NCBI GenBank assembly: GCA_038400315.1
Contig: CP151667.1
Coordinates: forward strand, 5,529,174 to 5,593,173
Length of the DNA stretch: 64,000 nt
DNA from: Isosphaeraceae bacterium EP7
GTDB taxonomy: Bacteria > Planctomycetota > Planctomycetia > Isosphaerales > Isosphaeraceae
Reading direction: 5' to 3'
In this document: piece by piece, positions 1 to 64,000 of the stretch
Position numbering within the stretch: the stretch's first letter is position 1
Layout of the letters: every line of letters starts with the position of its first letter
The notes under the pieces: generated by a model
Database searches by the model: none
What the model was told of the DNA's origin: nothing
What the model saw: the letters and a program-made list of their open reading frames with translations, nothing else
Position numbers and translations under genes: made by a program

Positions 1-1
1 C

Positions 2-2596
2 GGGATTCAGATCGATAACGCGAAGGCGGAGAAGGAATTCGCGGCATCGATCGGAATAACGGCCAAGCAGCTCAACGAAGCCGGAAAGCTCGAAGCCGCC
101 CGAATCGCAATCCTAGACGAGATCGTCAAGAAGAGCGGTGAAGTGGCGGGCGGCACGGAGACCGCTGGCGACGCGGTCCAGAGGCTGGGCGTCTCGTTCA
201 ACAACACGCTCGACACGATCTCCCAATACATCAACGAAGCGTCGGGCGTGGTCGCCGTATTCGACGCGATCTCGAACGCCGCAGCCAAAGCCGCCACGCT
301 CAGCGAAGCCTACTTCGGGAAGAGCATCCAGTCCCAGCTCTTTCGGGCGAAGGAGAACCTCAGGACGCTCGAGACCGGTTCCTCGAACTTCGACATCTCG
401 TTCCGCGAGAGCGAGGCGGGCCAGAAGCAGATCCGGGAAGTCACCGACGAGATAAAGAGGCTCGAGGCCGAGGCCGGAAAGGCGGCGACCGAGACCGCGA
501 AGATCAAGACCGAGATCGATAAGACCGGCAACTCGACGGAGGCGCTGAGGCAGAAATACACCGACTTCGGCAAGACCAGCGAGGAGGCGAATAAAAAGGC
601 GGAGGAGGCGGCCAAGAAGCTGCTCGCGGTCCAGGACGACCTGCGAAACACGCTGACGCAGTCCACCAGTGCGAACACGCTGAAGCCGCTCGCTGACCAG
701 CTCGACAAGGCATTCGGCGAAAGCTTTTCCCCACAGAACGCGACTGCAGCATTCGATAAGTACATCACCGCGTTTCGATCGTCGGTCACCACCGAGCTGC
801 AGACGAAATACAAAGATCAGCTCGGAGACGCGACCGTCCAGGGGATGATCCAGGGAATCACCGACTCGAAGGTAGCCGAGGCGACCTACGAATTCTCCAA
901 GCAGCTCGAAGAGGCCACGAAGCAAGCGTTTCAGGGGACCGTCGATTTCTTTGCGGACATCTTCACGTCCAGCATCGACGGCAGTGCCCAAAGCATCGAG
1001 CAAACGCTGAAGGACGCGCTCAAGAGGGTCGCCGTAGGTTTCGCGAGCCAGATCGCGGCCAACATTGCGTCATCCGCCGGGTTGACTGGTCTGTCCAACG
1101 TGGGCTCCGCCCAAGGGCTCGGCCAGTCCATTGCCGCCACCTTCGGCTTTGAGGGCGGCGGGGTTAAGGGCCTGACAGACCTCTTCTCCGCTCCCGGCAT
1201 CCAACTCACCGCATCGGCTACGGCGCTCGACGGATCTGCCGCGGCGCTCACGGCTGCGGCTGGGGCGCTCGCTCAAGGCGGGCTCGGAGGGCAGCTTGGC
1301 GGACTTGCCGGGGGCGATGGTCCCTTCGGCGGCGTCACCGGAAGCGGCGGCGTCACCGGGACCGGATTTGAAAAAGTGGCCGGCTCGATTGGTTCGGAAA
1401 CGCTTCCATCAACCATTTTCGTCCAAGCCGGGATCGTTGGCGCGATCGCGGGCGCTGGGGTCATCGCCTATAACGCGATCAAGGAGTTCGACAAATCGAA
1501 CAAGAGCTTCAGCGATGCCGGGAAAGCTGGCGCGCAGACCTACTTCGCAGGCGACGTTACCGGTATCTCTCAGACGGCCTTCGCGGCGTATGCAGCTTTC
1601 GGCCTTGGTGGGAACCCGAGGCTCGCACAAGAGCGAGAAGGCCGGGCGGCAGGGATCGATCAGATTCTCGAACTCTTCGGCCAGGCGGGAAAACAAGACC
1701 TTCCCAAATTCCAGGGGATCAACGGCCTTCTCACTCTCGACGATAAGAAATTCAACATTGATCAACCCAAGGGCTCGAAGGAAGCTTTCGCGGTTGGGCT
1801 GGCCAACCCGCTCGCTCAGATCGTCTCTGGTGGCGACGAGAAGCTGACGAACGACTTCGCCGCGATCTTTGCGAACGCAACCAGCGACGCCGACAACTTC
1901 AACGAGGTGATCGCGAATACGCTCTCGCTCATGGACAGTTTGGGCTTCAACGCGGCAGACGCTAAGAAGAACCTTTCGGACACCTTTCTCGACGGAAAGC
2001 TATCGGCCCAAGCGTTCGGCGAAGATCTTCAAGCCTTGAATATCCTGGCCACCGAGGCGCTGGTCGGCCCCAACTCGATCGCCGAGGCGTTCGCCATCAT
2101 CGGCAAGAACATCGACGGCGAGGGCGACGACTCGCCGCGCACCGCCCTCAAGGGGCTGGAGCTGGAATTCAAGGCCCTGGCCGCGGCCGGGTTCGACTCG
2201 ACCGAAGAAATCGTCGGCTACTTCGACTCGATCGGCCAGTCGGACATCGGCGACTTCTTCGAGAAGCTCGGCGCGATCGGCGTCGACTCGTTCGATGACA
2301 TAGCGGCGGCCATCGAGAAGAACCCCGACTTGGTCTACGCGCTCTACAGCGCCCTCGTCGACGCCAACGGCGCTTTCAGCGACCTCAGCCACACCGCCGC
2401 CGAGGCCGGGACCGCCACGGCCCGCGTGCTGAGCAACACGACGACCCAGATCAGCAGATCGACCCAGGCCATGCGGGGCTTCACCCAGGAGACGGAGCGT
2501 GCGGCCCGGGCGATCAAGCAGCTCGGCAACGCGAATGACGGCGCGGCCTCATCGGGCGGCTCGGACCAGAGCCTCAACGAGCGTGCCGCCACATGA
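2..2596 (+). CDS. Phage tail tape-measure protein, C-terminal part (5' truncated by window edge)
   Basis: The frame is open from the first bases of the window, so the true start lies upstream; only the last ~865 residues are present. Tape-measure proteins set siphophage tail length and pass through the host membrane during DNA entry. Visible here are a charged alpha-helical stretch (about residues 130-230), a Gly/Ala-rich hydrophobic middle including IVGAIAGAGVIAY near residue 478, and a Ser/Thr-rich C-terminus. The stop overlaps the next start (ATGA) and tail-tip genes follow, as in lambda-type gene order. The family call rests on position, composition and length. It is separated from the tail-assembly chaperone, which lies near 42-43 kb. 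Confidence 0.8.
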   Translation, partial: GIQIDNAKAEKEFAASIGITAKQLNEAGKLEAARIAILDEIVKKSGEVAGGTETAGDAVQRLGVSFNNTLDTISQYINEASGVVAVFDAISNAAAKAATLSEAYFGKSIQSQLFRAKENLRTLETGSSNFDISFRESEAGQKQIREVTDEIKRLEAEAGKAATETAKIKTEIDKTGNSTEALRQKYTDFGKTSEEANKKAEEAAKKLLAVQDDLRNTLTQSTSANTLKPLADQLDKAFGESFSPQNATAAFDKYITAFRSSVTTELQTKYKDQLGDATVQGMIQGITDSKVAEATYEFSKQLEEATKQAFQGTVDFFADIFTSSIDGSAQSIEQTLKDALKRVAVGFASQIAANIASSAGLTGLSNVGSAQGLGQSIAATFGFEGGGVKGLTDLFSAPGIQLTASATALDGSAAALTAAAGALAQGGLGGQLGGLAGGDGPFGGVTGSGGVTGTGFEKVAGSIGSETLPSTIFVQAGIVGAIAGAGVIAYNAIKEFDKSNKSFSDAGKAGAQTYFAGDVTGISQTAFAAYAAFGLGGNPRLAQEREGRAAGIDQILELFGQAGKQDLPKFQGINGLLTLDDKKFNIDQPKGSKEAFAVGLANPLAQIVSGGDEKLTNDFAAIFANATSDADNFNEVIANTLSLMDSLGFNAADAKKNLSDTFLDGKLSAQAFGEDLQALNILATEALVGPNSIAEAFAIIGKNIDGEGDDSPRTALKGLELEFKALAAAGFDSTEEIVGYFDSIGQSDIGDFFEKLGAIGVDSFDDIAAAIEKNPDLVYALYSALVDANGAFSDLSHTAAEAGTATARVLSNTTTQISRSTQAMRGFTQETERAARAIKQLGNANDGAASSGGSDQSLNERAAT

Positions 2597-3351
2597 CGCT
2601 TGTGCTCCTCCCCAACAACGTCTGGCACGACGCCGCCCAGATCACCGTCACCGACGCCTCGAACGTCGCGACCGGCGATACCGCGGGGCTGGAGAACGTG
2701 ATCGGCGGTCCGCGGTCGCTGGCGTGGAGCTCGTCGGATTCGGGAGCCCGGCGGATCGTGCTCGTCAACAAGGCCGGCGGGCTCGGGTGCTCCCATGTCG
2801 TCCTCGCCCGCGCGGACCGCCACGCCGGGAAGAGCGTCAGCGTGCTCTCTTGGTCGAACTACCCGTCGGCATCGAACACCGAATTCTCGTCGGCCAGCTT
2901 TTCGGCGACGCTTGTCGGGCCCCGAGCCCAGGACTGGGTTCTGCCGCTGGCGCTCTCCGGCAAGCAGGCGATCGGGCTCAGCCTGAATTCGGCCGACTAT
3001 ACGAAGGACGTCTACAAGTTGTTCGTGTCGAACGGGTTGAGCTTCGTGCACCACACGGCGCCTTCGTTTCAGATCCTCCCGTTCCCTAGCCGCCACCAGT
3101 ACCGGCGGCAGACGTTCCTGGTGGACACCGAGTGGAACTTCTTCGTCGAGCAGCTCACCCGCGCCGAAGTCGACGCGTTCGAGGCGATCCCGAACCTCCT
3201 GTCTGAGCCGATGTTCGTCTACGACCCCGACGGGCACTCGATCTACCACAAGAATCTCCACGGGATCGTCACCGCCTACCAGACGCTGGCCGCGTTCGAC
3301 GACCTCTACCAGCTCTCGTTCACAGTCCGGGAGCTCCGCCAATGGCCCTGA
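2593..3351 (+). CDS. Distal tail / baseplate-type protein A
   Basis: This 252-residue beta-rich protein starts inside the tape-measure stop (ATGA overlap). It shares its organisation with the next gene: a GPRS motif near residue 40, a VVxARAD motif near residue 70, and a C-terminus ending in a Leu-Arg-x-Trp motif. Its place directly after the tape measure is that of lambda gpM/gpL-like or Dit-like proteins, which join the tail tube to the tip. I cannot assign a named family. The structural role is inferred from gene order. Confidence 0.6.
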   Translation: MTLVLLPNNVWHDAAQITVTDASNVATGDTAGLENVIGGPRSLAWSSSDSGARRIVLVNKAGGLGCSHVVLARADRHAGKSVSVLSWSNYPSASNTEFSSASFSATLVGPRAQDWVLPLALSGKQAIGLSLNSADYTKDVYKLFVSNGLSFVHHTAPSFQILPFPSRHQYRRQTFLVDTEWNFFVEQLTRAEVDAFEAIPNLLSEPMFVYDPDGHSIYHKNLHGIVTAYQTLAAFDDLYQLSFTVRELRQWP

Positions 3352-4130
3352 CCTTCCTCGTCAACCACGCAGGAGTCGCAGCCGACTCGATCGAGGTGCC
3401 GACCGGGGCCACGTCCGCCGAGGAGGGCTTCGCGTCCAAGCACATCATGACCGGGCCCCGCTCGACCGGCTGGCGTTCGACATCGGGCGGGTCGGCGGGC
3501 ATCGGCTACGCCTACGACGAGGACGTGGCGATCACCCACGTCGTGGTCGCCCGCGCCGACTGGCTGCTCACCAAGGCGACACAGCAGGTCCTCGGCCGCC
3601 AGCGGGACAGCTCGGGCGCTTGGTCGAGTATCGCCGGCTTCAACAAGAACCCGCTCGTCAGGGCGGATCTCATCGGCCCCCGGCAGCAGGACCTGGTCGT
3701 CGAGTGCTCCCCCGCCGACCTTCGCGGAATCGGCATCCTGACCGGCGCCCTAACCGGCAGCGAGGCCACCCAGGTTTCGAAGATCTACGGGTCCCACGGA
3801 TTCAGCTTCTCGGACGCCGACCCCTCGCTGGGCGTGGCGACGAGCACGTTCGAGCCGGGCGTCCGGCGCAAGGTGATGCACGGGAGCATGGAATACGAAG
3901 TCGAGAAGCAGTTCGGGCTCCGTTTCGAGGGCGTCGCGCACGCCGAGCTCGTGTCGTTCCGGGCGGTCGCCAACCTTTTCTACTGGCCGTTCTTCCTCTA
4001 CGACGCCGAGCAGGCGATCTGGCCGTGGAAGCTCGAGCACGTGATCCTCGGCGGGTTCTCGGCGACGCCGTATGTCGAGGGCTACTGGACACTGGAATTG
4101 AGTTTCTTCAGACTGAGGCACTGGGATTGA
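3342..4130 (+). CDS. Distal tail / baseplate-type protein B, paralogue of the preceding gene
   Basis: This 262-residue protein overlaps the previous gene by 10 bp. It repeats that gene's landmarks in order: TGPRSTGW near residue 34, THVVVARAD near residue 65, GPRQQDLV in the middle, and a C-terminal RLRHWD. The pair therefore looks like a tandem duplication that has diverged. Its stop overlaps the TTG start of the next large gene (TTGA), so the three tail-tip genes are probably translationally coupled. A distal-tail role is inferred from position. Confidence 0.6.
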   Translation: MALTFLVNHAGVAADSIEVPTGATSAEEGFASKHIMTGPRSTGWRSTSGGSAGIGYAYDEDVAITHVVVARADWLLTKATQQVLGRQRDSSGAWSSIAGFNKNPLVRADLIGPRQQDLVVECSPADLRGIGILTGALTGSEATQVSKIYGSHGFSFSDADPSLGVATSTFEPGVRRKVMHGSMEYEVEKQFGLRFEGVAHAELVSFRAVANLFYWPFFLYDAEQAIWPWKLEHVILGGFSATPYVEGYWTLELSFFRLRHWD

Positions 4131-7100
4131 GCTCACTTTTCCCCGAATTGGACGTCGAAGTCTGCAATCTCACGCTGCTCCCCAAGGCCGGAGGAGCCGG
4201 CGTAGATTATTACTTCGCCCTGGACTATTGGCCGGCGGGCACCATCTATCCGGGGAGCCCGGCCTGCTACCCGCTGCTCGTCTCGTCGCCGGTGGTCAAG
4301 CGCGGCATCGACGTCTACTTCCGCACCGACTACGACGTGTCGATCGAGATCTACGCCGACAGCCACCTCTCGGAGTATGGCAAGACGTTCTTCGATCTCC
4401 TGCAGACCCACGAGATCCACAACGCCTACTGCGAAGTCCGGTATTACGCGAAGCCCGTGTCTGACGGCACGCTGACCGGCAGCGACCCCGCCGCCCTCCG
4501 GCGGTCCATCCCCCTCTGGGGAGGCGTCCACGCCGCCCTGCCGACCCCCGACGGCTCGATCAGCTCGGGCGACCGGGCCCACCTGGCGTTCACCTACCGC
4601 GGTCCGTTCGACTCCGGTTCGGTGAGCGCGTCGCTGACCACGCACGTCGACGCCGACAACATCCGGCAGACGCTCCGCGTGATCGACACCCAGTACGACG
4701 GCGGCGCGGGCGTCCTGACGCTCCGCTGCGGCGACGTGCTGTTCAAGGACAAGGAGGTCTCCCGGCGGCTCGACTCGACGATCCTCGCCAACCTGGACGA
4801 GAAGTGGAAGGGGAAGTACGGGGCGATCGTCTTCGGCCAGAGCACGACGGCCGGCGAGGGGATCGCCATCGACGCGCCGTTCTTCGACTCCGGGATCGTG
4901 AGCTCCCTGCCGTCGGCCAAGCTGTTCAGCGGCTGGGCGTTCGCCAACCACCCGAACAAGTCGCTCGAGCGCATCCTGGTCAAGAACCAGTACACCGACC
5001 TGAACCCAGCCGCGTGGGTTGAGGTGGCGCTCGAATCCACCGGCAGTGCCGCGGGCTTCGGGGAGTTCATCTCCTACCCCGACGTCGACCCCCCGAACTG
5101 GGCGCGGGACCTCTCCCGCTGGTCGCGGGCGGTCGTCTACGCCCCGGCCTCCGACGCTTCGAAGATCCTCGTGAATATCCGGGCGTACCTCCTCGCCAAC
5201 GAGCTCGCGAGGTGCGCGGACCTGATCGACGGCCAGCATTTCTTCAACGCCGACAACCCGGGCTTCCTCAGCCAGAATAACCACGACATGACCGTGGAAT
5301 TCTGGGTGAATTTCGACACGCTCTACGCCGTGGCGGACCGGATCATCATGCGGCAGGGCGACATCGCGTCGAAGACCCTGGAGTGGGTGGTCTACCTCAA
5401 TTCGGCCAACAAGATCACCTTCGGCATCTCGAGCTCGGGCGAGGAGATCTCCCGCTCGGTGTCGTGGGGCACGGCGGCGACGACAGGCGTCTGGTACCAC
5501 GTGATCTGCCAGAACGACAACGACGACCCGGCGCCGGATCCCGACGTCGGCAACATGGCGATCTACGTCAACGCGGGGGCCGCCGTCACGCAGCTGACGG
5601 CGACCACGAGGACCGTCTCGGGCTCGGGGCTCTCCCGGAACGCCAAGGACATCACGACGCTCACGACCACCGTGGCCCACGGCTTCAAAAAGGGCGCGGC
5701 GCTCACCGTCACCGGGGCTTCGAGCTCGGACTTCGACGGCGACAATTTCGAGATCTTGGAGGTCCCGACCACGACGACGATCAAGTACGAGGACAACGGC
5801 TCGTCGGGCAGTTCAGGGAACGGCACCGTCGTGGCGACCGACAGGTACATGAACCGGGATGGGCCGTTCTCGATTGGGTCGAACATCTACGGCGACCCCG
5901 GCCTCGACGGCAAGATCATGTGCGTCCGCGTCTGGAGTCGCCTCCTGACGAGCGTGGACATCACGAATCTCTACAACTCGGGCACGCCCGTGCTCCACGA
6001 GGAGATGGCCGACGAGTTCCGTGAGGGGCTCCGCGGCAGCTTCGACCTGACCGAGCCGACCGGACTACGCGACAGCAGCTCGGGGTCGGGAAAGCTCACC
6101 TCGGCCGCGAACTCCGCGTCGATCTCGCCGTTTATCGGCTACGGCTACTCGACCAAGGCCGTCACGCTCACCAACGTCCACGGCCAGGCCCGGGTCGAGG
6201 TCTACGAGGCGGAGAGCGCGGACGGCGGCGCGACCTACAACCCGGTGGGCTCCGCCCTGCGCACGTCCCTGCTCGACGTGATGAGCACGAACATCCTGAG
6301 CTTCCCTCAGCTCAACTACTGGCAGCTCCAGCCGCCGCTGGTCATGGCGCCCGGCGTGCCCTACATGACGATCCTGGACTTCACGAAGGACACGGGGAAC
6401 ACCTACTTCGCGAGGTGTTCTTATGTGTCCTCCGCGGGCAAGCACCACTACGCCCGCGACAAGCGAACCTCGACCTCGCGGGAGGAGGCGCCGAACTGGG
6501 TAATCCAGAACGACACCGCGTTCGACCTCGAGCACTTCTACCTCGCGCAAGGCTCGGCAAACTGGGTAGCGTCGGCGGGCAGCGCCGAGCTCTACAGCTT
6601 CCAGTCGCTGGAGACGCTGACCATCAACCTCGGCAGCGGGCAGACGCACCTCGAATTCGACGAGGGGCTCGAGTTCAAGCTCTGCGTCTCGGGCATCGCC
6701 GACGACGGCTCGGGGACCTACACCGGGACGCCGAACGCCATCATCGAGCGGCCGACCCACCTCATCACGTTCACGCTCCTCGACCCGGACTTCGGCGTCG
6801 GCGACGACGTGTCCGCCGCCGATGTCGACCTGTCGGCGTTCGCCAACGCCGGGACCGTCCTCGAGACCCAGTACCCCGGCGGGCTCAAGATGCAGATCGT
6901 GCTCGAGAACCAGGTCTACGCCAAGGACTTCATCCGGGAGATCTGCAGGCAGGCCCGGCTGGTGTTCTTCAAGACCCGGCACGGCAAACTCTCGGTCAAG
7001 GCGCCGACGATGCACACGTCGTTCAACGCCCGGTTCTCGGAGGCCCGGCACCGCGAGGGCTTCGACCTGCTGAGCGTCGCCGACCGCGACTACGCCCAGG

Positions 7101-7651
7101 TGGTCAACGAGTTCCACCAGCTCTACTTCCGCGACCCCGTCAACCAGCCGCCGGAGACTGACTTCCACCAGCTCAACCCCAAGGAGAAGCTCTCGAACGA
7201 GCTCTACATCACGCCCGACGAGTCGGCGTCGGGCGACGGGTATTTCCAGTCGCTGTGCGCGGCGTCGCAGGCGCTCTACGGCAGACGGGAGCACACCCCG
7301 GTCTTCAACTTCTACGACAGCGCGACCTGGGCCCAGCCGGTCCAGAATTACTACTGCTCGCGGTACTCCACCCTCCAGAAGCGCGCGACGTTCCGCGTCC
7401 CCCGCCGGGACTTCTTCGCCTCGCTCGACCTGTTCTCGGCCGTCCAGATCCAGCACACCGGGCTCGCGCACGTCGACGGCACCTCGCTCAAGGCCAGGGC
7501 CCACCAGGCGGGGGCCCCCATCGTGGCTTACCACGAGGGCACGCCTGTATTAATGTGGATGGGAGGGACGCTCGAGGGCCAGGTCATGGAGATCGAGGAG
7601 TCCGGGGCCTGGATGACGCTCACCATAGAAACGATTTCGCCCTTCACCTGA
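4127..7651 (+). CDS. Large tail-tip / receptor-binding protein with internal LamG-like domain
   Basis: About 1174 residues. The open frame extends upstream to 3620 inside the previous gene; I chose the TTG at 4127 because it overlaps the preceding stop and follows a TGAGG Shine-Dalgarno-like sequence. Residues ~370-665 read as a concanavalin/LamG-type domain (MTVEFWVNF, WYHVICQND, GKIMCVRVWSRLL), which in phage tails is usually carbohydrate binding. The C-terminal ~350 residues resemble a tail-hub protein. Residues ~139-165 contain a PDGSISSGDRAHLAF block that recurs in the small gene at 10093. The likely role is the central tail-tip protein with an added host-binding module. Confidence 0.65.
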   Translation: MSSLFPELDVEVCNLTLLPKAGGAGVDYYFALDYWPAGTIYPGSPACYPLLVSSPVVKRGIDVYFRTDYDVSIEIYADSHLSEYGKTFFDLLQTHEIHNAYCEVRYYAKPVSDGTLTGSDPAALRRSIPLWGGVHAALPTPDGSISSGDRAHLAFTYRGPFDSGSVSASLTTHVDADNIRQTLRVIDTQYDGGAGVLTLRCGDVLFKDKEVSRRLDSTILANLDEKWKGKYGAIVFGQSTTAGEGIAIDAPFFDSGIVSSLPSAKLFSGWAFANHPNKSLERILVKNQYTDLNPAAWVEVALESTGSAAGFGEFISYPDVDPPNWARDLSRWSRAVVYAPASDASKILVNIRAYLLANELARCADLIDGQHFFNADNPGFLSQNNHDMTVEFWVNFDTLYAVADRIIMRQGDIASKTLEWVVYLNSANKITFGISSSGEEISRSVSWGTAATTGVWYHVICQNDNDDPAPDPDVGNMAIYVNAGAAVTQLTATTRTVSGSGLSRNAKDITTLTTTVAHGFKKGAALTVTGASSSDFDGDNFEILEVPTTTTIKYEDNGSSGSSGNGTVVATDRYMNRDGPFSIGSNIYGDPGLDGKIMCVRVWSRLLTSVDITNLYNSGTPVLHEEMADEFREGLRGSFDLTEPTGLRDSSSGSGKLTSAANSASISPFIGYGYSTKAVTLTNVHGQARVEVYEAESADGGATYNPVGSALRTSLLDVMSTNILSFPQLNYWQLQPPLVMAPGVPYMTILDFTKDTGNTYFARCSYVSSAGKHHYARDKRTSTSREEAPNWVIQNDTAFDLEHFYLAQGSANWVASAGSAELYSFQSLETLTINLGSGQTHLEFDEGLEFKLCVSGIADDGSGTYTGTPNAIIERPTHLITFTLLDPDFGVGDDVSAADVDLSAFANAGTVLETQYPGGLKMQIVLENQVYAKDFIREICRQARLVFFKTRHGKLSVKAPTMHTSFNARFSEARHREGFDLLSVADRDYAQVVNEFHQLYFRDPVNQPPETDFHQLNPKEKLSNELYITPDESASGDGYFQSLCAASQALYGRREHTPVFNFYDSATWAQPVQNYYCSRYSTLQKRATFRVPRRDFFASLDLFSAVQIQHTGLAHVDGTSLKARAHQAGAPIVAYHEGTPVLMWMGGTLEGQVMEIEESGAWMTLTIETISPFT

Positions 7652-7657
7652 GGCCTC

Positions 7658-8128
7658 ATGTCATCTCTCGACGGCTCGACTTTCCTCAACGGCGCGACGA
7701 TCAACGTCGACGAGCTGATCAACATCTTCAACAAGCTGCCTATTCAGCCCCAATCCTCGAGCGCGGGAGCGGCGTCCACGGCGAGCACGACGTTCATCGC
7801 CGCAAATTCGAAGACGTTTGCGGTCGCCGCCGACGACTACATCATCTGGAACTCGAATCTCACCTACAGTGTGGACGACGCGACCTGCACGGGGGCGATC
7901 AAGTTCACGGTCGACGGGGTCACGATCGGCAACAGCTACCCGCTTAGGTCCACAGGCATCCTCGCGTCCAATGGCCTCGTCATGCCACAAAGCTTCAGCG
8001 TCCATGTCTTCGACCTTGCCGCGGGGAGCCACATTTTCAAGATCGAGGTCCAGCGCACGAGCGGATCGGGGACGCTCTACCTCGCCAACAGCTACAGCTG
8101 GTTCGCAGTCGGGAAAAGGAGATCGTGA
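7658..8128 (+). CDS. Hypothetical tail-fibre-region protein
   Basis: This 156-residue protein is rich in Ser, Thr and Gly, with alternating beta-strand-like hydrophobics. It begins six bases after the tail-tip gene. The composition and position fit a small fibre or tip accessory protein. No family is recognised. The stop overlaps the next start (TGATG). Confidence 0.55.
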   Translation: MSSLDGSTFLNGATINVDELINIFNKLPIQPQSSSAGAASTASTTFIAANSKTFAVAADDYIIWNSNLTYSVDDATCTGAIKFTVDGVTIGNSYPLRSTGILASNGLVMPQSFSVHVFDLAAGSHIFKIEVQRTSGSGTLYLANSYSWFAVGKRRS

Positions 8129-8493
8129 TGCAATCCGTCGAAGCCTCGGAGCTCTCCGGGCGAATCAACCACGAGAAGATCAACCAGGAGCTCGAGGCCG
8201 CGGGATTCCCAGAGGTCGGCTGGCTCGTGCGCTACGATGACGGCGGCGCGGTAAAGGCGATCGAATTCGACTTCGAGGAGCGGCTCGGGTACGACGCCAA
8301 GCGGGTCGGCGACGTGTTCAGATCACATCTCAGGCTTCCCGAGGAAAAAGACGACCTCCAGGAGGCAGAAGAACGTGTTAGCCTCGACTCGGGTAAGACG
8401 CTCGACCTGGAAGCTCAGATTGCGGCCTTAACAGAGCGCGTTACCTTGCTGGAAAGGCGGAATGGAGGATCGGAGGACGGTGGCTCAGATTAA
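8128..8493 (+). CDS. Small tail-associated protein with C-terminal coiled coil
   Basis: 121 residues. ATG at 8128 is preferred over the GTG one codon earlier. The N-terminal half has a compact mixed fold; the C-terminal ~40 residues form a heptad-like segment (LEAQIAALTERVTLLERR) that suggests oligomerisation. Coupled by TGATG overlap to the preceding gene, it probably belongs to the same tail-tip transcript. Function unknown. Confidence 0.5.
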   Translation: MQSVEASELSGRINHEKINQELEAAGFPEVGWLVRYDDGGAVKAIEFDFEERLGYDAKRVGDVFRSHLRLPEEKDDLQEAEERVSLDSGKTLDLEAQIAALTERVTLLERRNGGSEDGGSD

Positions 8494-8519
8494 ACGGCAC
8501 CTGAAAAGGGCGAGCGAAT

Positions 8520-8783
8520 GTGGGTGAGTATGGACACGTCGTTTTTAATACAGCTATCGGTCTGGTACTTTCAGGCATTAGCGCTTTTATTACTTGGTCT
8601 CTCCATCGCTACGTCCGTCAAAACGATGAAGCTTTTAAGGGGATCGGCAGCGCTTTCGACGCAATGGAGAAAGATATCCTCTATCTCCGAGGACAAAACC
8701 ACGACCTCTGGAACGGAGTCCACGTCCTTTCCCTTAAAATCGAGTTTCTGGAGAGAACCTCTACATCGGAACACAAGGAATGA
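8520..8783 (+). CDS. Small membrane-anchored protein
   Basis: 87 residues from a GTG start, with AAGGG upstream. One N-terminal hydrophobic segment (AIGLVLSGISAFITWSL) is followed by an amphipathic helical tail. An alternative ATG two bases earlier opens a less protein-like frame and was not chosen. Position after tail genes and before other membrane proteins suggests a lysis or membrane-associated role, but this is inference. Confidence 0.45.
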   Translation: MGEYGHVVFNTAIGLVLSGISAFITWSLHRYVRQNDEAFKGIGSAFDAMEKDILYLRGQNHDLWNGVHVLSLKIEFLERTSTSEHKE

Positions 8784-8857
8784 GGGACTTCCTAACGGCG
8801 TCCTGGCTTACGGCCACGGCGGCGTGAGGCCCCGACGGCCCTTTGGGGAGTAGATTG

Positions 8858-8959
8858 ATGGAGGTGATCCGCGCTAGTCTTGCCCCATGGGCGCCCGGCG
8901 CCTCCATGGACAATCGAACTGCGGGCAACACCGCGGGCACCACACAGGAGCTAAAGTGA
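8858..8959 (+). CDS. Possible 33-residue leader peptide
   Basis: A short ATG ORF with GGGGAG about eight bases upstream. It ends in a TGATG overlap with the lipoprotein start at 8959, suggesting translational coupling. No family or motif is visible and it may not be a real gene. Confidence 0.25.
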   Translation: MEVIRASLAPWAPGASMDNRTAGNTAGTTQELK

Positions 8960-9378
8960 TGAATCGCGTGTTAACGGCATATTGCCTTGTGCTCCTGTGT
9001 TCCTGTGGCGGCGGGGGTGGCGGCGGTGACGACGATGAGGTTGCCGTTGTTGCGGCTCCCGCCCCTCAACCCACTCCGGTCTTGGTCACGCAGTGCGGCG
9101 ATGTTGCGGTGGACCTCGAAGCGGTCGACGAGATCGTTGAAGCCGCGGAGGAAGAAGACGTTGACGTGTCCGAGATTGTCGATGAGCCGGTAGGGCTGAA
9201 CCAAGCGGGGGCGCTCAAGACCGGGGTGATCATCGCCAACTGCGGCAGCACGGTAGTGACCAATGATTCGGTTAACGACAACGACACCGTGACGACCGTG
9301 AACAATCCCAGGCCGGCAGAGCGGTTGCTTGCCGCGATTCGAGCCCACGAGGTGGCAAGCCTCGAGATGCACCGTTGA
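8959..9378 (+). CDS. Predicted lipoprotein, acidic, glycine-rich N-terminus
   Basis: 139 residues, ATG with GGAG nine bases upstream. The N-terminus is a signal peptide ending in a lipobox-like LVLLCSC, then a run of glycines and aspartates and a Pro-rich linker, so the product should be anchored in a bacterial membrane. The rest is acidic with two Asn/Thr-rich stretches. A lipoprotein in a tail-fibre module is unusual and could be a lysis protein, a superinfection-exclusion protein or a lysogenic-conversion gene. The sequence does not decide between these. Confidence 0.55.
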   Translation: MNRVLTAYCLVLLCSCGGGGGGGDDDEVAVVAAPAPQPTPVLVTQCGDVAVDLEAVDEIVEAAEEEDVDVSEIVDEPVGLNQAGALKTGVIIANCGSTVVTNDSVNDNDTVTTVNNPRPAERLLAAIRAHEVASLEMHR

Positions 9379-9431
9379 CACGGCTCAAATCGCCTACAGA
9401 CGTCCTCGAATAGCCGTGGCATCATGGCCCC

Positions 9432-9620
9432 ATGAACTGGATCAGACTCCTACTCGCCGTCGGTTTGTCAGGGTGCAGCCCGGTTTTCGGAAACCCCGTG
9501 ACCAACCAATGCCCGGTCAAGCTCCTGCAGTCGGTCGACGAGCACCTGATCCAGTCGCAGAAAGCCTATGAGGAGCTATGCCCCAAGAAGCAGTCGTCGT
9601 TGATACCTCCGGTCCTGTAA
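9432..9620 (+). CDS. Small lipoprotein, possible outer-membrane spanin component
   Basis: 62 residues with a signal peptide and lipobox (LLLAVGLSGC), then a short Cys- and Pro-containing tail. The 3' end overlaps the next gene, a holin-like protein, by 43 bp in another frame. Nested or overlapping small lipoproteins next to holin-like genes are the usual layout of Rz1-type spanins, so a lysis role is plausible but unproven. Confidence 0.45.
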   Translation: MNWIRLLLAVGLSGCSPVFGNPVTNQCPVKLLQSVDEHLIQSQKAYEELCPKKQSSLIPPVL

Positions 9621-9949
9621 AGGTCGTCGATTCGGCGGCCGAGGTCCTCGGGCCTCCTAAAGACGAAGTCCCGGCGTGGCGCAAGACGCTCAACGTGTTA
9701 CTGGGCGGGGCGTGGATCGCGCTTTGCGGCTTCCTCTCCCAGTTCCTACAGGAGCACTCCGAAGAAGTCCGGGTCCTGATCATCTCGCTCCTTCCGCTCT
9801 ACCTGAAGGGATACGCCGGCGCCGCCGTGGGTATCGCCGTCGGCGCGTTGACGACCTGGCTGAAGAAGCGGAACACCGCGACCGTCCTCGAGGCCAAGCG
9901 CGACGCCCTGGCCACCGTCCCGCCTCCCGACATCGAAAAGTACTACTGA
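9578..9949 (+). CDS. Holin-like two-TM protein
   Basis: 123 residues with two hydrophobic segments (about residues 38-60 and 66-92), a basic stretch (WLKKRN) after the second, and a soluble C-terminus ending in KYY. Size, topology and the neighbouring small lipoprotein fit a holin-type lysis protein. The endolysin is encoded far away near 25 kb, so the lysis genes would be split. The family is not recognised by motif. Confidence 0.45.
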   Translation: MPQEAVVVDTSGPVKVVDSAAEVLGPPKDEVPAWRKTLNVLLGGAWIALCGFLSQFLQEHSEEVRVLIISLLPLYLKGYAGAAVGIAVGALTTWLKKRNTATVLEAKRDALATVPPPDIEKYY

Positions 9950-9953
9950 GCTC

Positions 9954-10085
9954 ATGACGCTCCGCGAGGACGCCAGAGAGAACGCGGAGGGCTCGAGCGA
10001 CCGGCTCATCCCGCTCGCCTGGCTGATCCGCCGCGTGTGGGCGATGCTTTTCGCATATAGGCAGCGCCCCCGTATGCGGCGATAA
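9954..10085 (+). CDS. Possible 43-residue protein
   Basis: A short ATG ORF four bases after the holin-like gene. It encodes a basic peptide with one weakly hydrophobic stretch (IPLAWLIRRVWAMLFAY). Support is limited to position and open frame. Confidence 0.25.
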   Translation: MTLREDARENAEGSSDRLIPLAWLIRRVWAMLFAYRQRPRMRR

Positions 10086-10092
10086 TGCGTGC

Positions 10093-10332
10093 ATGCCGAG
10101 GAACCCCGTCAAGACCCGCCGCTCCGGCCCCCTGTTTCCGGGGGCCTATTCGTCGCTGCCCAATCCGGACGGCAGGATCGACGCCGGAGACCGGGCCCAA
10201 CTCGCGTTCACCGCGAGGCCCCCGTTCGAGGGGCTGGGGACAGGGGTCGCGACACACGTGACTCGCGGTAGGTTCGGAGGGGGAAGCATCCGGGGCCACC
10301 GGGTGGCCGGAACGGCTCGCGGGAGGCTCTAG
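10093..10332 (+). CDS. Small basic protein sharing a motif with the tail-tip protein
   Basis: 79 residues, rich in Arg and Gly. Residues ~20-47 read PNPDGRIDAGDRAQLAF, closely matching PTPDGSISSGDRAHLAF in the large tail-tip protein (residues ~139-165). The block is therefore probably a shared structural motif or a partial duplication. The remainder is low-complexity and basic. Confidence 0.45.
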   Translation: MPRNPVKTRRSGPLFPGAYSSLPNPDGRIDAGDRAQLAFTARPPFEGLGTGVATHVTRGRFGGGSIRGHRVAGTARGRL

Positions 10333-10335
10333 ACC

Positions 10336-10659
10336 ATGGCCCGCCCCACCGTACAGAAGATCCTGCCCGGCCAGACGAAGACGTTCACGATCGGCTACGA
10401 CGGCTTGCTCCCCGAGGGCGTGGGCTTCGCGACGAGCGGCCACACCGTCTCGGCCGCGAACCACTACAGCGGCGCCGACGCGGAGGAGATCCTCGGGGAC
10501 ACCGAGCCGACCATCGCCGGCACCGACGTGTCGTTCGTGTGCACCGGGGTGGAGATCGGCCAGCGGTTCGACATCACGCTGGGCCTGATCCTGGACGACG
10601 GCACGCCGTCCGAGTTCCCCGAGAAATTACTGCTCATTGGCGTGGAGTTCCCCGATTGA
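10336..10659 (+). CDS. Small beta-rich phage structural protein
   Basis: 107 residues, all-beta pattern with evenly spaced Gly, Thr and Val, like Ig-like or head/tail decoration proteins. Its stop overlaps the TTG start of the next gene (TTGA). No specific family recognised. Confidence 0.5.
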   Translation: MARPTVQKILPGQTKTFTIGYDGLLPEGVGFATSGHTVSAANHYSGADAEEILGDTEPTIAGTDVSFVCTGVEIGQRFDITLGLILDDGTPSEFPEKLLLIGVEFPD

Positions 10660-12482
10660 TCCGCTGGCGAGCCGTCATCTTCCTTCTCAGCTCCCTCGTC
10701 TCTTGCGGCGATGAGTCCGACTATCAGGCGTGGCTCGTCGAGAACGCGGCTGCGGCTCCGGAATCCATCTGCCCGGGCGGCTCGAGCCCGCGTGCCGACA
10801 TCGACTTCTGTCTTGACTTCGAAACCGCCACCGGGTGCACCACGGGACAAGAAGCGGGATGCGCCACGAACAACGGGCTCGGTTCGATCACCACCAACGG
10901 ATACACTGAAGACCTCAAAATCAGCCCAACCTGTCCCGTCACTCCGCCGACGGGCGCGGGATGTATCTATGGCTCGGGTAAAGCGGGGAGCACCGGCCCC
11001 GGCTACACCAACAAGAGCGCGGCCACACCATCGAATTACGCTTCCTTGCGATACATGGTGCGCTTCGGTGACGGCTACCTCCAATCGAACGTAGCAAGCG
11101 CCAACCACGGCCCAGGCATCAACTTTAGCGGAACGAGCTGCGCGGGCTTCGTCGGCGTCGACTACGTTGCGGGCAATCCTACGTGGCTCATAGAGGGAAC
11201 ATGTCCGGGGGTCGCTTTTAATTCGGCCATATCGAATAACATCGCCAACTGGGTCCCGAAGAACGGTCACTGGTACTCAGTCGAGATGCGCGTCAGGCAG
11301 AACACCGGGCAGATCGGCGGGACCATCCACGATGGCACGGGCGGACTGTTCGAAGTGCTCATCGACGGCGTTCAGACGGCGTACTATACCGACATTAACT
11401 TTCAGGGAACCGCGACTAACTCTCTGTTCACGGATATCTACGCAGCGCGCTCTTACTACGGCATGGGTGTTCCGAGCTGGAAGCCAAACATCTATTTCGA
11501 TTCGTTCGTCTATTCGAAAACCGGAACACTCATCGGTATGCCCTCGCCGATGAATGCGGCGGGGACTGAAGACACAAAATCGTATTACAACGGATGCTCA
11601 TATTCAGGTTACATCGGCCGCGCTCAGCAGCCCGATTGTCGGCAGACCGGCGCAGCAGGCGACGTAGCGGCGCAGTGTATTCCGCTCATCGACTGGCGCA
11701 CACGAGGCTCGCTCTCGAGCGCTCAGCAGCACGGCACATACATCAACAACTGCCCTCTTGGCTCTGGACCAACGGCAGACCTCTCCCTGCTCGCCGCGGC
11801 CCCAGCTGCAGGCGGTAGCGGTGTCTATAGCCCGCTCTATACGCCAGCCTCGACCTATGACCGGGCAGTGGTTCATGCTTGGCAGTACTGGCCGTCAACG
11901 AACGCATACACAACGAACGTGCCCACAAGCGGCTTTGCAGCCTACCACTTAACGACCAATTACGATCGTTATGTCGCGCCCTGCCGCCTCACAAACGGGA
12001 ATCTTGGTGTCTGTTACCGAAACGACGCGACATACACCCAGACAGACACGGGCGTCGCGCTCACGACGAATGCTTGGCATGAGCTTGAAATGCACATCGC
12101 CACTGGCGATAAAATTTCGCTTTACTTCGACGGCACCTGGCTTCTTGACGAAGCGACAACGGCGCAAGCGGGCGTCTATTCTTGGGTGTCCGTCTCTGCC
12201 GGCGGCGGCCGCCATGCGATATTCGGAGTCATCAACAACACCGAAGCCAGTACCTTCAATCTCTACGTTGACGACTCAGACCAAGGTAACGCGAGTTTCA
12301 TTAGTTCAAAAGGCTGGGGCTCATCCGATCCGTTTGCGGGTGGAACGCCGACCCCGACTCCAACACCCACGCCGACACCTACCCCGACGGCCACGCCCAC
12401 GCCCACACCCACTGCGACGCCCACGGGCACGGGAGGGGCCGGGACATACAAAGCTAGAAACCCACGAGGTCACGGACGATGA
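10656..12482 (+). CDS. Predicted lipoprotein with two lectin-like domains and a Pro-Thr repeat tail
   Basis: 608 residues from the TTG at 10656 (overlapping the upstream stop), giving a signal peptide with lipobox VIFLLSSLVSC. Two consecutive beta-rich regions (about residues 40-300 and 320-560) each end with a motif of the type WxxVEMRV or WHELEMHI, then xxLYxDG or FEVLIDG, as in concanavalin/LamG folds. The C-terminus is a (Thr-Pro)n repeat encoded at about 12342-12430. Base composition is visibly more AT-rich from 11.3 to 12.3 kb than in the neighbours, suggesting separate acquisition. It overlaps the next gene (ATGA). It could be a surface adhesin or a fibre component. Confidence 0.55.
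   Translation: MIRWRAVIFLLSSLVSCGDESDYQAWLVENAAAAPESICPGGSSPRADIDFCLDFETATGCTTGQEAGCATNNGLGSITTNGYTEDLKISPTCPVTPPTGAGCIYGSGKAGSTGPGYTNKSAATPSNYASLRYMVRFGDGYLQSNVASANHGPGINFSGTSCAGFVGVDYVAGNPTWLIEGTCPGVAFNSAISNNIANWVPKNGHWYSVEMRVRQNTGQIGGTIHDGTGGLFEVLIDGVQTAYYTDINFQGTATNSLFTDIYAARSYYGMGVPSWKPNIYFDSFVYSKTGTLIGMPSPMNAAGTEDTKSYYNGCSYSGYIGRAQQPDCRQTGAAGDVAAQCIPLIDWRTRGSLSSAQQHGTYINNCPLGSGPTADLSLLAAAPAAGGSGVYSPLYTPASTYDRAVVHAWQYWPSTNAYTTNVPTSGFAAYHLTTNYDRYVAPCRLTNGNLGVCYRNDATYTQTDTGVALTTNAWHELEMHIATGDKISLYFDGTWLLDEATTAQAGVYSWVSVSAGGGRHAIFGVINNTEASTFNLYVDDSDQGNASFISSKGWGSSDPFAGGTPTPTPTPTPTPTPTATPTPTPTATPTGTGGAGTYKARNPRGHGR
12342..12430 (+). repeat. Short tandem repeat encoding a Pro-Thr linker
   Basis: A run of imperfect six-base units (consensus near ACGCCC/ACCCCG) that encodes alternating Thr and Pro, with occasional Ala, at the C-terminus of the lectin-like lipoprotein. 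It reads as an extended linker. The repeat could vary in length by slippage. Confidence 0.7.
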
Positions 12483-14770
12483 AATCGATCAAGCTGCTCT
12501 TCGCCATTCTCCTGCTCGCGACCCCCGCGTTCGGCCAGGCCGTCGGGCAGTTCGTAGGGACCCCGCTCGTAACGGGCTCGAGCCCTGCGGTCACCGACCG
12601 CGCGATGAGCAGCACCTCGATCTACGACGCGATGGGCTTCCTCGCACCGCAGTCGAAGACGATCACCGAGATCTCGGTCTACGTCAGCGCCGTCTCCGGG
12701 AGTGGGTGGGGGACGACAGACGGCCGGCTCGACATCTACACCAGCACGACCGCCGGGGCCCCGAACGCCTCGCTGGCGAACGTCACGTTCGACGCGAGTT
12801 CCGTCGGTGTCAAGCGGCTCACCTTCTCGCAGGCCGTCACCGGGGGCACGCAATATTGGTTCGTCGCGAGGAACACCAACGCGTCGGGCAACTACTCGCT
12901 CCGCGCAATGCCCGAGGGCTCGATCGGCGTCGACATGGGAGGGTGGGGCACCACCGGGCTCGGCCGGTTCGGGGCTGCCTGGAGGCAATCCGGGGACAGC
13001 GGAACCACTTGGACCTCGTTCGAGCGGACCGCTTCCGCGGCGTACCGGATCAAGTTCAGCGACAACACCTACATCGGCTATCCCTACACGAACGCCGACC
13101 ACTCGACGAACCCGATCGCGTCCGCCGATCGCGTCTATTCCGCGATCGAGGTCGGCAACAAGTTCACCGTCCAGGGGACCGGGAACATCCAGTTCGACTG
13201 CCTGGCCTTCAACGTGGGGACCGCCGCCGGGACCCCGACCGGGAGCATCCGCTATCGGCTCTACGACAGCAGTTCGACCACGCCGATCGCCACGACCCAG
13301 TCGACCACGGCTCCGCTCGTCGCACGCGGTTACATCCCGCTTTGCTTCACGACCACGCAGACCCTGACGGCGGGATCGACCTACCGGATATCGGTCGGCG
13401 AGACCACGCAATCCGACACCTCGTCGAACGCCTATGGCCCGTGGAGGTTCGACTGGGATTCGGACTCGAACTCCCTGCCTCTGAAGCCGTTCGGGGGGAC
13501 CATCCAGAAGACCGTGCTGAGCGGCACCTGGACCGATACCGCCGCGTCGTTCTATTCGATGATGATCCTCCCGAAGCCCGGCTATGAATCGGTCTGCGTG
13601 GCCACGGGGTCCGATTGCAACGTGGTGAGCTGGAACGGGAACGCCGTCGCCAACCTGTACGACGGGGCATTGGTCAGCGAGTCGACGACGACCCTCGGCC
13701 TCTCCACCGCACGGGTCTCGGCGGACGACCAGTTCAACGACGGCTTCGCGATCGTCGTCTACGACCCCAACGGGCTCGTCCAGGCCCGGAGCTGTATCGT
13801 GGACTCCACGAACACCGGGGAGACGATCGTCACCCTCAAGGACATCTCGGCTCTAGTGGCGCCCGGCGACAAGTACATCATCCAGCCAGACGCGGGGTGC
13901 GCGGCGAACGTGCAGTACGCGAACGGCGGGGACCTCAGCGGCAACAACGCCACGGTGTATTTTAAGCAGCTCAACGTGGTGAACTCGACGGGCTCGGCGA
14001 TCGTGGCGAACTCCACCGGGTCGAACGGCAGCGGGATCTCGGCCCTCGGTCAAGGCAGCGGGAGCGGCATCCTGACGACGGGCGGCTCCACGGGTCGGGG
14101 GCTTTTCGCTCTCGGTGGGGCGAGCTCGGGCGCCGGGTTACGGGCCGAGGCGCAAGCGTCGGGCTCTCCGGGCTTCTACGGCATCGGCGTGGGCTCATCG
14201 CCCGGAATGGACCTGATTGGCGGCACGACCGGGAGCGGCCTCGTGGCGACCGGCCAAGGTACCGGGAACGGCATCAGGGCGGTTGCAGGGACGACAGGCG
14301 CGGGGATGAACCTCGTGGGCGGCACGACCTCGGGCTCTGCCCTCCTCGGGACGAACACGAGCGGCAACGCGGCGAGCTTCGCCTCTAGCGGGGGCAACGG
14401 CCACGGCTTGGCCCTCGCAGGTCAGGGGACCGGGGCCGGCGTCCAGTCGACGGGCGGGGCGACCGGCAACGGAATCAAGGCGACCGGGGGCTCGACCTCG
14501 GGCGATGCGATCCTGACGGCGGTGACTTCGGGGACTGGGTTGAACGCGACACTCTCGGCATTGGCCGCGACCTACGCGGAGCCGACCGCGTGCCTTGCGT
14601 GGCCCGCGACGCTCCCCGACATGCTGAGATTCGTGACCACGTTGGCGCGAAACAAGATAACGCAGACCGCCACGACGTTCACGCTCAAGAACGACGCGGA
14701 CTCGGCGGCGATTTGCACGAGCAGCACTTCAGACTCGGGGACGACTTTCACCCGCGACGAGCTGCACTAA
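12479..14770 (+). CDS. Tail-fibre / adhesin-like protein with glycine-rich repeats
   Basis: 763 residues. The N-terminus looks like a cleavable signal peptide (LLFAILLLATPAFGQ), odd for a virion protein. A beta-rich body follows, then from about residue 500 to 690 a region of Gly-Ser/Thr-Gly repeats with a period of ~14-20 residues (GTTGSGLVATGQGTG-type units), probably a beta-solenoid or polyglycine fold as in some phage adhesins. The extreme C-terminus (ARNKITQTATTFTLKNDA) resembles the end of many phage tail fibres. It starts by ATGA overlap with the lectin-like gene. Function: host recognition or surface attachment (inferred). Confidence 0.6.
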   Translation: MKSIKLLFAILLLATPAFGQAVGQFVGTPLVTGSSPAVTDRAMSSTSIYDAMGFLAPQSKTITEISVYVSAVSGSGWGTTDGRLDIYTSTTAGAPNASLANVTFDASSVGVKRLTFSQAVTGGTQYWFVARNTNASGNYSLRAMPEGSIGVDMGGWGTTGLGRFGAAWRQSGDSGTTWTSFERTASAAYRIKFSDNTYIGYPYTNADHSTNPIASADRVYSAIEVGNKFTVQGTGNIQFDCLAFNVGTAAGTPTGSIRYRLYDSSSTTPIATTQSTTAPLVARGYIPLCFTTTQTLTAGSTYRISVGETTQSDTSSNAYGPWRFDWDSDSNSLPLKPFGGTIQKTVLSGTWTDTAASFYSMMILPKPGYESVCVATGSDCNVVSWNGNAVANLYDGALVSESTTTLGLSTARVSADDQFNDGFAIVVYDPNGLVQARSCIVDSTNTGETIVTLKDISALVAPGDKYIIQPDAGCAANVQYANGGDLSGNNATVYFKQLNVVNSTGSAIVANSTGSNGSGISALGQGSGSGILTTGGSTGRGLFALGGASSGAGLRAEAQASGSPGFYGIGVGSSPGMDLIGGTTGSGLVATGQGTGNGIRAVAGTTGAGMNLVGGTTSGSALLGTNTSGNAASFASSGGNGHGLALAGQGTGAGVQSTGGATGNGIKATGGSTSGDAILTAVTSGTGLNATLSALAATYAEPTACLAWPATLPDMLRFVTTLARNKITQTATTFTLKNDADSAAICTSSTSDSGTTFTRDELH

Positions 14771-15039
14771 CCGTTCTTCAGCCTCGACGGTGCCACCGGC
14801 ATCGTCGGGGCCTTCTGGAGCCTCTCGATCGTCTCGGAGATTTCCCGCTGGGTCGCTTGCAGCCGGCGGATCAGCATCAGCCTGCTCGAGTTGACGGAGC
14901 GTCTGGCATGGACCAGGATCTCGGTCGTCGACCAGCGAGCCGAGCACTTCTGGCACTCCCGCGTCCTCTGGATCGTCCTGAGCTTCTTTCGGCTGTCGGT
15001 GACGAAGTTCTTCGGGTGCTGGCACTTTGGGCATCTCAA
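14767..15039 (-). CDS. Small zinc-ribbon protein, NrdR-like N-terminus
   Basis: 90 residues. The first 40 carry two CxxC pairs (CPKC, then CQKC) spaced and flanked as in the NrdR zinc ribbon (DSR, RECQKC, RWST). The ATP-cone domain of NrdR is missing and is replaced by a helical tail. It is probably a phage DNA- or RNA-binding regulator. It overlaps its upstream neighbour by ATGA, and its end faces the end of the tail-fibre gene. Confidence 0.6.
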   Translation of the reverse strand: MRCPKCQHPKNFVTDSRKKLRTIQRTRECQKCSARWSTTEILVHARRSVNSSRLMLIRRLQATQREISETIERLQKAPTMPVAPSRLKNG

Positions 15040-15386
15040 TGCAGACTGCCCTTGACCAGGGCGCAGGCGTGCTTATGGCCCTTCTCCGCGTCCTTCCACG
15101 TCGAGTAGTTCTCCACCATGCCGTTCATTCGGCCTCCGATCACGATGGTCTCGAACACCAGCGGGCGATTTGATTGATTGGGCGCGACGTCGAAGCCCAC
15201 GAAGTAGGTCTCGACGATCGTGTAGTCGAGGAACTTATGGCAGGCAACGAGGCGTTGCTCGCGCGGCCCGCTCATCCACCGCTGCCATTCTTCGGAGTCG
15301 ACGCACGGCAGCGGCTTGCGTTCGACGAGGATGTAGTGGTCGGTCAGCGGACGTCGTTTGATCTTCACGAGCTCAGCTTCGCCCAT
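15036..15386 (-). CDS. Hypothetical phage protein
   Basis: 116 residues from ATG 15386 with TAGG upstream; a TTG at 15404 is an alternative. Mixed alpha/beta sequence with a conserved-looking core (IVETYFVGFDVAP, LVFETIVIGG). It sits in a chain of overlapping minus-strand small genes. No family recognised. Confidence 0.55.
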   Translation of the reverse strand: MGEAELVKIKRRPLTDHYILVERKPLPCVDSEEWQRWMSGPREQRLVACHKFLDYTIVETYFVGFDVAPNQSNRPLVFETIVIGGRMNGMVENYSTWKDAEKGHKHACALVKGSLH

Positions 15387-15393
15387 CTCGAAC

Positions 15394-15669
15394 CTACTGG
15401 GCAATATGGGGAAGCATCTCGGCCCGGAGCTTGGCGAGCTCTTCGCGGACGTGCTCGCGGAGCACGCGGTCGAGTTCGGCGATCGCGTGGTCGGTGAGCG
15501 TCTTCGAGTGCGCGGCGACGCCGATCGCGACGCCCGACATGTACTGGGCCTGCTCGGGAGTCACGGCCGAGCAGGCGATCTGCTTTTCGAGGTCGTTGGC
15601 GACGGCACCGAACGTCGTGAGTTGATCGGGGTTCGTGCGAAGAGTTTGGATCAGCAGTCTCAGGCTCAT
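15394..15669 (-). CDS. Hypothetical helical phage protein
   Basis: 91 residues. ATG at 15669 overlaps the upstream stop (ATGA), which favours it over more distal starts. The sequence is largely helical, with a charged C-terminal segment that may form a coiled coil. Function unknown. Confidence 0.5.
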   Translation of the reverse strand: MSLRLLIQTLRTNPDQLTTFGAVANDLEKQIACSAVTPEQAQYMSGVAIGVAAHSKTLTDHAIAELDRVLREHVREELAKLRAEMLPHIAQ

Positions 15670-15890
15670 TTGACTCGCTTCAGGATTCTGGGGCTCTTCA
15701 CCGAGAACATTTTCAGACACGCGGGGCATTCCATCCAGGAAGTCTCCCAGGCGCGCGTCGCCAGGATGTCGTCGCCGCAGTTCGGGCAATACTCAAAAGT
15801 CGTGACCCTCGCCCAGGTGTTCCCCGCCTCGTAGAGCGGCTTGCCCCGTGCGTCCAGCATCGTGCCCTCCGCAGGTTTACGCTTCTCCAT
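15666..15890 (-). CDS. Small zinc-ribbon protein
   Basis: 74 residues from ATG 15890 with CGAGG upstream. Two Cys pairs (CPNC and CPAC) spaced ~20 residues apart define a zinc ribbon, followed by a basic tail (ILKRVK). The second zinc-ribbon gene in this minus-strand cluster. Probably nucleic-acid binding, by family analogy. Confidence 0.55.
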   Translation of the reverse strand: MEKRKPAEGTMLDARGKPLYEAGNTWARVTTFEYCPNCGDDILATRAWETSWMECPACLKMFSVKSPRILKRVK

Positions 15891-16092
15891 CAGCCTCGTC
15901 GAGCGTATCGGAAGCGTAGGCTCCGAGCATTGCGTCAAGATCCCGGAGAAGGTCGGACCTGTTCTCGCCCTTGGGGGACGCCGCCGCCGGCGCGATCTTG
16001 ACCACCTGGCCCCGATCGTCGCAGAAGACCTCCCGAAACTCGAAGGTCCCCTCCCGGCACCTCACCACCCGGTAGCCCCATTTCGGAATCAT
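15877..16092 (-). CDS. Hypothetical small phage protein
   Basis: 71 residues with a compact beta-rich N-terminus (YRVVRCREGTFEFREVF) and a helical acidic tail. This N-terminal pattern is common in small phage proteins of unknown function. It overlaps the next gene by 14 bp. Confidence 0.5.
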   Translation of the reverse strand: MIPKWGYRVVRCREGTFEFREVFCDDRGQVVKIAPAAASPKGENRSDLLRDLDAMLGAYASDTLDEADGEA

Positions 16093-16179
16093 GCTCGCCC
16101 TCCCATGGTCTGGGGTTTGGGATGCCCCAAGTTTCGCATGGGGTTCGTTTTACGCCAACCCGGCGAACGTTCGCCCGTT

Positions 16180-17631
16180 CTAGTCGAACAGGCTCGTCTG
16201 CCAGATCGTCTGGACCCGAAGCTCGCTGGCCTCGGTGACCACGCCCTCGGGGAGCGGATTGATCATCGTGACGAACTCCCCTCGGACGTTGGTGTCGAGC
16301 ATGATGTGGGCCCCTGACGACGGCTTGCCGTCCACGGTGGCGAGCGACCGGGAGTAGAGGCCCGCGGTCCCCGCCGAATTGCCCGCCCAGTAGCCATAAG
16401 CCCCGCTCAGCAGGTAGGAGACGCCGGGCGGCAGGTTGGTCCGGTCGTTCGCGCTCGAGACCGCGTAGACCCGCCTGTCGCCCGGCGGGAACGTCTCCCA
16501 GCTCAGGAACGCGGCCGGGAGGTTCGCCCGGTCGAACTTGTGGGGCTCGTTGACCCCGGGAGCACACCGGACCCGGATATCCGAGACGATCCCGTTGAAC
16601 GTCGCCGCCCACCGGCTGACCACCTCGACGCCGACGTGGTAGGGCGCGCGGTCGTTGAAGGAGATCGCGCCGGTCGGCGTCTGGGCGAAGACGCCCAGGT
16701 GCGGGCCGGAGAGCTTGGCGGGGTCGAACACCCTCGCGACCTCGACCCCGTCGATCATCACCCAGAACAGGCCGGGGATGCCGTTGTGCGTCTGGATCTC
16801 CATCGGCAGCCCGCCGGCGGAGTTGAGCCTCGCCGTGTTGACGATCGAGAACTGGCCCTTGCCGAGCGAGACCTGCGGCCCGTTGCCGTCGCTCCTGAGG
16901 GCTTCCCACCCCCCGGCACGATTGAAATTGAAATGGATCCCCGGCGCCCGATAGGCGTCGTCCTTCGTCCTCGCATCCCGAGGCACGGACTTGCGGAACA
17001 CGACCCCCGCGAAGGCGTTCGCATGGGCGGTGAAGAACGACGGGCGGATCTTGAGAGCGAAGCGGCCGCCCTGGATCTCGGCGAGCCGCTCCCCAAAGGG
17101 TTGGCCGAGCGTGCGTTCGTCACCCACGAAGAACAGGCCGGACTCGCAGCCGGGCCTCCCCTCGAAGATGATCGGCCGGGAGGAGCTGTTGACGTCGTTC
17201 GTGTATCTGCCGGGGTCGTACGAGGTGAACCAGCCGGTCCGAGAGCCGTCTGCGTTGGGCGCCGGGGCGTCGTCGACCGAGTCCTCCGAGGACCAGTAGA
17301 ACGGGGCGAACTGGGTGATTTCATAGACGTAGTTTAAGGTGTCGAACAGAGTCTCCCGGCCCGTGTAGTTGTAACGCTGGGTCTCGGGCATGCCGAAGCA
17401 GGCGATCGGATTGCCCATCGAGGCGTTCGAGCCGCCTACGGTCGGATCGTTGCCGCCGACCCGGAACGCGGTCTGGAATGCGGCGCCCGCGTGCTCGCGA
17501 AGGAGGGGCGGACACCCGTCCCGGTACGCCTGGAGGATCGCCCCGCCGGCCTTGGGGAAGAATCGCAGGGCGGTCGCCCCGTGCTGCAGGACGACGTTGC
17601 CGCCGAGCTCCCGGTAGAGTTTGGACGTCAC
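16180..17631 (-). CDS. Large beta-rich protein, possible receptor-binding or depolymerase-type protein
   Basis: 483 residues from GTG 17631 with a weak ribosome site. Secondary-structure pattern is beta-rich with many aromatic residues, Gly turns and no signal peptide. A stretch around residues 180-300 (RFALKIRPSFF, VDGVEVARVF) has the feel of a concanavalin-like or glycan-binding fold. It stands alone on the minus strand facing the tail-fibre genes. A receptor-binding or sugar-active role is a guess from composition. Confidence 0.4.
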   Translation of the reverse strand: MTSKLYRELGGNVVLQHGATALRFFPKAGGAILQAYRDGCPPLLREHAGAAFQTAFRVGGNDPTVGGSNASMGNPIACFGMPETQRYNYTGRETLFDTLNYVYEITQFAPFYWSSEDSVDDAPAPNADGSRTGWFTSYDPGRYTNDVNSSSRPIIFEGRPGCESGLFFVGDERTLGQPFGERLAEIQGGRFALKIRPSFFTAHANAFAGVVFRKSVPRDARTKDDAYRAPGIHFNFNRAGGWEALRSDGNGPQVSLGKGQFSIVNTARLNSAGGLPMEIQTHNGIPGLFWVMIDGVEVARVFDPAKLSGPHLGVFAQTPTGAISFNDRAPYHVGVEVVSRWAATFNGIVSDIRVRCAPGVNEPHKFDRANLPAAFLSWETFPPGDRRVYAVSSANDRTNLPPGVSYLLSGAYGYWAGNSAGTAGLYSRSLATVDGKPSSGAHIMLDTNVRGEFVTMINPLPEGVVTEASELRVQTIWQTSLFD

Positions 17632-17721
17632 CGGCTTCGAACTGGGTTCAGATTCATACCCCTCCGTCGTTGTTGGGCTCAGCTTTCCACAGGGCGAGGG
17701 GCTTTCGCAAGGGCCTCGAGC

Positions 17722-17784
17722 TCACCTTCTCACCCTCCAAGCCGCGAACACGGCCGCGGCGACGGCGATTACCAGCATGGTCAT
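17722..17784 (-). CDS. Possible 20-residue single-TM peptide
   Basis: An ATG overlapping the previous stop (ATGA) opens a 20-codon frame that is one hydrophobic segment followed by a basic end (WRVRR). It is the last link of a chain of five ATGA overlaps, which is the reason to list it. Toxin-like or lysis-helper micropeptides look like this, but no functional evidence exists. Confidence 0.3.
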   Translation of the reverse strand: MTMLVIAVAAAVFAAWRVRR

Positions 17785-17990
17785 TCGTCGGCACTCCCGT
17801 TGATGCAGAGCTCCCAACCGCGAGCCCCCAGCCTGGGGACGCAGCGCTCCGGCCCTTCCGATCCTTCTGCCTTGGCCAGCGAAGACACGAGAGACTCGCC
17901 AGCCCTTGCCGCCCACAGGACGTCGCCCCAGAACAGCGGGTGGCGGAGCAACACATAGAGGCAGGTGAAGACGACCAAAGCTCGTGTCAT
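17781..17990 (-). CDS. Small protein with N-terminal membrane segment
   Basis: 69 residues from ATG 17990, overlapping the upstream stop by ATGA. One hydrophobic N-terminal segment (ALVVFTCLYVLL), then a soluble region with two Cys. Part of the tight small-gene cassette at 17.7-18.4 kb. Function unknown, possibly lysis-related. Confidence 0.45.
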   Translation of the reverse strand: MTRALVVFTCLYVLLRHPLFWGDVLWAARAGESLVSSLAKAEGSEGPERCVPRLGARGWELCINGSADE

Positions 17991-18205
17991 CGCTTCCCCC
18001 CGCATCGGATAGACACTGACCCATCAGCAGACTGAACCACTACGTTCTCACCATCGCCGCAATAAATGTTCGGACTGTTCGGGCCGTGGGTCGTTTGAGT
18101 GATGCGTCCCCGTTCCATCCCGTAATCGCCGAACCGCAACGGCTCAGCCTCTCGTTCTCGCTCGCAGGAGGTGAGGAGCATGGCTAGGAGGATTAGGGCT
18201 CTCAT
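17987..18205 (-). CDS. Small predicted lipoprotein 1
   Basis: 72 residues with a short signal peptide and a clear lipobox (LLAMLLTSC), followed by a charged region and three further Cys. It overlaps both neighbours by ATGA. Tandem tiny lipoproteins in a phage genome suggest spanin-like or exclusion functions. No specific family recognised. Confidence 0.5.
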   Translation of the reverse strand: MRALILLAMLLTSCEREREAEPLRFGDYGMERGRITQTTHGPNSPNIYCGDGENVVVQSADGSVSIRCGGKR

Positions 18206-18372
18206 GGCTTGCTCCAGTTACAGCTCACACCGCTGCTTCCACTCGCGCGGTTACTGCAGACCACGCAATCAACTCCCTCGATGCTTCGGCGGTCGCAGGA
18301 AGTAACGGCTGTACCAAGCACCTGGCACCCAGCGAGACTCAGCAGGAGCAACAGGGCGGCTAGGCGGGTCAT
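18202..18372 (-). CDS. Small predicted lipoprotein 2
   Basis: 56 residues. The leader MTRLAALLLLLSLAGC is a canonical lipoprotein signal with lipobox LAGC. Five more cysteines follow in the mature part, suggesting disulphides outside the cytoplasm. ATGA overlaps link it to both the larger gene upstream and lipoprotein 1 downstream. Confidence 0.5.
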   Translation of the reverse strand: MTRLAALLLLLSLAGCQVLGTAVTSCDRRSIEGVDCVVCSNRASGSSGVSCNWSKP

Positions 18373-19094
18373 GCGTCACCCGGAACGATGCGGATACGTT
18401 CTTGTAGAATGCTCTCGCCGTTGGGGTTGGTAACCTCGATGGACGCACCTCTCAGCGCCGCCGCGATCTCTTGACGAACCATGTCAACCGCGGCTCGATT
18501 GTCTATCTCCGATGTTTCTATCGCCGCCGCGATCCGCTCGTCCGCAATTTTGCGCACCTCCGCCAACAGAATCCGGTCATGCAGCGGCCCGCTTTTGTTG
18601 CTCGGCTGAACGCTCCAGTAACGCGCCATTGCTTCTGGCAGCTCGGGCATCTCTCCCGCGCTACTCTCCGCGGGTGCGGGGTGAGTCCGGCCAGAGCGGG
18701 TAATCGTATACGGCTCGAAGTCCGCAGGTAGACACTCCATTGTCATGAAATTGCTTTGCCAGCAGCCGCCGTCCGCGGTCGACCAGAACTCAAAGCCGTC
18801 ACTGTATCGCCATCGCAGACCGTTACGGTTCATCGCCTCCAAGGTGCCAGGGTGTTGCCGCAGTGCCTCCTCCGCTTGGGCAGTGGACAGCACAGAGATT
18901 TTCATGTCGACGTTCGCCGTTTTCTTCGACATATCCTCGGGACGTGTCGATTCGGTGGACACTTCACGCTTGGCGATCATCTCGTCGATGCGATGAAGTG
19001 TACTGAGCAAGGTCAGATGTCGAATCTCATGCGGGTATGTCTCCCGCCGCTTCTGTTCTACCCACGCGCGCAACTCTGCTAGCTCGTCTTTCAC
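18369..19094 (-). CDS. Hypothetical phage protein
   Basis: 241 residues. GTG at 19094 overlaps the upstream stop (GTGA), so it is preferred to starts further out. N-terminal ~50 residues are helical; a central segment with RNGLRWRY and WSTADGGCW echoes RNGLQGWINPQG in the gene just upstream, hinting at a shared small domain. The C-terminal half is charged and helical. Function unknown. Confidence 0.5.
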   Translation of the reverse strand: MKDELAELRAWVEQKRRETYPHEIRHLTLLSTLHRIDEMIAKREVSTESTRPEDMSKKTANVDMKISVLSTAQAEEALRQHPGTLEAMNRNGLRWRYSDGFEFWSTADGGCWQSNFMTMECLPADFEPYTITRSGRTHPAPAESSAGEMPELPEAMARYWSVQPSNKSGPLHDRILLAEVRKIADERIAAAIETSEIDNRAAVDMVRQEIAAALRGASIEVTNPNGESILQERIRIVPGDA

Positions 19095-19420
19095 TTGCCA
19101 CCCTCCCGCACCAGCTTGGACACCTCGCGCCAAAGGGCGGTGAGGATATGCGCGTGTGGGCCGTCGGGGTTGAATACCTCCCTGCTCATCGCCTCCTTTA
19201 CGCTCTCGGGTAGCTCCTCGTTGCCGGGCTCGTCTTCAGCAGAGAACGGAGCAGCAGTGCAAACGAAGAATTGACCTCCGGAGAGGACTCCAGACGCAAC
19301 TAGAATCTGTCCTTGCGGGTTGATCCACCCTTGGAGCCCGTTACGGTCGCGGACCCTCCTCCCTCGGTGCTTGTTGCAGAAGTCGATCGCCTCGGCGCTC
19401 GTTTTCAAAATTCTCGGCAT
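19091..19420 (-). CDS. Hypothetical phage protein
   Basis: 109 residues. Contains the RNGLQGWINPQGQI segment that resembles a piece of the following gene, and a helical C-terminus. Coupled to that gene by GTGA overlap. Confidence 0.5.
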   Translation of the reverse strand: MPRILKTSAEAIDFCNKHRGRRVRDRNGLQGWINPQGQILVASGVLSGGQFFVCTAAPFSAEDEPGNEELPESVKEAMSREVFNPDGPHAHILTALWREVSKLVREGGK

Positions 19421-19501
19421 GGTTCCTCATTTTGTTCTGCAAACTCTTCAACCGCCGCATCGTCTCCGAATGTCCCCAGGGGGAGATGCGTCGCCAGGTC
19501 G

Positions 19502-19801
19502 TCATGGTTCAACCGACTCAATCGCCCGGTCGAAGGCGGCAAGCACCTCCTCCTTGGTCCGTTCGGGCTCGTCATTCCACTTGCTGATCGCCAACCGTCC
19601 GATCGACTTGCGATAACGGTCCGTGGTTCTGATGAATGAGGCGCCGGGGATGGCCCCCATCGCCCCATAAGGGCACCAGGCAACGGCATCGACGTCAGTC
19701 GTCCCCGTGGGTTCCCCGGCGGCGTTCCGAGCCGAAGTTCCCTTGCACCAGCCTTTCTCGACCAGCTTCCTGGCTTCATTGAGCGCGTTAGTCTCGTCCA
19801 T
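19502..19801 (-). CDS. DUF6197-like small phage protein
   Basis: 99 residues from ATG 19801, overlapping the upstream gene by 14 bp. The pattern LNEARKLVEKGWCKG followed by A-WCPYGAMGA matches what I know of DUF6197 proteins (an alpha-helix, a W-C/Q-G turn, then a C-x-x-GA helix). Function of that family is unknown. Assignment is from memory of the motif. Confidence 0.5.
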   Translation of the reverse strand: MDETNALNEARKLVEKGWCKGTSARNAAGEPTGTTDVDAVAWCPYGAMGAIPGASFIRTTDRYRKSIGRLAISKWNDEPERTKEEVLAAFDRAIESVEP

Positions 19802-20093
19802 GACCCTCCACGTTTTTCGCCTCGCACAGCATCGTCGCGATTTCGTGCCAGGCTTGGGCACGCTCGTGTCGCCGCCACCAGTCCACGCCGTCCGGCTCGC
19901 ACCGGTTCCTCGCCTTCATCTCGAGCTCGAAATTCTTCCTCGACGTCCGCTCCAGCTCGACAATCTTCGGAGCCTGCCGCCTGAGCGCGTTCCTCTGCTC
20001 GTGCGTCGCCTGCAGTGCCACTGCCCGCCTCTCTGCCCGCTTCACCTTCTCATCGCCGGTCCAGACGGTCGTGCCTTTCTTCTCGTACCTCAT
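19788..20093 (-). CDS. Hypothetical basic helical phage protein
   Basis: 101 residues, highly charged (Lys, Arg, Glu) and predicted helical, with WRRHERAQAWHEIAT near the C-terminus. A GGAA sequence precedes the ATG. It overlaps the preceding minus-strand gene by 44 bp in another frame. No family recognised. Confidence 0.45.
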   Translation of the reverse strand: MRYEKKGTTVWTGDEKVKRAERRAVALQATHEQRNALRRQAPKIVELERTSRKNFELEMKARNRCEPDGVDWWRRHERAQAWHEIATMLCEAKNVEGHGRD

Positions 20094-20244
20094 TCCCTTC
20101 CCTCATCCGTTGGTATTCCCTGTCCACGCTTCGCCGGTACGCCTCCACGTCGTCGGGCGACAGCCGCTCCCAGCCGGGAACGGCCCCTCGCTGGCGGGCC
20201 TCGATTCTGGCCGTCGCCCGGCGGCGGAAGTCCTCGGCGCTCAC
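20050..20244 (-). CDS. Small charged phage protein
   Basis: 64 residues, rich in Arg and Glu, wholly helical in appearance. Its ATG overlaps the stop of the upstream ATPase gene by ATGA, which supports it as a real downstream member of the recombination operon. Function unknown. Confidence 0.45.
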   Translation of the reverse strand: MSAEDFRRRATARIEARQRGAVPGWERLSPDDVEAYRRSVDREYQRMREGNEVREERHDRLDRR

Positions 20245-21239
20245 AGAGGAGCGTCGGCTAGCTCAAAGGTCTCCTCAGCTTCCTCCGGCTCCTCCTGACG
20301 GCTCTTCGCCTGTCGGGCGAGCTCCTTGTTCGCTTCGTGCTGCCCTGCCAGCTCGGTCTTCTGCGGCTTGCTCAGCGTCTGCCAGTAAGCGGAATACGCA
20401 GCGGTTCCCTGCTCGGCGACCGCCCGAGCCTGCGCGACCAGGGCCGCGCCGAGGAGCGTGCCCTTGGCCCACTGGGCGAGCCTCTCGCCGATCTGTTCGC
20501 TCAACTGTGCACCGTCAGGGATGAGCGGCCGGTGGATCTCGCTCCGCTTGGGCACCCCATTCCGGAACCCTTCCTCCGACCAGTCGGGGACGCCGTTCGC
20601 CCCGGGCTGGAGGAGGCAGCGGACCGTCATCTCGAACGCAAACTCCTCACCCGCAATCGCTTGCCACCCGAGCTGGATCGGCTCCTGGCCGCGGACGATC
20701 TTCAGCTTCTCCTTGGCCCGGAAGTCGAAGACGAACGCGCAGTTCATCTGCAGGATCGAGTTGATGAGGCGGCGGCGGTCCTGGGCTGGCTTGATCCAGG
20801 CCGTGAAGGTCATCCGTTCCCGCTTCTTCCAGTCGGTCCCGGCAAGGCGGTCGAGCTCCGTCTCGTGGTATTCCAGGTAGCCGCCCTCGCCCTCGTGCTC
20901 GTGGGACATCGAGTCGACGATAACCACCCCGCCCTCGGCCTTCTCCGCTGCCGCTTTGAGCGCGGCGAGGTAGCGGAGGGAGGAGAAAGGCGGCTTGAAT
21001 TCGAGGTAGGTCAGGTCGAATTCGTCCGCGTAGTGGAGCATCCGCCGGGCCTCGGTATCGATCCCGACCAACTTCCCGCCGCGTACCTTCTGGATCCCCG
21101 TGGCGAGCCGGAGCGCGCTCTTCGTCTTCCCCGCGCCCGACGGCCCGACCAGGCCGATGAGCAGCGGTGTTGCCTCCCGCCGAGCACGCTCGACGAACTC
21201 GAATTCTGCTGTGGTCTTCTCTGTCGTTGTGTTTGTCAT
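20241..21239 (-). CDS. Sak4-like / AAA_24 ATP-binding phage recombination protein
   Basis: 332 residues. Walker A GPSGAGKT at residues 32-39 and a Walker B-like VVIVDS near 104-109, followed by HEHEGEG. This matches the RecA-core phage ATPases (AAA_24/Sak4 type) that pair with phage exonucleases for single-strand annealing or replication-coupled recombination. The acidic C-terminus (EEPEEAEET) resembles tails used to recruit SSB-type partners. ATG at 21239 overlaps the exonuclease stop by ATGA, so exonuclease and ATPase form one unit. Confidence 0.8.
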   Translation of the reverse strand: MTNTTTEKTTAEFEFVERARREATPLLIGLVGPSGAGKTKSALRLATGIQKVRGGKLVGIDTEARRMLHYADEFDLTYLEFKPPFSSLRYLAALKAAAEKAEGGVVIVDSMSHEHEGEGGYLEYHETELDRLAGTDWKKRERMTFTAWIKPAQDRRRLINSILQMNCAFVFDFRAKEKLKIVRGQEPIQLGWQAIAGEEFAFEMTVRCLLQPGANGVPDWSEEGFRNGVPKRSEIHRPLIPDGAQLSEQIGERLAQWAKGTLLGAALVAQARAVAEQGTAAYSAYWQTLSKPQKTELAGQHEANKELARQAKSRQEEPEEAEETFELADAPL

Positions 21240-22369
21240 TGATCCCAAGCTCCTCCGTTGTAAATCAATTGGGGCATGTCGGTGTCCAGAAGGACGTGCG
21301 GCTCGTGCGACTCGCGCCACGGCTCGTTCCCGAACTGCTCGACGTATTCCGCGTAGCGACGGATCAGCGCGGAGATGCGAAGCTCCCCGTCGGTCCAGTA
21401 GGCGTTCGGCTCCGCGTTCGGGTATTCCTCGCGTTGCAGCACGATCGGCCGCATGTCGAAAGGCTCGTCGGACTCGATAAACAGGAACTCGAAGTAGTGG
21501 TCCGCCTTCGTGACGAAACCGCTCCACCACTCGTTCGTGTAATCGCCGTGGACCTGGATCTTGCTCGCGCCGAGCTTCAGCCGGGCGATCTCCCGGACGT
21601 AGTGGTAGAACACCGCCTGGGCGTAGTATCCCTCGTAGAACATGGCGTCGAAGATCGCCCGCTCGGTCGACTTGCCGCGGGTGTTCGAGAACGTCTTCAA
21701 GTCCACGGTGTGCGTGTGCCGCACGTAGTCCATCCGGGCCTTCAGCATGACCCCGGTCGATGGGTCGCGGACGAAGAACGAGACTTCGGCGAGGCCGGAG
21801 TTAAGAGACTTGCGAGCGTGGGCACTGCCCTGGACCACTTCCGCAATCCGGTCGAGGTGACGCATCTCTTGAGCAGTGACCAAAACCTTCCCAGCGGTCT
21901 CCCCGGCGTGCGCCTCGACGAGCTCATCCCAGATCAAGGCGTCGATGCCAGAAGCCCGGATACGGTCGATGCGCTCCTGCTTCCGCTTACCCGTGGTCGG
22001 AAGGCCGTTCTCGACGAGACAGGCCTTCAGGTCATCGTCGGTAACGAGGACGCCAGGGTAATCGTCCTTCGAGAGTTTCGCCGCGTAGGCACCAGAGAAG
22101 CGCTCAGCTTCTAGCAGGCGGCAATGCACCGCATGCCCCCACTTCAGGGCGTCGGTCTCTCGACGCTCGCACGCAGGGTTCAGGTTCTGGTGCCAGTAGT
22201 TCAACGGGGACACCGCGAGGTGCTTCATCCCGCTATTCGAGAGCCCGTCGGCCGCGTGGTAAGTATCCTCAGGCAGGCCGATGTAGATCCCCTCTTCGAT
22301 GACAGGGCGTCGATCGGTAGCTTCAGCCTCTTCTTGAGCTGTAAAGTGTTCTCTTTCATCTGGTTGCAT
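21236..22369 (-). CDS. RecE-like PD-(D/E)XK exonuclease (DUF3799-type)
   Basis: 377 residues. N-terminal YIGLPEDTYHAADGLSNSGMKHLAVSP is the usual opening of RecE/DUF3799 phage exonucleases, with LKWGHAVHCRLLE following. Catalytic-type residues lie near residues 190-225: AEVSFF, then MDYVRHTHTVDLKT (D...D-x-K), typical of the PD-(D/E)XK core. It should resect phage DNA ends for recombination together with the ATPase coupled downstream. Transcription starts in the divergent control region at 22.38-22.44 kb. Confidence 0.8.
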   Translation of the reverse strand: MQPDEREHFTAQEEAEATDRRPVIEEGIYIGLPEDTYHAADGLSNSGMKHLAVSPLNYWHQNLNPACERRETDALKWGHAVHCRLLEAERFSGAYAAKLSKDDYPGVLVTDDDLKACLVENGLPTTGKRKQERIDRIRASGIDALIWDELVEAHAGETAGKVLVTAQEMRHLDRIAEVVQGSAHARKSLNSGLAEVSFFVRDPSTGVMLKARMDYVRHTHTVDLKTFSNTRGKSTERAIFDAMFYEGYYAQAVFYHYVREIARLKLGASKIQVHGDYTNEWWSGFVTKADHYFEFLFIESDEPFDMRPIVLQREEYPNAEPNAYWTDGELRISALIRRYAEYVEQFGNEPWRESHEPHVLLDTDMPQLIYNGGAWDQ

Positions 22370-22381
22370 AAATCTCCGTCG

Positions 22382-22438
22382 TTGACTCTACCCATCAAGG
22401 TATGTCACAGTTCAACCGAAGATGTCAACCAATGGGTT
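22382..22438. promoter_or_regulatory. Divergent control region between recombination operon and Cro-like gene
   Basis: Only ~70 bp separate the two divergent genes. On the minus strand there is TTGACA (22423-22428 on +) with a weak CATACC about 18 bases on. Half-sites of the type TTGAC/GTCAA recur at 22382, 22403 and 22423. This spacing suggests operators for the small DNA-binding protein encoded at 22439. The -10 boxes are poor matches. Confidence 0.45.
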
Positions 22439-22672
22439 ATGAAAAATATGACGGTAGAGAGAATAATCGAGATGTGCGGAGGCGAGAGCGAAATCGCTTA
22501 CCGCATGCGTCTGGCGAACAAAGACGTGGTGAGGAGGTGGAAAAGGAGGGGCATCCCGCTAGCGAACTGGGAGACCTTGGTGGAAATGGCGTCAGGCAAC
22601 GGACACGAATTGAGCGCCGATATGCTTTTCGAGGCCGTGAGGGGGCTGACGAAAAAACGCGGCCCCAAATAG
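22439..22672 (+). CDS. Small Cro/YdaS-like helix-turn-helix regulator
   Basis: 77 residues from ATG 22439 (ATG 22448 is an alternative). The core (IIEMCGGESEIAYRMRLANKDVVRRWKRRG, positions ~8-37) has the pattern of a Cro/YdaS helix-turn-helix, with WKRRGIP as the end of the recognition region. C-terminus is basic (TKKRGPK). It lies at the divergence point between recombination and replication genes, the classic place for the early lytic regulator. Confidence 0.6.
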   Translation: MKNMTVERIIEMCGGESEIAYRMRLANKDVVRRWKRRGIPLANWETLVEMASGNGHELSADMLFEAVRGLTKKRGPK

Positions 22673-22750
22673 GTTTAGTCGATCCGTGACACGTTCCCCG
22701 TCTGTTCGAGGGGTCTGAAGCAGCAGCCATCCACCGAAGGAATTACGCCA

Positions 22751-23692
22751 ATGGCGCGACCCCGTAAGACCGGGCTTGATTACTTTCCGCTCGACTGCGT
22801 CCTCGACGAGAAGGTCAGGATGCTCGAGTGCGAATTCGGGAACGACGGCTTCGCGGTGTGGATCAAGATCCTCCAAGCCGCCTACCAGACGGAGCACGGA
22901 GAGGTGGATTTTTCGGGGGTTATTCGGCGAAAAACCTTCGCAAAACTCGCGAATATCTCCGAGGAACGCTTCACCCAAATCATAGAACTGTCTGTTGAGA
23001 TTAACCTTTTTGATAAGTCCCTATGGAAAGATAGGGAAATCCTCACGTCACCAGGGATCAAGTCGAGAATCGACAGCGTGAGCGCCGACCGGAAGCGCGC
23101 CCGAGAGCGGATGGAATCCTCCCCCTGTACCCCCACCTCAAAGAAAAGAAGAGTAAGAGTAAAAGTAAAAGAAAACCCCCCGTTATTCGGCGAAAAACCC
23201 CCGAATAACTCTGAGGGCGAGAACCCCTTTGTTTTGGAACCCTTGGAGCATCAAACGAAGGGTCGGAAGACACAAATCACGCGCAAGGCGAGTACAGCGC
23301 GTACACCGTCGGACACCATTCGCGCACTCGCCGAGGATCATCCGCTTCCCTCATCCCTGGACACTCCGCTCTGTCGGCAGGTGCTCGAAGAGTGGGTTGA
23401 ATACAAAGTCCAGATGAAGTCCCCATACGCCCCAATCGGGTTACGGAATCTCATCTCTCATTGGGAGCCCATGGGAGCCGACCGCTTCATCGCCGCCGCA
23501 CGAAACTCGATGTCCAACAACTGGCAAGGGCTGGTCGAACCGCGGAGCAAGGGCCCAAGTCCAGGTGGCTTCGGCAACGGCAGCGTGCACCCCGGAATCG
23601 ACAACTCCGTAGAAGCCATCAGAGCTCGCTGCGGGAGATCACCCAAGGACGACCCAAACGTAATCGACGTAACCCCAAGGAGGCCGCAATGA
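22751..23692 (+). CDS. Phage replication initiator, DUF4373/Lin1244-like N-terminus
   Basis: 313 residues. Residues 8-50 (GLDYFPLDCVLDEKVRMLECEFG...GFAVWIKIL) match the Lin1244/Lin1753-type N-terminal domain found in phage replication initiators. A basic Lys/Arg-rich linker (KKRRVRVKVK) and a C-terminal helical domain follow. Direct and inverted repeats plus an A-rich tract lie inside the gene, as in lambda O, where the origin is in the initiator gene. It overlaps the next gene by ATGA. Confidence 0.65.
   Translation: MARPRKTGLDYFPLDCVLDEKVRMLECEFGNDGFAVWIKILQAAYQTEHGEVDFSGVIRRKTFAKLANISEERFTQIIELSVEINLFDKSLWKDREILTSPGIKSRIDSVSADRKRARERMESSPCTPTSKKRRVRVKVKENPPLFGEKPPNNSEGENPFVLEPLEHQTKGRKTQITRKASTARTPSDTIRALAEDHPLPSSLDTPLCRQVLEEWVEYKVQMKSPYAPIGLRNLISHWEPMGADRFIAAARNSMSNNWQGLVEPRSKGPSPGGFGNGSVHPGIDNSVEAIRARCGRSPKDDPNVIDVTPRRPQ
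22915..23215. other. Candidate phage replication origin inside the initiator gene
   Basis: A perfect 17-bp direct repeat (TTATTCGGCGAAAAACC) occurs at 22920-22936 and 23183-23199. The second copy forms a 9-bp perfect inverted repeat, GTTATTCGG (23182-23190) with CCGAATAAC (23201-23209). An A-rich tract at 23146-23176, unusual in this GC-rich sequence, lies beside it and could be an unwinding element. Placement inside an initiator gene fits lambda-type origins. Function is inferred. Confidence 0.4.
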
Positions 23693-24225
23693 TTGAAGAC
23701 CAATGGCTGGAGATGCTCGCCAGGATTTTCGAGTTCTACCGAGTTCAGGTCACGCACACTCTTGTCGAAGAGTTCATGACCGAATTCGAGAACATCCCGG
23801 CGAGCATCGTCTACGAAGGATTCCGAAACTGGCGAGCTGCCGACACCAAAGGCTTCCCGCCGCATGTCGGGATGATCTCCCGCGAGGTGAATAAGATTCT
23901 GTTTCCGGCCCTCTCTCGCCCCTTCTCCGAAGCCAGCCGCACGAACCCGTTGCGTATTAAGGCGGAGAGACGTGCGGGAATTCGCCCCGTTGCCTACAAC
24001 CCCTGGGGTGACGGCGGACCGACGACGTACGAGTCGAAACGAATGGGTGAGGCTGCCGCGGAAATCTACGAGCAACTCCAAGAAGAGTCCTTGGGCAAGA
24101 CGACCCAGACGCTCCTGCGAGAGGTGCTGGCGTCGGGCGAGAGGATCGCGCTGAAAAACCACCTGGCGTCGCTGGGAGTCACGATAAAACCACACCTAAA
24201 ACTTGTAGGAAGCCGACATGAGTGA
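23689..24225 (+). CDS. Replication-associated phage protein
   Basis: 178 residues; ATG overlaps the initiator stop. The helical N-terminus (WLEMLARIFEFYRVQVT...EEFMTEFENIPASIVYEGFRNWRA) resembles small replisome or helicase-loader type proteins that follow initiators in phage genomes. No Walker motif is present, so it is not a DnaC ATPase. Role inferred from position. Confidence 0.5.
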   Translation: MIEDQWLEMLARIFEFYRVQVTHTLVEEFMTEFENIPASIVYEGFRNWRAADTKGFPPHVGMISREVNKILFPALSRPFSEASRTNPLRIKAERRAGIRPVAYNPWGDGGPTTYESKRMGEAAAEIYEQLQEESLGKTTQTLLREVLASGERIALKNHLASLGVTIKPHLKLVGSRHE

Positions 24226-24778
24226 AAATCGAATCCAAAGTGTCTTTCGCGACGTGATGACCCACCGCAACGCGAAAGGAGAGGCGGTATTTGCTACCAA
24301 GGAGTATCTCGAGCTCAGCCAAGAGGCGTCGCGCGACTACGAACAGAAGATGCAGGCCCAGGGTTTTCGCAAAGTGCCGGTCGCTGTGTCGAGTACCAGG
24401 CAGGGCTACGTTTGGGAGAGGACCCGGCAGCAATCCGACGAGGAGCATCGGAACGCGAAGGCGGGATGCGCACCGACCGAGAAGCCAAGGCGTACCGACC
24501 TGCCGCCAGCGGCCGAGAGAGCGAAGTCCGTCGCGTCCGGGCTCGATGATGGTCATGACTGGGCGACTGCCCATTCGGTTCTCGACGATTTGGGGCGGCT
24601 GCCCAAAACTGAGAAGACGCCTCCCGCAAACAGGTACGCGGCACCCACACCCCACGTCGGCGAACGCTTTGTCGCCCAGGTTCGCGACACGGACCTCGAC
24701 TCACCTCCGCCTATCCCCGTGGAAGTTCTTCGCGCACAGGAGCGGGACGCGGATTTGCTCGCCGCGCGGAGAGCATAG
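24218..24778 (+). CDS. Hypothetical phage protein
   Basis: 186 residues, overlapping the previous gene by 8 bp. Charged, Pro- and Arg-rich, with low predicted order after residue 80. It closes the replication transcript, ahead of the terminator at 24.89 kb. No recognisable domain. Confidence 0.5.
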   Translation: MSENRIQSVFRDVMTHRNAKGEAVFATKEYLELSQEASRDYEQKMQAQGFRKVPVAVSSTRQGYVWERTRQQSDEEHRNAKAGCAPTEKPRRTDLPPAAERAKSVASGLDDGHDWATAHSVLDDLGRLPKTEKTPPANRYAAPTPHVGERFVAQVRDTDLDSPPPIPVEVLRAQERDADLLAARRA

Positions 24779-24829
24779 AGCGGGAAACTGGTAGGGCGGT
24801 CGGGACGCAAATTCTGGTCGCCGAATCAC

Positions 24830-24859
24830 TTGCGCCGGACCGCCCGTCGGTGCTAACCT
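24830..24859 (+). promoter_or_regulatory. Candidate promoter reading into the 24.89-kb terminator
   Basis: TTGCGC and TAACCT separated by 18 bases. Transcription starting here would meet the strong terminator ~30-65 bases later, giving a very short RNA or attenuated read-through into the lysozyme gene. Boxes are only partial matches. Confidence 0.3.
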
Positions 24860-24889
24860 GAACCCGCATATTCCTTTGTCGTCGTTCTT

Positions 24890-24926
24890 GCCGCCCGGTA
24901 CTCCACGTCGCCGGGCGGCGTTTTTT
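24890..24926 (+). terminator. Rho-independent terminator
   Basis: A 9-bp perfect GC stem (GCCGCCCGG, 24890-24898, with CCGGGCGGC, 24911-24919) followed by six T (24921-24926). It ends the replication transcript and separates it from the lysozyme-terminase module. Confidence 0.85.
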
Positions 24927-24933
24927 CCCCGTC

Positions 24934-24962
24934 TTACGCCCGTCTGGGTCTCGCGCTACACT
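24934..24962 (+). promoter_or_regulatory. Candidate promoter of the lysozyme gene
   Basis: TTACGC and TACACT are separated by exactly 17 bases. The -10 box ends only six bases before the ATG at 24969, so the message would be leaderless or nearly so. It lies immediately after the terminator, where a new promoter is expected. Confidence 0.4.
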
Positions 24963-24968
24963 CGGCGC

Positions 24969-25451
24969 ATGCACCTCGACCCCGAATTACTCAAGCAAGT
25001 CACCGCGGAGCTCAGAGCCGACGAGGGCGTCCGCAACGGCGTCTACGACGACTCCACGGGCAAGTCCCCAGTCCTGGCCCGGTGGGACGGAGATCGACTC
25101 GTGCCGAGCCGGGGACGCCTCACGATCGGCGTGGGACGGAACCTCTCGGACAGGCCCATCTCGGATGCGGTGATCCAACTTTTGTTTAACGAGGACATCG
25201 CGATGGTGGCTGAAGCGGCTCGACGGCTCTTCCCCGCCTTCGACGAGTGGGCCCAAAACCGCAAGGCGGCCGTGCTCAACCTGCTCTGGAACCTCGGAGA
25301 GGGCGGACTCATGGGCTTCGTGAACACGACCAAGGCGATCCGCGAGGACAGGTGGGGCGAGGCGGCCAACGGGCTGATCCGCTCGCTCTGGTTCAAGCAG
25401 ATCCAGGTCAGCCGGCGAGACCGGGTCGTCAAGCAAGTCCGCAACGGTTGA
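24969..25451 (+). CDS. Phage lysozyme (GH24 endolysin)
   Basis: 160 residues. The GH24 catalytic pattern is visible: Glu19 in ADEGVR, Asp27/28 in YDD, and Thr52 in GRLTIGVGRNL, followed by FNEDIAMVAEAARRLFP and QNRKAAVLNLLWNLG, all typical of T4-type lysozymes. The spacing between the Asp and the Thr is longer than in T4 lysozyme because of a short insertion. No signal peptide, so export needs a holin; a holin-like gene is at 9578. Cleaves host peptidoglycan for lysis. Confidence 0.85.
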   Translation: MHLDPELLKQVTAELRADEGVRNGVYDDSTGKSPVLARWDGDRLVPSRGRLTIGVGRNLSDRPISDAVIQLLFNEDIAMVAEAARRLFPAFDEWAQNRKAAVLNLLWNLGEGGLMGFVNTTKAIREDRWGEAANGLIRSLWFKQIQVSRRDRVVKQVRNG

Positions 25452-25465
25452 CCGGAATTGACGTA

Positions 25466-26053
25466 ATGCCCAGTAAAAGCACCAAGAAAGGCGACCGGAA
25501 GTCAGCGAAGCGCGGCGAGGAGAGGGCGAAGAAGGCCGCTGTCGACGACATCCCGGCGATCATCGTTGAGCTCCCCGACGAGGCCATGCAGCAGGCCGCG
25601 CTCGCCCTCGCGGCTTGCGGGTATCGCCGCGGTTCAAACCGCAGGAACGGGGCGGTGAACTACGCGGCCCGCCAGGCGAACGTCAGCCGGGAGACCATCT
25701 ACAACTGGCTCGAGAAATACCCCGAGTTCGAGACGGCCATCCACGAGGTCAACTCGATCTTCGTCGCCGAGTGCATCGCCGGCCTGCGGCTGTGCGTGAT
25801 GCGCGGCGACGCGAAGGGCATCACCGAGTTCCTCTCTCGGCTCGACCCCGAGATGGACCCCGCGTGGCTCCGAGAGCGGGAACGCCGCGAGCACGAGAAG
25901 GAGATGCTCCGGCTCAGGTTCGAGCTCGAGGCGAAGGCCAAGCTCGGGGCTGGCGACGGCGAAGTGAAGCCAGAGCCCGACTTCACGTTCCGCGAGACCG
26001 CGCCCGGCGAACGCCTGGTCGATGACGACGACGATCCCGACGACGACGAGTGA
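25466..26053 (+). CDS. Terminase small subunit-like DNA-binding protein
   Basis: 195 residues. A Lys-rich N-terminus, a helix-turn-helix (GAVNYAARQANVSRETIYNWLEKYPEF, residues ~60-86) and a C-terminal coiled, acidic tail (DDDDDPDDDE). HTH plus coiled-coil is the normal small-terminase architecture, with recognition of pac/cos DNA as its role. The large terminase is ~6 kb downstream, separated by a block of small accessory genes, a looser arrangement than usual. Confidence 0.65.
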   Translation: MPSKSTKKGDRKSAKRGEERAKKAAVDDIPAIIVELPDEAMQQAALALAACGYRRGSNRRNGAVNYAARQANVSRETIYNWLEKYPEFETAIHEVNSIFVAECIAGLRLCVMRGDAKGITEFLSRLDPEMDPAWLRERERREHEKEMLRLRFELEAKAKLGAGDGEVKPEPDFTFRETAPGERLVDDDDDPDDDE

Positions 26054-26104
26054 CCCATTAACAAGCTTTGACAACACTTCCCATCTCGTGCCAGTGTCGG
26101 CTGC

Positions 26105-26281
26105 ATGGAAGAGCCCGACAAAACCGTCACCATGACCATCTCGTTACCGCAGGCACTCAAGCAGTTCGTTGAGGGCCAGGTGAGCGACGGGATTTACTCG
26201 ACGTCGAGCGAAGTCGTCAGAGACGCGCTTCGGCTTCTTCGCGATCGGTCGTCGGCGGTAACGCCGGGAATGAGCGGGTAA
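26105..26281 (+). CDS. ParD-like (RHH) antitoxin, no partner toxin seen
   Basis: 58 residues. TVTMTISLPQALKQFVEG forms the ribbon strand and first helix of a ribbon-helix-helix domain, and GIYSTSSEVVRDALRLLRDR is a ParD hallmark. The usual ParE toxin gene should follow within a few bases, but the next ORF is unrelated. A perfect TTGACA lies at 26068-26073, with a weak -10, upstream. It may be a phage anti-toxin decoy or a repressor. Confidence 0.7.
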   Translation: MEEPDKTVTMTISLPQALKQFVEGQVSDGIYSTSSEVVRDALRLLRDRSSAVTPGMSG

Positions 26282-26299
26282 ACACTCAAGGGTAATCCA

Positions 26300-26500
26300 A
26301 TGTTTTACGACGAAACTGATGAATCAAAGCACGAAGCGGAAACAGTGCGGCAGGCGACATCGAACATGATTCGAATCGCGCGCGGTCTGCGCGGGTGCCG
26401 TAGCGAACGGGCCATTGCGATCTCCAAAGCACTGGATCCGTTTGTCGTCCAGCTCCGGGAACTATCAGACGAGTTGAACCCGGTCGACGACAGGGCGTAA
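26300..26500 (+). CDS. Small hypothetical phage protein
   Basis: 66 residues, acidic N-terminus and helical body (IRIARGLRGCRSERAIAISKAL). It directly follows the ParD-like gene but bears no resemblance to ParE or RelE toxins (no basic catalytic patch, wrong size). Function unknown. Confidence 0.45.
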   Translation: MFYDETDESKHEAETVRQATSNMIRIARGLRGCRSERAIAISKALDPFVVQLRELSDELNPVDDRA

Positions 26501-26524
26501 TGCCGAGGAGCAGCGGGTAAACAA

Positions 26525-26597
26525 GGGCTGGTAGTTTAATTGGAAAAACACTCGGCTTGCAACCGAGAGACCGGGGTTCGACCCCCCGCCTGGTCCA
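26525..26597 (+). tRNA. tRNA-Ala(UGC)-like
   Basis: Cloverleaf visible: D arm GTTT/AAAC, anticodon stem CTCGG/CCGAG with loop CTTGCAA (anticodon TGC), T arm CGGGG-TTCGACC-CCCCG. With acceptor strands GGGCTGG and CTGGTCC the pairs are all canonical or wobble, giving the G3-U70 pair and discriminator A73 that specify alanine. One extra base sits between T arm and acceptor, and no CCA is encoded. Phage-borne tRNA within the small-gene block. Confidence 0.75.
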
Positions 26598-26614
26598 CAC
26601 TTTAAAAAGGATCC

Positions 26615-26962
26615 ATGACCGGACAAAAGCTGAATCAACTCGCACTCTACGTTTTTGGCCCAATGGTTTTTGTCGCCATCGACATGGCGGTGTGGATGCT
26701 GCCGTGGAGCCTCGGTGTTGACGGTGCCGTGTGTTCGATAGCGGGCCTGATCTGCGTCGTGCTCGCTCTCGTCGGGGGAGTGATGTTCGAGAGCGATCAA
26801 GCGGAGCTTCGAAAACAAGCCCAACGCGACCACGAACGGGCAGAGACATCAGCTCGAATAGCGGCGCGCGAGAAAGAGATCGAGTTCGAGAAGGCGAAGC
26901 TGAAGGAAGCTCGGGAGGCGCGAACGAAGAAGGCGACCGCATCTCCGAAGGAACCGAAGTGA
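26615..26962 (+). CDS. Two-TM protein with C-terminal coiled coil
   Basis: 115 residues. Hydrophobic segments at about residues 9-30 and 37-57, then a long charged helix (ELRKQAQRDHERAETSARIA and on) and a basic tail. Topology resembles some inner-membrane lysis accessory proteins. The stop overlaps the next GTG start (GTGA). Confidence 0.45.
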   Translation: MTGQKLNQLALYVFGPMVFVAIDMAVWMLPWSLGVDGAVCSIAGLICVVLALVGGVMFESDQAELRKQAQRDHERAETSARIAAREKEIEFEKAKLKEAREARTKKATASPKEPK

Positions 26963-27123
26963 GCATCCTGATTCTCAAAGCCGCATTCTGGTTCGTCGCG
27001 CTGTTCTCGGCGGCCATGGTCCTCATAGGGCTCCTCCAGGTCATCCTGGTGATCATGTGCGTAAAGGCCGGTCTGCTCCGCTGGGAGACGGTCGTCAAGT
27101 TTCTGGTGGGGGTGGCGCAATGA
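26959..27123 (+). CDS. Small two-TM membrane protein
   Basis: 54 residues from GTG 26959. Nearly all hydrophobic, with two membrane segments split by a short MCVKAG loop. Coupled to both neighbours by overlaps. Function unknown, possibly lysis or membrane modification. Confidence 0.45.
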   Translation: MSILILKAAFWFVALFSAAMVLIGLLQVILVIMCVKAGLLRWETVVKFLVGVAQ

Positions 27124-27443
27124 GCGAAGTTCAGCCATGCGCGTGGTGCCGGAAGGAGCCCGAGAGAATGGGCAGCGTCATCGTGCACCACTCGTGCCCC
27201 GTGACTCGGATCCAGCGGATGAGCGTCGTCACTTGGAACGTCGTGCAGGAGGCGACCCTCGCCGCCCGCCGCAAGGACTTCGAGGCCGGACGCGCAGTGA
27301 GCGCCGCGGACGAGACCCCCGACTACGGCGACTTCTTCTTCGGCTACGAGTCAGCCGAGGACTACCTCACGGGGGAGCCACGCGAGACCAGGCCGTTCGG
27401 GTGGAGTTTTGAAGACGAATGGAGCGGGAATGAGCAACGTTGA
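27120..27443 (+). CDS. Small zinc-finger-like protein, paralogue 1
   Basis: 107 residues. Opens with EVQPCAWC, then a single distal Cys, and contains ARRKDFEAGR in its middle, a motif it shares with the next gene. The N-terminal CxxC pattern resembles Lar-type small phage zinc proteins. Paralogous gene pairs of this sort are common in phage accessory blocks. Confidence 0.5.
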   Translation: MSEVQPCAWCRKEPERMGSVIVHHSCPVTRIQRMSVVTWNVVQEATLAARRKDFEAGRAVSAADETPDYGDFFFGYESAEDYLTGEPRETRPFGWSFEDEWSGNEQR

Positions 27444-27756
27444 GCCGTGTGGTTGGTGCCGAACGCCAACTGCGATTTTCGTGGATGACCTCGTCTGGTG
27501 CCAGACGCCCGGATGTCCCCACGGCGGCAACGTCTATCCGCTGGATCGATGGAATCGCTTTCAACTGGCGATCGTCGAGGCGAGGCGGAAGGACTTCGAG
27601 GCGGGTCGCTACTTCAGTCATTGGATTGAGCGCCGCGGAGGCTTGGAGGAAACGCCCTCATGGGAGGAGGCGAGCAAACTGGATCGCCCAAAGTTCTTCA
27701 ACGAGGAACTCGAAGAGATCGACGCGTTCGATGACTACATCGCGATGAAATATTAG
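27430..27756 (+). CDS. Small zinc-finger-like protein, paralogue 2
   Basis: 108 residues. Opens with NVEPCGWC and has a second Cys pair (CQTPGC), then EARRKDFEAGR as in its upstream neighbour. The two genes overlap by 14 bp and look like a tandem duplication. A relative with EAREREAFEAGQ lies at 28798. Confidence 0.5.
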   Translation: MSNVEPCGWCRTPTAIFVDDLVWCQTPGCPHGGNVYPLDRWNRFQLAIVEARRKDFEAGRYFSHWIERRGGLEETPSWEEASKLDRPKFFNEELEEIDAFDDYIAMKY

Positions 27757-27757
27757 T

Positions 27758-28024
27758 ATGAGCCGATCCCCCGGACTATTCTTTGTCGGCATCTGCATTA
27801 TTGCGGCGGAGCTCATCCGGGGCCACGCCCAGCACGTGGGGCAGCAGGACGCCGTTTGCGAGCGCGAGTGCGCGAAGCATTATCGCGTGGGCGACTGCCT
27901 CGTTTCTCTGGATCCGACGATGATGGCGAACCCTCACGATTGGTTCCACGGCGAATACCACTGCAAGCGGGTCATCGTGGAGGAACGAGAAGGCGGCTTC
28001 GAATTTCGGCGATACGTGGAATAG
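27758..28024 (+). CDS. Small secreted or membrane-anchored protein
   Basis: 88 residues with an N-terminal hydrophobic leader (GLFFVGICIIAAELI) and four cysteines in the remainder, consistent with export and disulphide bonding. Function unknown. Confidence 0.45.
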   Translation: MSRSPGLFFVGICIIAAELIRGHAQHVGQQDAVCERECAKHYRVGDCLVSLDPTMMANPHDWFHGEYHCKRVIVEEREGGFEFRRYVE

Positions 28025-28036
28025 GGTGCGGGGGAT

Positions 28037-28801
28037 ATGAACGACCGAGTCAAAGAGATCAAGGAGCGGTGTGAGAAGGCGACGCCGGGGCCGTGGATGT
28101 TCGATGAGAGTCTCCATGTCGCGGCAGGATTTGATCCGATTTTCGGATGGGACGGGGCAGGCAAAACGGAGTGCAAAGAATCGGACGCCCGCTTCATCGC
28201 CCACGCCCGCGAGGACATCCCCTATCTCCTCGCCCGCGTCGCCGAGCTGGAGGAATTCTTAGCTGGAGCGAACACTGGACGAACCAAGATGTCCGACCTC
28301 TACTCGGCGGCTTACGACAGGGCGGAGGCCGTCACCAAGGAGCGGGACGCGCTCCGCCTCGCGTGCAGCGAGGCAAACGACGAGGTGTGCCAGACCCTCG
28401 GCAAAGCCCTCGGCTATCCATGGTTCAAGGACGATCAGAAGAACTTCCCCGGCGCTGATGAGACGCACGGCGTGTGCGTCGGCGAGCACGTAGCTGAGAC
28501 CATCGCGGAGGCGGCGGCGAAGCGAATCGCCGAGCTGGAGGAACAGTGTTCAGCATGCGAGGACGTTGCAAAGGAGTGCATAGGGCTGAGGCGTGAGGTG
28601 GCTATCAGCCGCAACGAGCTGCGGGATGAGATTGACGTAGCGGCGGTGCGGATCAGGGTGCTGAAAACGTGGCAGGCCAGCGCCGCGGCACTGCTCGTCG
28701 ACATGATGTCCGCCTGCGATTCCGGCCAGCTTCAGCGTGAGGCCCAGGCGCTCATCGACTCCAGCGGCTACCGCAAGCATCTTGAGACGGTGCCGAAGTG
28801 A
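28037..28801 (+). CDS. Ead/Ea22-like phage protein
   Basis: 254 residues. The start (RCEKATPGPW) and the block DARFIAHAREDIPYLLARVAEL are typical of the N-terminus of Ead/Ea22-like phage proteins, a widespread family of unknown function in accessory early regions. The rest is helical and coiled-coil like. It overlaps the next gene by 4 bp. Confidence 0.6.
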   Translation: MNDRVKEIKERCEKATPGPWMFDESLHVAAGFDPIFGWDGAGKTECKESDARFIAHAREDIPYLLARVAELEEFLAGANTGRTKMSDLYSAAYDRAEAVTKERDALRLACSEANDEVCQTLGKALGYPWFKDDQKNFPGADETHGVCVGEHVAETIAEAAAKRIAELEEQCSACEDVAKECIGLRREVAISRNELRDEIDVAAVRIRVLKTWQASAAALLVDMMSACDSGQLQREAQALIDSSGYRKHLETVPK

Positions 28802-29058
28802 GCTGCTCACTGTGCGGGAACAAGCCGAGCTGGTGCGAATGCACCCAAGCCGATTACGCGGCGCAAGAGGCCGCCGACGACCTGGCCAGCCTTGAAGCGA
28901 AGGTCGCTCGGGCGCTCGTGTTGCTTGAGGCGCTGACGTCCGCCATTGAGGCCCGCGAGCGCGAGGCTTTCGAGGCGGGACAGGCGGTGCGGGTCGGCCT
29001 TGACGGCTTCACACAAATTTGGGGCACCTTTGACGAGTGGAAGGCGAGCAAGCGATGA
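28798..29058 (+). CDS. Small Cys-containing phage protein, distant paralogue of 27120/27430
   Basis: 86 residues from GTG 28798. N-terminal CSLCGNKPSWCEC is zinc-knuckle-like, and EAREREAFEAGQAV resembles the ARRKDFEAGR segment of the two earlier genes. Overlaps neighbours on both sides by 4 bp. Confidence 0.5.
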   Translation: MSCSLCGNKPSWCECTQADYAAQEAADDLASLEAKVARALVLLEALTSAIEAREREAFEAGQAVRVGLDGFTQIWGTFDEWKASKR

Positions 29059-29264
29059 GCGAGACAAGATGTTCTCGGTGCGTCAAGTTCATACAGGAGA
29101 CCAGCACCTCCCCGCTTGCAAAGGCGGACGTCTGCACCTGCTGGATGCCATCACCTCCGCCGCATTGGTTCCGACTGGACGGACAGCCTGAACCATACGG
29201 GCAACAGAAGCCGGTGGAAGGGTGGAGTGCGGTCTGGTCGGATGAGGCGAAGGAGGGCGAGTGA
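29055..29264 (+). CDS. Small Cys-rich phage protein
   Basis: 69 residues, ATG overlapping the previous stop (ATGA). CSRC and CTC pairs near the N-terminus suggest a small zinc site, followed by a Pro/Trp-rich segment. Function unknown. Confidence 0.45.
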   Translation: MSETRCSRCVKFIQETSTSPLAKADVCTCWMPSPPPHWFRLDGQPEPYGQQKPVEGWSAVWSDEAKEGE

Positions 29265-29515
29265 AGACAGCGATTCACTTGCGATCACCGGCAACAGGCT
29301 ATTACGGCTGGTATCTTCACGAGAGCGCGATTCCCGAGCACGTGACAAAGCAGATTCAGCATGAGCTCGATCTTGCTCGCGGCATGGCAGAGTCGGGGTG
29401 TCGAACGTACTCTGAGTATCGCAATAAGATGACGGTCCGCTTATGCGAGTTCGCGCAATTGATCGGAGGTCAGAACCTGCCTCTTATCCGAATAATGCCG
29501 ACGGGGGGCGAGTGA
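29261..29515 (+). CDS. Hypothetical small phage protein
   Basis: 84 residues from GTG 29261 (GTGA overlap). Mixed fold, no motif recognised; kept because it continues the chain of four-base overlaps. Confidence 0.4.
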   Translation: MKTAIHLRSPATGYYGWYLHESAIPEHVTKQIQHELDLARGMAESGCRTYSEYRNKMTVRLCEFAQLIGGQNLPLIRIMPTGGE

Positions 29516-29562
29516 TCGCAAGATATGACCTCAAATCGGGTCCAATAATTTAGTGGAGGAAT

Positions 29563-29994
29563 ATGGGATGCGATATTCATTTCGTGGTTGAGAAGCGAGT
29601 CAACGGGAAGTGGCTTGGAATCATGTGGTCACGTCACGCAGAACGACTGAAGGCGAAGCAACGCAACTACTACGCGTTCAGTCAGCTTGCATGCGTGCGC
29701 GGCGTGCCTGGAACGGAGACCAAGCGTTGGCCGAAGTTTATCCCAGCAGACATTTCTAAACTCGCGCTCTTCGCCATCGCGGACGATGGGACCGATGGGC
29801 ATTCTCATAGCCACCTGTCCCTCAGAGAGTTCCGCCAAGCGCACCTTGAAGCTCAGGAAGTTGATGATTGCTGCGAGAAGAAGGTTTCTTCGGAAGATAT
29901 GGTCGAAGAGTTATTCGGGATTGCCCTATCGGACGAGGAAGACGAAGAAGCGGCAATTGACAGCTATCGCGTGGTTTTTTGGTTCGACAATTAG
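29563..29994 (+). CDS. Conserved phage protein beginning MGCDIH
   Basis: 143 residues. The opening MGCDIHFVVEKRVNGKW is the signature of a phage protein family of unknown function that I recognise from many tailed phages. The C-terminus is strongly acidic. GGAGG precedes the start. Confidence 0.6.
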   Translation: MGCDIHFVVEKRVNGKWLGIMWSRHAERLKAKQRNYYAFSQLACVRGVPGTETKRWPKFIPADISKLALFAIADDGTDGHSHSHLSLREFRQAHLEAQEVDDCCEKKVSSEDMVEELFGIALSDEEDEEAAIDSYRVVFWFDN

Positions 29995-30053
29995 GTGACA
30001 GCTAACCGCAGCCAATCGGGCGAAGGAGGATTGTGGCAAGATGCGATCAGACG

Positions 30054-30242
30054 ATGAAGATGCAGTTAGTGCGCACGACATATCAAGTGCGGTTTGAGCC
30101 GGGGGATTCGGCGGAGGAAATCGCGAAGGCGTTCGCCCAGGTTCCGAGCGCGGCAAAGCTACTCGAATGTGACGACGCGGCTGGTGAGCTATTCGCCTTG
30201 TTCGAAGTTGAGGCGCAGCAATCGGGCGAAGGAGGAATGTGA
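30054..30242 (+). CDS. Small hypothetical phage protein
   Basis: 62 residues, ATG 30054. Acidic with a beta-alpha pattern. It overlaps the next gene's GTG start by 4 bp. No family recognised. Confidence 0.35.
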   Translation: MKMQLVRTTYQVRFEPGDSAEEIAKAFAQVPSAAKLLECDDAAGELFALFEVEAQQSGEGGM

Positions 30243-30445
30243 GCGGAAAACGCACATCTAAGACCGTTCGTTTCGACGACGAACTGTGGACGAAGGTTGC
30301 AATCTTTCTCGCGATTAAGCGCGAAGACTTTCAGGAATACGTGGTGAGGTTGGTTGAGGATGATTTTCGTGCCCGCGCGTTTGATGTGCGGCGAGAGGGC
30401 GCGAAGATGATCGTAGCAAATGCGCCGGAAGGCGTTGACCGCTAA
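30239..30445 (+). CDS. Small protein with possible ribbon-helix-helix
   Basis: 68 residues. TSKTVRFDDELWTKVAIFLAIKREDFQEYVVRLVEDD follows the pattern of a beta-strand followed by two helices typical of RHH DNA-binding proteins. A regulatory role is plausible. Family not certain. Confidence 0.45.
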   Translation: MSGKRTSKTVRFDDELWTKVAIFLAIKREDFQEYVVRLVEDDFRARAFDVRREGAKMIVANAPEGVDR

Positions 30446-30471
30446 TAGCAGTTATTTTTCCTCGGAGGGTT

Positions 30472-30759
30472 ATGTGTATCGTTTCGAACGTCGGCGATGG
30501 GTATCGAGATAACTTTCGAGAACGCTGGCCGCAGGTTCCGCTTCAACCAACGTTCACGATCCCTGAGATCTCGCGAGTGGAATTCGATGCACTCAAGCGG
30601 GAGGTTGAGGCGTTGAAGAAGCTTCTCGGAGAAGCGAAGCGATTCGACGAAGTGACTGGGCAACCAGATTGCGAGATGGACTCGAAGGTGAAGTTCATCA
30701 GGCAAATCGCAGATGCGGTCGGGGTGGACTTGAAAGACGTATTCGGCCCGCGAGGCTGA
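30472..30759 (+). CDS. Hypothetical phage protein with helical middle
   Basis: 95 residues with an amphipathic helix (EFDALKREVEALKKLLGEA). GGAGG stands upstream of the ATG. Function unknown. Confidence 0.4.
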   Translation: MCIVSNVGDGYRDNFRERWPQVPLQPTFTIPEISRVEFDALKREVEALKKLLGEAKRFDEVTGQPDCEMDSKVKFIRQIADAVGVDLKDVFGPRG

Positions 30760-30770
30760 ACAGGAGGAAC

Positions 30771-31190
30771 GTGAAGATCGAGATCGACGAGAGCAGAAAT
30801 GAAGCAAAGGTGTCCAGGTCTGACGGCAAGGTGTCGACGGGTTTCGTTGTTAACCAGGCGGTCCATTTACGACCAGGTGAACGCGAGCAGCAGGTAATTA
30901 CGCTCGAGCTCGATGGCTGGACGGACCCCGAGCCCGTCTCTGAACCAGCACCCAAGCTCGAAGTCCGCGACATCACCCTGAAGCTGCGTGTCGACACGAG
31001 CGAGGCCGACGAGAAGTTCGCCCGGATTGGAGAACGAATTCAGAGACTGACCGAAGCCGCTCGTTCGATCGCCGTTACTGGCGTGATGAAATGCCCAGTT
31101 TGCGAAGGACGAGGTCGCGTACTCGTCGATGCATCGCGTCGCGAATTCGGAGCCTGCCACGGCTGCGGCGGCAAGGGGTGGGTGCGGTGA
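30771..31190 (+). CDS. Phage protein with DnaJ-type zinc finger
   Basis: 139 residues from GTG 30771 with AGGAGG seven bases upstream. The C-terminal ~35 residues contain CPVCEGRG and CHGCGGKG, the CxxCxGxG repeats of the DnaJ zinc finger, but no J domain. The N-terminal part is beta-rich. Possibly an adaptor or nucleic-acid-binding protein. Confidence 0.55.
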   Translation: MKIEIDESRNEAKVSRSDGKVSTGFVVNQAVHLRPGEREQQVITLELDGWTDPEPVSEPAPKLEVRDITLKLRVDTSEADEKFARIGERIQRLTEAARSIAVTGVMKCPVCEGRGRVLVDASRREFGACHGCGGKGWVR

Positions 31191-31315
31191 GAAGGCGAGT
31201 GGGCGACGCGATCTGCAACCTGATCATGATGTGCGTTTGCATGATCATCCTTTGTATCGGCCTGGGGGCCTGTCTCGGTTTCCTAGCTCTCGGCTTTCTG
31301 ATGGTGTTGCGGTGA
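31187..31315 (+). CDS. 42-residue single-TM peptide
   Basis: From GTG 31187 (GTGA overlap with previous stop). Basic N-terminus, then one long hydrophobic segment (LIMMCVCMIILCIGLGACLG and on). Overlaps the next GTG start likewise. Function unknown. Confidence 0.45.
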   Translation: MRRRVGDAICNLIMMCVCMIILCIGLGACLGFLALGFLMVLR

Positions 31316-31707
31316 GCTTTCGAGACTGGTTTGATTTCGAGTTGGAGCCCGAACCACGCTGTGATCCCTGTCCTTTTTGCGGGGGCTCGACGCAGTTCGA
31401 CGGCACATGGTGGTTTCGCACGGATTGGTTCGTCACCTGCCTGTCATGCTACGCCCGCGGTCCGTTTGGAAAGACGATCAAGGAAGCCGCTCGGCTATGG
31501 AATGAGATGACCAATCACCTCCGCTGGATCCCCGTCCGCCGCAAGACACCCAAGGTCGAAGCTCGCCTCTCCCTGCCCGGCGAGTCGATCCAGACCGCCA
31601 CTGGCCTCCAGCGGGTGCCGCCCGGCGACTTCATTCTGCGTGACGATAGCGGGGCCGAGTGGGTCGTGAGCTACGAGGATTTCTGCCGCTTCTACGAGGA
31701 AGAATGA
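31312..31707 (+). CDS. Lar-like restriction-alleviation family protein
   Basis: 131 residues. CPFCGG...FVTCLSCYARGP...EAARLWNEM is the signature of the Lar family of small zinc proteins, which in Rac prophage modulate type I restriction. The C-terminal half is an added beta-rich segment. In this phage it may counter host restriction; that is family knowledge, not shown here. Overlaps neighbours by 4 bp. Confidence 0.65.
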   Translation: MSFRDWFDFELEPEPRCDPCPFCGGSTQFDGTWWFRTDWFVTCLSCYARGPFGKTIKEAARLWNEMTNHLRWIPVRRKTPKVEARLSLPGESIQTATGLQRVPPGDFILRDDSGAEWVVSYEDFCRFYEEE

Positions 31708-32075
31708 AGGTCACGGTGGACCTCGGCGGCATGGTGGAGTTCCTGCTCCTCGGCGAGGTTCCGGGCGGGGACGACGAGGCGAACGTCATCGGGCTCTCGA
31801 CCGTCGCCTACCTGTCGGCCAAGGACCCCGGCCACGTCCTCCTGCCGGCCGCCATCTGGCACGACGCTGCGTACCGGTCCGGAGCCTCGATCCAGTCCGA
31901 GTGGCCGCAGTGGATGGTTGACCGCGAGTTTCTCGACAAGATGCTCGCCATCGCCAACTCGCCGACGCTCCACATCACCCCCGAGCAGCGGTATGACCTT
32001 GAACGTGAAGCACTTGCGCTCTACCTGCTGGTCCGCAAGTGGGGCCGGAATGCCTACGAGGGGACCGTCGAGTGA
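31704..32075 (+). CDS. DUF1353-like phage protein
   Basis: 123 residues. The motif AIWHDAAYRSG followed by DREFLDKML and a helical end matches my recollection of DUF1353, a small phage family with a conserved His-Asp pair. Function in the family is unknown. ATGA overlap with Lar-like gene. Confidence 0.45.
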   Translation: MKVTVDLGGMVEFLLLGEVPGGDDEANVIGLSTVAYLSAKDPGHVLLPAAIWHDAAYRSGASIQSEWPQWMVDREFLDKMLAIANSPTLHITPEQRYDLEREALALYLLVRKWGRNAYEGTVE

Positions 32076-32169
32076 GCGGCGAGCTCCAGCCGAGAAGGGG
32101 TATCCACGCCAAAGGCGCCACGTGAGATAATCGGCGCACGATTAACTCCAAAACTCCTCGCCTCGACTG

Positions 32170-33486
32170 TTGAAAGAACGAACCCTCCACCCAGGTCAGC
32201 GCCTCCTCATCGAGGACAAGGCCCATACCGAGCACCTGATCGTCGCGGGGATTCGGTACGGCAAGAGCTTTTGCGGCCCGGCCTGGCACTACTACCGCGT
32301 CAAGAAGAACGCGGCTCAGGGCGCGAAGCTCTCGCTCGTCACCGCCCCGGATTACAAGCTCGCGAAGCAGGTCTGCCTCACCTATTACAAGAACTTCCTG
32401 GTCGCGAGCGGGCTGAACGAGGGCAACTATGGCGACTTCCGGATCAACAAGTCCGACCTCACGATCTATTTCAACAGGCACGACCACACGGTGCTGACGC
32501 TGTCCGGGGAGACGCCCGACAAGATCATCGCCTACACGTCCTCGCACGCCTGGAACGACGAAGCGGCCCGCTCATCCAAGGAAGTCCGGGACAACCTCAT
32601 CCAGCGGAACAGCTTCACCTGCGACCACCAGCAGCTCCTCCACACGACGACTCCGCTCGGCTCGGAGCACTGGCTGTTCGACGTCTTCGGGCCCCACAAG
32701 GTGCCCCGCATCGAAGGCACGCAGCATTCCATCTCGGACAAGGAATCGAAGATCGTTCTTCACGGGCGGACGATGGACAATCCCTACCTGAGCCGGAAGT
32801 ATATCGCGACGCTCAAGCGATCCTTCGAGTTCGACACCCTTTATTACGCGAACCACATCCTCGGCGAATGGGTCTCGCTCAGCCGGAACCGTTTCTATTT
32901 CAAGTACGACGAGACCAAGCACGTCGGCGACTTCCCGCCGAAGTTCACGACCCCGCACCTCTACCTGTCCTTCGACAACAACGTCGGAAATCTGGCAGTC
33001 GTGGCCATGCAGCCGAACGCGGGCGGCACCGCCGTCGTCTGGGCGAACGAGTGCGACGCCGAGAATATCCCCGTGGCCTGCGAGCAGTTCCTCCGCGCCT
33101 TCCCGCCGGGCACATGGGGCAGCCATTACCTGACGATCTACGGCGACGCCGTGCTGTGGGACCGGTCGAACCAGACCCACACAACCGGGTTTCAGCTCAT
33201 CCGGTCTCTCCTCCAGCCGCACTTCCCGAAGCTCGAGGTCCGGGCCCCGCGGTCGAACCCGCTCATCCACGATCGCTCGATCGTGACCAACCGCGTCTTC
33301 GGCGAAGACCGCTTGAAGATACATCGGAACTGTAAGAAAGTGGTCCTGTCCGCGCGAACGACGCAGACCACCAAGGAAGGCAAGGTGAAGAAGGATTCCA
33401 AGGACATCATCACCCACCCGATGGAAGCGGTCGATCGGGTATTGGCCGCTACCGAGGGCCTGTTGATCAACCGCAGAGCCGCATAA
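32170..33486 (+). CDS. Terminase large subunit
   Basis: 438 residues from a TTG start. Walker A-like GIRYGKSF (residues ~27-34), Walker B-type segment ending SHAWNDEA (~123-130), then an RNase H-like nuclease domain with acidic residues in YLSFDNN (~265-271), IYGDAV (~322) and HPMEAVDRV (~416-424). This is the packaging motor and headful/cos nuclease. The order terminase, portal, MuF protein, scaffold, capsid follows directly, as expected in a siphophage head module. Confidence 0.85.
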   Translation: MKERTLHPGQRLLIEDKAHTEHLIVAGIRYGKSFCGPAWHYYRVKKNAAQGAKLSLVTAPDYKLAKQVCLTYYKNFLVASGLNEGNYGDFRINKSDLTIYFNRHDHTVLTLSGETPDKIIAYTSSHAWNDEAARSSKEVRDNLIQRNSFTCDHQQLLHTTTPLGSEHWLFDVFGPHKVPRIEGTQHSISDKESKIVLHGRTMDNPYLSRKYIATLKRSFEFDTLYYANHILGEWVSLSRNRFYFKYDETKHVGDFPPKFTTPHLYLSFDNNVGNLAVVAMQPNAGGTAVVWANECDAENIPVACEQFLRAFPPGTWGSHYLTIYGDAVLWDRSNQTHTTGFQLIRSLLQPHFPKLEVRAPRSNPLIHDRSIVTNRVFGEDRLKIHRNCKKVVLSARTTQTTKEGKVKKDSKDIITHPMEAVDRVLAATEGLLINRRAA

Positions 33487-33496
33487 CCGGGGGCCC

Positions 33497-34999
33497 TTGG
33501 CAGATATCACGTTCCATACCCATCCCCAGCTCGTCAGGAACTGGGAGCGCTACCAAAAGATCGCCGACTTCGAGGACGGCGAGCATGACCGGGTGGTCAG
33601 CTACCTCTGGAAGTACGGCCTCGAGAAGGACTCGAACCCCAAGGCCCAGGCGCACTACGATTCCCGCGTCGAGCGGCTCCACAACGATAACTTCGTCGAG
33701 CAGTATCTCCGCCTCCACATCGGCCACATGAGCCAGCCGATCCACGTCAACGGCATCGAGGCCAACGAGCGGCTCGGTGCCATAGAGAAGGACGTGACCG
33801 GCCTGGGCATGAGCGCCCTCCTCGCCGCCCAGGAGCGGCTCCGGCTCTACATCCGGGACGGCCGCGTCGGAACGCTCATCGACAGCCCGGCGGCGGTGAG
33901 CCAGAGCAAGGTCGAGGCGATCGCCGAGCGCGAGCAGTCCTACCAGGTCATCTACGAGGCGACGGATATCCGATACTGGGAGCGGTTTACGTCCGGCCGC
34001 AGGCGCGGGCAGCTCAAGTCCGTCATCCTCTCCGCCGAGCCCTACCTCCACAAAGGTCAGGTCCACGCGTCGTTCCGACGTTACTCCCAGCCCGAGGCGG
34101 CAGGCGCCCCCTACCGGTGGGAGTGGATGCGCACGAAGCTCACGACCTCGGTATCGCCTCTCGTCGGCGACATCACCTGCGAGGTCATCGATGCCGGGGA
34201 AGGCGGAGTCGAAGGGGTGCCGTTCGTCATGTGGGGCAACGGGCCGCGCGAGTCGTTCGTCAGGAGCGTGGTCAACCAGAACTGCTCGCACATGAACGCG
34301 CTCTCCGTCCGCGACAACGTGCTCTGGTACACCGGCATGCAGAAGAACGCGTTCGTCGGGGTCACCCCCGAGGAGCTCGACAAATGGTCGGAAGCCGCCG
34401 CGCTGATGATCTCCAACTCGGAAGCGCGGATCTTCACCGTGGAATCGTTCGACCCGGTCGGCCTGAACAACGCGATTGCCCGCCTGGAGAAGCACATCCA
34501 CCGGCACGGCAAGTTCCAGTACAACCAGCTCGCCGACGATACCCGGCAGACGCAGGCCGCGGACTCGAAGATCCTCGACCTCAAGGTCCAGAAGGACATC
34601 TACGACAAGACCCTCGACCGGCAGACCGAGGTCGAGCGGGAGATCTGGCGCTGGCACGCCCGCTACGAGCGCGCGACGCCCGCGGAGATCGACGCCATCA
34701 GCGTGTCCATCGCCCGCGACTACGGTTTCGACGACCCCGCCGCCGAGGAGGCCGAGCACCAGGCGGCGTGGAACGAGGCCAGGGAGTTGGGGGCCATCAA
34801 AATTCAGAAGCAGCTCCTCAAGGCCCGGGTCTACAAGATGGAGCTCTACCCCGTCGAGGGGCAGACGGTGGAGGAGCTTCGCGACGAGCTTCTCGGGGAG
34901 ATCGACGCCCTTCAAGCCCGGGAGAGCCGGGTGAGCTCGGCGATCAATGGCCTGGGTTCACGCTTGTTCGGCGGGGCAGATGGCCAAGTCCAAGCCTAA
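33497..34999 (+). CDS. Portal protein (DUF4055-like)
   Basis: 500 residues from TTG 33497, right after the terminase. The N-terminal region (RNWERYQKIADFEDG...YLWKYGLEK) and the mid-region PFVMWGNGP, LDLKVQKDIYDK and RQTEVEREIWRWHARY follow the DUF4055-type portal pattern. Portals form the dodecameric DNA gate at one capsid vertex. The gene order terminase-portal-MuF supports the call independently. Confidence 0.75.
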   Translation: MADITFHTHPQLVRNWERYQKIADFEDGEHDRVVSYLWKYGLEKDSNPKAQAHYDSRVERLHNDNFVEQYLRLHIGHMSQPIHVNGIEANERLGAIEKDVTGLGMSALLAAQERLRLYIRDGRVGTLIDSPAAVSQSKVEAIAEREQSYQVIYEATDIRYWERFTSGRRRGQLKSVILSAEPYLHKGQVHASFRRYSQPEAAGAPYRWEWMRTKLTTSVSPLVGDITCEVIDAGEGGVEGVPFVMWGNGPRESFVRSVVNQNCSHMNALSVRDNVLWYTGMQKNAFVGVTPEELDKWSEAAALMISNSEARIFTVESFDPVGLNNAIARLEKHIHRHGKFQYNQLADDTRQTQAADSKILDLKVQKDIYDKTLDRQTEVEREIWRWHARYERATPAEIDAISVSIARDYGFDDPAAEEAEHQAAWNEARELGAIKIQKQLLKARVYKMELYPVEGQTVEELRDELLGEIDALQARESRVSSAINGLGSRLFGGADGQVQA

Positions 35000-35843
35000 A
35001 GCCAAGCCGACCCCCGCCGACATCAAGAAGCGGGTGGTGAACATCGCCCAGGCTCGCACCGACGCGCTGTCCTCCATCGAATCTGAGATCGAGAGGCTCT
35101 ACTCATCGTATTTCGACCGCGTGCGCTCGGTGATCGCCAGCGACAAGGAGCTTCGACGCACCGATGTCCTGACCCTCCAGAACGCCACGGCGACGATGGC
35201 TGACCTCGAGAACATCCTCATAGACGCGGGCATGGGAAGCGTGGTCGCCAAGTTCGGGGAGCACTTCCCCGAGTTGGCGGAGGTCGCCGCGACCTACTTC
35301 GAGCCGTTCGGCGTCGACAACGCCCTGGCCGGGGTCTCCAAGCAGACGCTCTCCGCCTGGGTGGACTTTTCGGCGACCGAGCTCACCAAGCTCTTCGACG
35401 GTGAGCTGATCGCCCCCGTCCGCTCGGCCCTCCTGCAGGTCAACTTCGGCAACATGACCCGCGACGCCCTCATCGACCAGATCACCACACTCCAGCCGGG
35501 GATCTCCACGAACAACGCGGTGGTCGCCGTCGACGACGCGTTCTCCCAGTTCCAGCGGGCAGTCGTCGTGGCCGCAGGGGACGCCGCCGAGCTGGAAATC
35601 TACCAGTACCTCGGGCCGGACGACGGCATCACCAGCGATCAATGCAGCGCCATGCTGCATGTTAGCAAGCACGGCGCACCGGGGATTCTCTACAAGGACG
35701 AGATCACCTCGCAGCTCCATCCCAACCTGGAACGCTACGGACGAAACCCGCTGATCGGCGGAGGACACCCCCGGTGCCGCCACCAGTGGTCTCCGATCCC
35801 GGAAGATTACGCGGTCGAGCAATTCGGGTTCAAACCTCGATGA
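34980..35843 (+). CDS. MuF-like minor head protein
   Basis: 287 residues, overlapping the portal end by 20 bp. The C-terminal region holds the MuF-type pattern: GITSDQCSAML, then HPNLERYGRNPLIGGGHPRCRHQW (Cys, His, C-x-H), commonly found in gp7/SPP1-like minor capsid proteins next to the portal. The helical N-terminus probably contacts the portal. No toxin domain is fused. Confidence 0.75.
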   Translation: MAKSKPKAKPTPADIKKRVVNIAQARTDALSSIESEIERLYSSYFDRVRSVIASDKELRRTDVLTLQNATATMADLENILIDAGMGSVVAKFGEHFPELAEVAATYFEPFGVDNALAGVSKQTLSAWVDFSATELTKLFDGELIAPVRSALLQVNFGNMTRDALIDQITTLQPGISTNNAVVAVDDAFSQFQRAVVVAAGDAAELEIYQYLGPDDGITSDQCSAMLHVSKHGAPGILYKDEITSQLHPNLERYGRNPLIGGGHPRCRHQWSPIPEDYAVEQFGFKPR

Positions 35844-36487
35844 AGTTCTCGCTCGACCTCTCCGCACTGCCCATTGATCCCGACTTCCTCAAGCGGCACG
35901 AGCAGGAGTTTCGCAAGCTCCTCGACCAGGAGATGCTCAAGACCCGCGCCCGGATCATCGCCAGCGACACCGCCGGCCAGCAGGCCGAGGGCGGCGGGCT
36001 CAAGCCCTACTCCTCGAGCTACAGGGCGGCCATCGACAAGGGGCAGGTCGCGGGCAAGGAGCCGGGGAACCACACGCCGAATCTCACGGCCACCGGCGTT
36101 CTCCATCGCTCCCTGACCATCGAGCAGGGCTCAGGGCTCGGCGAGGTGCGGATGTTCTTCAACGGGAGTCATCCGCCTCGGCAAAAGGTGCAGCACCCCC
36201 AGAAGCGAGTCAAAGCCGCCCACAAAAGGCGGGAGAAGCAGGGCCTTGCTCCGCTCGCCCCGCACAAGCACGCCCGGGCCGCGAAGGGCGCCGGAAAGAC
36301 CCTGGGCAAGGGAGCGGCGCCCGCGAAGCGCCGATCGGGCGGGGGCAGAGGCTCCACGCAGAACGCGGTCATCGCCCAGGCCCAGTACGACATGGGGCGC
36401 ACCGGATGGTTCACGTTTTCCACCGAGGACCTGGAGCGCATCCAGAGGAAGCTCGGAGACCTCGTCGCCCGACTTTTTTTCAAGTAG
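35840..36487 (+). CDS. Phage virion morphogenesis-like protein
   Basis: 215 residues. LTATGVLHRSLT in the first half and a C-terminus ARTGWFTFSTEDLERIQ-like segment resemble gpG/virion-morphogenesis or neck proteins. A Lys/Arg/Gly-rich middle (~115-175) is probably disordered. Located between MuF and scaffold, so a connector or assembly role is expected. Confidence 0.5.
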   Translation: MKFSLDLSALPIDPDFLKRHEQEFRKLLDQEMLKTRARIIASDTAGQQAEGGGLKPYSSSYRAAIDKGQVAGKEPGNHTPNLTATGVLHRSLTIEQGSGLGEVRMFFNGSHPPRQKVQHPQKRVKAAHKRREKQGLAPLAPHKHARAAKGAGKTLGKGAAPAKRRSGGGRGSTQNAVIAQAQYDMGRTGWFTFSTEDLERIQRKLGDLVARLFFK

Positions 36488-36580
36488 GGCAAAAATACCC
36501 CCCTTCACGCGTTTTCACCGCCGACGTAGTCTCGGCGTGTAAAAGCATGTTTACGGATAATCAAAACAGGGGCACAATCA

Positions 36581-37366
36581 ATGCCAGAACCTACCTCTCC
36601 CAATCCTTCAGCGTCGGACGACGACAAGGACACTTCGGGAGCCTCGGACGAGGGAAAAACTAAGACAGATACGGTGAGCAGGACGGAAGCCGAAGAGGCT
36701 TTTCGGGCGCGCGACAAGCTCAAGGACGAGAAGCGGAAGCTGGAAGCCCGGCTCAAGCAGATCGAGACCGAAAGCCTGGAGCGCGTCAGCAGCTACGAGG
36801 CGCGTCTCAAGGAGATCGAGGACGCCAGGAACGCAGCCGAGGAAGACGCGGCGAAGCGGTCAGGCGACGTCGACCGACTCCAGAAGACCTGGGACGGCCA
36901 GCGGAGCGAGCTGCAGAAGCAGATCGACGCGGAGAAGGCGGCGCGAGCGAAAGAAATCGCGGAGTGGCAGGACAGGCATGACGGCCTTGCCCATAAGTAT
37001 CACTCGAACCTCGTCGAACGGGCGTTGATCGAGGAGCTCAGCACGCTGAGCACGAGCGCGAAGGCCGAGTTGGTGTTCTTCCAGAAGAAGTACCAGTTCG
37101 AGGCGGTGGAAGACGAGGACGGGCGATTCATCGGCGTCAAGCCGAAGGATTCGGACAAGACCATCGCGCAGCTCCACAAGGAGATCTGCGATGAGTACGG
37201 CCTGCCGTTCGACAAGAACGACCGGGCCAACGGCAGCGGCACCCCGGTGCAGAGCGGCGGCGAGAGTTCAAAGACCTCGTCGAAGATGCCGGCGAACTGG
37301 GAGCGGCTGTCGAAGGAAGAGCGCCAGAAATGGTTCGCTCAAAATAGGAATTTCAAACTGGGGTGA
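36581..37366 (+). CDS. Capsid scaffolding protein
   Basis: 261 residues, acidic and almost entirely charged helix (DKLKDEKRKLEARLKQIETE and on), with a Ser-rich N-terminus and basic C-terminus. Composition, length and the position immediately before the major capsid gene are typical of DUF4355-like scaffolds. Confidence 0.7.
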   Translation: MPEPTSPNPSASDDDKDTSGASDEGKTKTDTVSRTEAEEAFRARDKLKDEKRKLEARLKQIETESLERVSSYEARLKEIEDARNAAEEDAAKRSGDVDRLQKTWDGQRSELQKQIDAEKAARAKEIAEWQDRHDGLAHKYHSNLVERALIEELSTLSTSAKAELVFFQKKYQFEAVEDEDGRFIGVKPKDSDKTIAQLHKEICDEYGLPFDKNDRANGSGTPVQSGGESSKTSSKMPANWERLSKEERQKWFAQNRNFKLG

Positions 37367-37393
37367 AGCCCCGGGTAGCTTGGAGAGAAAGCT

Positions 37394-38251
37394 GTGGCAG
37401 GTGAGTCAACTTATAGTGATCAGGTAACCCTAGCGGCGTACATCGACGACGGCATCATGGAGGTCCTTCGAACGACCAACGTGATGTTGAACCTGATGTA
37501 CCCCGTCAACCTCGTCAAAGGCTCGAACTCCAAGAAGCTTCAGAGCCGGAACGCGCAAACCGCGTCGGTCGTTGCCGAAGCCGCAGAGGCGACTCCAGCG
37601 GTATTTGGAAAGACCGCGGGCGCCACGCTTCTCGCGAAGAAGGTCATGGTGCTCAACGAGCTCACTCTCGAGTCCGAGCTCTTCGGCGGCCTCAGCCCCG
37701 ACGAGGTAAAGGTTGAGCAAGGGCTCGCCGTCTCCGAGAAGGTCGACACCGACGCTTGCGCGTTGTTCCCCGGGTTCTCGAACACGGCGGGCACGACCGG
37801 CGTCGCGCTCACCATCGACAAGATGATCGAAGCCGACTACAAGGCCGGACTTTCCTTCGCCCCAGGCGCGCGGATTTTCGTCCTCGGCAATGTTCAGATC
37901 CTTCACCTCAAGCAATACATCGTGACCTCGGGTGCGTCCGTTTGGGCAAATCCGATGGTATCGAACCTCTTGGGCGAGCAGGCGCAGCCGAACGGGTTTG
38001 TCGGCTACATCCTCAACCGAGCGGTGTTCGAGACCCAGCACGTTCCGCTCGTCAACTCCAACGCGGACCGTTGCGGGGCATGCCTGAACCCGATGTATGC
38101 ACTCGCCGCTGCCTATGTCCGGCCTCCGAACACGGAAGTCGAGGGCAACAGCTCGAAGCGGACGCGCGAAGTATCGACCGACTACTTCTACGACGTGAAA
38201 GAGCGGCTCGACGGCGCGGGCTGCGGGATCATTTCGAAGGCCACCGCGTAA
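37394..38251 (+). CDS. Major capsid protein
   Basis: 285 residues from GTG 37394. The sequence has an HK97-like flavour: an N-terminal arm, the central VKVEQGLAVSEKVDTDACALF helix corresponding to a spine helix, an ARIFVLGN strand, and a C-terminal VSTDYFYDVKERLDGAGCGII segment typical of this fold's end. It sits directly after the scaffold. HK97 fold inferred rather than demonstrated. Confidence 0.75.
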   Translation: MAGESTYSDQVTLAAYIDDGIMEVLRTTNVMLNLMYPVNLVKGSNSKKLQSRNAQTASVVAEAAEATPAVFGKTAGATLLAKKVMVLNELTLESELFGGLSPDEVKVEQGLAVSEKVDTDACALFPGFSNTAGTTGVALTIDKMIEADYKAGLSFAPGARIFVLGNVQILHLKQYIVTSGASVWANPMVSNLLGEQAQPNGFVGYILNRAVFETQHVPLVNSNADRCGACLNPMYALAAAYVRPPNTEVEGNSSKRTREVSTDYFYDVKERLDGAGCGIISKATA

Positions 38252-38314
38252 GAACCGCGCGGACGTAAGCGAATCGACAAGCGGCGCAGCCGCAGATCAG
38301 GAGCGAGAAATTTT

Positions 38315-38878
38315 ATGCAAGATGTTGTCATCGATATGCGCCAGAACGGCGGCATCAACCCCAAGAACCTCCCCTATATCGACTGGGAGCGGACCGTGAA
38401 CCCCGGCCAGGGAGCGGAAGGCGGAGAGAAGAGGGAGGTGCAGCGCGTCACCCTATTCGACTCCAAGGGCTCGCCGTTCGTTTGGCTCGACGAGAACTAC
38501 GTCAGCTACAACCTGAAGAAGGGCTGGAAGATCGTCGGGCACGGGAACTTCGACAAGGTTCGGCGGCACGACGGCACCCAGCACCAGCAACTCGAAGACA
38601 TCCGCGCGATGGTCGAGGAACGCGCGCAGTCTACCCACGAGGCGGACCTCCTCCGAGCTGAGAACGAGCAACTCAAGGCAGAACGGGCGCAGCTCATCGC
38701 CGAGCGGAGCGCGATGTCAGCTTCAGCCGCAGCCGGCGACTTCCGGACCGAGGACGAGAAAGATGCGGGAGTGGTTTCCGTGGTTCTCGACCACGATGTT
38801 CCGGCCGGAGAGACCGCTCTCGAATCGACGAGCGCAACCACGTTCGGAGATCCGAAGAAGTCGACCAAGGCAAAGTAA
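38315..38878 (+). CDS. Hypothetical head-region protein
   Basis: 187 residues: a globular N-terminus (VQRVTLFDSKGSPFVWLDE), a coiled-coil middle (LLRAENEQLKAERAQLIAE) and an Ala/Thr-rich tail. Position after the capsid suggests an accessory head protein. No family recognised. Confidence 0.45.
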   Translation: MQDVVIDMRQNGGINPKNLPYIDWERTVNPGQGAEGGEKREVQRVTLFDSKGSPFVWLDENYVSYNLKKGWKIVGHGNFDKVRRHDGTQHQQLEDIRAMVEERAQSTHEADLLRAENEQLKAERAQLIAERSAMSASAAAGDFRTEDEKDAGVVSVVLDHDVPAGETALESTSATTFGDPKKSTKAK

Positions 38879-38917
38879 TCCGGACGGCTCCGAGCTGAGC
38901 AGAACGAGCAGGTGACC

Positions 38918-39094
38918 ATGAGTGAATCGAACAGCCCACGCCCGAGCACCGAGCAAAAGCGGAAGCTCACCGACGAGCTCAAGGGAAACCTGAAGGCTCA
39001 GCTCGACCGTGAGGGCAAGCAGTCCTCGCACCGCGAGATCGAACAGCGGGTGAACCGCATCGCGGAGCGCACGGACCGAGAGAGGGGATGGTAA
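38918..39094 (+). CDS. Small charged protein
   Basis: 58 residues, strongly charged and helical. Its stop overlaps the next ATG (TAATG). Role unknown. Confidence 0.4.
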   Translation: MSESNSPRPSTEQKRKLTDELKGNLKAQLDREGKQSSHREIEQRVNRIAERTDRERGW

Positions 39095-39198
39095 TGGCAG
39101 CGAAGAAAATCGCAACCGCGCCGAACGTCAAGAAGACGGCTCCGGTGAAGGCGCCTGTGAAGGCGATGAAGCCGGCGGCGAAGAGCAAGGGGAAATAG
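39094..39198 (+). CDS. Tiny Lys/Ala/Pro-rich basic protein
   Basis: 34 residues of Lys, Ala, Pro and Val in PVKAPVKAMKPAAK-type repeats, similar to histone-like tails. TAATG overlap with the upstream gene and an immediate downstream start support it. Possibly DNA-associated inside the capsid. Confidence 0.4.
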   Translation: MAAKKIATAPNVKKTAPVKAPVKAMKPAAKSKGK

Positions 39199-39573
39199 AT
39201 GACCACTTATCACTACGAGGAGCAGCGTTTCGCTGGCGGTGTCGCGAACTCCGTCGCGGCGGCGCTGACCGCAGCCGGGACCAACCTGGCGACCGCCCTC
39301 GCGTTGACCTCGAACGTCAATCGCGTTTCGACCGCCGCTTCGGGTACCGGAGTAGCTCTCCCGTCCGCAACGCCGGTCGGCGGGGTGGTCACCGTGCAGA
39401 ACCTCGGCGCAAACGACCTCAAGGTCTACCCGCCGGACGCCTCAACCTCGATCAACGGGGCCGCGAACGGTGTTGGGCTCACGCTCACGACCGCAGCCCG
39501 TCAGATCGGGGAGTTTCGGCGGCTCACGGCGACGGCTTGGATGGCGACGGTTTCGGCGGGGCCGCAGACTTAA
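39199..39573 (+). CDS. Head decoration-like protein
   Basis: 124 residues, Ala/Thr/Gly-rich, all-beta pattern (VVTVQNLGANDLKVYPP), starting directly after the tiny basic gene. Such sequences are common in head decoration or head-fibre knob proteins. Role inferred. Confidence 0.5.
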   Translation: MTTYHYEEQRFAGGVANSVAAALTAAGTNLATALALTSNVNRVSTAASGTGVALPSATPVGGVVTVQNLGANDLKVYPPDASTSINGAANGVGLTLTTAARQIGEFRRLTATAWMATVSAGPQT

Positions 39574-39582
39574 CGGAGGCTG

Positions 39583-40353
39583 GTGGCCCTGATTCGGCAC
39601 ATCTACGGCAGGCCCATCGTGTTCCGGTACATTCCGATCGCCGGGGACGAGGAGTTTGTCGCGGATTCGCTGATCTCGGCCAGGCTCTACGGGCCGAACG
39701 GCTACCCCTCGGACGCCCAGATCGCGGACAGCGGCCAGGCGTCCACGGGGCACATCGGCAGCCGGGTGACGGAGTGGGAGCTCGTCAACGAGGAGGGCAC
39801 GGGACCCGCGGAATACCGCATCGTCTTCCCCCCGATCTCGGATGCCCAACCCGACAGCCGGTCCGAATACGACCTGTTCTACGTGGCGCTGAACTTCCTC
39901 GCGGAAGCGACCGGCGAACCCCTGCGGGACGTCGAGCAGATCCAGGTGTTCCGGGCCGACGGGCTGACCAGCAAGATCAGGGTGAGGGCGGAGGACGTGT
40001 GGTCGCTCGAGTCGAAGCTCGAAGGGCTCGACCCGAATCCGCCGCTCTGGACCGAAGAGAAGATTGAGGCGGCAATCGAGGAGATCCTGTCCCGGCTGGA
40101 GGGCCGCGCTTACGCAAAGGCGAGGCTGTTCAATCTGGAGAAGCTCAACGGGGCCGCGAGGCGGCTGGCCTGCTCCTACGGATGTTTCGACCTGATCAGT
40201 CAGGGAACGGAGTGGGCGGAGAAGGCCGCGTTCTGGAGGGAGCAGAGCGACGTGCTCCTCGACATCGCCAAGATTGGGTACGACCAGGGGGCAGCGGACA
40301 CGCCGGCGCCCGAAGAGAAGGTGAACACCGGGGCGGTGATCATAGCGAAGTAG
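39583..40353 (+). CDS. Head-tail connector-region protein
   Basis: 256 residues from GTG 39583. Beta-rich N-terminus (RHIYGRPIVFRYIP) and helical C-terminus (AEKAAFWREQSDVLLDIAKIG). It lies between decoration and tail-terminator genes, where connector proteins are encoded. No motif match. Confidence 0.45.
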   Translation: MALIRHIYGRPIVFRYIPIAGDEEFVADSLISARLYGPNGYPSDAQIADSGQASTGHIGSRVTEWELVNEEGTGPAEYRIVFPPISDAQPDSRSEYDLFYVALNFLAEATGEPLRDVEQIQVFRADGLTSKIRVRAEDVWSLESKLEGLDPNPPLWTEEKIEAAIEEILSRLEGRAYAKARLFNLEKLNGAARRLACSYGCFDLISQGTEWAEKAAFWREQSDVLLDIAKIGYDQGAADTPAPEEKVNTGAVIIAK

Positions 40354-40845
40354 ATGGCAATCAGCACGGAGCGGACGGTTCGAGACGTCATCGTCGCAGC
40401 CATCAAGGAGATCGCTGCGGACCTCGGGTTCTCGGACCCCGAGGGGAACGTTTGGGACTATCCCCTGATCGGGCACCAGAAGGAGCAGACCTCGACCTAC
40501 CTGATGGCGAGGGTCGGCAACGGCAGGATAGCCAGGGCATGGGCGGTGGACGTCGGCGGTTACGACGAGTTGTTCGCGATGAGGCAGAAGCCCAAGCGAA
40601 ACTACTCGATCTCGATCATCGGGTACTACGCGAAGGGCAACGGCGGGGTGGCGTACAACACGATGAAGGACCACGCGAGGCTGATCCGGGGGGCGATTAA
40701 TCGCATCTCGCCCTCGCTGTCCGGCACGGTGACCGAGCTGACCAGTGCCTCGCCGATCTCGATATCCGAGCGAGACTCGGAGGCGGGACCGCTACTCGAA
40801 GGTGTGATGACTTATGGCGCGGTACGCACGAACCCGGATTTCTGA
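40354..40845 (+). CDS. Tail terminator / completion-like protein
   Basis: 163 residues. Alpha/beta pattern with an N-terminal helix (VRDVIVAAIKEIAADLG) and a central strand pair (YSISIIGYYAKG), typical of small tail-terminator proteins (lambda gpU type). Position before the tail tube fits. Confidence 0.5.
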   Translation: MAISTERTVRDVIVAAIKEIAADLGFSDPEGNVWDYPLIGHQKEQTSTYLMARVGNGRIARAWAVDVGGYDELFAMRQKPKRNYSISIIGYYAKGNGGVAYNTMKDHARLIRGAINRISPSLSGTVTELTSASPISISERDSEAGPLLEGVMTYGAVRTNPDF

Positions 40846-40852
40846 GGGAGCC

Positions 40853-41041
40853 ATGGAAGACGAGACGAAGGTCGAAGAGAAGAAGGTCGTGGTCTACGAG
40901 CTCGAGAAGATGCTCGACGAGACCCTCAGGATCGGCAACTCCATCGAGGTGCCGCAGAGCGAGGCCATCAGGATGGTCGACCAGAAGAAAGCGAAGTTTC
41001 CCGATCACCCGATCGGGGTGATCCCTGAAGAACTGACCTAA
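40853..41041 (+). CDS. Small acidic phage protein
   Basis: 62 residues with GGGAG upstream. Lys/Glu-rich N-terminus, then a helical segment. No family recognised; sits in the tail operon. Confidence 0.45.
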   Translation: MEDETKVEEKKVVVYELEKMLDETLRIGNSIEVPQSEAIRMVDQKKAKFPDHPIGVIPEELT

Positions 41042-41068
41042 GTTAGCGCCTAAGGACGCAAACACACC

Positions 41069-42151
41069 TTGTCGATTATCGGATTTAATGGTGCCGTCGC
41101 GGGCGTCGTCAAGGGTAACACCTACGGCACGGAAGCCGACATCACGGCCGGCGGGATCAACCTCTACGCGTCGTCGATCTCGCCGAGCGGAGGGTATGCG
41201 GATTTCGTGACCCGAGACTTCGGACAGGGCGGAAAGCGGACGAACAACGCCCGACTCGCCGCGAGCTTCGATTGCAGCCTGTCCTTCGACTGGACCTTCT
41301 CGCAAGCGTGGCAGGTGTTCCTGGCGGGCATCCTGGGGACAGAAGCCACGCCGTCGGAGACGACCGTCGGACAGGGAGACTACCTCCATAAGTTCGACGT
41401 CGCCGACTCGATCCAGGGATTGTTCTACACCGTCGTGTACAGCATCGAATCCGACCGGACGATGGTCATCCCTTCGTTCACGCCGACGTCTATCACGATC
41501 GCCGCGGAGATCAACGGGCCAGGCACGGTAACCGTCCAAGGCGTCGCGGACAACGTGAAGGAGTCCTCGATGAACACCGTGGCCGAGGTCACGGCGCTCG
41601 TCGATTACCCGTACGAAAGCGTGGTGATGGGCGGGGCGAATCAATATACCCGCATCCACAACTATTCCACCGGCAGCCCTCTATCGAGCACGCACGACAA
41701 GGAGATCGCGGGCTTCACGCTCACCGTCTCGCGTCAGAAGGATCGCCGATATGGGATGCGGGGCGCGTTGTCGAAGTTCACGAAGGAGCCGCTCGAGCTC
41801 GGCCTCATCGACGCCACGCTCACCGTCAGGCACACCGAGCTCGACAACGCGGGATTCGACATTCTCGACTACTGGACGAACCCGTCCTACAAGATGGGCG
41901 AGTTCTACTTCGACGGCTCGCAGATTGGGTCGGGCGTCAACGCCTCGTACAAGCTCCAGTTCCCATCGATGAAGGTCAAAGGAGCCTTTCCGGGAGGGCA
42001 CGGGATCTCTTCGAACAGGGGATTGTTCACTCCGGACGTGACCTTCGATCTTTTCAAGGCCGCTGCCGCCCCATCGGGCATGACTGGCGTTACGGAGCTC
42101 CTGAGGGTCTCTTCGGTGAACGCGGTCCGCTCGGCGAAGTGGGGCACGTAA
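41069..42151 (+). CDS. Tail tube / major tail protein
   Basis: 360 residues from TTG 41069. A beta-sandwich-like pattern throughout, with Gly-rich turns (LAASFDCSLSFDWTF, SITIAAEINGPGTVTVQG, AGFTLTVSRQKD). Long for a simple tail tube, so an extra C-terminal domain is likely. It is immediately followed by the frameshifted chaperone, fixing its identity. Confidence 0.7.
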   Translation: MSIIGFNGAVAGVVKGNTYGTEADITAGGINLYASSISPSGGYADFVTRDFGQGGKRTNNARLAASFDCSLSFDWTFSQAWQVFLAGILGTEATPSETTVGQGDYLHKFDVADSIQGLFYTVVYSIESDRTMVIPSFTPTSITIAAEINGPGTVTVQGVADNVKESSMNTVAEVTALVDYPYESVVMGGANQYTRIHNYSTGSPLSSTHDKEIAGFTLTVSRQKDRRYGMRGALSKFTKEPLELGLIDATLTVRHTELDNAGFDILDYWTNPSYKMGEFYFDGSQIGSGVNASYKLQFPSMKVKGAFPGGHGISSNRGLFTPDVTFDLFKAAAAPSGMTGVTELLRVSSVNAVRSAKWGT

Positions 42152-42225
42152 TCCCCTAACCCTCCGGTTTCTTCACCCTCGGCTTCCGTGCTAAGCGTTG
42201 ATCATACGCTGATCACAGGAGCCCC

Positions 42226-42756
42226 ATGTCCATCGTTGACCGCTATCGCAATCGCGACAACCGCCCAGTGCGGTACACCGTGCCGTATCCCTTGGAAAAT
42301 CCGTTCCTCGAATTTACCGTCAAACGCATGCCGATGGCCGTGAGGAACAATACGAACATCGACGTGATGGGCACGATAAAGCGGGCTGGCATCGACCGCC
42401 CCGAGGCTCCGCCCAACCCCGAAGACGAATCCGACCCGATCAATAAAGAGTGGAAGAAGTATCAGGGTGCTTTGAATTCCTGGCACGCCTACCACCTCGT
42501 CGACCAGGGCCGGGACCTGTTCGTCGATTGGAAGGTTCTCGACGGAGGCAAGTGGCCGACGTTCTCGAAGCAGGCGTTCGCGGACTTCGTCGCCGAGATG
42601 GATATCGACGAGAAGCAGACCCTCGGCTACTGCTACATGATCAAGGAGAAGGAAGCCGAGAAGGAGGATAAGGATTCAAAAAAGGACGATTCGGAGACGG
42701 CTTCCTCGACGCCCTCCGAGAGCGAATCAGACACTCCGTCTTCAACCCCAGGCTGA
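42226..42756 (+). CDS. Tail-assembly chaperone, short form (gpG-like)
   Basis: 176 residues. Ends in a Lys/Glu/Asp-rich and then Ser/Thr-rich tail. It is the normal-frame product of a gpG/gpGT-type pair; the codons TCA AAA AAG at 42676-42684 contain a perfect A AAA AAG slippery heptamer. Such chaperones bind the tape measure and recruit tail-tube subunits; both forms are needed in fixed ratio in related siphophages. Confidence 0.75.
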   Translation: MSIVDRYRNRDNRPVRYTVPYPLENPFLEFTVKRMPMAVRNNTNIDVMGTIKRAGIDRPEAPPNPEDESDPINKEWKKYQGALNSWHAYHLVDQGRDLFVDWKVLDGGKWPTFSKQAFADFVAEMDIDEKQTLGYCYMIKEKEAEKEDKDSKKDDSETASSTPSESESDTPSSTPG

Positions 42757-43082
42757 ACTGCGGGGCGTGCTTCGGGTCGGCCCATCGGAGCGCGGAGAAC
42801 AACGCCAAGGCCGGGAAGAAGACCGAGCTCATCTATCTGCCGTGCTACGTCGGACCGAACAGGCGGGGCGGGTGCTCGGTCTCCCACCTCATGCACCCCG
42901 AGCTTTCGGTCTGGATCCAGATGTACGCCCTCATCGGCCACGAAACCGCGATCAGCCAGGCCCTAACGCTCCTCGACCGAGCCGGGGCCACCGAGGAGGA
43001 CTACGACGTCTTCCTCGACATCCGTAATTGGTACAACGAAGCCCACGAGGAGAAGCGGAAGGCCGAGTCCAACAAGGGCTAG
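42684..43082 (+). CDS. Tail-assembly chaperone, -1 frameshift extension (gpT-like part)
   Basis: After a -1 slip at 42678-42684 the frame is fully open to the TAG ending at 43082, adding ~132 residues (GRFGDGFLDALRERI at the junction) to the first ~153 residues of the short form. The extension has four Cys (CGAC, PCY, GGC) and an aromatic helical end. No good start codon lies near its beginning, which supports expression by frameshifting. Confidence 0.8.
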   Translation, partial: GRFGDGFLDALRERIRHSVFNPRLNCGACFGSAHRSAENNAKAGKKTELIYLPCYVGPNRRGGCSVSHLMHPELSVWIQMYALIGHETAISQALTLLDRAGATEEDYDVFLDIRNWYNEAHEEKRKAESNKG

Positions 43083-43139
43083 GCCGGGAGGAGGATGCAC
43101 GCCCTACGACATGCACGCTAGTCCCCGACATCCTTTTTC

Positions 43140-43592
43140 TCAGCCGACCGTCCGCTTGAGCGAACCAAGGTAGTTCAGGTCGCACTGGAACGCCCCGCAC
43201 CGGGTGGTGAACTGAATCGTGACGAGGGCGTCGTCGCTGCCCGCATCCCGCCCGAACTCGATTTGCTGAGAGAGGGTCCCGCCCGGACACTCGATAGCCT
43301 CCACCTTGCTCGCGTTGAGTCGGGTGTCGGTCGCTGTGCCCGTGAACGTGTCCCCGCTGGGAATGTCGACCACCACCTCGCTATCGGCCTGATTGACCGT
43401 GAGCGTGGTCTGAATCGTGTCGTCCGCCGCCAGGTTGCAGTTGTTCCGCACGATGCTGATTTCGCCCTTCCAGATGCCCGCAAAGGACTCGCCCTCGCCG
43501 TGGCCTCCGTCTCCACTCCCCCCGCCGCTTCCGCCGCAACCCGTGAGTAATGCCGCCATCGCGACCGCTGCCAATCTCTTCGCTGCCTTCAT
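43140..43592 (-). CDS. Predicted lipoprotein
   Basis: 150 residues from ATG 43592. Signal peptide with lipobox LAAVAMAALLTGC and a Gly/Ser-rich linker, then a beta-rich domain with conserved-looking Cys residues (NNCNLA, IECPGG, RCGAFQC). It converges with the tail genes and lies downstream of the SMC-like gene, with a structured RNA element (43644-43701) in between. Possibly a lysogenic-conversion or exclusion protein. Confidence 0.55.
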   Translation of the reverse strand: MKAAKRLAAVAMAALLTGCGGSGGGSGDGGHGEGESFAGIWKGEISIVRNNCNLAADDTIQTTLTVNQADSEVVVDIPSGDTFTGTATDTRLNASKVEAIECPGGTLSQQIEFGRDAGSDDALVTIQFTTRCGAFQCDLNYLGSLKRTVG

Positions 43593-43643
43593 GTCCGTTC
43601 CGTCTCTTCTTCCCGAGGCTTGCAGCCTCCTTGTTATCCGCCC

Positions 43644-43701
43644 GACTTGCCCACCGCCGGGGTTTCGCCTGGTAGGGCTCCACCGCGGCCGTGGACAAAT
43701 C
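43644..43701 (-). repeat. Structured RNA element, copy 1
   Basis: Arms 43644-43659 and 43686-43701 pair over 15 of 16 positions on the minus strand (two as G-U), enclosing a conserved apical segment (GGTGGAGCC, AGGCGAAACCCC read on the minus strand). Lies between the SMC-like and lipoprotein genes. Two further copies, at 45.06 and 45.15 kb, have different stem sequences but the same pairing. Confidence 0.75.
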
Positions 43702-43711
43702 TCTTCCTTCA

Positions 43712-45019
43712 CTACCCGTGGACCTCGTTCGCCTCGCTGGCCGCCGGTTCCAGGCGGTCCGCTACGACCTCGCCGTGGTGGATGACGATCTGCACGTCTT
43801 GGGCATCGTCGACCGCTTCGAGAAAGAGCTGCACGCCCCGCTCGGCCGCCCGCTGCATCACCCGAGCCCGGCTTCGCTTGTCCAGCCCGCCGCTCCGCGA
43901 CATGAACACCACGCCCTGCGGGTTCAGGGCAAACGAGATGGCCGTCGCGACGTCCCATTGCTCGGCTTCGCTGCACTGCTCCCAGGGCGAATCCTTGAAC
44001 CGGATGGAGTCCTCGTCGAACCGGAGGCCCTCGACCGGCAGCTTCGCGCCCGCGAGCAGTTTGGCTTTCTCCGCGTCCACAGATTCGATTTGCTTCGTCA
44101 GCTTGGCCACGGCTTGCATCGCCGCTGTCAGCTCGGCCTGCACCGCCGCACGTTGCCCGTTCTCCCTGACCTTGCGGTTCGTCGCCTCAACGGTGGCTTG
44201 GCGTGCCCGGATGGCCTCGACGTCGGGTCGCTGGAAGCTGTCGGTCAAGGCCTTGCCCTTCTCGGCGCGGCTCGCGTCGGCTGCCCGCTTCTCGGCGAGG
44301 GATTTCTTCTTCGCCTCCAGACGAGCGAGGTCCGCGTCGATGTCCTCGATTTGCTCGTCACGCTCGCGAACGCTCTTCTCCAGGGCCTCGACCGCGGCGA
44401 CCTGCTTGTCGTGGGTCGCGATGGCCGATTGGGCGGCGTCGAGCTCGCGAGTCAGGTCCACGATTGACACCTCCGCCTTCGGGGCGTCCTCATGCCACGC
44501 CAGCCCGCTGAGTTGGCCCTCGAGCCGCTTCAACTCGCGGCCGTGCTCGGTGCGGCTCTCGTATGCCTCGTCTCGCTTCGCGTTAAACTCGGTGAAGTCC
44601 AAGCCAGTCAGCTTCCGGAGGGTCTCGAGCTTCGCCTTGGGAGGCATCGCCATCCACTCGCCGGGGTCGAACGACAGCGAGCCGAACAACTCCTTCAGGA
44701 GCGTCACCGAGTCCGACGTGAATTTCGTGTTCCCCTGCTGGCGAATCTTCAACTTCGTCTTCCGGTCGGGCATGACCTCGAAGTCGATTTCAAAACCGTT
44801 GTCGAGCACCAGGTGCCCCGTGCCCTTCTCGGCGCCACGCTTCACCGGCTCCGCTGGCACGAAGTCCTTGCCCCCGAGAATCATCTTCAACGCGTTCTGA
44901 AGGCTGCTCTTGCCCTGACCGTTCTCGCCGCCGATGGTCACCGATTTGCCGTTCGGCTTCGCTTCTGCTTTCGCGAGCCCGAGAATGTTCTCTACCCGCA
45001 GATTGATTACCTTTGCCAT
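43712..45019 (-). CDS. SMC/RecF-like (AAA_23) ATPase
   Basis: 435 residues. N-terminal RVENILGLAKAEAKPNG and Walker A GENGQGKSSL (residues ~30-39) are as in RecF/SbcC-like phage proteins; the middle is a ~180-residue coiled coil; the C-terminal region (CSEAEQWDVATAISFALNPQ, VVFMSRSGGLDK) corresponds to signature and Walker B parts. About one third the size of bacterial SMC/SbcC. Such phage ATPases act in DNA repair or end processing. Flanked by repeated RNA elements on both sides. Confidence 0.75.
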   Translation of the reverse strand: MAKVINLRVENILGLAKAEAKPNGKSVTIGGENGQGKSSLQNALKMILGGKDFVPAEPVKRGAEKGTGHLVLDNGFEIDFEVMPDRKTKLKIRQQGNTKFTSDSVTLLKELFGSLSFDPGEWMAMPPKAKLETLRKLTGLDFTEFNAKRDEAYESRTEHGRELKRLEGQLSGLAWHEDAPKAEVSIVDLTRELDAAQSAIATHDKQVAAVEALEKSVRERDEQIEDIDADLARLEAKKKSLAEKRAADASRAEKGKALTDSFQRPDVEAIRARQATVEATNRKVRENGQRAAVQAELTAAMQAVAKLTKQIESVDAEKAKLLAGAKLPVEGLRFDEDSIRFKDSPWEQCSEAEQWDVATAISFALNPQGVVFMSRSGGLDKRSRARVMQRAAERGVQLFLEAVDDAQDVQIVIHHGEVVADRLEPAASEANEVHG

Positions 45020-45057
45020 GTTCCTCTGTTGTCGTTCTTCGTCGTTAATTCGCCCGA

Positions 45058-45115
45058 CTTATCAACCGGAGGGGTTCCGGCCTGGGTGGGCCTCCACCGC
45101 TCCCGTTGATAAGTC
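45058..45115 (-). repeat. Structured RNA element, copy 2
   Basis: Arms 45058-45072 and 45101-45115 pair at 14 of 15 positions, including a perfect 10-bp outer helix (ACTTATCAAC/GTTGATAAGT). The apical part matches copies 1 and 3. 40 bp upstream of the SMC-like start. Confidence 0.75.
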
Positions 45116-45150
45116 TCTTTCCTGCTGCTTCGGCCCGTGCTGGCTCGCCC

Positions 45151-45208
45151 GAGTTGCACACAGGAGGGGTTTCGCCTGGGTGGGCTCCACCGCTCCTGTG
45201 CACAACTC
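45151..45208 (-). repeat. Structured RNA element, copy 3
   Basis: Arms 45151-45166 and 45193-45208 pair at all 16 positions on the minus strand, two as G-U wobbles; on the plus strand those two would be C-A mismatches. That assigns the RNA to the minus strand. Apical part as in copies 1 and 2. Confidence 0.75.
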
Positions 45209-45364
45209 TCTGCCCTGCCTTCGCACCCGGTCCTGATTCTCTTCGGGGTCCGTGCCAGGCCCGAGCAGAGCAGCCGCCGCCAGCCCGTTCTCTCGCCCCT
45301 CGTGTCGGTTCCGCACCGAGCTCGCCCTGTCCTCCCCTCTGCCGGGAGGGAAGAGTTCAGGGGA

Positions 45365-45378
45365 GGGCCTTGCGGCCC
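45365..45378 (-). repeat. GNRA hairpin h1
   Basis: GGGCC-GCAA-GGCCC on the minus strand. Same family as the four hairpins placed before start codons, but no gene start lies within 20 bases downstream here. Confidence 0.5.
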
Positions 45379-45396
45379 GTCCCGTTCCTACTTCGT

Positions 45397-45741
45397 TTAC
45401 TCCTCGCTCTCTATCGCCCGAAGTTTCGCGGCGTTCTCCTCAAATGACCCGCTGACCGACACGGCACCGAAGCTGAGCTGAAGCTCGCACCGGTCGCCGT
45501 CCTCTTCGAGCCCTTGCACCGCCGAGGCCCGCACCAGAATTCGGGCCGAAATCCCGCGCTTCTTCGGATGGTCAAACTCAATCCATTGTTTCCGCATGTT
45601 CCTCCGTGTCATTTCCGCTTCTTGTGCTTCTTGTTCCATCGCCCGTGCTTCAGCCTCTTCGATTCTCGCTTCAATTTCCGGGGCTCTTTGCCGCTCATAG
45701 AGCTGCGCGGAATAAACCGGGTCAATGTCGTCGTAATCCAT
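45397..45741 (-). CDS. Small acidic phage protein with coiled coil
   Basis: 114 residues. Glu/Ala-rich helix (EARIEEAEARAMEQEAQEAEM) then a short beta-rich C-terminus (ISARILVRASAVQGL, ELQLSFGAVSVSG). Start preceded by hairpin h2 and GGAG. Function unknown. Confidence 0.5.
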   Translation of the reverse strand: MDYDDIDPVYSAQLYERQRAPEIEARIEEAEARAMEQEAQEAEMTRRNMRKQWIEFDHPKKRGISARILVRASAVQGLEEDGDRCELQLSFGAVSVSGSFEENAAKLRAIESEE

Positions 45742-45757
45742 CTCCGTGCCTTCGTGC

Positions 45758-45773
45758 GGGGCCTCGCGACCCC
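45758..45773 (-). promoter_or_regulatory. Pre-start GNRA hairpin h2
   Basis: GGGGTC-GCGA-GGCCCC on the minus strand, one U-G pair that would be a mismatch on the plus strand. It ends 16 bases before the ATG at 45741 and is followed by GCACGAAGGC, shared with h3. Confidence 0.6.
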
Positions 45774-45780
45774 TTTGCGT

Positions 45781-46248
45781 TCAACCGACCTGCACCAACT
45801 CCCGCCATTCGCCGCCGTCTTCGTCTTGCACGAGCACCTTTGCCGCGCGCCAGGGACCGCTAAGCGCCTGAGCCCAATTCCTTGCGAAGTCGGAGTTGGC
45901 TTTAATTTCGGCCTGCGTCGGCGGCTCGGTGTTGCTGTCGTCTAGCCAATCCATCAATTCTTCCAACTCGATTTCAACCCCGTCGCCTTCGAGCGACCAG
46001 TTTTCGAAATAGCCCGCTTCTTCGGTGCTTGTGCGTTTTTCGATACTCACCCCGTGCCGCTTGAAAACCGCGGCCAGGTCTTCGAGGAGCAAATCAAGTG
46101 CTGCGTCTTTGTCATCGTCAACCGGAATCGCTTTGCTCCACTCCTTGCAGTCGCTGCATCTGCCCCACCCGTCGGAGTCAATCTCGCCGTCTATAGAACG
46201 GCTGCAGCAATCTGAAATCATTTCTGGGGCAATTTTTAATTCGTCCAC
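45781..46248 (-). CDS. Acidic phage protein with N-terminal Cys cluster
   Basis: 155 residues from GTG 46248. SDCCSRSIDG and GRCSDCKEW suggest a small zinc site, followed by an acidic helical body (LDLLLEDLAAVFKRHG) and WSLEGDGVEIELEELMDWL. Preceded by hairpin h3. Function unknown. Confidence 0.5.
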   Translation of the reverse strand: MDELKIAPEMISDCCSRSIDGEIDSDGWGRCSDCKEWSKAIPVDDDKDAALDLLLEDLAAVFKRHGVSIEKRTSTEEAGYFENWSLEGDGVEIELEELMDWLDDSNTEPPTQAEIKANSDFARNWAQALSGPWRAAKVLVQDEDGGEWRELVQVG

Positions 46249-46265
46249 TTCCTGCGCCTTCGTGC

Positions 46266-46281
46266 GGGGCCTTGCGGCCCC
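46266..46281 (-). promoter_or_regulatory. Pre-start GNRA hairpin h3
   Basis: GGGGCC-GCAA-GGCCCC on the minus strand, ending 17 bases before the GTG at 46248, again followed by GCACGAAGGC. Confidence 0.6.
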
Positions 46282-46293
46282 CTTCGGTTAGTC

Positions 46294-46716
46294 TCAGTGA
46301 ATGATGCTCGTGAACTCGGTTTCAGTCACAACGAGGTGGTCGAGCAGCTTCATTCCGACCAGCTCGGCCGCTTGCCGAAGCTTCTCGGTAATGTCGCGGT
46401 CCTGCGGGGACGGGTCAGAAGCCCCAGAGGGGTGGTTGTGGGCCACGATGAGCCCGCAAGCTCCGAGCAGGCACCCGCGTTGAAGCACTTCTCGGGAACT
46501 CGCTGGTGAGCAAATCGCCGTCCCGGTATGAACAACTGAGTAAGCAATCGGAGAATGGTCGCCAGCCAAGTAGACCGCGATGAAGTGCTCTTGGGAGTTG
46601 TTCGGCAGAACCTTCCGGATGAACTCGGCAGCGAGCCAAGGCTCGGTAATCGACCCCGCCTTTCGCTTCGGCCCCCTGTAATTCACCGTGACTTCTCGAA
46701 TCGTGAAATGGTCCAT
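46294..46716 (-). CDS. RadC/JAB-domain protein
   Basis: 140 residues, essentially a single JAB/MPN domain. The metal-binding HNHPSGASDPSPQD (residues ~92-105) and the upstream Glu in NNSQEHFIAVYL match the EXnHxHPSxxxxxxxD pattern of RadC-like proteins. RadC-like genes are common on phages and integrative elements; biochemical role unclear. It is transcribed from the repeated promoter at 46762-46797. Confidence 0.75.
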   Translation of the reverse strand: MDHFTIREVTVNYRGPKRKAGSITEPWLAAEFIRKVLPNNSQEHFIAVYLAGDHSPIAYSVVHTGTAICSPASSREVLQRGCLLGACGLIVAHNHPSGASDPSPQDRDITEKLRQAAELVGMKLLDHLVVTETEFTSIIH

Positions 46717-46761
46717 ATTCCTCTATTCATTTGCGGGGCAGCTCCACACTCCCCTTGTTCT

Positions 46762-46797
46762 GATGCGACCATCTCACGATTATGCTCAAACTGTCAA
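46762..46797 (-). promoter_or_regulatory. Repeated early-type promoter, copy A
   Basis: 36-bp element matching copy B (48443-48478) at ~33 of 36 positions. On the minus strand it begins with TTGACA; a match to a -10 box 17 bases on is weak (AGATGG). It stands 46 bases before the RadC start, almost the same distance as copy B from its gene. Confidence 0.6.
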
Positions 46798-46829
46798 CAA
46801 CCCATTTGCATTATTTAATAAATTAGGTT

Positions 46830-47045
46830 TCAGACCCGGACCCCGCGTAATTCGCCGCCCTCGTCCGTGAACCACTTGAACCCGGCCACCTCTGCGGCTT
46901 CGAGCTTCTCGTTCACCGGGTAGAGCCGCTCGGGACGCGGCACGCTCCGCACAAGGGTGAACTCCTGCCCCTCGCAAGTCAGCCGATAGCCGACCCGTCC
47001 CCGCCCGTTCAACTTCACCGCGTCGATTTGCTTTCTTCGTTCCAT
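46830..47045 (-). CDS. Small basic phage protein
   Basis: 71 residues with alternating beta-type hydrophobics (RGRVGYRLTCEGQEFTLVR) and a C-terminus FKWFTDEGGELRGVRV. No family recognised. Confidence 0.5.
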   Translation of the reverse strand: MERRKQIDAVKLNGRGRVGYRLTCEGQEFTLVRSVPRPERLYPVNEKLEAAEVAGFKWFTDEGGELRGVRV

Positions 47046-47095
47046 CGCTTTTCCCTCCGTCTTCAGTCGGCTAATCCAAAACTCCCGTTCTCAGC

Positions 47096-47311
47096 TCACA
47101 GCTCGCCCCGCCGATAACGCTCCGCCGCCTCGATTCCCGCACGAGTCGCGGACATCCGCGCCGCGTGGAAGTCGAAGAGCAGCAGCATGACCGACGCCCG
47201 AGTCTCTTCGACCTCCTCGCCCCCGTTCAGGGTGAAGGCCATCAGGGCGGATGTCAGCCATGCCCGCGACGGGAAGCCATCCCGTTCCTTTTCGCTCAGC
47301 CCGGCCCTCAC
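47096..47311 (-). CDS. Small helical phage protein
   Basis: 71 residues; GTG at 47311 overlaps the upstream stop (GTGA). Largely helical. Function unknown. Confidence 0.45.
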   Translation of the reverse strand: MRAGLSEKERDGFPSRAWLTSALMAFTLNGGEEVEETRASVMLLLFDFHAARMSATRAGIEAAERYRRGEL

Positions 47312-47622
47312 GGTTGCCGGTTCTCCTCACGTGCTTTCTCTTCGGCGCGGGCCGCGATGTATTCCGCTTCTGCTTCGCGTTCTTCGTCGCCGTAGCAAAC
47401 CTCCCACGCCGCACGCCGCTCGTAGGCCATATTTCCTTCCGGCTCGTCCCGATGCCGCCAGCGTCCGTCCTCTTCGTCCCAGACGTAATCGAGGGCGTGA
47501 GCCAAGCCGATAAACTTGGCCTCGAACACAGCCTCGCGGTCACAGTTCGGGTTGTTGGCCTTTTCACCGTCGGCGTAGTGGTTCGCGAGTTTCTTGATGG
47601 TTTCCAAAATGTCGTCGTTCAT
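47308..47622 (-). CDS. Acidic helical phage protein
   Basis: 104 residues from ATG 47622, preceded by GAAGGC and hairpin h4. N-terminal ILETIKKLANHYADGE, C-terminal long charged helix (EEREAEAEYIAARAEEKARE). Function unknown. Confidence 0.5.
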   Translation of the reverse strand: MNDDILETIKKLANHYADGEKANNPNCDREAVFEAKFIGLAHALDYVWDEEDGRWRHRDEPEGNMAYERRAAWEVCYGDEEREAEAEYIAARAEEKAREENRQP

Positions 47623-47641
47623 GATGCCTTCGGAGCAGTGG

Positions 47642-47658
47642 CCCGGCTTGCGGCCGGG
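47642..47658 (-). promoter_or_regulatory. Pre-start hairpin h4
   Basis: CCCGGC-CGCAA-GCCGGG on the minus strand, 19 bases before the ATG at 47622. On the plus strand it is followed by a T-run (47662-47668) and could act there as a weak terminator, but all local genes are on the minus strand. Confidence 0.55.
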
Positions 47659-47666
47659 TAGTTTTT

Positions 47667-47984
47667 TTAGAAAGTGATTAAGTCGACCCTCGCCGAATAC
47701 TGGTCTTGGCCAAAGCAAGCGAACCCAACTCGATACTCTTTCGCGATGTCTCGGAGTCGCGGATAGAAGTGCCCGTGCGATGCCCACCCATCCTCGGGAC
47801 GGTTCATTACCCACCAACCGCCGCGCGACTCGTCGAACCGCGCAACGGTGTCGCAGAACAGGCGAGTCTTTCCGGTCACGTGGTCGTTTAAGTCGGCAAG
47901 AAGTTGTTCGTTTAGCGATGGGAACTCGCGGTCGATATCCCGCGACAGTTTTTTGGTTCCCCGGTTGTAAGCTGCAACGCCCAT
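47667..47984 (-). CDS. Hypothetical phage protein
   Basis: 105 residues. Contains RGGWWVMNRPEDGWASHGHFYP, an aromatic-rich core, and VGFACFGQDQYSARV. Preceded by hairpin h5 and AGAGGC. Function unknown. Confidence 0.5.
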   Translation of the reverse strand: MGVAAYNRGTKKLSRDIDREFPSLNEQLLADLNDHVTGKTRLFCDTVARFDESRGGWWVMNRPEDGWASHGHFYPRLRDIAKEYRVGFACFGQDQYSARVDLITF

Positions 47985-48002
47985 TTTGCCTCTGAAATGC
48001 CG

Positions 48003-48019
48003 CCCGGCTTGCGGCCGGG
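48003..48019 (-). promoter_or_regulatory. Pre-start hairpin h5
   Basis: Same 6-bp stem and CGCAA loop as h4, ending 18 bases before the ATG at 47984. Confidence 0.55.
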
Positions 48020-48044
48020 ATTTGTTTGCTTTCGATTGGGTTGA

Positions 48045-48398
48045 TTACTCGCTCGCTCGCTCCTCGCGGAGCCGGTCACCGTATGCCTCAATCTCCCGAG
48101 CCAGAGCCGCGGCTTCTCTCAATGCCGGGTTGTTGTCCCATTCGTGCTGGGCCAGGCCGTCCGCGTGGGCACTTTCGAGGTCGTCTTTCGCCGTCACTTC
48201 GGCAAGCAGGTCGTTCACGTCGTCCCGGCAAGACTCTGAAGCGTCGAGCTTCAGCATGACCCGGTGAACCGCCGCCTCCCAGGTTTCATCGAAGGAGTCG
48301 CCGCCCTCGCCTCGCTCGTGAAACCAGTTGCACAGGCTGCAATTTCCGGCGAACACCGCCTTCATTGCTTGCTCTACCGCGTGATATCCGATGACCAT
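48045..48398 (-). CDS. Hypothetical phage protein, first gene of the minus-strand early operon
   Basis: 117 residues. CSLCNWFHERGEG near residue 20 and a helical remainder. It is the first gene after promoter copy B. Function unknown. Confidence 0.5.
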   Translation of the reverse strand: MVIGYHAVEQAMKAVFAGNCSLCNWFHERGEGGDSFDETWEAAVHRVMLKLDASESCRDDVNDLLAEVTAKDDLESAHADGLAQHEWDNNPALREAAALAREIEAYGDRLREERASE

Positions 48399-48442
48399 AT
48401 TTCCCCCTTGTCGTGGCGGCTCGACACCGCTTCATCCATCTA

Positions 48443-48478
48443 GATGCGACCATCTCACGAATCGGCTCAAACTGTCAA
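48443..48478 (-). promoter_or_regulatory. Repeated early-type promoter, copy B
   Basis: 36-bp element near-identical to copy A, with TTGACA on the minus strand, 45 bases before the start at 48398. The shared sequence extends well beyond the hexamers, so an activator or repressor site is probably included. Confidence 0.6.
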
Positions 48479-48489
48479 ACAATTGTTTC

Positions 48490-48669
48490 ACTTTATTTCT
48501 TCCCGGTGAAACTGCTCGGGATTTACGCTGCTAGTCGGAGCCAAGGGTTTCTGATACCACCGGGGCAGGCGTGGCCACGCCGAGAGCGGAGCGGGCAGGT
48601 CGTCGGAATCGGGACCCGCTCCGCACGTCCAAACCGCTCGGGGATTTGCCCGGGCGCCGCACGGCGGCG
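48490..48669 (-). ncRNA. 3' structured segment downstream of the RNA-linked protein gene
   Basis: Non-coding. Contains an 8-bp perfect stem (GGAGCGGG 48588-48595 with CCCGCTCC 48615-48622), a 14-bp perfect palindrome (48568-48581) and a 7-bp stem at the far end. With the 5' structured segment it brackets the gene, as terminal domains bracket the ORF in some ribozyme elements. Confidence 0.45.
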
Positions 48670-49302
48670 TCAATCGAACGGTCGGAGCACCCGCCGCCTG
48701 AGCGGGAGGCACGAGTGCGGGACCGGCTCCAGACGGAGCGGCGCGCGAACACGGTTCGCGAGACGGAGGAGCTCGAACAGTTGCCGCACCACGGGTGCGT
48801 ACGGCTCGACGTCGAGCGACGAGAAGAACCGGCCCAGGGACGCCACGTCCCGCCGCACGGCGGCCTCCATCACGAACGCTTTGAGCAACGCCATCTGACG
48901 ACGGGAGAGCCTCACGGAGGGGTGGAGCCTGCCGTCCCTCCCTCGCTTGCACGAGATCGAATAACCGGCGAAGTAGAACGGGCGACGGCGGAAGTCCCGG
49001 AACGCCTCCTCCTCGAAGAACCGCCCGCTCCCCTTGGTCGCGACGATAACGATGGAGCGCCGGTGCCTGAGGTACTGGACGCTGGCGATCCCGGCCCGCT
49101 TACGGCGGGCACGCTCCCACTTGGAGCACGCGATCCCGTAGCGGGCGATGAGCTTCTCGTCGACTTCGGCCGGGTCCTTGTCGTCCGGGATGACGGAGCT
49201 CGAGTAGAAGTGATAGCCACGGCAGACGTACGCGACGGCGAGCTGCTGGACGAAGCCGCCGACGGAGGTCGCGACGCAACGGTAGGGGCGAACGACGGGC
49301 AC
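48670..49302 (-). CDS. Basic protein of unknown family linked to a large structured RNA
   Basis: 210 residues from GTG 49302 (AGAGGTG just upstream); a TTG start at 49386 would run through predicted hairpins. Landmarks: VAYVCRGYHFY (~17-27), RYGIACSKWERARRKRAGI (~47-65), a beta-rich middle with IVIVATKGSGRFFEEEAF (~72-92), FYFAGYSIS, and a C-terminus with many Arg (LRRRVLRPF). Very basic, with no reverse-transcriptase, HNH, LAGLIDADG or GIY motif. The Arg/Lys clusters suggest RNA binding. It follows ~1 kb of structured non-coding sequence on the same strand. I do not recognise the family. Confidence 0.6.
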   Translation of the reverse strand: MPVVRPYRCVATSVGGFVQQLAVAYVCRGYHFYSSSVIPDDKDPAEVDEKLIARYGIACSKWERARRKRAGIASVQYLRHRRSIVIVATKGSGRFFEEEAFRDFRRRPFYFAGYSISCKRGRDGRLHPSVRLSRRQMALLKAFVMEAAVRRDVASLGRFFSSLDVEPYAPVVRQLFELLRLANRVRAPLRLEPVPHSCLPLRRRVLRPFD

Positions 49303-50335
49303 GGCACCTCTGAAGCCGGTGTGAGTAACGCCCACCGGCAGACGGGACCTCAAAGCGAAACCGGCTCCGCTGTGGAGCACGCTCAAAACCTGTCCAACCT
49401 TCTCGGGCTCAGGAGATCCTCGCTACGATCCCATGTTCCAGTATCGAGTGGCCCCAATACATGGAATGCCGGTCCAACCTCCCTCGCTCTTAAGGTGCTC
49501 GTTCCCGTCAGGGCCCGAGCCATTTAAGCCGCCGTCGCTGTCGTCAGACGTCCCACGGTGGGACCGTCGCCGGGGTGGTGATCGCATCGGACCTTTCGTT
49601 GACCCGGCTCCGCAGAGCCACGCACGCCTCCGCGACTGCCTTGCCGCCTCGGCTCCCTACTCAGTCCGTCTCCCTGTCCGCGCGTTCGTTCCGCTGACCA
49701 GGCGGAAGCCGCCATCGCGGTGCTCCCGCGGACACTCCCGGATTAGGATCGAACGTCACGCATCGAGTCATGTCGCTAGGGGTTGTAGGCCCCGGTCGGC
49801 GTGCTCGTCTCCCCGACTCCCGTCAGGGAGTGGTTTCGACCGTCGGGTCATTTCGGCGCGTCGAACACAGAAATCCGCGCTTACCCCAGCACGCCGATCC
49901 TTCGCGGTTCGGCTCCATCTCTCGTCACGCTCACCAGCTCGGGCTCGCGCCCTTCAAAGGTTGAGCTATTCGCGGCGTCCGCCTTCGCGGACCTCCCCGG
50001 CTCGGTCGTGCCGGAACATGCCATCGCTGGCATGCTGCTCCCCTCGCTTGGTCCAGGTTGAGCGCGGCTTATCTGAGGGCTTCCACCCCGTCCGCCGCGT
50101 CGCGGCTGTGCCGCTCGCCCCCTGGCGTGGATTTGCACCACTTCGCTTGATCCGAGCCCCGAAGGGCCTTTTCTCCGTCGCCCCTGTTCTCGAGCAATTG
50201 GATCGAGGTGCGGTTTTGCTGCTCGCGGACCGCGAACATTTGTCCCGCACAGCTTCCGCCGATCCGGACAAGCGCCTCTCGACGCATCCGGCTCTCTGCG
50301 ATCGCCTCGGCAACGCGAAAGCGTCGCATTTATAA
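49303..50335 (-). ncRNA. Candidate large structured RNA (~1 kb)
   Basis: No convincing ORF on either strand; long ORFs here have shadow-like composition. Perfect or near-perfect hairpins (plus coordinates): 49550-49564, 49606-49619, 49675-49682 with 49727-49734 (8 bp) enclosing 49701-49713, 49779-49793, 49816-49831, 49977-49992, 50017-50034 (7 bp with a GCGA tetraloop on the minus strand), 50102-50114, 50127-50141 and 50310-50327. Unpaired parts are purine-rich on the minus strand, as in folded RNAs. A TTATAAAT box lies at the 5' end. It leads into the basic protein gene at 49302. Confidence 0.55.
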
Positions 50336-50374
50336 CGGCCACGGGTCTTCCGCCCGCTGCTGGGCTGAACGTAT

Positions 50375-50410
50375 CACCGTTGAGCAAGCCGCGGGAGAGT
50401 GATACGGTCG
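50375..50410 (+). promoter_or_regulatory. Candidate promoter for the 50440 gene
   Basis: TTGAGC at about 50380 and TACGGT 17 bases on, followed by the gene's GGGAGG ribosome site. Modest match; it points away from the structured RNA, making the spacer a divergent control region. Confidence 0.35.
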
Positions 50411-50439
50411 GCTCGATTCCATAGTCGCAAGGGAGGCGG

Positions 50440-50814
50440 ATGGCTCTGTTACGTTCGATCGCGAATCTCTTTCGGTGCGAACAGCGGCCCGACGCGGAGT
50501 ACTACTTTGACGTGTATCTGAAATTACAAAGGGTGATCATGGCTGATATTCAAGAGCTGAAGTCGGACGTCGCGGACGCGTTGGAAAGCGTTCAGGATCT
50601 CGTAGAAGGGTTCAAGCAGGTCGTCTCGGTCGTCGAGGAGCAGAAGACGCTGATCGTCGAGCTCAAGGCAAAGATCGAACAAGGGACCGTGAGCCCGGAA
50701 GACCTGGACGAGTTGGACAGCCAGGTCGATCAGATCGTGGCCATCGCCAAGGGCGCCCTCCCTGCGGACGAAGCTCCTGTCGAAGGAGAAGCCGACACGG
50801 ACGAACCGGCTTAA
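50440..50814 (+). CDS. Coiled-coil phage-type protein
   Basis: 124 residues with GGGAGG seven bases upstream. A short basic N-terminus, then an uninterrupted heptad-like helix (LKSDVADALESVQDLVEGFKQ and on) and an acidic Pro/Glu tail. Such small coiled-coil proteins are frequent in phage structural and accessory regions. Function unknown. Confidence 0.55.
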   Translation: MALLRSIANLFRCEQRPDAEYYFDVYLKLQRVIMADIQELKSDVADALESVQDLVEGFKQVVSVVEEQKTLIVELKAKIEQGTVSPEDLDELDSQVDQIVAIAKGALPADEAPVEGEADTDEPA

Positions 50815-50845
50815 AGCCCGCCGACTTCCGTTGTTGATTACGGCC

Positions 50846-50898
50846 CGCCACTCGCGCTACCGTCGAACTGCAAGCGGCTCGACGGCTGCAGAGTGGCG
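50846..50898 (+). other. Nested stem-loop between two phage-type genes
   Basis: Outer 8-bp perfect arms CGCCACTC (50846-50853) and GAGTGGCG (50891-50898) enclose inner 7-bp arms CCGTCGA (50860-50866) and TCGACGG (50879-50885). The ~240-bp spacer holds no gene. Could be a terminator without a T-run, a leader RNA or an operator. Confidence 0.45.
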
Positions 50899-51055
50899 GC
50901 GCTGTACGTTCTGGCGGCAACACACCGCCTAAGAGTGTGGCGAAGTTTTTGCGCATCCGAGTCGAGGCCAATCTCCTCGGGTCTGCGTCTCCTTTCCTCG
51001 CCTTCCCGTTGCCGCGCAAGTCGGCACGGCCGTCGGTCGCTTGTTTCGGAGGACA

Positions 51056-51229
51056 ATGCGCTACCTGCCCGCGCTCTCGCTCGTGTTCGTCGCCCTCAAG
51101 CTGACCGGCCACATCGCATGGTCCTGGGTTTGGGTCCTGGCACCGCTTTGGATCATTCCCGTGATCCTCCTCGCCTCCGTGGGCGCGACGTTTCTCTATG
51201 CCTACCTCATGCACCGCTATCTCAGCTAG
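51056..51229 (+). CDS. Small membrane protein, Fragile-X-F-like
   Basis: 57 residues with GGAGGA upstream. Two hydrophobic segments around LKLTGHIAWSWVWVLAPLWI, a pattern I associate with small phage-encoded transmembrane proteins annotated as Fragile-X-F-like. Role unknown. Confidence 0.55.
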   Translation: MRYLPALSLVFVALKLTGHIAWSWVWVLAPLWIIPVILLASVGATFLYAYLMHRYLS

Positions 51230-51236
51230 GAGGCGA

Positions 51237-51617
51237 TTGAAGAAGAAGCGACCCGCGAAACGCATCCGCAGTTTCAAGATCGAGAACGACGTCTGGCAAT
51301 ACGTGCTCTTCGTTCGGGTCGGCGGGACCCGAGAGCAGGCAGAAAGCTGGTTCGATAAGACGTTCGGTGAACCTCAGTCCCTTGCCTGGTTGAGCAAATG
51401 TCGTAATGCGACGACTTTCTACCGGACGGACGAGAGAAGCCATCTCATCTGGTTCGACGCGAAACCGGGCGGAGGGATCGTCTCCCACGAGGCGCTCCAC
51501 TCCGTCCAGCACGTCCTGTCACACTCTGGGCTCGGCCCTCTCTCCGAAGCGACGGAGGAAGCATACGCCTACCTTCTCGGCTGGACGGTCATGCAGATCG
51601 GGCTGAGGCTGTGGTGA
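51237..51617 (+). CDS. Predicted zincin-like phage protein
   Basis: 126 residues from TTG 51237, preceded by AGGAGG. Basic N-terminus, then a small domain ending in SHEALHSVQHVLSHSG and EATEEAYAYLLGW, which resembles a minimal HExxH-type site with a downstream Glu (here HEALH). Found in phage genomes as uncharacterised proteins. It suggests phage DNA extends at least to this point. Confidence 0.5.
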   Translation: MKKKRPAKRIRSFKIENDVWQYVLFVRVGGTREQAESWFDKTFGEPQSLAWLSKCRNATTFYRTDERSHLIWFDAKPGGGIVSHEALHSVQHVLSHSGLGPLSEATEEAYAYLLGWTVMQIGLRLW

Positions 51618-51747
51618 CGGCAACGCCCTTCGTGCCATAGTCCGATCCGCCTATCGTTCGGAGTCGTTCTGTGTACGGCGTGCCCCACGGGGTGCGTCGG
51701 CTCCGGACGGTGGGCTCTATCCGTGTAGACAGATCCCCCGATCCTCG

Positions 51748-51800
51748 GCTCACCCGAGGGGCGGGCGACGACCACTTCGGTTTTTTTCCGACCCCTCGGG
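51748..51800. other. Inverted repeat with T-rich centre
   Basis: CCGAGGGG and CCCCTCGG form 8-bp perfect arms around a segment that itself contains TCGG-T7-CCGA. It sits before the TTG start at 51812. Either a terminator for the upstream genes or an operator for the next. Confidence 0.35.
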
Positions 51801-51811
51801 GAGCTCATACC

Positions 51812-52249
51812 TTGAAGACGATATCCGGCTGGAGAGACCTGGAGCCCTACGGGATCATCCCGCTGACCCTGGAGGCGTGCGGTCTGAGCTACCGGCTCTT
51901 GCTCGACGTCACCGAGCAGGGGAGGAAGATCCTCGGGCACTGCCTGGGCATCCCGAACATGACGCTCGGTGAGGCGTGGAATGGCGGCACCAAGGAGGCC
52001 CCGCACGTCGGCAGCGTGATGCTCGCCCAGGTGATGCTCGTCCCCGTCGCGGTCTTCGCCCTCCTCGAGGGCGGCTGCCGCGAGGCTTACCTGCTCGGCA
52101 ACGACGTCGTCGGCATCGAGCCCGGGGACCCGGCCGACACAGTCGAGACCCTGAAGCGAGTTTACCGGGCCGATTACGCCAGGCGGTTCAGCTACGGCGG
52201 GACCGCGGGCGACCGGAACACCCACCAGATGACCGGCCGAGTCGAGTAG
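51812..52249 (+). CDS. Hypothetical protein
   Basis: 145 residues from TTG 51812 with GGGGAG nine bases upstream. Compact alpha/beta sequence (LEPYGIIPLTLEACGLSYRLLLDVTEQG, VMLVPVAVFALLEGG). No motif recognised; may be phage-derived. Confidence 0.5.
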   Translation: MKTISGWRDLEPYGIIPLTLEACGLSYRLLLDVTEQGRKILGHCLGIPNMTLGEAWNGGTKEAPHVGSVMLAQVMLVPVAVFALLEGGCREAYLLGNDVVGIEPGDPADTVETLKRVYRADYARRFSYGGTAGDRNTHQMTGRVE

Positions 52250-52265
52250 TCGAACCGAAGTCTAT

Positions 52266-52301
52266 CTCGACTCCCTACTTGCGGCGGTTACAATGGCCGC
52301 C
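52266..52301 (+). promoter_or_regulatory. Candidate promoter with -10 inside an inverted repeat (52.29 kb)
   Basis: TACAAT at 52289-52294 lies between GGCGG (52283-52287) and CCGCC (52297-52301). The -35 is weak. The same arrangement recurs at 52761-52778. Confidence 0.4.
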
Positions 52302-52353
52302 TGGGTGACGTGCGATCCCGCGAGCCACTTGGACGGCTTGGAAGGAATTGTCG

Positions 52354-52596
52354 ATGAACGGATCTGGCCAGGCACCCTGTGATCAAGACCTCGCCCAATG
52401 GCTGCGCGACACTCTCAAGCAGGCCGTGGAGGAGGTCGAGCGGCAACCGGATACGGACGAGGAGCTATTCGTGGGGACGCTGATCCTCTCCGAGCAGCCG
52501 TCCGGCGTCCAAGACTCCGGCGCCGACGGCTTCGCCTTCACGATGGGCGGCGTCGAGTATGTCGTGCGGGTATCCGCTCGACGACCAGGCGGGTGA
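52354..52596 (+). CDS. Small acidic protein
   Basis: 80 residues; ATG 52354 has GGAAGG upstream, though TTG 52348 is possible. Helical N-terminus (LAQWLRDTLKQAVEEVE) and a beta-rich C-terminus. Function unknown. Confidence 0.45.
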   Translation: MNGSGQAPCDQDLAQWLRDTLKQAVEEVERQPDTDEELFVGTLILSEQPSGVQDSGADGFAFTMGGVEYVVRVSARRPGG

Positions 52597-52744
52597 CCCC
52601 CGCTGAGGACCGGCGGGCGAGAGGTTCCCAGCGAAGGTTCTTTGAACGTCGCCCGGTCCCTCCCTCATCGATCCTCCGCTTTTTTCCGATAACTCCTTGG
52701 TAGCGCCCGCCTTCGGGCGAAGCGTCGATATTTCGTAAGATGAT

Positions 52745-52778
52745 CTGGCAGCGTACTTTGCGCCCGGTATAATGGGCG
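52745..52778 (+). promoter_or_regulatory. Promoter of the restriction-modification operon, -10 inside an inverted repeat
   Basis: Consensus TATAAT (52768-52773), 17-base spacing to CTGGCA (52745-52750). The -10 is flanked by CGCCC (52761-52765) and GGGCG (52774-52778), an operator-like arrangement through which a bound protein could block transcription. Confidence 0.65.
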
Positions 52779-52827
52779 TTTGTTCCGTACTTCCCGCGTC
52801 AAGGATGACGCGGCGGGGGAGGCAAGG

Positions 52828-53400
52828 ATGCCGCCGCAGCTCTATGAGAACGGGCTGGTCGTCCAGCACCCTCTCGAACAACTCTTCAACGCCAGCGCTT
52901 GGGACATCCTCTCCGCCATCGAACGCGGCTTCCGTGCCCAGGTGGACGTGAAAGGCAAGCTCGCCGAGTGGTTCCTCTACAAAGATCTCGTCGAGCTTCA
53001 GAAACGCGGCGTCGTCGAGGAGGTTCACTGGAGGGATTCGGACGGGCTGCCGGACTTCCCGATCAAGGTCCGCGGGCGAGAGCTTCAGGTCGAGTGCAAG
53101 AACGTACGGAGCGGGGACGCGGTCTTCAAGGACGGCTTCAAGGTCGAGATTCAGAAGACGAGAAATCAAATCGGCGGCGGCCCGGCCCGTGGATACAAGG
53201 CGGACGAATTCGACATCCTCGCGGCCTGCCTCTTCAATCAAACCGGCGTCTGGAAATACCTCTTTTGCGCCTCCGCTAACCTCGAGCGACGCCCGCAACA
53301 CCCCGACTATCTCGTCATCATGCAGAAGGTTCCTCCGAAAGCCGCCGGCCACTGGCGAGAGCACCTCGAAGAGGCCATCGGCGACGTCTTGGGCCCATGA
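52828..53400 (+). CDS. Type II restriction endonuclease (PD-(D/E)XK)
   Basis: 190 residues from ATG 52828 (GGAGG upstream; an upstream ORF start at 52780 lacks one). The catalytic pattern LPDFPIKV (~73-80) and LQVECKN (~86-92) is the PD-x(n)-ExK signature. The stop overlaps the methyltransferase start (ATGA), the typical tight pairing of a type II system. Cleaves unmethylated DNA; recognition sequence unknown. Confidence 0.75.
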
Positions 53401-54404
53401 CCATGAAACCTCTCTACGAAACGCCGCTCGGCAAAGCTTACGTGGCGGACTCGCTCGAGTTCATGCGTTCGATCCCGGACGGTAGCGTCAACCTCGTGAT
53501 GACCTCACCGCCGTACGCCCTTCACTTCAAGAAGGAATATGGGAACAAGGACCAAGGCGAGTACGTCGATTGGTTCTTGCCGTTCGCCGACGAGTTCAAG
53601 CGAATCATCCCGGACGACGGCAGCATCGTGATCGACATCGGCGGTGCGTGGACCCCCGGACAGCCGACCCGGTCGCTCTACCACTTCGAGCTGCTGATCG
53701 CCCTCTGCCGGAAGACGGGGCTCCACCTGGCCCAGGAGTTCTTCTGGTACAACCCCGCGAAGCTCCCGTCGCCCGCGGAGTGGGTCAACGTCCGGAAGAT
53801 CCGCGTCAAGGATTCGGTCGAGTGCGTCTGGTGGCTCTCGAAGACGCCCAACCCAAAGGCCAGCAACACGAAGGTGCTCCAGGAATACAGCGACGACATG
53901 AAGCGGCTGCTCGTCCGGGGCTACAAGCCGAAGACCCGCCCGTCCGGCCACATCATCACGAAGAAATTCAAGGACAACGGCGGCTCGATCCCGGGCAACA
54001 TCATCATCTGCGGCAACAACGACGCGAACGGCCATTACTTGGAGCGATGCAAGCAGATGGGCAAGAAGCCCCATCCCGCCAGGTTCCCGATTCAGCTCCC
54101 CTCGTTCTTCATCCGCTTCCTGACGGACCCGGGTGACATGGTGCTCGACCCCTTCGCGGGGAGCAACACCACCGGCGCGTCCTGCGAGGAAGAGGGCAGG
54201 CGCTGGATCGCCATCGAGCACAACGAGGATTACCTCGACGCCAGCCAGTTCCGGTTCGAGCCGCACGCCGCCGAGACCGCCGTTGTGCCGCTCGTCGCCG
54301 ATGCGGCCATCGAAGCGATAGAGCCCCCAGCCCCCGAGGCGAGGAAACGCGGTCGGCCGAAGAAGGTCGTAGGGAATGGGAACGGGCAGTCGGAGCTTTT
54401 CTAA
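53397..54404 (+). CDS. DNA methyltransferase (N4-cytosine or N6-adenine), partner of the endonuclease
   Basis: 335 residues. Catalytic motif TSPPYAL at residues ~35-41 and SAM-binding [10 protein letters not shown] at ~251-260, that is motif IV before motif I (beta-class order). SPPY is most often seen in m4C enzymes but also occurs in m6A ones. The C-terminus carries an AT-hook-like RKRGRPKK. With the upstream nuclease it makes a two-gene R-M system. Confidence 0.85.
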
Positions 54405-54421
54405 ACGTCGATGGCGGCGGG

Positions 54422-55753
54422 CTAGAGCCCCATCGACTCGATGGCAAACTGCTCGAGGATCCGGCTGCTCGGGTGGTCGGCCAGTGAGACCAGCTTGTTC
54501 ACGAGCGCGATCGGCATCAGCGCGTTGTCGTACATGTCGCACTTCAGCTTGGCGACGTTCTGGAGCAGTAGGGATAAGTTCGGATAGGCCGCGGGCGCCA
54601 GCTTCCAGTTCGCCTCGGTGGTCGGGATCGAGACGACGTGGAGCTGCCCAGTCTCCGTTTTGAAGATCACCTTGTGGCTGTAGTACGTGCTCCGGCCGTA
54701 GGGCTCTTTTGGGTCGGCCTTGCCGGGGATGATGTAGCGGTAGATATATTCGTCGTCGAGTAGAAGGGCAGTCCCGGGCTCCAGCCTCTCGGCAATCTCG
54801 TCGGCGTGCTCGACGAAGCCCCCGCTCTTCTCCAGACCTACCATGTAGATGTTGTGCTTTTTGAGCAGGTGCCGAATCAACTCCCTCATCGGCTCGTGCA
54901 GGTTGGCGGTCTGCCCGAAGTAGGCGAGCGGGCCATCCTTGATCAGCATGATCTGAGACAGGAGTGACGGCTTCGTCCGCAGTATGATGCGGATGAGGTG
55001 GACGAGGAGCATCTGCTCGGTGGCGGTCATCAGGTAAGCCAGCATCCCACCGGCGCCGAGCTCGTCGTCGATCGCCTCGTGGAGGCGGAGGACGTCCGTC
55101 AGGTAGAGCTTCCCCGCACACTCGGGGCAGTCGAAGGTGTGGTCCTTCCTCATCTTCGATCGCTCGAGCGGCACCTGCCTGGCCCCGCAGCCCGGGCAGC
55201 TGGCCAACGGCCACACGGATCGCTTCTCGCCGTATTCCTGGAAGACGAGCCACTTGAGGGTCTCGATCAGGCGGTCATCCGACGGGTTCTTCGCGTAGAA
55301 GTCGTAGACCGACCGGCGGACGGATTGGGTGAGTGTGGCGTCGCCCTTCGTCGTCACGTTCCGCACCGGGATGACCAGCTTCAGCCGCTCGATCCGCTTC
55401 AACTTGGCGATGTCGTCCGGCTCGATGAACGGCTGCAGCCCGATCGCCTCGAGGTCGTTGACCGCGAACTTGAGCACGCCGAACTGGAAGAAGCAGACCG
55501 TGGCGGACGGGAATTTCTTCTGGACGGCAACCTCGGAGTAGCCGCCGTCCACCGCGATGATGTGCTTGATCGGGTTCGTCGCCAGCGGGGGAACCCGGAC
55601 GCAGCGATCGCCGGGGACGTGCACGTCCTCGCCGGGCCTCGGCAGGTCGCAACCGGCCAGGAACGCCTTGACCTCGGCGTCGTTGATCACGTGGGTGTGC
55701 GACGTCTTGCTGGCGAACTCGTAAGGGCGCCCGTTCTTGCTCGAGAATCCCAT
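54422..55753 (-). CDS. nurA: NurA-domain nuclease
   Basis: 443 residues. IIAVDGGY at ~64-71 is the NurA first catalytic motif, and IKDGPL (~271) and LLLDDEYI (~326) fit the later acidic positions. A zinc ribbon (CPGC...CPEC, ~186-213) is inserted. NurA is a 5'-3' nuclease that works with the HerA hexameric translocase on DNA ends; in bacteria such pairs are frequent in defence loci. The HerA gene lies immediately upstream (4-bp gap). Confidence 0.8.
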   Translation of the reverse strand: MGFSSKNGRPYEFASKTSHTHVINDAEVKAFLAGCDLPRPGEDVHVPGDRCVRVPPLATNPIKHIIAVDGGYSEVAVQKKFPSATVCFFQFGVLKFAVNDLEAIGLQPFIEPDDIAKLKRIERLKLVIPVRNVTTKGDATLTQSVRRSVYDFYAKNPSDDRLIETLKWLVFQEYGEKRSVWPLASCPGCGARQVPLERSKMRKDHTFDCPECAGKLYLTDVLRLHEAIDDELGAGGMLAYLMTATEQMLLVHLIRIILRTKPSLLSQIMLIKDGPLAYFGQTANLHEPMRELIRHLLKKHNIYMVGLEKSGGFVEHADEIAERLEPGTALLLDDEYIYRYIIPGKADPKEPYGRSTYYSHKVIFKTETGQLHVVSIPTTEANWKLAPAAYPNLSLLLQNVAKLKCDMYDNALMPIALVNKLVSLADHPSSRILEQFAIESMGL

Positions 55754-55756
55754 GGA

Positions 55757-57781
55757 TCAACCCTCTCCCTTGCCCGAGGAGAACCGGTCGATCTGGACCG
55801 GGACAACGAACGGGTTGGAATAGGTCTTCATGCGGACGAAGCCCTTGTCGTCGCTGGCGCTGAACCTCACCAGCGAGTCCGTGAAGTCGCCGAAGTCGTA
55901 GTACTTCCTGATCTCCCGGGTCTCGTCGTCGTTGTTGAGGTGGGCGATGAACCAGTTCTGGGTGTTCTTGAGGATGTTGCCCCCGATCGAACTCACCTCC
56001 TGGGTGGCGTAGATCAGGCCCAGGTTCAGCTTCGCGCCCTCCTTCGCGATCCGGTTGTAGATCTGGCTCAGGTCCTTGTCCTCCTTCCGCGGGAAGAGGT
56101 TGTGGGCCTCCTCGAAGTAGAACTGAACGAAGTTGTTCGGGAGGTTCTTGATGAATCGCCCCATCGCATTCGCGAAGATCTGGCGGCAGATCCGCTCGGA
56201 ATAGAGGCGCTGAATCTCCGGGTCGCCCTGGGAAAGGTCCACAATGATGATGCGGCCCTTCCTGAGTTCCTCGATGATCTCTTCTTCGAAGGGCTTCCCG
56301 ACCGTCTCAGTGTGGAGCCCGACCAGATCCCTGAGCTTCAGGTAGCCCGAGATCGTTGGGCTTCCGCCTGGCACCTTCTTGCGGGTGAGGAAGATCATCA
56401 TCGCCTTGAGGTCTTCGTCGGCCCACTCGTGACCCTTCTTCCGTTTGTAGTCGGCGAAGAACGGGGCCTCGTAATTGTCCCAGACGGCGCTGAACCAAGT
56501 GGTGGCGTCCTCGAGCGACAGGCCCTTGCTCGGATCGAGGCTCCCGTCGTCGCGCACCAGCTTGTTGACGTCCGCGTTCCCCTGGAATTTCACACGGAAG
56601 TTCGCCGGCGCCTTGAAGCCCGCTCGATAGAGGCAGCATTGGTAGGCGGCCGTTTTCCTCGCCCACCGGGTCATGGCCGAGTGGTCCGATTTGTCCTCGG
56701 GCTCCGCCAGGTCGGCCGAATTGAAGCTCTTGGAGTAATCGGCCGCCACCGTCGCGAGGTGGCTCCGCACGAGCTCGAACCCGGAAAGGGTGTCCTGGTA
56801 GAAGTTGACCTTGAGCACCTTGAAGCCGGGCTTGTCGAGGACGCTGTATCGCGTGACGACCTTCTCATAGATCTCGTAGATCGCCGTGCCTTCGTCCTGC
56901 GTGTTCGGGTTGGCGTACTCGCCGTTGATGTCGAAGATGATCTGGCCCACCGGGTATTCGGGCACGCCGTCCTCCGAGAACGGGTCCAGATTCTCGCCCC
57001 CTCCTTTGACGGCCGCCTTCGCCAACACGGAACCGGCCTGCTCGCTCATGAGGACCGTCGCCTGGATGATCTTCTTGACGGTGTTCGACTTGCCGGTCCG
57101 TGTCATGCCGAACAGGGCCGTGCGCTTGCCCAGGAAGTCGCGGGGGCTCACGAAGACGGGGACGTCCTCGCAGGCCGCCTGGAATCGGCGGGTGGAGGAG
57201 TAGCGGACCTTCCCCAGGCGAATGTCGGTCGGCTTCCCGACGATGTCGCCCTCCCTGAAGTTGACGATCGCCTCGAGCACGTCCCGGTTCGGCTTCACCA
57301 CGCTGTAGTTGTGGGCGCTGTAGAAGTTCTCGACGTCGGCACCGAAGTGGGTCTTGCCGTCGCCGTCCCGATAGAACGTCCCCAGGACCCTGCATTCCAG
57401 GCCGGAGAAGCTGAATTCGTACCTGGTGAAGCTGTCGAGGTTCGTCTGCTTCCCCGCGGTCCTCAGGTTGTCCTTGTAATACTCGACCATCGAGCTGATG
57501 ACGTCGCCGTCGGTCGGCAGTTTCGAGGGCCGCAGGGCTCGCAGGAGCAAGGTCTCCGAAACCGAGTCTTCGTTCTCGTAGTAGGCGAGCAGGAACGTCC
57601 CCTGGGGGATCCCCTGGGCGCGGGCCTTCCACGCGTCGGCCACCAGCAGGTAGGCTCGGTCGTAGTCGACGGAGAAGGGGCGACCCACGAAGATCCCTGT
57701 CTCGAAGTCCCCCTTCGTGGAGCGTCTGAACAGGTCAATGGATGCAATCTTGGCGATCTCGTCGGTCAGCGCCACGCTCAT
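55757..57781 (-). CDS. herA: HerA-type hexameric ATPase/translocase (DUF87)
   Basis: 674 residues from ATG 57781. N-terminal beta-rich HAS-barrel-like region, Walker A GMTRTGKSN (~222-230) and Walker B RIIIVDLSQ (~508-516), with ATQEVSSIGG near the end typical of HerA. It pumps DNA for the adjacent NurA nuclease. Only one nuclease candidate besides NurA (58098-59078) is close by, so this could be a two- or three-gene system. Confidence 0.85.
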   Translation of the reverse strand: MSVALTDEIAKIASIDLFRRSTKGDFETGIFVGRPFSVDYDRAYLLVADAWKARAQGIPQGTFLLAYYENEDSVSETLLLRALRPSKLPTDGDVISSMVEYYKDNLRTAGKQTNLDSFTRYEFSFSGLECRVLGTFYRDGDGKTHFGADVENFYSAHNYSVVKPNRDVLEAIVNFREGDIVGKPTDIRLGKVRYSSTRRFQAACEDVPVFVSPRDFLGKRTALFGMTRTGKSNTVKKIIQATVLMSEQAGSVLAKAAVKGGGENLDPFSEDGVPEYPVGQIIFDINGEYANPNTQDEGTAIYEIYEKVVTRYSVLDKPGFKVLKVNFYQDTLSGFELVRSHLATVAADYSKSFNSADLAEPEDKSDHSAMTRWARKTAAYQCCLYRAGFKAPANFRVKFQGNADVNKLVRDDGSLDPSKGLSLEDATTWFSAVWDNYEAPFFADYKRKKGHEWADEDLKAMMIFLTRKKVPGGSPTISGYLKLRDLVGLHTETVGKPFEEEIIEELRKGRIIIVDLSQGDPEIQRLYSERICRQIFANAMGRFIKNLPNNFVQFYFEEAHNLFPRKEDKDLSQIYNRIAKEGAKLNLGLIYATQEVSSIGGNILKNTQNWFIAHLNNDDETREIRKYYDFGDFTDSLVRFSASDDKGFVRMKTYSNPFVVPVQIDRFSSGKGEG

Positions 57782-58097
57782 CGGGTTTGGTCCCCAGGTC
57801 GGAATTGAACGCCTCAACAGGAATGCGAGGCTTCTGATCGAGCGCTCGGCGTCGAACGCGGTTACCGAAAGACTTTAGGATCGATTCCGGAGCACAAGAT
57901 GGGTTGCTACGTCCAGGTCCCAAGCGAACGGGCAGTTCGTGGACGCGAGTGCAGATGAGTTCCGTGCGCTTCTCGAGCCTCGCAACAGTGCCCGCCGATT
58001 CTCTCGCGCGATCATGGATGCGCGAAGGGCCTGCCGACTCGACGGGTGATTTTAATGAGCGCGGGGCCGCTCGTTCGCGAAGCGGCACGGCGGCGGG
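57782..58097. other. Intergenic 316 bp with direct repeat copy 1
   Basis: No gene seen. Contains one copy (58005-58041) of a 37-bp direct repeat whose partner lies at 59158-59194. Otherwise nothing distinctive. Confidence 0.6.
58005..58041 (+). repeat. 37-bp direct repeat, copy 1
   Basis: Matches 59158-59194 at about 31 of 37 positions; the 5' end is the palindrome TCGCGCGA. Lies ~57 bp beyond the end of the nuclease gene and ~224 bp upstream of the HerA start. Confidence 0.7.
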
Positions 58098-59078
58098 TCA
58101 GTACACGCCCTCGACGAGGTGTCGGTGCATCACCTCCGGGCCTTCGGCTCGAAGCCGCTCCAGGAAGGTTTCGAACGGCAGCAGGTCCTCTCCGAGGGAG
58201 AAGTGCATATCGACTTCGGCAGTCCTATAGTTTTGGGCGAACCGATGAACGCGCAAGGCGTAAACGCGTTGGAAAAGCTTCTCAAGCATCAACCGCATCG
58301 CCTTCGCCGCGGAGATCATGTACCAGTGGCCGGCCTGGATTCTCCGGTAAGTCTCGGGGTAAGGCGGGGCGTTCGTGCTGGCCATGTGGTTGGCTATCGC
58401 GTCCTCAAAGTCTCGCTTTTTGATCCCGCTCTTGGTCGACATCGCGATCAAGGCGTTGGCGTCCTGCAAGGCGGTCGGGATCGCCTGCCCGATGGTGATC
58501 CCGGAAATATCGGTCACTCCGATGATTGCGAAGACATACGGGATGCCCTTCGCGACCTGCTCCTCTAGAGCGCTGTTGATCTTGTACGTCGCGAGAGCGA
58601 ACGAATCCTCGGGATCAAGGCCAACCAACTCCCGAGCTTTCTGGAATCGGGACCCGTGAAACTTGATGTTCAACTGGCACCAGCTCGATTCTCCAAGCTT
58701 GACGTGATAGTCGCTGTTGCCGCGTCCCTCTCGGAGATCTTCGAGTCGAAGCCCCTGTGACTCGAGGCCGATCTCGTATCTGGCGACGAAGGCATTTTCC
58801 GCTGCGACACCCAATAGCATCTGGCCCAGTTGCTTCTCGCGGCGAGTACGGTCATCTGTCGCGATCGCCGATGCCTCTACGCCCAAGACCGCTTTTAGCG
58901 TGTCCGGAGCCTCCGCGATCTTACGCAAAGTAGGTTTATGGAGCCCCAGACTTCTCGCGACTTCATCCAGAGAATCCCCGGAAGAGATCCGACGAGCGGC
59001 TCCGAGATACTTCAGCCACTTTGGGCGCACCTCGGCAGGAAAGACCTGCTCGCCGAGACCGATGAGTTCTTCCAGCAT
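58098..59078 (-). CDS. Predicted PD-(D/E)XK-like nuclease with N-terminal HTH
   Basis: 326 residues. Residues ~30-55 (SLDEVARSLGLHKPTLRKIAE) form a helix-turn-helix. The core GNSDYHVKLG then CQLNIKFHG (~119-141) follows the D...(Q/E)-x-K pattern of restriction-type nucleases, with Gln or Asn where Glu is usual. C-terminal region is helical with a YRRIQAGHWYMISAAKAM segment. Flanked by direct repeats and next to HerA-NurA. Could be a stand-alone restriction enzyme or the third member of the HerA system. Confidence 0.55.
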   Translation of the reverse strand: MLEELIGLGEQVFPAEVRPKWLKYLGAARRISSGDSLDEVARSLGLHKPTLRKIAEAPDTLKAVLGVEASAIATDDRTRREKQLGQMLLGVAAENAFVARYEIGLESQGLRLEDLREGRGNSDYHVKLGESSWCQLNIKFHGSRFQKARELVGLDPEDSFALATYKINSALEEQVAKGIPYVFAIIGVTDISGITIGQAIPTALQDANALIAMSTKSGIKKRDFEDAIANHMASTNAPPYPETYRRIQAGHWYMISAAKAMRLMLEKLFQRVYALRVHRFAQNYRTAEVDMHFSLGEDLLPFETFLERLRAEGPEVMHRHLVEGVY

Positions 59079-59157
59079 CGACGCCCCTGGGCGCTGCCCT
59101 ACGACCTGACGGCGTCGTCAGGGATGACCCCAGATCGAGAAGGATCGGGCCATTAGA

Positions 59158-59194
59158 TCGCGCGAGCGTGGATGCGCGAAGAGGTTGCCGACTC
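59158..59194 (+). repeat. 37-bp direct repeat, copy 2
   Basis: Partner of copy 1. Lies 80 bp upstream of the nuclease start and ~160 bp upstream of the DprA-like start, inside the divergent spacer. Confidence 0.7.
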
Positions 59195-59352
59195 AGTTAA
59201 CGTGTTTCTAAGGGACGCTGCCGCGACTCCCGTTGCCCAGAATCGACCGTTCTGGTACGAACACCGCGCCGCGAAATTCCGGGCATACTGAACACTTGAA
59301 TCCTGGATGCCGTGCGCCCAAAATAGGAGTATCCGAACAGGAGGCGCACGCC

Positions 59353-60411
59353 GTGTCGAAGCTCGACCACTCATGCCGAACAGCCGAAGGGGTGCTGACG
59401 CTCCTCGGACTCCCCGGCGTGGGGCCAAGAACGGCGTCCGTCCTGGCCCACGAGTTCGAAACCCTCGACGATATCGCGAGGCACGCCTCGGCACAGGACG
59501 GCGTCTCCACGCGCGCGGAGCAGGCTGTCCGCGACAAGAAGAACTGGGCCGCGGCCGCCGATAAAGCTCGCCGGACGATCGAAAAGGCCGCCGAGCTCGG
59601 GGTGCAGATCGTCACCAATTTCGACGACGCCTTCCCGCCTCTCCTCCGTGCTCTTCCGGATGGCCCGCTAGTCCTTTATGTGAAGGGGCATCTCAGGAAC
59701 GACCTCCGCAACGTCGCCTGCATCGGCACTCGCGAGCCGTCGGAATTCGGAGTCGAGGTCACGCGTCGCCTCGTCGCGATCCTCGTCAACGACGGTTGGG
59801 GGATCGTGAGCGGGCTAGCCAAAGGGATTGACGCTCACTCCCATCGCGCGGCGCTTGATAGCGTCGGCTACACCGTCGCCGTCCTCGCTAACGGGCTCGA
59901 CAAGGTCTACCCGAGCGAGAATCGTCGCCTGGCGGACGAGATCGTCGAGCGAGGCGGGGCTCTCATCAGCGAGCAATCGTTCGGCGTTCCGGCGACTCCG
60001 CCCAACTTGGTGCAACGCGACCGGCTCCAGAGCGGCATGTCGATCGCCACAGTGGTCATGCAGACCGACCTGAAAGGTGGATCGATGCACACCGTTCGCT
60101 TCACGCTCTCCCAGGGCCGTCTGCTCGTCGCCCCGGTTCCCCGTGGCCGCCACGCCGAGGAGGAGAAGAGCCGGGGAATCCTCGCGCTTACAGAGCATAC
60201 CGGAGCGGCCTTGGCCGACATGTTGAAGGTCAGTGGCGACTATCGGGACATCCTCGTCAGGCGTTTCGCGAAGGTCGCACCGGCCTTCGCAGTCCGCAGC
60301 CGCCGAGACTACCCGAGCCTCCTTGAGGAGCTGAGCATTCGCCTGGCTTCGGCCGGAGGTCTCGAGCGATTGACCCCTCAGAAGCTGCGGTTCGCCGGGC
60401 CGGCCGAATAG
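59353..60411 (+). CDS. DprA/Smf-like protein (variant)
   Basis: 352 residues. GTG 59353 has AGGAGG eight bases upstream, so it is preferred to starts up to 120 bp earlier. HhH-like GLPGVGPRTASVLA (~19-32), then Rossmann core CIGTREPSEFGVEV (~122), GIVSGLAKGIDAHSHRAAL (~151-169), AVLANGLDKVYPSEN and GGALISE, all as in DprA. The usual FPxRNRxIxGLS becomes VQRDRLQSGMS, a variant. It converges on a HAD-phosphoribosyltransferase gene, a pairing seen in candidate defence loci rather than in transformation operons. Confidence 0.75.
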   Translation: MSKLDHSCRTAEGVLTLLGLPGVGPRTASVLAHEFETLDDIARHASAQDGVSTRAEQAVRDKKNWAAAADKARRTIEKAAELGVQIVTNFDDAFPPLLRALPDGPLVLYVKGHLRNDLRNVACIGTREPSEFGVEVTRRLVAILVNDGWGIVSGLAKGIDAHSHRAALDSVGYTVAVLANGLDKVYPSENRRLADEIVERGGALISEQSFGVPATPPNLVQRDRLQSGMSIATVVMQTDLKGGSMHTVRFTLSQGRLLVAPVPRGRHAEEEKSRGILALTEHTGAALADMLKVSGDYRDILVRRFAKVAPAFAVRSRRDYPSLLEELSIRLASAGGLERLTPQKLRFAGPAE

Positions 60412-60419
60412 GGGGCGGA

Positions 60420-61700
60420 TTAGAGGGGATCTTTAGGGTCCCAGGGGACGGTTTTATCGCAGTCGCGGCTTCGATATCCGGAACATCCCCAAAATGGCGC
60501 ACCGTCACGGCCTCTGACTCTGCGTTTCATAGACCGTCCGCACCTGGGGCATTCCTTCCGGAAGAAGACGTCCTGGGCGAACCCGAGCGCCACGATCCTG
60601 ACCTCGGCCGCGCCCGCTTGCCGTAGGACTCTGGCACATTCCCGGGCGGACGATCCGGAGGTAAGCACGTCGTCGAGGAGTGCGACTTTCCGACCGGCCC
60701 AATCCCGGTTGGTCCCGATCGTGCCTTGGATCGCATGCTCGCGGGTGGTGTAGTTGAGAATCTTGTAGTCCGGGATCTCGGCGAGGCAGGTGAGGCCGTC
60801 GAGGACGGAGCTGGCGGGCGTCGCCAGCATGGGCTCCAGGGCACCCAACAGTGGCCCGAAACGGCTCGCGAGGCCAGGTTTGGGCGGGACGGGCACGATC
60901 ACGTCGGGCTTCCAAGGGTAGCTGTTGAGGAATCGCGCGATTGCCGGCGCGAAAGCCAACCCCACCTCGTGGTTCTCCTTAGCCGCGAGGATTCGCTGGC
61001 TCCATCGGGAGCCGAAACTCCTCGGGTCGCTCCCGGAGAAGTAGCGACCGAGGCATTCGCATCGGTCGCCCGTCGTGGAATCGTCCCAATAGAGACGGAA
61101 CCCATCCTGCTGGTGACAGAGGAGGCCGTCGAGATCGGCCTCGCCGATATATCGACACCCGCCGAGCAACTTGGGGTGTAGTAACACTCCAGGGTGCATG
61201 ATGGCGCGTTCGGGGGAAGACTTCCAGAAATCCCTCAGCTTCGGGTCGGCGAGGTTCGAGGCAAAACCCCAGAGTGCGCCGACCGAGGGGATTCGGGCGT
61301 GATAGGCCGCCTGCGAATCGCCCGGATCGTCTCCCACGCACAGGCATTCGCCGGGGGCAACGCCGAGCTGCTGGATTGCGTAGTTGAACGGCTCGGGGCT
61401 CGGCTTGTGGGCCTCCGTGTCCTGATATGCGACCAGGACGTCGTGCTCGATGGCGAAACGCTCGAGCACCTTGGTCGCATACCCTCTCAGGGAGGAGGTG
61501 ACTACAGCCACCTTCTTACCCCGCGCGCGGAGAGCGGCTGGAATGGTCTCCGCCGCTGGTCCCGCCGTTGATGGGAATGTTTGCACTTCTCCCAGTCGGC
61601 GGAACACCCGCTCCCAGTTACCAGCTTTGCGGTCGGCCTCCACCCGAGATGAATCGACCAAAGTCATGTCCAAGTCGAAGATTACAGCTTTCGGGTCCAA
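60420..61700 (-). CDS. HAD phosphatase - phosphoribosyltransferase - zinc finger fusion
   Basis: 426 residues from TTG 61700 with GGGAG upstream. HAD motifs: VIFDLDMTLVD (6-16), VVTSS (~65), KPSPEPF, CVGDDPGD (~119-126). Then a ComF-like phosphoribosyltransferase with PRPP-binding VALLDDVLTSGSS (~336-348), and a C-terminal topoisomerase-type zinc finger (CPRC...CSGY...DC, ~382-412). The stops of this gene and the DprA-like gene are 8 bp apart. Could make or remove a phosphoribosyl/nucleotide modification used with DprA; that is inference. Confidence 0.75.
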   Translation of the reverse strand: MDPKAVIFDLDMTLVDSSRVEADRKAGNWERVFRRLGEVQTFPSTAGPAAETIPAALRARGKKVAVVTSSLRGYATKVLERFAIEHDVLVAYQDTEAHKPSPEPFNYAIQQLGVAPGECLCVGDDPGDSQAAYHARIPSVGALWGFASNLADPKLRDFWKSSPERAIMHPGVLLHPKLLGGCRYIGEADLDGLLCHQQDGFRLYWDDSTTGDRCECLGRYFSGSDPRSFGSRWSQRILAAKENHEVGLAFAPAIARFLNSYPWKPDVIVPVPPKPGLASRFGPLLGALEPMLATPASSVLDGLTCLAEIPDYKILNYTTREHAIQGTIGTNRDWAGRKVALLDDVLTSGSSARECARVLRQAGAAEVRIVALGFAQDVFFRKECPRCGRSMKRRVRGRDGAPFWGCSGYRSRDCDKTVPWDPKDPL

Positions 61701-61824
61701 TATATACTCCCTGGGGAAACCCTCTTAAAAGGCGCGGTCTCGCTGTGGAGCGGGCGAGGTGCATTTATAAATTAGCTAGCTGGTCGAGATTATTGAGGAG
61801 GGGTGAATTGCGGAGTGACAGAAA

Positions 61825-61844
61825 GGGCGATCCGTCGCCCAGGG
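61825..61844 (-). terminator. Weak terminator-like hairpin after the YjzC-like gene
   Basis: GGGCGA-CGGA-TCGCCC on the minus strand, followed by TTTC. Short U-tract, so efficiency is doubtful. Confidence 0.35.
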
Positions 61845-61858
61845 CGCTTGGCGGTTGA

Positions 61859-62053
61859 TCACTCGCCGCGGCCTGCCTTGTTGCGGGTGGGGTCGTTCAT
61901 CACGTATCCCATCCCCGGCCTGGGAGTCGGGGGCAGCGGCTCGCCGCGGACGACCGTGACTTCGCGGCCGGTGTCGCCGCCGCGAGGGCCGACGACCCCG
62001 TACTGACCGGATCGCGGGGCGGTCTGACCGGGCTTCATGGGTTTGGCGGGCAC
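61859..62053 (-). CDS. YjzC-like small protein
   Basis: 64 residues from GTG 62053. KPGQTAPRSGQYGVVGPRGG followed by EVTVVRGEPLPPTP and a Gly/Pro end matches the short YjzC-like family found across bacteria; function unknown. A longer upstream frame (to 62260) is low-complexity and was not used. Confidence 0.6.
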   Translation of the reverse strand: MPAKPMKPGQTAPRSGQYGVVGPRGGDTGREVTVVRGEPLPPTPRPGMGYVMNDPTRNKAGRGE

Positions 62054-62187
62054 AGCCTGGTTCCTTTCCGGTTGAGCCGAGCGGCTCCTCTCGAGTGCGG
62101 GGGGGGGGAGACGACCCCGCCCGCTGTCATGAATGGACTCGCTCAGCTCCGGCCCTCGAACCAAGGAAAACCCGGGCTCGCGCGATT

Positions 62188-63003
62188 TTAGTGGTCTGAA
62201 TCGTGAACCATATAGGTTAGCGTCAGCCCCGTGTTCCCGAGCCGTTGCGCCTCCTCCCAAAGGGTGCCGCGCCGATTCTCGTACCAGACATCCGCTTCTA
62301 TCTTGCCTTCAGAGAATTCGTCCGAGCCTTCCACAAGTAGGCGGGCCGTCTTCGACGTCTGCGGCACGCGTGAGCGATGGCGAACGAACCTGTAGCCGAG
62401 GCTTTGCATGTCGTAGGACGCGACGTGAAATAGCACCACGCCCTCCCTCGCGAGGACCACGCTGCTAGCCTCGATGTCCAGTTCGCAGTAGCGGCGGACG
62501 GTCGCAGTGATCGACGTGCCGAGCCGTTCGGAGAGAGTGATCAGATCCCTGAGCGTACACACCCTCTGCCTGAAGCGTGCTACCGCCGTCCTAAATAGAT
62601 CCGCGGGCATCAACAACCCGGCGGAGAAGCGATCGGCCTCCCTCTCCAGCCTGTTGTCGCTGACGAATCCGGTGTGAGAGCCGTGCCAAAGGCCGCTCAG
62701 GAGATACTCTTTGTGCTCTTCGAGATAGTAGTGGCCGAGCTCGTGGCCGATGGTGAAGTGAATACGGCCTTCGGTCCGTCCAGTTCGTTTATCCGCGTAG
62801 AGGAGCAGGAACCTCCCCTTCTTGCGGTGGAATTCGAGCCTGGCGTCGAATCGCCCCCCGAATATCCCCGGAGCGAGGCGGATGCGCTCGTTCTTGGCGA
62901 TCTCGAACGGATCGACCGGGAGCTTATAAAGGCCGTGAGCCTTTAGGATGGACGCGGCATAAGCCTCGATCGCCCGGTCGTCCATCGGCTTTGAGCCGGC
63001 CAT
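62188..63003 (-). CDS. ImmA/IrrE-family (M78) metallopeptidase
   Basis: 271 residues from ATG 63003. HFTIGHELGHYYLEEH (~80-95) carries the HExxH zinc site and EREADRFSAGLLMP (~117-130) the downstream Glu motif of the family. Such proteases cleave phage-type or stress repressors, e.g. ImmA/ImmR and IrrE/DdrO. Upstream genes in the same operon encode a small acidic protein and a sigma factor, plausible targets. Confidence 0.8.
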   Translation of the reverse strand: MAGSKPMDDRAIEAYAASILKAHGLYKLPVDPFEIAKNERIRLAPGIFGGRFDARLEFHRKKGRFLLLYADKRTGRTEGRIHFTIGHELGHYYLEEHKEYLLSGLWHGSHTGFVSDNRLEREADRFSAGLLMPADLFRTAVARFRQRVCTLRDLITLSERLGTSITATVRRYCELDIEASSVVLAREGVVLFHVASYDMQSLGYRFVRHRSRVPQTSKTARLLVEGSDEFSEGKIEADVWYENRRGTLWEEAQRLGNTGLTLTYMVHDSDH

Positions 63004-63010
63004 CGATGCG

Positions 63011-63373
63011 TCACTCCTCGAAGTCCACTTCCTCATCTTCCAGAAGTTCTCGCCGATGTTGTTCGATCTCGTCTAAGACGTCCTGGGGCAGATCGTCGTC
63101 CCCGCGGTGGAGCGCCATGATATCCGGCGAGATCGTTACGGGGCCTGGAGCTTCGATCCAGGAAGGAGGCGCGACAGGCCCCTCCTCCCCAGCCTCCCTC
63201 CTGGCGATGAGCCGGTCGACCAGGTCATCGCCGAGGCCATCGATCGCCTTCCGATCCTCGGCGTCCAAGACGGAGGGGTCGTCAACGTTCCCCACAGCGT
63301 CCTCGGAGCTGATGTGGAAGAACGACGCGATAAGTGCATCAAGTGCTCTCTCCTCCCGCTCTCTGTAGGTCAT
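63011..63373 (-). CDS. Small acidic protein between sigma factor and ImmA-like protease
   Basis: 120 residues; ATG 63373 overlaps the sigma-factor stop (ATGA). Helical N-terminus (REERALDALIASFFHISSED) and an acidic C-terminus (RRELLEDEEVDFEE). Position between a sigma factor and an ImmA-like protease suggests an anti-sigma factor or regulator, possibly the protease substrate. No motif proves this. Confidence 0.5.
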   Translation of the reverse strand: MTYREREERALDALIASFFHISSEDAVGNVDDPSVLDAEDRKAIDGLGDDLVDRLIARREAGEEGPVAPPSWIEAPGPVTISPDIMALHRGDDDLPQDVLDEIEQHRRELLEDEEVDFEE

Positions 63374-64000
63374 GACGCGTCTCCAAAAATCTCGCTGGCC
63401 TGATATCCACGCGTTTCCAGGTGTCGCCGCAGCGAAACCCGGCCGTTGCTCAACGCTCGCTTGACCGAGATGAAGGTGTGGTTCGGTCCGTCCTTCTTGC
63501 GGACCAGTTCGCACAAGTCCTGCTCGCTCGGTCGATCACCGGTCGCCTCAAGCGCTTCGAAGAAAACGCTCCAGACAAGACGCTCTTTGGAGGGCAATTT
63601 TGCGATTGCCATCCGAACCTCGTCGCGGATCTCGCCTCGCACCACCGCTTCGAGCCCCTTCCAGCACACGCCTGCCTCGGTGCCGCCGAGCGACGATCCG
63701 ACGTACTGAATAAACTCGTCATGTCGCCTGGCCCTTCGAAGCCAGTCGACTCCGCGACGGCGGGCGATCGTGAGCAGAAATGGGAGAATCGGTTCGTCAG
63801 GATTGAACGACGTAGATTGGGTAGAAGAGGCGGGCGCATCGAGGATCCGCATGAAGTGGATGAGGACGTCCGAGTAGCATTCGGCCACGTCCTGGGGCCG
63901 CATCCCGGGGAAGTGGGAGCGGAGGCAGGCGCACACCCGCATTCGGTATGCTTCATCCAGTTTGCGCAAACCCTCGTCGCGATCGGTCTTACCCCCGATT
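63370..64000 (-). CDS. Sigma-70 family (ECF-like) factor, 5' end beyond window
   Basis: The frame is open to the window edge, so the N-terminus is missing. The visible part has a region 2-like segment (DVAECYSDVLIHFMRIL, FLLTIARRRGVDWLRRARR) and a C-terminal region 4-like helix-turn-helix (LPSKERLVWSVFFEALEATG... TFISVKRALSNGRVSLRRHL). It should direct RNA polymerase to its own regulon, probably including this operon. Confidence 0.65.
   Translation of the reverse strand, partial: IGGKTDRDEGLRKLDEAYRMRVCACLRSHFPGMRPQDVAECYSDVLIHFMRILDAPASSTQSTSFNPDEPILPFLLTIARRRGVDWLRRARRHDEFIQYVGSSLGGTEAGVCWKGLEAVVRGEIRDEVRMAIAKLPSKERLVWSVFFEALEATGDRPSEQDLCELVRKKDGPNHTFISVKRALSNGRVSLRRHLETRGYQASEIFGDAS

Follow-up and report, generated by a model that had tools for sequence, protein, structure and literature searches.

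The closest described relatives of the locus studied here are the circularly permuted (CP) group II ribozymes, formerly called T-large RNA. According to the main text of Roth et al. 2021 (PMC8637638), these RNAs carry the group II domains in the order D5-D6-D1-D2-D3-D4, with reversed splice sites inside the molecule (NU at the 3' site and GGGCG at the 5' site), and they back-splice to give a branched RNA and a small circle, predicted to be 15 to 86 nt long. The same text reports that no CP RNA was observed to contain or adjoin an intron-encoded protein. It also reports that acpG, a gene whose function and homologues were not known to the authors, often adjoins them in varied orientation, with many CP RNAs lacking AcpG. 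The main text makes no mention of planctomycetes, cyanobacteria, acidobacteria, or verrucomicrobia, and full-text and broader literature searches found no further paper on the CP group II RNA/AcpG system.

We conclude that the minus-strand region from 50294 to about 49310 of the window (the whole 64-kb stretch of Isosphaeraceae bacterium EP7 DNA that was analysed) is a CP group II ribozyme, a rare self-splicing class that has already been described. Together with the protein that follows it, the RNA is a further member of the described CP group II/AcpG class. The locus occupies the minus strand from about 50330 to 48670, as a structured RNA and then an Arg-rich protein of 210 residues, and comparison with homologues gives the domain order D5-D6, 3' splice site, short spacer, 5' splice site GGGCGA, D1 with EBS1, D2, D3, and AcpG (Table 1). 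An ordinary intron ends with D5-D6, whereas here about 0.9 kb of conserved RNA comes after these domains. The arrangement of a canonical group II intron (D1 to D6, with the RT open reading frame in D4) is not what is found, as D5-D6 lies 5' of D1 and AcpG comes after the RNA. In contrast, the locus resembles the CP group II RNAs, as the main text describes them (PMC8637638), in domain order, reversed internal splice sites, the GGGCG motif, a length of about 0.9 to 1.4 kb, and the nearby AcpG. The splice-site run in the window is ..CCAAT, 13 nt, and GGGCGA, i.e., reversed internal sites with the 3' site before the 5' site, and homologues read ..UUCUAUCCGAU and GGGCGACCGGGACAG.

Table 1. Features of the RNA and acpG in the window (positions counted from the first nucleotide of the window)
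Feature	Position	Strand	Evidence
D5, catalytic hairpin with AGC, GAGA tetraloop, and 2-nt bulge	50261..50294	-	Rfam RF00029, 41.9 bits; 31-sequence alignment with compensatory changes
D6 with conserved unpaired A (50203, branch-site candidate); 3' splice site after ..CCAAT (50197)	50197..50258	-	Rfam and alignment
Spacer from the 3' to the 5' splice site with IBS1 GAACAG at its end; predicted 13-nt RNA circle	50184..50196	-	Flanked by conserved splice-site motifs; circle putative
5' splice site GGGCGA	50178..50183	-	Conserved in homologues
D1-like domain (approximate)	49739..50177	-	23-sequence consensus structure; profile match down to 49726, E 5e-40
GCGA-tetraloop hairpin inside D1	50017..50034	-	Hairpin of homologues at this place has 9/9 covarying pairs; window out of register, 3/9 pairs
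EBS1 (GUGUUC) in D1 hairpin loop	49863..49868	-	Pairs with IBS1 GAACAG at 5/6 positions
D2-like domain (approximate)	49676..49734	-	Consensus structure
D3-like domain (approximate, shortened in the window)	49585..49670	-	Consensus structure
3' part, D4-like and acpG leader; window aligns poorly	49310..49584	-	Consensus structure
AcpG-family protein, 210 aa, GTG start at 49302; predicted maturase palm and thumb without catalytic site	48670..49302	-	Profiles, models, and motifs

The assignment of the RNA begins with its 5' end, where the Rfam model of group II D5-D6 matches (signature at 50296-50197). With E values up to 1, the only Rfam matches of the region were to two group II-type intron models and, well short of threshold, to the sX13 sRNA. 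OLE and GOLLD are large bacterial structured RNAs with a neighbouring protein or a phage context, and neither is among the Rfam matches of the region at these E values. The original prediction had taken the locus for an undescribed system of the OLE/GOLLD type that known intron classes do not fit, and had itself named an Rfam hit to a known class as evidence to the contrary. It had overlooked both the D5-D6 signature and a degenerate, noncatalytic RT motif C in the protein. Given the Rfam match and the class described in the main text of the 2021 paper (PMC8637638), we reject an undescribed RNA class in favour of circularly permuted group II.

Much of what that prediction had read from the sequence stands. 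The 210-residue Arg-rich ORF is present at 48670-49302 (34 Arg), the GCGA tetraloop does cap a 7-bp stem (CATGCCA-GCGA-TGGCATG at 50034-50017), and the claim of strong structure over about 1 kb before the gene agrees with the folding energy: the minimum free energy of 49316-50310 is -461.6 kcal/mol (z = -2.69 against 20 shuffles, none of them as stable). A DNA profile built from 33 homologues, with the window excluded, matches 50295-49726 at an E value of 5e-40, and the next match in the 64-kb window has an E value of 1.2 (the first of the two RNA profiles included the window, the second did not). Chance-length ORFs overlap the RNA region (e.g., 300 aa on the plus strand, 49433-50335); conservation in the region tracks RNA helices. 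The broader proposal, in which a large and structured RNA, probably catalytic, shares its strand with a basic protein dedicated to it, is borne out by conservation and covariation in the homologues.

The covariation that the prediction had called for is strong. RNA alignments comprised 31, 23, and 25 chosen sequences. Compensatory changes were found in 18 of the 27 pairs of D5-D6 (31 sequences) and in 180 of the 237 pairs of D1-D4 (23 sequences), and the A of D6 (50203 in the window) is unpaired in the consensus of the 31 sequences. Among the 23 aligned RNAs, that of the window diverges most: it forms 104 of 164 non-gapped consensus pairs (63%, against 39% in a slid control); the other 22 form 84 to 96%. 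We consider it a genuine though divergent CP group II member. EBS1-IBS1 pairing was scored over the six positions before GGGCGA in a fixed register, in which 67 of 92 variable positions pair. The pairing is partner-specific: with partners shuffled, the mean was 49.9 and the maximum 63, so that none of 5,000 shuffles reached the observed value, a figure that is optimistic because the register was picked after the free search had been seen and because the sequences are related. In that free search, which took the best local match as EBS1, 192 of 1,000 shuffles reached the observed value, so that it gave no significant result.

The placement of these elements is regular across loci. The D5 pattern matched 36 of 92 AcpG loci, two of which (L022 and L027) were dropped as their D5 is that of an inserted ordinary intron. 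In the remaining 34, including the window, the strict pattern precedes acpG by 1.0 to 1.4 kb on the strand of the gene, and GGGCGA follows D6 in most of them; in L071, a looser pattern places D5 3 kb upstream. The circle length could be parsed in 29 of the 34 loci and is 16 to 55 nt in 28 of them. The exception, L005, gives 130 nt, and there a later GGGCGA was probably taken. The 13-nt circle predicted for the window was read by eye, outside the parsed set, and is shorter than both the 15 to 86 nt given in the main text of the 2021 paper (PMC8637638) and the at least 16 nt of its relatives.

The RNA could also be a broken or rearranged ordinary group II intron that was kept by chance, given that its D5 and D6 are of the ordinary group II type, that the window copy is divergent, and that ordinary group II RTs occur in the class (above the family cut-off in 10 of 39 genomes, with any RT-like match at E<=0.001 in 35 of 39). 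A relic of this kind is difficult to reconcile with compensatory changes throughout the RNA, with an AcpG that has no catalytic RT site, or with a permuted order, splice motifs, EBS1-IBS1 pairing, and AcpG neighbour that are conserved across several phyla. We regard this explanation as highly improbable and reject it as largely refuted by the covariation and the conserved order.

Several smaller observations concern the surroundings of the ribozyme. By eye, a hairpin (GCGACGC-UUUC-GCGUUGC), a candidate for the P2 stem-loop of the class, can be read just upstream of D5 in the window. A search for a sigma-70-type promoter found none. A Shine-Dalgarno-like word occurs within the last 150 nt before acpG in 26 of 90 loci, and a second such site about 100 nt upstream of acpG was rejected as a general feature on this count.

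Profile comparison identifies the protein as AcpG, which the 2021 paper had described as an orphan neighbour of CP group II RNAs. BLAST does not link it to TTHC007, the AcpG of Thermus thermophilus plasmid pTT8. The comparison by hhalign of TTHC007 relatives with the window family gave a score of 65.8 with alignment A1 (E value of 4.5e-9 over 174 columns), reached by none of 200 column and block shuffles (best, 29.3) and well above the reversed-profile control (17.3). With the larger alignment A5 the score was 43.8, and shuffles reached at most 27.4. TTHC007 is thus a homologue that likewise sits beside a CP group II RNA, according to the main text (PMC8637638). It has 260 residues, compared with about 210 for the AcpG proteins here, and the two are 20 to 23% identical (alignment A4). 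A degenerate RT motif C is kept in the AcpG proteins here; no RT motif was found in Thermus AcpG proteins. Read by eye, pTT8 has the same order of elements, ..UCUAUCGCAAU, 35 nt, and GGGCGACCCGGACAG. The RNA profile and covariance model from this set miss the Thermus CP RNAs, so the link between the two groups of RNA is made by AcpG homology and by-eye motifs.

The association of RNA and protein is close. In up to 4 kb upstream of 92 AcpG loci, the RNA profile matched in 85 at E<1e-10, always on the strand of the gene; 33 of the 92 loci themselves built the profile, and two pairs of loci identical in sequence (L003 and L029, L073 and L089) were counted separately. In 85 of the 92 loci of this upstream-only search, the gene for AcpG follows the RNA in the same direction, in contrast to the varied orientation given in the main text of the 2021 paper (PMC8637638). 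Homologues of the protein without the upstream RNA, which the original prediction had cited as potential counterevidence, are rare (7 of 92). Three of the seven (L028, L077, and L098) are cut by a contig end, and L028 matches at 3e-9 with the first profile, in which the window was included. Of the rest, L013 has a D5-D6 covariance-model match (E value of 8e-4), and L061, L069, and L094 have AcpG with no RNA found by profile or covariance model over the whole locus.

A census of 392 genomes of the phylum found AcpG in 8, including the genome of the window, and in all eight the RNA lies upstream of the gene and shares its strand; some census sequences also contributed to the models. The D5-D6 model, applied with strict filters and 10 candidates scored per genome, matched in 60 of the 392 genomes at E<=0.001. 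Nine of these score at least 59 bits, the ninth genome with a strong RNA (G278) having a contig that ends 398 nt after the match. The other 51 reach no more than 51.2 bits and were treated as D5-D6 of ordinary group II introns; in one of them (G181), both lower-bit matches lie directly behind an RT gene. AcpG homologues were further found in seven plasmid records (a planctomycete, Calothrix, Leptolyngbya, and Planococcus) and in 98 genome-contig stretches. The best 80 of the 98 were kept, and by record title they are mostly from planctomycetes, with others from Hydrogenedentes, Acidobacteria, Verrucomicrobia, Thermoleophilia, Thiocystis, Bdellovibrionales, and Omnitrophota. A search of Planctomycetota and phage genomes, as originally suggested, thus succeeds for the phylum (8 of 392 genomes) and fails for phages. 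No relative of AcpG was found in 50,697 phage records or in viral contigs (alignment A2), and a phage origin is rejected on these grounds.

AlphaFold2 modelled the window protein with a pLDDT of 95.0 and a pTM of 0.88, and a family member 38% identical to it with a pLDDT of 93.7 and a pTM of 0.85. For both models, group II intron RT/maturases rank first in VIA-align, with Z scores of about 10 over 183 to 196 of the 210 residues (typical best Z scores of models without a clear match are 7 to 8). The leading entries are 8h2h_D (Z of 10.2, 188 residues aligned, rmsd of 4.4) and 8t2r_D (Z of 10.1, 183 aligned, rmsd of 4.0), with 8t2s, 6me0, 7uim, 8fli, and 6ar3 close behind, then DRT9 RTs and Prp8 (Z of 7.8 to 7.9 over 201 to 205 AcpG residues in both models). 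In our own element-by-element reading (the tool reports ranges only), the order in the models, i.e., a strand at the place expected for motif A, two helices, a motif-C hairpin, strands, and three helices, fits an RT palm and thumb without fingers. The N-terminal fingers appear to be missing in AcpG because group II RT chains are matched only from about their residue 95 to 155 onward.

The sequence motifs point the same way. With the A and DD columns masked, RT motif C has its best segment, of 199 scored, at AcpG residues 77-88 (score of 15.2; next, 3.6), and LGF/LGY has its best, of 200 scored, at residues 108-118 (6.2; next, -0.8), after motif C as expected. In each of the 66 AcpG members, the best joint motif match begins at Y[LIV]R; these are not 66 independent tests, as the members are related. 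The joint score has a median of 23.0 in AcpG (range, 10.4 to 31.3), compared with 7.5 in 97 control ORFs (maximum, 21.1), 7.7 in reversed AcpG, and 39.6 in the 19 RTs used to build the motifs. Scores above every control ORF were obtained for 42 of the 66 members and not for the other 24, and none of the 97 controls reaches the AcpG median. The catalytic DD is absent from the motif C region of all 66 members. The position of YADD mostly reads [H/F/Y]-[G/E/D]-R-[F/T], after an invariant Y-x-R. Compared with group II intron RT/maturases (PDB 8h2h, 8t2r, 6me0, and 6ar3), AcpG thus shares the predicted fold and the positions of motif C and LGY, and differs in having no catalytic Asp pair, no N-terminal fingers, and a gene outside D4.

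We conclude from the models and motifs that AcpG is probably a miniature, dead group II maturase; its descent from a group II maturase is likely, and is the new point of this analysis. AcpG may instead be a small basic RNA-binding protein of its own descent, with a likeness to RTs that reflects a common palm-like alpha/beta arrangement, not ancestry. Comparison of AcpG with RTs over whole profiles by hhalign gave no significant score: it was reached by 6 and 12 of 100 shuffles with 19 full RTs, and by 1 and 5 of 100 with the 15 of these kept after trimming. The top 12 Foldseek matches are retron, group II intron, and G2L4 RT entries, none with an E value below 1e-3. Pfam assigns no RT or maturase family to any of the 66 members, a sequence search of solved structures with A5 gave nothing below an E value of 0.17, and the Thermus proteins are without RT motifs. 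On the other side, all 50 matches listed for each of the two models are RT, RNA polymerase, or spliceosome (Prp8) entries, and full-length group II RTs lead with 163 to 196 of 210 residues aligned, so that the C-terminal three-helix part is included. The order of the two motifs, their common starting point, and the distance from the control ORFs likewise argue for a maturase. We therefore consider independent descent of AcpG to be unlikely.

Six locus pairs share the RNA-AcpG unit with no match upstream (L037/L038, L037/L046, L038/L046, L042/L055, L033/L039, and L056/L060); the shared unit is 83 to 96% identical in five of these pairs and 79% in one. In four other pairs, the upstream sequence is shared as well (L032/L044, L029/L049, L061/L069, and L065/L075). 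Based on the six pairs, weighed against the four, horizontal spread of the RNA-AcpG unit is likely as judged from sequence comparison. The unit could move between sites, as a selfish or a cargo module, or could serve mobile islands in defence or as an anti-element device. The seven plasmid records are consistent with such a role, as are neighbours that include restriction enzymes, phage integrases, plasmid replication initiators, HipA, AbiEii, and DpdE- and ZorD-like proteins. These neighbours are among the matches listed (25 of 73 families for Pfam and 25 of 232 for PADLOC) in a scan of 97 ORFs taken of 171 picked, with 8 near-duplicate loci excluded, and the families come from AcpG loci alone. 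The window unit itself lies near genes for a DNA methylase, NurA, and HerA. A further gene in the vicinity encodes a protein that resembles RadC, with a score under the curated cut-off. A discrete module is less readily squared with the shared upstream sequence of the four pairs or with similarity boundaries that in some cases fall before the AcpG stop codon, and no transposase, active RT, or integrase is known inside the unit. On balance, we regard a mobile or defensive role as possible yet doubtful.

The 3' limit of the unit is of interest here, as the original prediction had counted about 180 bp of strong stems after the gene as part of the system. This is not confirmed. In 21 locus pairs, similarity stops at the gene end in six (L038/L046, L037/L046, L037/L038, L033/L039, L056/L060, and L032/L044) and continues for about 120 bp to 2.6 kb past it in seven. 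Repeats are present downstream of AcpG, and an integron-like reading was considered.

Taken as a ribozyme with its protein, the locus very probably comprises a CP group II RNA and then acpG in the same direction, with branching and circle formation by the chemistry of the class and with AcpG as a reduced maturase that binds and stabilises the ribozyme. By analogy with the published chemistry of the class, the unpaired A50203 of D6 would attack the 5' splice site (50184/50183), and the freed 3' end would attack the 3' splice site (50197/50196, after U50197). The spacer, 50196-50184, would be released as a 13-nt RNA circle. The expected product is a branched RNA in which D5-D6 is joined 2'-5' to the D1-D4 arm and the acpG message; since acpG lies on the D1-D4 arm, its own message would be the branched product. 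AcpG, with palm and thumb kept and the catalytic Asp pair lost, is predicted from its modelled structure to bind and stabilise the ribozyme as a maturase does. Maturases act in this way on ordinary introns, and Prp8 does so in the spliceosome.

In the spliceosome, the RT-like domain of Prp8 is a dead RT whose partner is a group II-type RNA in rearranged form. AcpG differs in being bacterial, in its size of 210 residues, and in its putative place on a back-splicing ribozyme. We give even chances to the fuller scenario, in which a miniature maturase that has lost its fingers and catalytic site and kept palm and thumb stays on a reordered ribozyme, in parallel to the Prp8-snRNA core, with back-splicing of its own message as a possible means of self-control.

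The main text of the 2021 paper left open both the nature of AcpG and the role of CP group II RNAs in cells (PMC8637638). If AcpG is a dead maturase, the first of these questions would be answered, and the role of the ribozyme would become testable by adding AcpG. The large set of same-strand RNA-AcpG units now provides comparative data. If this reading is true, these units would add to Prp8 a further natural example in which an RT has become the structural partner of a rearranged group II RNA.

In four loci of AcpG relatives (L043, L059, L022, and L027), an ordinary group II intron sits inside D5 of the circularly permuted group II ribozyme (CP RNA). The intron ends in ..CC(U/G)AC, followed directly by the 3' strand of D5, and this junction falls at the identical D5 position in all four. 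The 5' junction, GUGCG, was observed in L043 and L059, where the inserted introns carry an intact reverse transcriptase ORF with YADD. It seems that D5 of CP RNAs serves as a homing site.

About 200 nt 5' of D5, where the conserved unit of CP RNA and acpG has its left border, the sequence TTGAGTA-N~17-TAnnnT is conserved in L037, L042, L046, and L055 and is likely a sigma-70 promoter. A Calothrix plasmid (L011) has two CP-type D5-D6 copies (128-229 and 2279-2371) ahead of a single acpG, each within one copy of a 0.5-kb stretch that is repeated at 93% identity, and in L071 some 1.8 kb of other sequence separates the CP RNA from acpG. Downstream of acpG, four loci contain repeats of 66 to 217 bp, with copies 0.7 to 2.3 kb apart, in a cassette-like arrangement.

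Features of the window and of AcpG-relative loci (coordinates within each)
Feature	Locus	Position	Remarks
Intron in D5	L043	~545-2949	5' and 3' junctions; intact YADD
Intron in D5	L059	~218-2641	5' and 3' junctions; intact YADD
Intron in D5	L022	before 643	3' junction
Intron in D5	L027	before 136	3' junction
Repeats 3' of acpG	L061	5224/7283	
Repeats 3' of acpG	L065	4683/6960	
Repeats 3' of acpG	L075	5501/6205	
Repeats 3' of acpG	L049	4447/5241	
36-nt repeat	window	46762-46797, 48443-48478	92% alike; upstream of two minus-strand genes
~70-80-nt repeats	window	43639-43707, 45048-45125, 45146-45214	inverted ends; either side of AAA-domain gene
VECKN-motif protein	window	52780-53400	motif reading
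DNA methylase	window	53397-54404	near unit
NurA	window	54422-55753	near unit
HerA	window	55757-57817	near unit

The window has repeats of its own. The 36-nt repeat (minus strand, TTGACAGTTTGAGC..) is possibly a promoter or operator common to the two genes that it precedes, and two of the three longer repeats have the inverted ends TTGYNCAC and GTGNACAA. Near the unit lies a defence-like island (52780-57817) that comprises the methylase, NurA, HerA, and the VECKN-motif protein; the last has no Pfam family and, judging from its motif, is a possible PD-(D/E)xK nuclease.
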